This document shows, piece after piece, positions 1 to 15,929 of a DNA stretch of 15,929 nt (its first letter is position 1; every line of letters begins with the position of its first letter). The stretch is from Candidatus Mancarchaeum sp. (GTDB lineage Archaea; Micrarchaeota; Micrarchaeia; Micrarchaeales; Micrarchaeaceae). Under the pieces are notes generated by a model. It was not told where the DNA came from and ran no database searches. It was given only the letters and a program-made list of their open reading frames with translations. Location of the stretch: the NCBI GenBank assembly GCA_027364995.1, contig DAHXOG010000005.1, forward strand, positions 1-15,929, given 5' to 3'. Both the position numbers and the translations under genes were made by a program.

Positions 1-1
1 G

Positions 2-103
2 AACAGGGATGTAGAAATCGTATCTGAGATTGAGGAGAAATTCAATGAGGCACATAAGCTCATCGAGGGTTATGAGTTCGTGCTCGTTCCGAAACGCAAA
101 TAG
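2..103 (+). CDS. 3' end of an unidentified protein gene (partial)
   Basis: An open frame enters from the left edge and ends at a TAG at 101-103. The 33 visible residues are charged and probably helical, finishing EFVLVPKRK. The basic tail and the EIEEKF helix give no family assignment, so no function is proposed. The stop lies only 5 nt before the thymidine kinase start, so the two genes are probably co-transcribed. The fragment is too short for firm coding statistics; the uninterrupted frame and tight linkage are the main support. Confidence 0.55.
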   Translation, partial: NRDVEIVSEIEEKFNEAHKLIEGYEFVLVPKRK

Positions 104-108
104 ACTGT

Positions 109-702
109 TTGGTGTATTATACGAGAAAGCGCTTAAGCATAGGTAGACTAGTCGTGATTACAGGCCCGATGTTTTCAGGAAAGACATCAAGGCTGATAGA
201 ATTGCTCGAGAGGGAGCGCTTCGCAGGCAGGAAGGTCATATTATTCAAGCCCGAGATGGATAAGCGCTATTCCGAGAATATGGTAAAGACACATAAGGGA
301 ATAGAGCTTGACGCTACAATAGTGAAGACCAATAGTTCAGGGATAAAAGCGCTGATTAACGTGGCGTCAGACTATGATGTTATAGGTGTCGACGAGGCGC
401 AATTTTGGGATGAGAACTCCGGAATTGAAGAGGCGCTTAACAATCTTGCGAGCAGCAAAAAGATTGTTTATGTATCTACACTGAACAAGGATTATAAGGG
501 GAGGCCGTTCTCCGTATCGGAAAACCTTTTAGCGTATGCGGATACGATACACTCATTGACAGCAGTATGCACTAAATGCGGAGAGGATGCAGTATTCTCG
601 CAAAGGATGATTGACGGGGTAGAAGAATCAGGACCAAGGATAGTTATTGGAGGCAAGGAGGCGTACCAGCCGAGATGCAGGAACTGCTTTGTTGTGCAAT
701 AG
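109..702 (+). CDS. tdk: Thymidine kinase (class II, TK1-like)
   Basis: Phosphorylates thymidine (and probably deoxyuridine) with ATP to give dTMP in the cytosolic salvage pathway. Seen: P-loop GPMFSGKT at residues 19-26; Walker B/catalytic segment VDEAQFW at about 94-100, with E96 in the position of the family's catalytic base; a lasso-like segment NKDYKGRPF followed by SENLLAYAD; and a structural zinc site made of C154-x2-C157 and C190-x2-C193. The 197-residue length is normal for the family. No ATG is available: the start is TTG 109 or GTG 112, with no clear Shine-Dalgarno, 5 nt after the preceding stop. It converges on the ECF ATPase gene with only 5 nt between the two stop codons, so the transcripts must overlap. 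The assignment is secure; the exact start is not. Confidence 0.95.
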   Translation: MVYYTRKRLSIGRLVVITGPMFSGKTSRLIELLERERFAGRKVILFKPEMDKRYSENMVKTHKGIELDATIVKTNSSGIKALINVASDYDVIGVDEAQFWDENSGIEEALNNLASSKKIVYVSTLNKDYKGRPFSVSENLLAYADTIHSLTAVCTKCGEDAVFSQRMIDGVEESGPRIVIGGKEAYQPRCRNCFVVQ

Positions 703-707
703 CCGGC

Positions 708-3275
708 TTATTCCCCTATTTTCATTATTCCTATGTTTATTACTATTTTGTCCTTGGAATTTATCAGGGATTTTAATTCTTCTGCTGTTTCGTTGTTACT
801 CGAAATTATGGCCGCGCACAAATATGCCCCATAGCCTTTTATGTAATTGGCATTCCTCACTCCAATAAGTTTCTTTATGCCAAGTATGTCTGAAGCGAGC
901 CTTGCATATATTGCAGTAGTTGGATTTTCATAGATTATGACTTCTGGATTTTTGCCGGAAGATTTGAATGCATTTTCCATTAGTGATATCTCCTTTGCAT
1001 AGCGATTATCCAATTGCGTTGAGAAATGTTCGTTAAGCTCTTTGAGCATTTTTGGGTTTGAAGCTTTGAACTCGCGTATTGACTCGTTCTTTTCATAGTC
1101 AAATACCACCCACGTGGTGTTTTCCACCTCTTCCGCAATGATGTCAGGCTTTATTATTGAATGGGGTTTTGCCATCATTGTGCATGTTGAAAAATTAGAA
1201 TCTGGGAAGCGCTGCTTAAGCGTATGCATTATGGTATCCAGTGTTTTGCCGGTATCGACAAGCTCGTCAACAACAATGTATTGCCCTTTGGGCTTTAGGT
1301 CCAATGATTCTATTCCGTTTACATTGACATCTTTTGTGAGCGCACCGATTTCGTTATAATGGCTTGCCGATATGGAGTATGATTCGCAGTTCAGCGATTC
1401 TGCCAGCATTGAGCCGAGGATCATACCTCCGCGTTCTATTGATATTATGCCAGAAGGCTTGCCGAAGCTTTGGATCTTGCTTAATATTTTCAGCTTGGCT
1501 TTTTCTATATCGCCGAACGACCTGAACGCTATGCTTGTCTTTGATTTCATAAAATCGAAGAATTCTAGCCACTCCTTTGCGCTTATCAATGGCTCCTTCA
1601 ATACCCCGATGTTAATCATCTCCTTGGATAGCCTTACGGATTGAGGCTCCGAAAGCGAAGATAACTTAAGTATGCTGTCGTTCATGAAAAGAGATTCCGG
1701 CGTACCGTCAAAAACAAGTGAGCCCCTGCTCATAACCAATACCCTCCTGCAGTATTCCGCGACAAGCCGCATGTCGTGTGTTATGAGGATTATCGTGACG
1801 CCTTCGTCGTTTAATTTTTTTATAAGTTCCATTATCTCTGTGGACATGTGGTAGTCCTGGCCTGTGGTAGGCTCGTCAACTATCAGTATTTCTGGCTTTA
1901 GCACTATGCTGCTTGCCACTGCAAGCCTGCGCTTCTGGCCTCTCCCAAGGAAAACAGGGTCCTCATTGGCCTTGTCGGAAAGCCCTACCTTCTCCAGTAT
2001 TCCGGATACCATTTCCGATGCGTGGGTTCCCGTTATGCCTGCGTTGTTAAGAGAGTATTTTATCTCGTCGGTAACGCTGCGCGTGAATATCTGATGGTCC
2101 GGGTTCTGAAACACATAACTTACGTGCATTGGGAGCTTTGACCTGGTTTTTTTGTTTGTCGGCTTTATGCCTGCTATTTCCATGGTGCCTGATGAGGGCG
2201 CCAGTATTCCGGATATTATCTTCGAAAGCGTGCTCTTGCCGGAGCCGTTTTGGCCTACAAGCGCAACAAGCGAGCCCTTCTCTATGCTTATATCTATATT
2301 CTCTAGCGCCTTTGTGCCGTCATCATAGGAAAAGCCTATGCCTTTCATGCTTATTATGGATTCGCTGTGTTTCTGTATCGCCCTTTCTATGCTGAATCCA
2401 GACTTTTCTATTGTTACCTTTGGGCTTTCGTCTATGGAGAAATATTCGGAAAGCTCGGAGATTTCAGGCGTGTATACGTTATACTTTTTTGTAAGCTCGT
2501 TGTTTGAATATATCTTCGATGGCTTGTCAACCGCTATGAGTGAGCCCTCGTACAGCACCGCCATCCTGTCTGCAAACTTAAGCATAAGCTCGGGGTTGTG
2601 CTCTACAAGTATTATTGTCATTTTCGACTCGGACTTGAGCTTTGCTATGGTCTCTATCACCTCAAGCTTGCCCTTCGGGTCTAGGTCTGAAGTAGGCTCA
2701 TCAAGTATCAGTATCTTGGGCCTCATAGCCAGGAAGCTTGCTATGACCAATCTTTGCTTCTGTCCCCCTGAAAGCTCTGAAGGGTGAATCCTGCTCGCGC
2801 CTTGGTAAAGCTCTCCCAATCCGACCATTTCCATTGCGGCCTTTATCCGCTCTTCCATTTCGCTCTTTTCCAGGCCCATCATCTGGAGCCCCAAGGACAT
2901 CTCATTCATCACGCTCATGCTAAGGAACTGGCTTTCCGGATCCTGCATCACCAGACCCACTTCTGGAGACATTGAGCCTACGCCAGTTATGGCAGGCTTG
3001 CCGTTTTCGTTTTTTATGGCAGTTACGGCCTCGCCCAGCACGCGTATTTCTCCCTTTATGCCATCGTCAAGATTAAGCGGAAGCTTTATCTGGTGCGGTA
3101 TAAGCCCTGCAATTGCGTAGCACAATGTGCTCTTGCCTGAGCCGCTGGGCCCAGTAATGCCGAAGAATTCGCCCTCGTTTATCTCAAGGCTTATGGCCTT
3201 CAGCGCATAGTCTCCCTTTATGCCAGTAAAGTTCGGATACCTCCAGTAAAAATCATTTATGCTAACAGCATGCAA
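708..3275 (-). CDS. Fused ECF transporter ATPase (EcfA-EcfA) with C-terminal purine-type phosphoribosyltransferase
   Basis: An 855-residue chain that combines the energising ATPases of an ECF importer with a salvage enzyme. ABC domain 1 (about 1-290) has Walker A GPSGSGKST 42-50, Q-loop Q111, signature LSGGQ 168-172, Walker B ILILDEP 188-194 and H226. ABC domain 2 (about 305-540) has Walker A GQNGSGKST 341-349, Q390, Walker B ILIVDEP 463-469 and H500, but its signature is the degenerate LGRGQ (443-447). Residues about 555-755 look like a type I phosphoribosyltransferase: IERGG 613-617, the PRPP loop VVDELVDTGKT 668-678, and a PD...WVVFDYE region (710-728) resembling archaeal Hpt/xanthine-guanine enzymes of the COG2236 type. 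Residues 756-855 are unassigned. The start is TTG 3275, 5 nt after GGGTG and 12 nt past the ecfT stop. Inferred role: ATP-driven uptake of a nucleobase coupled to its conversion to a nucleotide. Domain calls are strong; the substrate is inferred. Confidence 0.9.
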   Translation of the reverse strand: MHAVSINDFYWRYPNFTGIKGDYALKAISLEINEGEFFGITGPSGSGKSTLCYAIAGLIPHQIKLPLNLDDGIKGEIRVLGEAVTAIKNENGKPAITGVGSMSPEVGLVMQDPESQFLSMSVMNEMSLGLQMMGLEKSEMEERIKAAMEMVGLGELYQGASRIHPSELSGGQKQRLVIASFLAMRPKILILDEPTSDLDPKGKLEVIETIAKLKSESKMTIILVEHNPELMLKFADRMAVLYEGSLIAVDKPSKIYSNNELTKKYNVYTPEISELSEYFSIDESPKVTIEKSGFSIERAIQKHSESIISMKGIGFSYDDGTKALENIDISIEKGSLVALVGQNGSGKSTLSKIISGILAPSSGTMEIAGIKPTNKKTRSKLPMHVSYVFQNPDHQIFTRSVTDEIKYSLNNAGITGTHASEMVSGILEKVGLSDKANEDPVFLGRGQKRRLAVASSIVLKPEILIVDEPTTGQDYHMSTEIMELIKKLNDEGVTIILITHDMRLVAEYCRRVLVMSRGSLVFDGTPESLFMNDSILKLSSLSEPQSVRLSKEMINIGVLKEPLISAKEWLEFFDFMKSKTSIAFRSFGDIEKAKLKILSKIQSFGKPSGIISIERGGMILGSMLAESLNCESYSISASHYNEIGALTKDVNVNGIESLDLKPKGQYIVVDELVDTGKTLDTIMHTLKQRFPDSNFSTCTMMAKPHSIIKPDIIAEEVENTTWVVFDYEKNESIREFKASNPKMLKELNEHFSTQLDNRYAKEISLMENAFKSSGKNPEVIIYENPTTAIYARLASDILGIKKLIGVRNANYIKGYGAYLCAAIISSNNETAEELKSLINSKDKIVINIGIMKIGE

Positions 3276-3287
3276 TAAAACACCCAG

Positions 3288-4118
3288 TTATTGTGCCATG
3301 AATGGCAGCAAAAGCATGAATATGCCGAACGCTATAATTGTGAAATCGCTATAGCGCATGCGCTTTTCATCTATGAAGTTCGAAAACTTTTTTGTTTTCG
3401 AAAAGCCCCTGGACTCCAATGCGAAGCCCATATCAACAGACCTTTTTATAATGGATGTCGTTAACGGTATAGAAAGCATCATGAACGCGCTTACCCTCTT
3501 GAATATATTATCGGAATTTGATCCTGCTCCCCTTGCAAACTGCGCCTGCTTTATGGAGTTGAGGTCATCGGCCATTATATTGAGGCTTCTTGCTATCAAT
3601 GAGGCAAAAAAGACCAATTTGAATGGCAGTTTTAGCTTGTTTAATGCAGATATTATATCTGCATCCCTGGTGCTCATTATGGTAAGCAGCGTCATAAGGG
3701 CCATTGAGGCATACCCTGAGACCTTGCCTATCCCCACATATAATGACAGGTAAGTAATGTGAAGCGTCGCTCCCAGAAATGATACGCTCAATATGGGATT
3801 GGATCCCACCTGATTGAAAATAATCCACCATACCATCATAACCATAAGCGCCACGAGAAGCAATGAGAGGTAGCTTTTTACGAGATATTTTATTGTGCCG
3901 CTTTCTATAAGGAAGCCTACTGCTAGGACCAATACCAATAGGTTGTATTGCAGATCCGGGACTGCATGCAGCATGGAGATTACTACGCCTACCGACAGCA
4001 TGATCAATAATGCGAATTTTGCTATGGGATTCATATTCACGTAGAATGAGCTAGAGCGCGCAGAGAATAGTATAGTTTTGACCATACGTTTCTCCGCCCT
4101 TTGGTTTTTGCTCTCCAT
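3288..4118 (-). CDS. ecfT: ECF transporter transmembrane coupling subunit EcfT (CbiQ family)
   Basis: EcfT is the membrane scaffold that links the substrate-binding S component to the ATPase pair through two cytoplasmic coupling helices. The 276-residue protein has hydrophobic segments near residues 31-52, 57-72, 82-102, 115-150 and 258-274. It carries both hallmark Ala/Ser-Arg-Gly motifs of the family: ARG at 195-197 (QFARGAG) and SRG at 236-238 (LESRGF). In EcfT proteins these arginines dock into the ATPases. The ATG at 4118 abuts the ecfS TAG with no spacer, so the genes are likely translationally coupled. The stop TAA is followed 12 nt later by the ATPase TTG start in the same reading frame, so the two proteins are separated by one stop codon. 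Confidence 0.92.
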   Translation of the reverse strand: MESKNQRAEKRMVKTILFSARSSSFYVNMNPIAKFALLIMLSVGVVISMLHAVPDLQYNLLVLVLAVGFLIESGTIKYLVKSYLSLLLVALMVMMVWWIIFNQVGSNPILSVSFLGATLHITYLSLYVGIGKVSGYASMALMTLLTIMSTRDADIISALNKLKLPFKLVFFASLIARSLNIMADDLNSIKQAQFARGAGSNSDNIFKRVSAFMMLSIPLTTSIIKRSVDMGFALESRGFSKTKKFSNFIDEKRMRYSDFTIIAFGIFMLLLPFMAQ

Positions 4119-4772
4119 CTAAGATACCCATCCAGTGTTTATCAGCCCGAATCTCTCAACTACAGGAGTGACGTACTTCGAAAGGAATGGCGCGATAAGC
4201 AGCACTATTGCGTCGCCGAGAATCCACAGGCCTGCACCCAATGCATACGCAGACGCTGGAACGAATCCCAAAAGCACCAACACCCAGACGCCCCAAAGCC
4301 CTCCTATTATGTTTGTTATTCCCATAACCCATATCGCAAACCATGCGGCGGATTTCTTGCTTTTAAGTATGTCCCTACCAAGTGGGTCGACGCCATGCTT
4401 GCGCAGATAGCCTCTGTATAGCAGGAATATCAGCAATGCGGGAACTAGGTCGCCGATGCTGAACGCCATGGCGGGAATTACGGGCAGGCCGGTGAGCAAT
4501 CCTGAGCCCACAAACGAGCCAAGCCATGCACCGAATATTCCCCAAAAGCCCCACCATAATGTAAAAACCACGAAGAATGGATATGCCCAGAAGAGGAATC
4601 CTATTCCCGGGCCGACAACCGGTGTGGCTATGGCGCCGAGCCACGAGAGAAGTATTATCACGGCCATCTGTATGGCAAAAAGCGCATATTGCGTCGTGGT
4701 AAGCTTGCTACCGTGCCACCTAAGCGTATACTGCGAAAACCTGTCACTAATACTTGAAGTAGATTCACCCAT
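4119..4772 (-). CDS. ECF transporter substrate-binding membrane component (EcfS), ligand unknown
   Basis: A polytopic membrane protein of 217 residues with about six hydrophobic segments after a short polar N-terminus. Tryptophan and glycine are abundant (the WWGFWGIFGAWLGSF stretch near residue 75), and a conserved-looking SIGDLVP loop joins two membrane segments. Size, topology and position directly upstream of ecfT and the ATPase gene identify it as the S component, which captures the substrate with high affinity. I cannot place it in a named vitamin family (RibU, ThiT, BioY, QueT and so on). The phosphoribosyltransferase fused to its ATPase suggests a purine or related base, but this is inference. 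The start is ATG 4772; GTG 4775 directly before it is an alternative. A GGGG motif lies about 10 nt upstream, inside a possible RNA hairpin. Confidence 0.8.
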   Translation of the reverse strand: MGESTSSISDRFSQYTLRWHGSKLTTTQYALFAIQMAVIILLSWLGAIATPVVGPGIGFLFWAYPFFVVFTLWWGFWGIFGAWLGSFVGSGLLTGLPVIPAMAFSIGDLVPALLIFLLYRGYLRKHGVDPLGRDILKSKKSAAWFAIWVMGITNIIGGLWGVWVLVLLGFVPASAYALGAGLWILGDAIVLLIAPFLSKYVTPVVERFGLINTGWVS

Positions 4773-4802
4773 CACATAACCCCATTAATTTGTAGATGGG
4801 TT
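4767..4802 (-). promoter_or_regulatory. Foldable leader over the ecfS start (possible translational control)
   Basis: In the minus-strand transcript, ACCCATC (4801-4795) can pair perfectly over 7 bp with GATGGGT (4773-4767), which contains the ecfS start codon. The overlapping AACCCAT (4802-4796) can instead pair with ATGGGGTT (4785-4778), which holds the only G-rich Shine-Dalgarno candidate, leaving one bulged G. The two structures are mutually exclusive, as expected for a switch, but both would hide translation signals. This is a pattern in one sequence with no known riboswitch class recognised. It matters only if transcription starts upstream of 4802. Confidence 0.3.
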
Positions 4803-4803
4803 C

Positions 4804-4812
4804 ATTTAAAAA
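4804..4812 (-). promoter_or_regulatory. Proximal TATA-like element for ecfS operon
   Basis: The minus strand reads TTTTTAAAT, centred about 36 nt before the ATG at 4772. That would place transcription start near 4783 and give a leader of about 10 nt. A second, distal TATA candidate lies at 4864-4878, and which of the two is used decides whether the foldable leader is transcribed. Confidence 0.4.
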
Positions 4813-4863
4813 GGTAGCATTTTTACTCCTTAAAAAGGTTGTGGGTTTTGAATTTTTTGGTTT

Positions 4864-4878
4864 GGTTTTTATATTTAA
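4864..4878. promoter_or_regulatory. AT-rich TATA-like element usable in both directions
   Basis: The minus strand reads TTAAATATAAAAACC, a strong archaeal TATA shape. It would start transcription near 4845 and give ecfS a leader of about 70 nt. That leader contains a mini-ORF (ATG at 4820, four codons, TAA) preceded by GGAG with 5 nt spacing. The plus strand reads TTTTTATATTTAA and could drive a rightward transcript starting near 4898. Direction is not resolved. Confidence 0.4.
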
Positions 4879-5067
4879 CCATACAATGATTTGGTTGGAT
4901 ATCAGATGTGAAAAAAGCCACATTGGAAATCATAAGCCAGAGAAAACTGTTTCTTTATGACAGGATTTTGCCGTTAAGTTGCGGAATAATAAAGGCTGTA
5001 GCAATAGCGCCACAAAATCAGCCATGAATCCCACGAACATACATACCTTAATCTCCACTGTGCCCTT

Positions 5068-5388
5068 TCAGAAGCTTATTGGAGTGTAGCCATCGTCTAT
5101 GCTTTTGGTTATGTATTCGCCAGCCTTTACGAGGTTAATCTTCTCTCCCAGCTTGTCCTCTATTTTCGCATTTTGGGCAACGAATATGCATGCGGAAGGC
5201 TTGCCGTCCTTGAAAGAGTCGCCAACAAGCTTGCCCAACTCTTCGTCGCTTGCTACCGCAACCTCGCTTGGCCCGAAGAACAGTACGCGGACATCGTGCC
5301 CGGCTTGCTGCTGCCTCACGCTGAAATTTATCCCCAGGCTTATCTTGTCCTTCTCCTTGCTCGATATTATTGACAGTATTTTAGTCAT
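5068..5388 (-). CDS. DsrE-family-like small protein
   Basis: A 106-residue protein with the alternating beta/alpha pattern of the DsrE/DsrF fold. An N-terminal strand (TKILSIIS) is followed by a helix ending QQQAGHDVRVLFFGP, then ACIFVAQNA with a single cysteine at C67, at the place where DsrE relatives carry their sulfur-accepting or redox cysteine. Family members act in sulfur relay or as peroxiredoxin-like accessory proteins; the substrate here is unknown. The ATG at 5388 has a good Shine-Dalgarno, GGTGA with 5 nt spacing, formed just after the preceding gene's TAA. It is the second gene of a two-gene operon with a helical unknown protein. Family assignment is by pattern only, moderate confidence. 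Confidence 0.6.
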   Translation of the reverse strand: MTKILSIISSKEKDKISLGINFSVRQQQAGHDVRVLFFGPSEVAVASDEELGKLVGDSFKDGKPSACIFVAQNAKIEDKLGEKINLVKAGEYITKSIDDGYTPISF

Positions 5389-5398
5389 TTTCTCACCA

Positions 5399-5731
5399 TT
5401 AATCAGGAAGCTTCTCTATTATTTCGCTCATTTCCTTGTAATGCTTTTTGATGATCTTGTCAGCTTTCGGGCCAAGCATTTTTTCGGTATTCAGCCTGCA
5501 CATCTCCATTGATTGCTTGAGTCCGTCCTTGGTGGGATTGTTGATGTCCACATTGCATTTCCTGAAAGCATCGCCTACGAAAAGCTTTACCCTTGCATTT
5601 AGCTCCTTCTTTGGAACATTTTGGTCTAAAGCCTTGTTTATCTCTTCATTTGCGGTTTCAAAGCAATTAATTAGCCTTTTGACAGCAATCTTTCCCGTTA
5701 CTGATCCCGCTTTTGTATTTTCAGCGCCCAT
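5399..5731 (-). CDS. Hypothetical helical protein in operon with dsrE-like gene
   Basis: A 110-residue protein that I do not recognise. It is rich in Lys, Glu, Asn and Ala and predicted by eye to be almost entirely helical, with no membrane segment or signal peptide. Three cysteines (C23, C59, C78) and a KADKIIKKHYKEM amphipathic helix near the C-terminus stand out. The ATG at 5731 is weakly preceded by GGTAA; a TATA box lies 33 nt upstream. Its stop is 10 nt before the dsrE-like ATG, so the two are co-expressed and may act together, possibly with the cysteines taking part in thiol chemistry. That last point is speculation. Confidence 0.75.
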   Translation of the reverse strand: MGAENTKAGSVTGKIAVKRLINCFETANEEINKALDQNVPKKELNARVKLFVGDAFRKCNVDINNPTKDGLKQSMEMCRLNTEKMLGPKADKIIKKHYKEMSEIIEKLPD

Positions 5732-5758
5732 GTTTACCGTATTATAAATGATTAAAAT

Positions 5759-5768
5759 AAAATATAAA
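5759..5768 (-). promoter_or_regulatory. TATA box for the helical-protein/dsrE-like operon
   Basis: The minus strand reads TTTATATTTT, centred 33 nt before the ATG at 5731, giving a predicted transcription start near 5738 and a very short leader. It sits in a 129-nt divergent, AT-rich intergenic region shared with the carbonic-anhydrase-like gene on the plus strand. Confidence 0.5.
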
Positions 5769-5822
5769 CATAAACCGAAAAGTTATTTATTTTAATAAAA
5801 ATTTGTACATTACATAGGATTC

Positions 5823-5833
5823 ATAAATTTTAA
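5823..5833 (+). promoter_or_regulatory. TATA box for the carbonic-anhydrase-like gene
   Basis: ATAAATTTTAA on the plus strand predicts transcription start near 5853, 8 nt before ATG 5861. This argues against the upstream GTG at 5843 and TTG at 5849 as starts. A second AT-rich stretch at 5782-5798 could be an alternative. Confidence 0.45.
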
Positions 5834-5860
5834 GCGCTATTTGTGTGCTTGCGTGATTTA

Positions 5861-6568
5861 ATGGAAGAGCTAGGAATATTTTGCATGGACAGGAGGTTCA
5901 ACAAGTATATAGAGGAAAAATACCCAGATATGTTTGTCATAAGGAATGCAGGAGCAAACATAAATCCTATTATCGCGGAGATAAGGAAGGCAGTGAGGGA
6001 TAATGGTATAAAAGAGATAAAGGTTTTTACGCATAACGATTGCGGGGCCATGAAGAAGGTAATGTCGGTATTGAAAGATGGCAAACAAGCAGAGGAAGAG
6101 CTAGCCTCAAGCTTGGTGAGCCAGTTCAATGGAATGAGCTTTTCATCGGCGGAAGAGCTTGAGAATGAGAATACAAAGCTGCAATTGAATGCATTAAAGA
6201 GGGAGTTCCCGGAGCTTAAGGTAAGCGCAGAGCTTTTGGATACCAAAAGCATAGTGAATAATGATAAAAAGCTTGAGCATGTGTTGATTATAGCAAGCCC
6301 AGGAAAGCCAAATTACTCGGAGGTATTTGAGAACGAAGGTCTTGACCCGTTGCAATGTTATGTCATACAATCGCAAATAGACGCCTCGATGCCTGATATA
6401 AGGCTGGCGGTTAAGGACCTTGATGCAAAAAATGTCATAATCGTGACCGGGAATAAGGACAACCCCAGAGACTCTAAGCTTCATGAAGAGCTTTTAAGGA
6501 TAAGGCTTTCGGATTTGAACCCTGCCATTAAAAGAGTAGACATAAGAAAGGTAAAAAAGCGCGAGTAG
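5861..6568 (+). CDS. Beta-carbonic-anhydrase-like protein with extra C-terminal half
   Basis: The first ~110 of 235 residues carry the complete active-site pattern of beta-class carbonic anhydrases. C8-x-D10-x-R12 gives the first zinc ligand and the Asp-Arg dyad; RNAGANI at 28-34 and H58-x2-C61 (THNDCGAM) give the other two zinc ligands. The expected activity is reversible CO2 hydration in the cytosol, although some family members act on CS2 or COS, or serve other roles. The C-terminal half (about 115-235) contains an alpha/beta stretch, VLIIASPGKPN, and another, VIIVTGNKDNP. It is not a typical carbonic anhydrase extension and might be a degenerate second copy. ATG 5861 is preferred because GTGAT lies 3 nt upstream and the TATA box fits. 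A single-gene unit ending at a T-rich terminator. Confidence 0.78.
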   Translation: MEELGIFCMDRRFNKYIEEKYPDMFVIRNAGANINPIIAEIRKAVRDNGIKEIKVFTHNDCGAMKKVMSVLKDGKQAEEELASSLVSQFNGMSFSSAEELENENTKLQLNALKREFPELKVSAELLDTKSIVNNDKKLEHVLIIASPGKPNYSEVFENEGLDPLQCYVIQSQIDASMPDIRLAVKDLDAKNVIIVTGNKDNPRDSKLHEELLRIRLSDLNPAIKRVDIRKVKKRE

Positions 6569-6572
6569 ATTG

Positions 6573-6603
6573 CGCTCTTTTTATTCTTATTCTTATTTTT
6601 TAT
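6573..6603 (+). terminator. T-tract terminator after the carbonic-anhydrase-like gene
   Basis: Successive T-runs (CTCTTTTTATTC, then TTATTC, then TTATTTTTTATC) begin 5 nt after the stop codon. Archaeal RNA polymerase terminates on such T-rich non-template tracts without needing a hairpin. It isolates this gene from thyA-folA downstream. Confidence 0.6.
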
Positions 6604-6629
6604 CGGTTGAGAATGTGGCATGGAAACAC

Positions 6630-6639
6630 ATTTATATTT
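6630..6639 (+). promoter_or_regulatory. TATA box for thyA-folA
   Basis: ATTTATATTT predicts a transcript start near 6660. That leaves room for the AGGTG Shine-Dalgarno at 6673-6677 before ATG 6685 and makes ATG 6664 an unlikely start. Confidence 0.55.
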
Positions 6640-6684
6640 CGGAATTGCATCTGAAATGGTTCTATGTATTTCAGGTGTATAGAT

Positions 6685-7635
6685 ATGGCTGAAAGGTTAA
6701 GGTATAATGATGGTTTTCCAAAGAGCATTAAAGATCTTTTAAGGGAGAAGGAGGTAAATGCAGATACTGCTTATCTTGGCATAGTTAAGAAGGTATTCGA
6801 TGAAGGAATATGGAAGGACAACAGGACTGGCATAAGGACAATTGCCGTTGCTGGAGCTATGTTCGATTATGATATGAAAAACGGCTTCCCCTTGCTTACA
6901 ACGAAAAAGATGCCGTTCAAGATGATAGCTTCGGAGCTTGAATTCTTTATAAAGGGGATAACAGATAAAAAATGGCTTCAGGACAGAGGAAATACCATAT
7001 GGAATGAATGGGCTAACCCTGAAAAGGCCCCATACGGGCATGACGATAAATCTAAGGCGCGCATGAGGGAAGAGCGTGATTTGGGCCCAGTATATGGCTG
7101 GCAGTGGAGGCATTTCGGGGCGGAGTACTTGGGATACGATACCGATTATACGGGAAAGGGCTTTGACCAGTTGGCCAGCGTAATTGAAACGCTTAAGAAG
7201 GACCCGGATAATAGGAGGATGATAGTATCTGCATGGAACCCTCAGCAGCTTGGACAAATGGCCTTGCCGCCATGCCATTGGGGATTCCAGGTGACTGTAA
7301 TTGACGGAAAACTTAATCTGTTATGGAATCAGAGATCAGTAGATACGATGGTTGGGCTGCCTTTCAACATAGCCAGCTATGGCTTATTATTACACCTAAT
7401 TGCTAAAGAGGCAGGCTTAAAAGAGGGCAAGCTCATCGGCTTCCTTGGAGATGTGCATATATATGAGAACCATATAGATGGGGCAAAGGAGCAGCTTTCC
7501 AGAGTTGCAAGGAAATACAATGCGCCAACATTGCGCACAGACAACTTCAAAAGCATATTTGACTGGAAATACACAGATAGCAGAATAGAGAATTATGAAA
7601 GCCACCCGAAGATAAGCTTCCCGATAGCGGTGTGA
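6685..7635 (+). CDS. thyA: Thymidylate synthase ThyA (folate-dependent)
   Basis: Converts dUMP and methylene-tetrahydrofolate to dTMP and dihydrofolate. Seen: DNRTGIRT near the N-terminus (phosphate-binding arginine loop), the RRMIVSAWNP segment, the catalytic cysteine C197 within PPCHWGFQ, and RSVDTMVGLPFNIASYGLLLHL for dUMP and folate binding, then GDVHIYENHID. The 316-residue length falls between the E. coli (264) and longer ThyA forms. I chose ATG 6685 over ATG 6664 because AGGTG sits 7 nt upstream and the TATA box at 6630 would barely include the earlier codon. Its end overlaps the folA translation signals. Ile codons are 15 ATA, 5 ATT and 1 ATC, matching the local bias, so there is no sign of very recent transfer. 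Very secure. Confidence 0.97.
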   Translation: MAERLRYNDGFPKSIKDLLREKEVNADTAYLGIVKKVFDEGIWKDNRTGIRTIAVAGAMFDYDMKNGFPLLTTKKMPFKMIASELEFFIKGITDKKWLQDRGNTIWNEWANPEKAPYGHDDKSKARMREERDLGPVYGWQWRHFGAEYLGYDTDYTGKGFDQLASVIETLKKDPDNRRMIVSAWNPQQLGQMALPPCHWGFQVTVIDGKLNLLWNQRSVDTMVGLPFNIASYGLLLHLIAKEAGLKEGKLIGFLGDVHIYENHIDGAKEQLSRVARKYNAPTLRTDNFKSIFDWKYTDSRIENYESHPKISFPIAV

Positions 7636-7637
7636 TT

Positions 7638-8120
7638 ATGGGCATTGGAATAGTAGTTGCAATGACTAGGGATAGGGTAATAGGCAACGATGGAAAAATA
7701 CCATGGCACATACGCGAGGAGTCTGAGCATTTCAAAAGGCTAACCTCAGGCAATACTGTGATAATGGGAAAGAACACGTGGCTATCGCTGCCGGAGAAGT
7801 TCAGGCCCTTGCCAGATAGGGTGAATATAATAGTGAGCTCTTCCCTTGGCGAACAAAAGGGCGCGATAGTATGCAGCACCATAAAAGAGGCCATCAAGGT
7901 GGCAGAGTCCATCAGCAATCGCGAAACATTCTGCATAGGTGGAGAGCAGCTTTACAAAACAATGCTGCCAATGGCAAATGTATTGCACGTATCATGGATA
8001 ATGGGCAACTATAACGGCAATGCCCATTTCCCTGAGATAAATTTTGCGGAATGGAAGCTCGATAAGGAGATAGAGAATACAAGATTTGTCTACGACAAAT
8101 ACTTGAGAAAACAAGAATAA
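7638..8120 (+). CDS. folA: Dihydrofolate reductase
   Basis: Reduces the dihydrofolate produced by ThyA back to tetrahydrofolate with NADPH. The 160-residue protein has all classical landmarks: IVVAMTRDRVIGNDGKIPWH with W23, the acidic substrate-binding residue E28 (Asp in E. coli), VIMGKNTWLSLP, and the NADPH-binding CIGGEQLY. ATG 7638 is preferred since GGTG at 7629-7632, inside the last thyA codons, lies 5 nt upstream. GTG 7632 would give a 4-nt overlap with the thyA TGA and is the alternative. Coupling of thyA and folA in one transcript keeps folate cycling balanced with dTMP synthesis. Confidence 0.97.
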   Translation: MGIGIVVAMTRDRVIGNDGKIPWHIREESEHFKRLTSGNTVIMGKNTWLSLPEKFRPLPDRVNIIVSSSLGEQKGAIVCSTIKEAIKVAESISNRETFCIGGEQLYKTMLPMANVLHVSWIMGNYNGNAHFPEINFAEWKLDKEIENTRFVYDKYLRKQE

Positions 8121-8197
8121 GAGAAAACGATTATTGAAGACCTCTCTGGATTATTTATTGGTTAAAAGGCCTCTTATCTGCATACTGATTATTCCAA

Positions 8198-8272
8198 TGG
8201 GCCTGGTGAGATTTGAACTCACGACCTACGGCTTATAAGACCGCCGCTCTGACCAAGCTGAGCTACAAGCCC
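8198..8272 (-). tRNA. tRNA-Ile (anticodon UAU)
   Basis: Read on the minus strand, the 75-nt gene folds into a full cloverleaf: acceptor GGGCTTG/CAGGCCC (one G-U), D-stem GCTC/GAGC, anticodon stem GCGGT/GCCGT with loop CTTATAA, T-stem GTGAG/CTCAC with loop TTCAAAT, and discriminator A73. The anticodon is TAT (8237-8235), which reads the AUA isoleucine codon. The body resembles tRNA-Ile(GAU) with G34 changed to U. There is no intron and no encoded CCA. Most archaea instead read AUA with a CAU anticodon modified to agmatidine, so this is unusual. The gene lies 111 nt downstream of aglB on the same strand; an AATAAATC element about 20 nt upstream is a weak promoter candidate. Confidence 0.96.
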
Positions 8273-8383
8273 ATTAGTTTGATGTTTGATTTATTGCGCA
8301 ACTGACGTTGTTACAGCATTGTTGCAAAGAATTATGCCGAAAAGCATATTTATTACTTTTGATAGTCTTATGATTTTATACGC

Positions 8384-11300
8384 TTACGGCATTGTGAGGT
8401 TGTTATGCACGTAGCTTGGCTTTGAAGGCACAGGTGCATTGCCTCCGGTGTAGTTGGTTATCTCGAGGATCCTCAATGGGTAAGTGCCGTTTACCAAGTT
8501 CTCTCCTGGAGTAGAGGTAACGTTAGGATATACCTGAGTGAATCCTGGGATTGAGCCGAACATGAATCCCTTGTAGAAGTTCGATACGTAGAATGATGAT
8601 GGTGCATCGGTTATGGTGTTGTTAGGGCCGTTCGGTGTGTAAACCACAAGGTATTGGACGAACTCTATGCCGTTTATGCTTGTAACTCCAAGATCGTATG
8701 ACAATGGTATCATTGCGTTTATTGCTGTGCCATTGCTGTCGTAGATCTGTATGCCGCCGTTCTTTGTGGGCGTTGTGCTTACGCATACAGTCTTATTTGA
8801 AAGCGAGTCGCCCACTGCAGTATATGCCTTTATGTATAGGTTCGTGCTGTTTGAAATGGAGCAGTAATAGTCTATGCTCTGCGAGCTGTTCGACCCTTCA
8901 AGCGCAGCCAATGGAAGGAAAGCGTATTCCGGATCATGCTCAAGCTCGCAAGGCGATGTGCCTAATGCATACGGTACAGGCGGAGATTGCGCTGCGCCCT
9001 GCGCTATTGCATAAGCCCTTGATGTTGCATTTATGTTAACGCAAGCCAAGAAGTCCAGCGCCTGCCATTTTTGTATAAGCCCCTGGTCAAACACCACATA
9101 ACGCGTCTGGTTTGTATTCATCATGTTGCGAAGCACTGCCGGTGTATAATTATCCTTCGGGCCAAGCACATAGCTTGCGGCCACTGCATAGTCCTCTGTT
9201 GGCCTTGCGTTGTCTCCGCGTATCACGGCATTGCTATGGCCGAACCAGTTTATCCAGTCGCCATAGTCCCACCATGCAAGAATGCGTGGCGCATTTGGAC
9301 CCACATTGGCGCGCATCCATGCTGCGGCATCAAGCCAATAACTGGGCACGACATTGCAGTAAAGGTCGTAGCCTATGCTTGATGTTATCGTATTGCATGC
9401 GGTCGCCGGGTTTGCTGAGTGAATAGCGCTTGCCTGAAGTGCAGATACAATGCTGCTTATCTCGCCGAGCATTAGGCTTCCGTTTACGGCGGTGCCTACG
9501 ATAAATATTATGAAAAATACTGCGAATATGGACCATAGCTGTTTTCTATAGCTGTCCATCTTGTGCATAAGTATAATTGCTATTATGAAAAGCAATGCGA
9601 ATATTGGAGATATGAAGAATACGCCTATGCTTAGCGCCCCTGTTATGTATAACTCAGCATTGTGCATCGGCTTCTGCTCGAAAAGGTCATCATACTTCGT
9701 TTTTGTTGCGAACTCGTATATGAAGCCTCCCGCGATCCCGAGCACTATGGCCAATATTATGCCATAGAATGATCCGAGCATTATCAATATGGCGCCTATT
9801 GCAACAAGCACGCTTATTATGGCCGCCTCGGCATACTTGAGCTTGAAGCCCGTCTTGAATAGGTATATGGCCTCCCCGAGTATTATGCACAGCATCAGTA
9901 TGAACACTGTGCCGAAGTGCGGAAGGTATTTTACCTCCGAAAAGCCAGCGAACATCAATGGCGTTATTATTGAAAGGTAGAGTATGGACGTATCGCTCTT
10001 CTTATAGAATACGCTTAGAGCTATAAGCACCAGCGCTATTATGCTTATTACCCACACCAGAATAGGCAATCCGAATATGTCTGCACCCAGGAATCCCAAA
10101 CCTGATGAGCCGAAGTTGTAGAGCGCTCCTGTTGGTATGAACTCCTCGACAGTCATGAACAATGGTGTTGAAGGCGTAGTAAACTTTTTGCTCAGGTTGA
10201 CATACGCCGTAATTGGCTTGCCCACTGGGGTAAAGGCTATTACTATAAAGGCTATTACCAGTATGAGCAGTATCCACTCCATATAAGCCTTCATGTCTAT
10301 TTCCTTGAATATGAGGTTGTACTTTGCCAGCAGCTTTGGGCCGTATTCTATTACGGCAACCACTATAAGCGCTATAAGCGGTCCGCTTATCGTTATTGGT
10401 ATGCCCAATATCTTAGGTATCCTTCCGGATAACGTGGCATGGTATGGTGAGTACATGGCCAGGAATATGGCTATTACGATTATGACTATGGCATTCATCT
10501 GGTAGAAGTACTTGCTGTTCTTGTTATGCAGCACGTTGACTACGCCCTGAAGCAGTATGTATATCGTCAATACGCCAGCATCTACGGTATAGTAGTGTGC
10601 GCCAAGGAATGTCGTCACGAATGCAAGGCCGGCCAATATGGCAAGGCGCTTGCTTTTCATATCGCGTATTGCAAGCATGTACGCTGCGAAGAAGAAGAAG
10701 AGCGTGAATATCCCCCAGGGCTCCAGCAATTGCTCGCCTGACACGAATGTCGTGTATAGCACTGGCATTGTGGATGCCAGCACAGCGCCTATAAGCGCGA
10801 TCTTCTCGCCATATTCATAATACAGTAGCATGAAAACTACAAACACAAGGAGTGCTGCGGTTATTGGAGGATATATGCCTCCGACGTAACTCATTAATGT
10901 GGTGGAGAATGTGGTATAGTGTGGCCCCATGGCGTTAGATAGATCATACCAGTACGCTTCAAGATACGGGACTACCGGTTGTATACGCATGCTCGTGCCT
11001 GCGGGAACTACCGGCCATGCGCTCGGCGATAAATATATCTGATATCCGAATGTCAATATGGATTCGGCGCTAAGCATATCGAAATAAGGGTCGAACTCGA
11101 AGAATTTCGGGGTTGTGCCCATGCTCATCATTCGCGTTCCCAATACGAGCAGCATAAGCAGCGCAAGCACAAGGTATGTCTTGTTTATCTGCATGCCTTT
11201 TGATGGCTTTACTATCGCTTCCTCTGCCTTTCCCGACGACAGCTTGTCAAGAAGTATGCGCTCCTCCTGCTCGTGGTCAGCTATCAGGCGGTCCTTCTCG

Positions 11301-11836
11301 TCCTTCTGGAGAGTCTCTATCCTTTCCTTGTCGGATTGCGAAAGGTTTATCGCATTCAATTCCCTTGAATGCCTGTCGGATAATGACTTCTCCTCCTGTA
11401 TGTGCTTTTCTATTATGGAATTGGCTGCGTTATATGATTTGAGGTTCTGCCTTAGCTCGGAAAGCTCAGTGGAGCTTTTCTGCTTCAGCTTATCCACATA
11501 AGCGATCTCTGACTTGGCCTCCTGCGCCCTTGATGCGCCCTTTGAAAAGTTGAACTTGAAAACGCCCTGCCATAAGCAGAGTATTATGCCTATTATCGAT
11601 AGTATTAATGCGTTTACCTCCACTAATGCCAGGGAAAACGCGAAGAAGTGTATGGCATTCATGAGATAGGACTCAAGCCATGTAAGCGTAGGTACAGCGA
11701 CAAGCCCGAATATGAATCCGATTACCGATATCTCGAAAAGCCTTAGCTTGGTCTTTTGCAAGAGTGCAAAGGCGAACAGCTCCCCGGGTATCGTTAGCGT
11801 CAAGAATGCTATTAAACCTACTAGCAATATATCCAT
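8384..11836 (-). CDS. aglB: Oligosaccharyltransferase AglB (STT3 family) with N-terminal membrane/coiled-coil extension
   Basis: Transfers a lipid-linked glycan to Asn in N-x-S/T sequons on the outer face of the membrane. Seen from residue ~219 on: a first transmembrane segment, the metal-binding loop EFDPYFD (D249), many hydrophobic segments, HYYTVDAG (D419), a TVEE loop at 562-565 like the TIXE/SVSE motif, and the catalytic/sequon-binding WWDYG at 855-859 followed by a large exported C-terminal domain. The N-terminus is atypical. Residues 1-95 hold about three hydrophobic helices, and 100-205 form a charged, Glu/Lys/Gln-rich probable coiled coil, before the STT3 core begins. At 1150 residues it is longer than typical AglB proteins. 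The ATG at 11836 is 30 nt downstream of uS3; AGGG lies 8 nt before the start. Confidence 0.95.
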   Translation of the reverse strand: MDILLVGLIAFLTLTIPGELFAFALLQKTKLRLFEISVIGFIFGLVAVPTLTWLESYLMNAIHFFAFSLALVEVNALILSIIGIILCLWQGVFKFNFSKGASRAQEAKSEIAYVDKLKQKSSTELSELRQNLKSYNAANSIIEKHIQEEKSLSDRHSRELNAINLSQSDKERIETLQKDEKDRLIADHEQEERILLDKLSSGKAEEAIVKPSKGMQINKTYLVLALLMLLVLGTRMMSMGTTPKFFEFDPYFDMLSAESILTFGYQIYLSPSAWPVVPAGTSMRIQPVVPYLEAYWYDLSNAMGPHYTTFSTTLMSYVGGIYPPITAALLVFVVFMLLYYEYGEKIALIGAVLASTMPVLYTTFVSGEQLLEPWGIFTLFFFFAAYMLAIRDMKSKRLAILAGLAFVTTFLGAHYYTVDAGVLTIYILLQGVVNVLHNKNSKYFYQMNAIVIIVIAIFLAMYSPYHATLSGRIPKILGIPITISGPLIALIVVAVIEYGPKLLAKYNLIFKEIDMKAYMEWILLILVIAFIVIAFTPVGKPITAYVNLSKKFTTPSTPLFMTVEEFIPTGALYNFGSSGLGFLGADIFGLPILVWVISIIALVLIALSVFYKKSDTSILYLSIITPLMFAGFSEVKYLPHFGTVFILMLCIILGEAIYLFKTGFKLKYAEAAIISVLVAIGAILIMLGSFYGIILAIVLGIAGGFIYEFATKTKYDDLFEQKPMHNAELYITGALSIGVFFISPIFALLFIIAIILMHKMDSYRKQLWSIFAVFFIIFIVGTAVNGSLMLGEISSIVSALQASAIHSANPATACNTITSSIGYDLYCNVVPSYWLDAAAWMRANVGPNAPRILAWWDYGDWINWFGHSNAVIRGDNARPTEDYAVAASYVLGPKDNYTPAVLRNMMNTNQTRYVVFDQGLIQKWQALDFLACVNINATSRAYAIAQGAAQSPPVPYALGTSPCELEHDPEYAFLPLAALEGSNSSQSIDYYCSISNSTNLYIKAYTAVGDSLSNKTVCVSTTPTKNGGIQIYDSNGTAINAMIPLSYDLGVTSINGIEFVQYLVVYTPNGPNNTITDAPSSFYVSNFYKGFMFGSIPGFTQVYPNVTSTPGENLVNGTYPLRILEITNYTGGNAPVPSKPSYVHNNLTMP

Positions 11837-11866
11837 GTATAAGCCCTATACTTAATTTGAGGCGAA

Positions 11867-12490
11867 TCAGCCGTTGAGTATGGATTTCGGCATCTCTATC
11901 TTGCTGATCTCCCTGTCCGGGAATACCGTACCAGGAGGAACTATCCTTACCCTTACGCCTATGGCGCCGTATTTAGGGTATGCAGTGGCGTCACCCTCAA
12001 GCACGAGATTGGTTACATCCCCAGCTTTTGGTATGTAGCCTACGCTCTTCCTTACTACCTTTGCCCTTGCTCCCTTTGCGGCGAGCTTGCCCCTTATTAT
12101 GATCTCGGCGCCCAATGCGCCGTTCTCCATTATGCTCCTGAGTGTGAATTGTATTATCTTTCTCGGGTTTATGGATCTTTCAAGCTTGAATGTTATGTCC
12201 TTGGCCACCAACAGAGGCTCAAGCATCTTGTTCTGCACCTCTATGACGCTTATCTGCGGGTTATTGACGTTGAAGTTCTTGCTTATTGATTCGGTGAGCT
12301 CGTTTATCGTCTTGCCCATCCTTCCTATTACCCTTCCAGGGTTTAGCACATACACCGTTATCCTTGTAAGCACTGGGGTTTTCTGTATCTCGACCCTCGA
12401 GAAGCCTGCCTTTGTAAGCTCCTTGCCGAGGAATTTTGATATGTTCATCTTTATTATAGCGTCATCTATAAACTTCGTTTCTATTGCCAT
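11867..12490 (-). CDS. rps3: 30S ribosomal protein uS3
   Basis: Small-subunit head protein lining the mRNA entry channel. The 207-residue sequence shows the N-terminal KH domain with the VIGRMG nucleic-acid loop (residues 54-59, from NPGRVIGRMGKTI) and the C-terminal domain segment GAEIIIRGKLAAKGARAKVVRKSVGYIPKAGD. It ends in a short SILNG tail without the acidic extension of many archaeal and eukaryotic uS3 proteins. The ATG at 12490 is 4 nt after the uL22 TGA. It is the last ribosomal gene in this run; aglB follows rather than uL29. Confidence 0.97.
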   Translation of the reverse strand: MAIETKFIDDAIIKMNISKFLGKELTKAGFSRVEIQKTPVLTRITVYVLNPGRVIGRMGKTINELTESISKNFNVNNPQISVIEVQNKMLEPLLVAKDITFKLERSINPRKIIQFTLRSIMENGALGAEIIIRGKLAAKGARAKVVRKSVGYIPKAGDVTNLVLEGDATAYPKYGAIGVRVRIVPPGTVFPDREISKIEMPKSILNG

Positions 12491-12494
12491 TGAA

Positions 12495-13121
12495 TCATGC
12501 CTTTTGTGTAGCTTTTATTGCCTCCTTTGAGCTCTTTGCTGTTGGAGCCTTTGGCTTCGGCTTGCTTTGCGCAGCCTTGGCGCGCTTTGAATGCAATACA
12601 TTGTTTAAATTGAGCATTTTTGTTGCCTTCTCTCCCAGCTTTACATCCTCAGCCGCGGCTATCCCTATCTCGACCTTGGCGAACTCAACGTCGGAATGCC
12701 TCATTGCCGCGAATCCGTAGCTGTCACTGTGGTAAAGCATGCCTTTTGATGGCGTCCTCCTGTATATCTGGGTCTTGTTGGCCGATGCATGCACTATGTA
12801 GAGCCCATCAGTGTCAAGCCCCTTGTTCTTGGCATTGCTTATGGCCATGCTTATGACCTTCATCACTATGGCAGCGCATTTCTTAGGGTAACGTCCCTTT
12901 CTGCCGCCCAGCTCGTGCCTTGATCCCATGCCCTTGTTGTGGTTCCTGTATGGGACCGCGGCGTTTTCATGCACTACCTTGGCAAGAGTCTCCACTGCAT
13001 CCTCCGCGTTCTTGTATCGCACGAAGTCGCATATTGCTCCCAAGTCCTTAAAGCTTGCGTTAAGGTCCTTTGCACCAGAGAATATTACCTTTCCCTTTTC
13101 CATATTGAACGAGTACTCCAA
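12495..13121 (-). CDS. rpl22: 50S ribosomal protein uL22 with Lys/Ala/Pro-rich tail
   Basis: Large-subunit protein whose beta-hairpin lines the peptide exit tunnel. Family-typical segments: YSF at the N-terminus, VPYRNHNKGMGSRHELGGRKGRYP, KKCAAIVMKVISMAISNAKNKGLD, and the RRTPSKG hairpin region. About 35 residues of low-complexity Lys/Ala/Pro sequence follow the folded part, a basic tail longer than usual. Start choice: TTG 13121 has GTGAT 4 nt upstream, the same GTGAT-plus-TTG arrangement seen for uL4. GTG 13130 (three codons earlier) is possible but has no Shine-Dalgarno and abuts the uS19 stop. The TTG start still keeps the conserved YS residues. Confidence 0.95.
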   Translation of the reverse strand: MEYSFNMEKGKVIFSGAKDLNASFKDLGAICDFVRYKNAEDAVETLAKVVHENAAVPYRNHNKGMGSRHELGGRKGRYPKKCAAIVMKVISMAISNAKNKGLDTDGLYIVHASANKTQIYRRTPSKGMLYHSDSYGFAAMRHSDVEFAKVEIGIAAAEDVKLGEKATKMLNLNNVLHSKRAKAAQSKPKPKAPTAKSSKEAIKATQKA

Positions 13122-13130
13122 ATAAATCAC

Positions 13131-13523
13131 TTATTTCTGCGACAGGAATTTGCTTCCGCGCGTTGCCTTTATTCCAGGCGCCGAGTGCTGCACGCGCTTT
13201 GTTGAGTATACGAACTCGCCGAGCCTGTGGCCCAGCATTGCGGGCTGTATCTCTATATGCTGATATTCCTTGCCGTTATAAACATCAAAAGAAAGGCCTA
13301 CCCAGGATGGCAGTATAAGGGCTTCGCGCCTCCTTGTCTTTATGCTGCGCTTTGAGCCTTTGGCTTTTACGCTCTCTATCTTTTCGTTGAGCTGCCTTAG
13401 CTGCAACGAGTTCCTCTTTAGCCAGCGCCTTTGCCTAGACTTTACCAGCTTGGTATACTCCGCCAGGCTGATATTTGCCGCGTCTTCCGGCAACCTTCCC
13501 TTATATGCTATCCTTTCGACCAT
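13131..13523 (-). CDS. rps19: 30S ribosomal protein uS19
   Basis: Small-subunit head protein that contacts A/P-site tRNAs through its tail. The C-terminal core is diagnostic: ALILPSWVGLSFDVYNGK followed by MLGHRLGEFVYSTKRVQHSAPGIKATRGS. A 60-residue archaeal N-terminal helical extension with many Arg/Lys residues precedes it, giving 130 residues in total. ATG at 13523; AGGT occurs twice within 18 nt upstream. The gene begins 23 nt after the GYLY-repeat protein stop and ends directly against the uL22 start region. Confidence 0.97.
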   Translation of the reverse strand: MVERIAYKGRLPEDAANISLAEYTKLVKSRQRRWLKRNSLQLRQLNEKIESVKAKGSKRSIKTRRREALILPSWVGLSFDVYNGKEYQHIEIQPAMLGHRLGEFVYSTKRVQHSAPGIKATRGSKFLSQK

Positions 13524-13546
13524 TCTAAAACCTATACCTTATGCAT

Positions 13547-13774
13547 TTACTTGCTCTTCCTTCCATGGGCCTGCTTTACCCTTGAAACATATCCGCTTGA
13601 GTCCACGAAGTACAGGTAGCCCTTTTCCCTGTCTACCTTTTCGCTTCCTACCTTTGCCTTCCTGCCGGACTTGTTTGACCTTGTCGGGTTCTGCCATACA
13701 TAACCGTCCTTTCCAAGATAATACAGGTATCCCTCTTCCCTCTTTATCGCTTCTCTAGATATTTTTTCTGCCAT
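13547..13774 (-). CDS. Small basic GYLY-repeat protein inserted between uL2 and uS19
   Basis: A 75-residue, highly basic protein made of two tandem units spaced 37 residues apart: KREEGYLYYLGKDGYVW (11-27) and DREKGYLYFVDSSGYVSR (48-65), separated by a Lys/Arg/Asn/Ser linker and followed by a basic tail. I recall similar two-unit basic proteins in genomes of other DPANN archaea, but I cannot name a characterised family. The position between uL2 and uS19 suggests a ribosome-associated or RNA-binding role; this is inference. The start at ATG 13774 is favoured by GGTG 6 nt upstream; ATG 13786 (four codons earlier) is possible. It has its own TATA candidates, so it may begin the uS19-uL22-uS3-aglB transcript. 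Confidence 0.82.
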   Translation of the reverse strand: MAEKISREAIKREEGYLYYLGKDGYVWQNPTRSNKSGRKAKVGSEKVDREKGYLYFVDSSGYVSRVKQAHGRKSK

Positions 13775-13796
13775 TTTCAACACCATTTTGTTGTAA

Positions 13797-13822
13797 TTTT
13801 ATATGCATGCAAAGCTTTTAAA
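13797..13822 (-). promoter_or_regulatory. Tandem TATA-like elements before the GYLY-repeat gene
   Basis: The minus strand carries TTTAAAAG (13822-13815) and ATATAAAA (13804-13797) in the 65-76 nt gap after uL2, the largest gap inside the ribosomal run. The first predicts a start near 13794 with a short leader containing the GGTG Shine-Dalgarno; the second predicts a start at about 13775, nearly leaderless. An internal promoter here would split the cluster into two transcription units. Confidence 0.5.
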
Positions 13823-13850
13823 TCACATCTTTTGTTTTGCTTTTCGATAA

Positions 13851-14564
13851 TTACTTCTTTTTCCTGCCTACGCGGCTTGCAGCTATATGTCCTACCTTCC
13901 TTCCAGGAGGCGCGTTCCTTGATGTCATGCTGCTCTTACCCTTGTGGTGCTGCTTGCCTCCGAATGGGTGGTCTACAGGATTCATCTTTACGCCACGGTT
14001 AGTTGGCCATGTCCTGTTTAATGTATGGCGCATGTAATGGTTCTTTCCGGCCTTCACTATCGGCTGGTCAGTTATTCCTGCACCGGCAACCATGCCAAGC
14101 TGTGCCCTGCAGTCAGGGTCTATCATTATGGTCTGCTTTGAAGGCAGCTTTATGCTTATGCTGCGCTCCGACTTTGCAGATATTACTGCGAATGCTCCGG
14201 CGCTCCTTACTAGCTTCCCTCCGTCGCCCTTTGTAACTTCTATATTGTAAACAGGGGCTCCTTCCGGCATGTCCCCGACCCTCACTATGCTGCCAAGCAC
14301 TGGCTTTGCATCTGGGCCCATAAATATCTTGTCGCCTATCTTTATGCCTTCAGGGGCGACGTAAAATCCCTTATCCATGTCTTCGTAAACTACGCACATC
14401 AATGGCGCAGTGTGACCTGTGTGGTTAAATATGTCTATTACCTCTGCGCTCATATTCACGTCCGGCGCTTTCTCAAAGCCTACGCTAATGTCGAATGTGT
14501 TGGGCAATTTCGTATATACGTTTGAGCCCTTTCCTCTTCTTTGCTGCCTTAGTTTCTTTCCCAT
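13851..14564 (-). CDS. rpl2: 50S ribosomal protein uL2
   Basis: Core large-subunit protein needed for subunit joining and the peptidyl-transferase centre. The 237-residue length is normal for archaea. Signature segments include TGHTAPLMCVVYED, LVRSAGAFAVISAKSE, QLGMVAGAGITDQPIVKAG and GVKMNPVDHPFGGK, then SRNAPPGRKVGHIAASRVG and a basic RKKK end. HPF in place of the bacterial HPH is the usual archaeal form. The ATG at 14564 follows the uL23 TAG by 3 nt, and the Shine-Dalgarno GGTG lies within the last uL23 codons, 6 nt upstream. Confidence 0.97.
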   Translation of the reverse strand: MGKKLRQQRRGKGSNVYTKLPNTFDISVGFEKAPDVNMSAEVIDIFNHTGHTAPLMCVVYEDMDKGFYVAPEGIKIGDKIFMGPDAKPVLGSIVRVGDMPEGAPVYNIEVTKGDGGKLVRSAGAFAVISAKSERSISIKLPSKQTIMIDPDCRAQLGMVAGAGITDQPIVKAGKNHYMRHTLNRTWPTNRGVKMNPVDHPFGGKQHHKGKSSMTSRNAPPGRKVGHIAASRVGRKKK

Positions 14565-14567
14565 TCA

Positions 14568-14819
14568 CTACACCAGTTTCAACTTCATGGCTATATCTCC
14601 TGCGCTGCTGTCTTTTGACAGCTTTATATACGCGCGCTTGCTGTTGTTCGGCATGTTTACGGTCCTTACGCTTTTGACCTTTGCGTTGAAAGCGCTTTGG
14701 AATTCCTGCTTTATCTGGGACTTTGTAGCCCTAGAATCTACAACGTATATTATCGTATTGCCGTTTGTTATGAGGCCTACTGCCTTTTCTGTTGCAAGCG
14801 GATATTTAAGCACTGACAT
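14568..14819 (-). CDS. rpl23: 50S ribosomal protein uL23
   Basis: Large-subunit protein at the tunnel exit and a docking site for SRP and other nascent-chain factors. The 83-residue sequence has the family's KYPLATEKAVGLI start and the IKQEFQSAFNAKVKSVRTVNMP segment. ATG 14819 is chosen because AAGGTG sits 6 nt upstream; GTG 14828 is an in-frame alternative lacking such a signal. With ATG 14819 the gene overlaps the end of uL4 by 14 nt, indicating translational coupling. Confidence 0.95.
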   Translation of the reverse strand: MSVLKYPLATEKAVGLITNGNTIIYVVDSRATKSQIKQEFQSAFNAKVKSVRTVNMPNNSKRAYIKLSKDSSAGDIAMKLKLV

Positions 14820-15612
14820 TTTTAACACCTTGTTTATTTTTGTATGTCCTTATGAGCGACGCGTTTGATATTGCCGAATCCAAATCAGCAATGGCCTTAG
14901 CGCTCCATATTACTCTCCTTATAGGATCGCCTCCAGGCACGAGCAGGTTGACCTTGAGCTCCGAAAGCGTGCACGTGGAAACGCCCTTTACGTTTTGCGA
15001 TGCCTTGAGCTTGCCTTCCTCGTCAGATGTCACCACCAATATCCTGTACTTTGGCTTTGTCCTTGTCCTTCTCACAGTCCTGAGCTTTCTTATCCTTATG
15101 TTTTTTATCTCCGTGTCAAGCTTGTTCGCTTCCAGGAACTTTGTAAACTCCTTTGTCCTTGATATTTTTGATATGCCGTCGAACACCATAGATGCCTTCT
15201 CGCCTTGGTTCACGGCGGCGGATACCGCGCAGCGCAGCGCGTTACAGTATTCCCTGTTGTTCATGTTTTCCACAAGCGTCTTTTCTACCTGATGGGGGTG
15301 CGCGCGCTTGCCTTTGACTGATGAAGGTATTCTTCTTACGCTTCCAAGAGCGCCTCCTCCAAGCTTTTCCCTTGGCCTTATTGCCCTGCCCACGTGCCTT
15401 CCTGCCCTGTAAGAGCCCATTGCTCCGAAGTATGCGGCTGTTGTCTGCATTCCGGCCAATAGATAATGCCCCTGTGGCTGCAGCGTCAATGAATTCTCTG
15501 CCACTATAGCCCTGTCGACAAGCCATTTTTTAGGCTGTGCGGAAAACGCCTTTGGCGCAGGGATTTTTGATACCTGCTTGCCTTCAGTATTGAAAATGTC
15601 TATCTCTTGCAA
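14806..15612 (-). CDS. rpl4: 50S ribosomal protein uL4
   Basis: Large-subunit protein with a globular domain and an extended loop that reaches the exit tunnel constriction. In the 268 residues, the loop region is recognisable as GSYRAGRHVGRAIRPREK, GGGALGSVRRIP and KGKRAHPHQVEK, followed by NREYCNALRCAVSAAVN and the C-terminal LLVPGGDPIRRVIWS. No ATG start exists: TTG 15612 is preceded by GTGAT with 3 nt spacing, and this Shine-Dalgarno incorporates the TGA stop of uL3. The end overlaps uL23. Confidence 0.96.
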   Translation of the reverse strand: MQEIDIFNTEGKQVSKIPAPKAFSAQPKKWLVDRAIVAENSLTLQPQGHYLLAGMQTTAAYFGAMGSYRAGRHVGRAIRPREKLGGGALGSVRRIPSSVKGKRAHPHQVEKTLVENMNNREYCNALRCAVSAAVNQGEKASMVFDGISKISRTKEFTKFLEANKLDTEIKNIRIRKLRTVRRTRTKPKYRILVVTSDEEGKLKASQNVKGVSTCTLSELKVNLLVPGGDPIRRVIWSAKAIADLDSAISNASLIRTYKNKQGVKNVSA

Positions 15613-15616
15613 ATAA

Positions 15617-15929
15617 TCACGCTTTTATGAAGTTTATCTTTGGCTCCTTTATGCCCTTGCTATTCATGTTTTCTATTGACTTCTTTATCCTTACTATGCG
15701 TTTGGCAGGCCCGGGCACTGATCCGTCCACGATAAGGTAATCGCTCTTGACCAATCCGTAATTCTTGAACCCTGCCTTTGGGTTTATGTCCTTTGCCTCC
15801 TCCTTTGTGCAAAGTTTTATTATGCGCTTGTTGTGTTCCGTCCTGTAATTGAAGCCTGTCTGTCCTGCCATCGGCACCGTATACATTACCTTTCCTGGAG
15901 TGAATGCTCCCAATGTTCCTACGTGCCTT
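15617..15929 (-). CDS. rpl3: 50S ribosomal protein uL3, C-terminal part (runs off the window)
   Basis: The frame is open to the right edge, so the N-terminal part of the protein is outside the window. The visible ~103 residues begin RHVGTLGAFTPGKVMYTVPMAGQTGFNYRTEHNKRI. This matches the uL3 segment in which VPxAGQxGFxxRTExNKRI is strongly conserved, followed by the archaeal FKNYGLVKSDYLIVDGSVPGPAKRIVRI core. An internal TTG at 15913 is not the real start because homology continues upstream of it. It starts the uL3-uL4-uL23-uL2 order; the stop TGA is shared with the uL4 Shine-Dalgarno. Confidence 0.95.
   Translation of the reverse strand, partial: RHVGTLGAFTPGKVMYTVPMAGQTGFNYRTEHNKRIIKLCTKEEAKDINPKAGFKNYGLVKSDYLIVDGSVPGPAKRIVRIKKSIENMNSKGIKEPKINFIKA

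Follow-up and report, generated by a model that had tools for sequence, protein, structure and literature searches.

An ECF-type ATPase chain carrying a putative phosphoribosyltransferase domain in Micrarchaeaceae: a candidate purine-base importer

Layout of the operon and of the fused chain

The window analysed here is the whole stretch of 15,929 nucleotides taken from contig DAHXOG010000005.1 of Candidatus Mancarchaeum sp. Its minus strand carries, between positions 708 and 4775, a three-gene operon in which an S component is followed by EcfT and then by one chain of 855 residues (Table 1); the intergenic gaps are 0 nt between S and EcfT and 12 nt between EcfT and the fused gene. A sequence-only reading of the same DNA had described this chain as two ABC ATPases joined to a type I phosphoribosyltransferase (PRTase), encoded in one operon with EcfT and an S component. 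Profile searches and domain matches bear out the composition of the chain, and both partner genes were located upstream of it in the operon.

Table 1. Coordinates of the operon and of the parts of the fused chain within the window.
Feature	Position	Strand	Basis and remarks
S component, 218 aa, six membrane helices	4119..4775	(-)	first gene of the operon; fold model and AxxxA motif
EcfT, 276 aa	3288..4118	(-)	PF02361 at 71.3 bits, over cut-off; solved EcfT chains matched
Fusion EcfA1-EcfA2-PRTase-decayed PRTase (putative), 855 aa, TTG start	708..3275	(-)	
EcfA1-type ATPase, fusion residues 1-285	2421..3275	(-)	ECF ATPase profiles, solved chains
EcfA2-type ATPase, fusion residues 305-530	1686..2363	(-)	signature motif LGRGQ
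PRTase domain, fusion residues 583-765	981..1529	(-)	PF00156 over cut-off; solved PRTases
Fusion tail, residues 766-855	711..980	(-)	about 774-813 by hhalign; remainder presumed to belong to the decayed copy

Both ATPase halves have ECF ATPase models as their top matches (201.9 and 236.1 bits), and the solved chains nearest to them are EcfA1/EcfA2. Taken singly, the halves stay under the 330-bit cut-off of the NCBIfam ECF equivalog model, which is a threshold for naming and not for mechanism. The whole 855-residue chain reaches 432.7 bits against the equivalog model as the sum of its two domains, and since that score adds up two domains, we withdrew it as proof of ECF membership.

The structure model of the S protein shows the six-helix fold of ECF S components. 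A search for solved sequence relatives of S gave a single match at an E-value of 0.65. In helix 1 the protein has an AxxxA motif (A34/A38), described in passages of PMC11109136 and PMC4820897 as the motif by which S components dock to EcfT. The motif is intact in all 11 genomes with EcfT, and it is broken in all five S components (L081-L085) from genomes where EcfT was not found; these five are possible solitary transporters.

Several other genes lie close to the operon. Thymidine kinase, thymidylate synthase and an overlapping dihydrofolate reductase occupy positions 109-702 and 6664-8120 on the plus strand, and thymidine kinase is the convergent neighbour of the operon also in Ca. Micrarchaeum sp. 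A_DKE (by eye) and in G007. A carbonic-anhydrase-family protein is encoded at 5843-6568 (+), with PF00484 at residues 12-142 of 241 and an extra C-terminal part. A search for RNA control elements in positions 1-8600 of the window brought only a tRNA to the gathering score. A tRNA-Ile with anticodon TAT is predicted at 8197-8273 (-); archaea usually read AUA by means of a modified CAU anticodon.

The PRTase domain and the C-terminal tail

Sequence profiles assign the C-terminal domain of the chain as a putative type I PRTase. It carries RGG at residues 615-617, the PRPP loop VDELVDTGKT at 669-678, K703, D711 and W722, with roles that we take from the Gpt/HGPRT enzymes. In 20 aligned PRTase rows, including those of the fusions P0043 and P0044, RGG 615-617, D670, D674, G676, K677, T678, K703 and W722 are invariant. 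The solved chains closest to the domain are the purine PRTases GpT-1 (4trb) and GpT-2 (4z1o) and the xanthine-guanine PRTase Gpt (1a95); the window domain shares with them the family, the PRPP loop and the aligned lysine and tryptophan, the latter matching in GpT-1 and GpT-2 a tryptophan that we take to be the base-site residue. Unlike these three enzymes, it is fused to a transporter, and in the genus of the window the PRPP loop reads D-E and not D-D, a variant also present in 7kl6. Moreover, where GpT-1 and GpT-2 have PW after the base-site tryptophan, the window domain has DY (within FDYE), which we count against the function proposed below. Among named PRTase models, none reached its cut-off, the best being the xanthine PRTase model NF006613 with 53.4 of 138 bits. 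Even so, the purine type put forward by the sequence-only reading is supported: the solved chains closest to the domain belong to purine PRTases, and the NCBIfam model that comes closest, albeit below its cut-off, describes a xanthine PRTase.

The PRTase domain is under purifying selection: its dN/dS is 0.06-0.11 in the six closest pairs within the genus, 0.10-0.12 in three pairs of the sister genus g10, and 0.15-0.21 or saturated in 15 other genus pairs. In PRTase trees, the fused sequences of Micrarchaeota and those of other origin fall apart with weak support, and such trees would fit either one fusion event or several. Concerning the underlying samples, the pattern used to collect one PRTase sequence set did not catch 10 of the 18 stand-alone loci, and four near-duplicates were removed from this set; in another, the pattern failed on all 18 stand-alone loci, leaving 16 fused and five separate rows. 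The alignment of fused chains comprises 16 chains and leaves out four of the nine matches of one search and three of the nine of another.

Behind the PRTase, residues of about 774-813 in the tail align over 40 columns to the RGG region of the fusion's own PRTase family (hhalign probability 97.1%, E-value 5.9e-11; the best of 40 column shuffles gave 0.81%), and the RGG itself is lost. The tail changes faster than the PRTase does: in the six genus pairs closest to each other its dN/dS is 0.18-0.32, compared with 0.06-0.11 for the PRTase, and in distant pairs it reaches up to 0.79 or is saturated. In all three g10 genomes, a second PRTase gene, intact and 184-200 aa long, comes directly after the fusion. 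Judged by this alignment, the tail looks like a decayed second PRTase copy, the remnant of the separate gene that g10 still keeps. In other genera of the family, the same PRTase family stands behind a different N-terminal domain (L016, 655-2409 (+); L018, 613-2409 (+); L019, 1306-3042 (-)), which resembles a nucleotidyltransferase by eye and gave no Pfam match in the two that were scanned; in these three loci the PRTase is followed by another partial PRTase copy.

Distribution, gene neighbourhoods and purine genes

The fusion, S and EcfT occur in the same order in all eight genomes of the genus that we examined and in all three genomes of g10, where the fused chain is 765-768 aa long. Among 85 genomes of the family, EcfT was found once in each of 11, which are exactly the 11 genomes with the fusion. 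Across 301 Micrarchaeota genomes, frames longer than 700 aa with this PRTase appeared, among the matches listed, only in those 11 and in one copy from G254. We rejected the latter (G254:C73) as an independent fusion: its identity to G102 is 99-100% and a contig end truncates it, so it is probably misbinned.

Outside the genus and its sister genus, the architecture recurs in six proteins of 736-754 aa, one of them labelled by its source as a Thermoplasmata archaeon. Labels of MAGs can be wrong, since a partial Micrarchaeum-like fusion carries a Methanothrix label. Given these six proteins, the device may extend beyond symbionts. Of the earlier proposal of a salvage device suited to a host-dependent archaeon, the salvage part is supported; a restriction to host-dependent archaea is not clear. 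Close S homologues also occur in MAGs labelled Thermoplasmata, the host group of Micrarchaeum (P0027, 69% identity; P0033, 68% over 58% of the query), with gene exchange or misbinning as possible origins. Four stretches from viral contigs matched the search pattern, and none of them encodes a relative.

The genes around S homologues point, by their predicted families, to a purine-salvage-like neighbourhood. In genus g19, S is present in three of five genomes and EcfT was found in none of the five; in those three, S shares its cluster with an NCS1-type permease and with genes for a PNP-family phosphorylase, a class II aldolase, an isomerase of the RpiB type and an amidohydrolase whose closest models are those of deaminases and chlorohydrolases. 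These genes reach their Pfam cut-offs and stay below those of named-enzyme models, and in one genome (G025) two transposon-like genes, recognised by eye, separate S from the remaining cluster. As such neighbours belong to nucleoside-handling families, S might carry nucleosides. Within the genus of the window, an NCS1-type permease divergently adjoins S in two of eight genomes (G001 and G007); NCS1 was not found in the other six, nor in the three g10 genomes, and the matches reach the cut-off of PF02133 and stay below those of the NCBIfam models. In genus g3 (G068 and G071), relatives of S adjoin a geranylgeranyl-reductase-type gene, which we count against a purine role, and one distant relative of S shows a weak match to QueT that stays below the cut-off (8.1e-6).

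Neither PurC, nor GMP synthase, nor PurA was detected in the 11 genomes that carry the fusion, with 14 of 14 controls positive for each of the three. The IMPDH model gave weak matches in nine of the 11, and those of the three genomes examined were all type 2 IPP isomerase. APRT, which would serve adenine separately from the fusion, is present in five of eight genus genomes and was not found in G000, G001, G004 and G016. A PF00156 search of nine genomes returned the fusion, PRPP synthetase (over cut-off in the genome of the window, elsewhere assigned by reading), APRT, a second PRTase in G016 and two weak frames of 253 aa; no frame of PurF size was among these matches, a tentative negative as regards PurF. 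Because most genomes are drafts, the absences are weak, except in the single-contig G002 and the 95%-complete G006. Together with the gene neighbours, the missing purine genes support the purine salvage suggested by the sequence-only reading. If the absences hold, IMP or XMP made from hypoxanthine or xanthine would be unusable dead ends, and guanine to GMP would therefore be the useful reaction.

Proposed function and alternatives

In the reading that we propose, the two ATPase domains would work together with EcfT and S as an ECF importer dedicated to a purine nucleobase, and the PRTase at the C-terminal end of the fused chain would join the incoming base with PRPP on the cytoplasmic side of the membrane. 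The product would be a charged nucleotide unable to leak out, so that the base would be trapped on entry. To a purine-base importer with a catalytically active PRTase we assign a probability of about 0.65. Guanine as the imported base, with GMP as the product, is the most likely choice, although a tentative one that we put slightly short of even odds.

It is an old question whether the uptake of purines can be coupled physically to their phosphoribosylation. The sequence-only reading inferred such a coupling for this chain, which would make the question testable on one protein. Channelling between importer and PRTase may be conceived in a stronger form, in which the tethered PRTase captures the base released by S before it is free in the cytosol, ATP drives entry, PRPP pulls, and the decayed copy completes an intramolecular pseudo-dimer. 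We consider such group translocation doubtful; if true, it would represent a one-chain device taking guanine from the host cell or the surroundings. The importer would point to where these archaea probably obtain their purines, and nucleobases could be added to the known ECF cargoes. From the group to which they belong, PMC5498576 reports the loss of purine biosynthesis and salvage in the ARMAN-2-related Mia14, and PMC8975820 reports incomplete DNA/RNA biosynthesis and few transporters in M. harzensis.

Of the alternatives, the one that survives best, though we still hold it to be rather unlikely, is that the fusion merely fixes equal amounts of the proteins, with uptake and the PRTase reaction uncoupled. 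Fusions often arise from operons, and in g19 a related PRTase is encoded separately; against this, the genus and the sister genus retain the fusion throughout, and it occurs elsewhere too. Quite unlikely, in our view, is a different cargo (a purine nucleoside, a deazapurine of the preQ0/queuosine type, or a vitamin), with the PRTase using another base or a product formed later. The phosphorylase- and deaminase-family genes beside S in g19 and the weak QueT match would agree with it, but the nucleobase permease of the NCS1 type next to S in two genus genomes and the fusion of the PRTase in every EcfT-bearing genome of the family argue against it. Less probable still is a sensor that binds PRPP and a nucleotide and throttles the ATPases, comparable to PurR, in which a PRTase-fold domain senses PRPP without catalysis. 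The attachment of the PRTase to the motor subunit would suit such a role, and the decay of the second copy means that non-catalytic PRTase pieces exist in this chain; however, the residues of catalytic type do not vary across the 20 rows, the sister genus retains its second intact copy alongside, and the window domain is not among the matches of the PurR model at an E-value of 0.01. Finally, we rejected an assembly chimera or misread gene as having a negligible chance: although the window is the whole of a short contig from a draft genome, the same frame and gene order recur in seven other genomes, one of them a single contig, so that all eight genus genomes carry the fusion.

Compared with known systems, the purine-base importer proposed here resembles the dedicated (group I) ECF transporters, the class that serves, for example, biotin or cobalt, in having S, EcfT, two ECF-type ATPases, the modelled S-component fold and the AxxxA motif. 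Unlike them, it has the two ATPases and an enzyme domain on one chain, and each ATPase half alone stays under the ECF equivalog cut-off; to our knowledge, a purine base is not among the ECF cargoes. The component parts are known, and their combination was not found in the literature searched: a search of titles and abstract openings, with subscription papers mostly outside its scope, met no such fusion. Double ECF ATPases on one chain also exist with no domain added to them; the window chain is like them in its two joined ATPases and unlike them in adding a PRTase. The fusions P0043 and P0044 differ further from these double ATPases, as the signature motif is gone from their first ATPase and its Walker B glutamate is replaced by D; despite this degraded first ATPase, the PRTase is well conserved in both.
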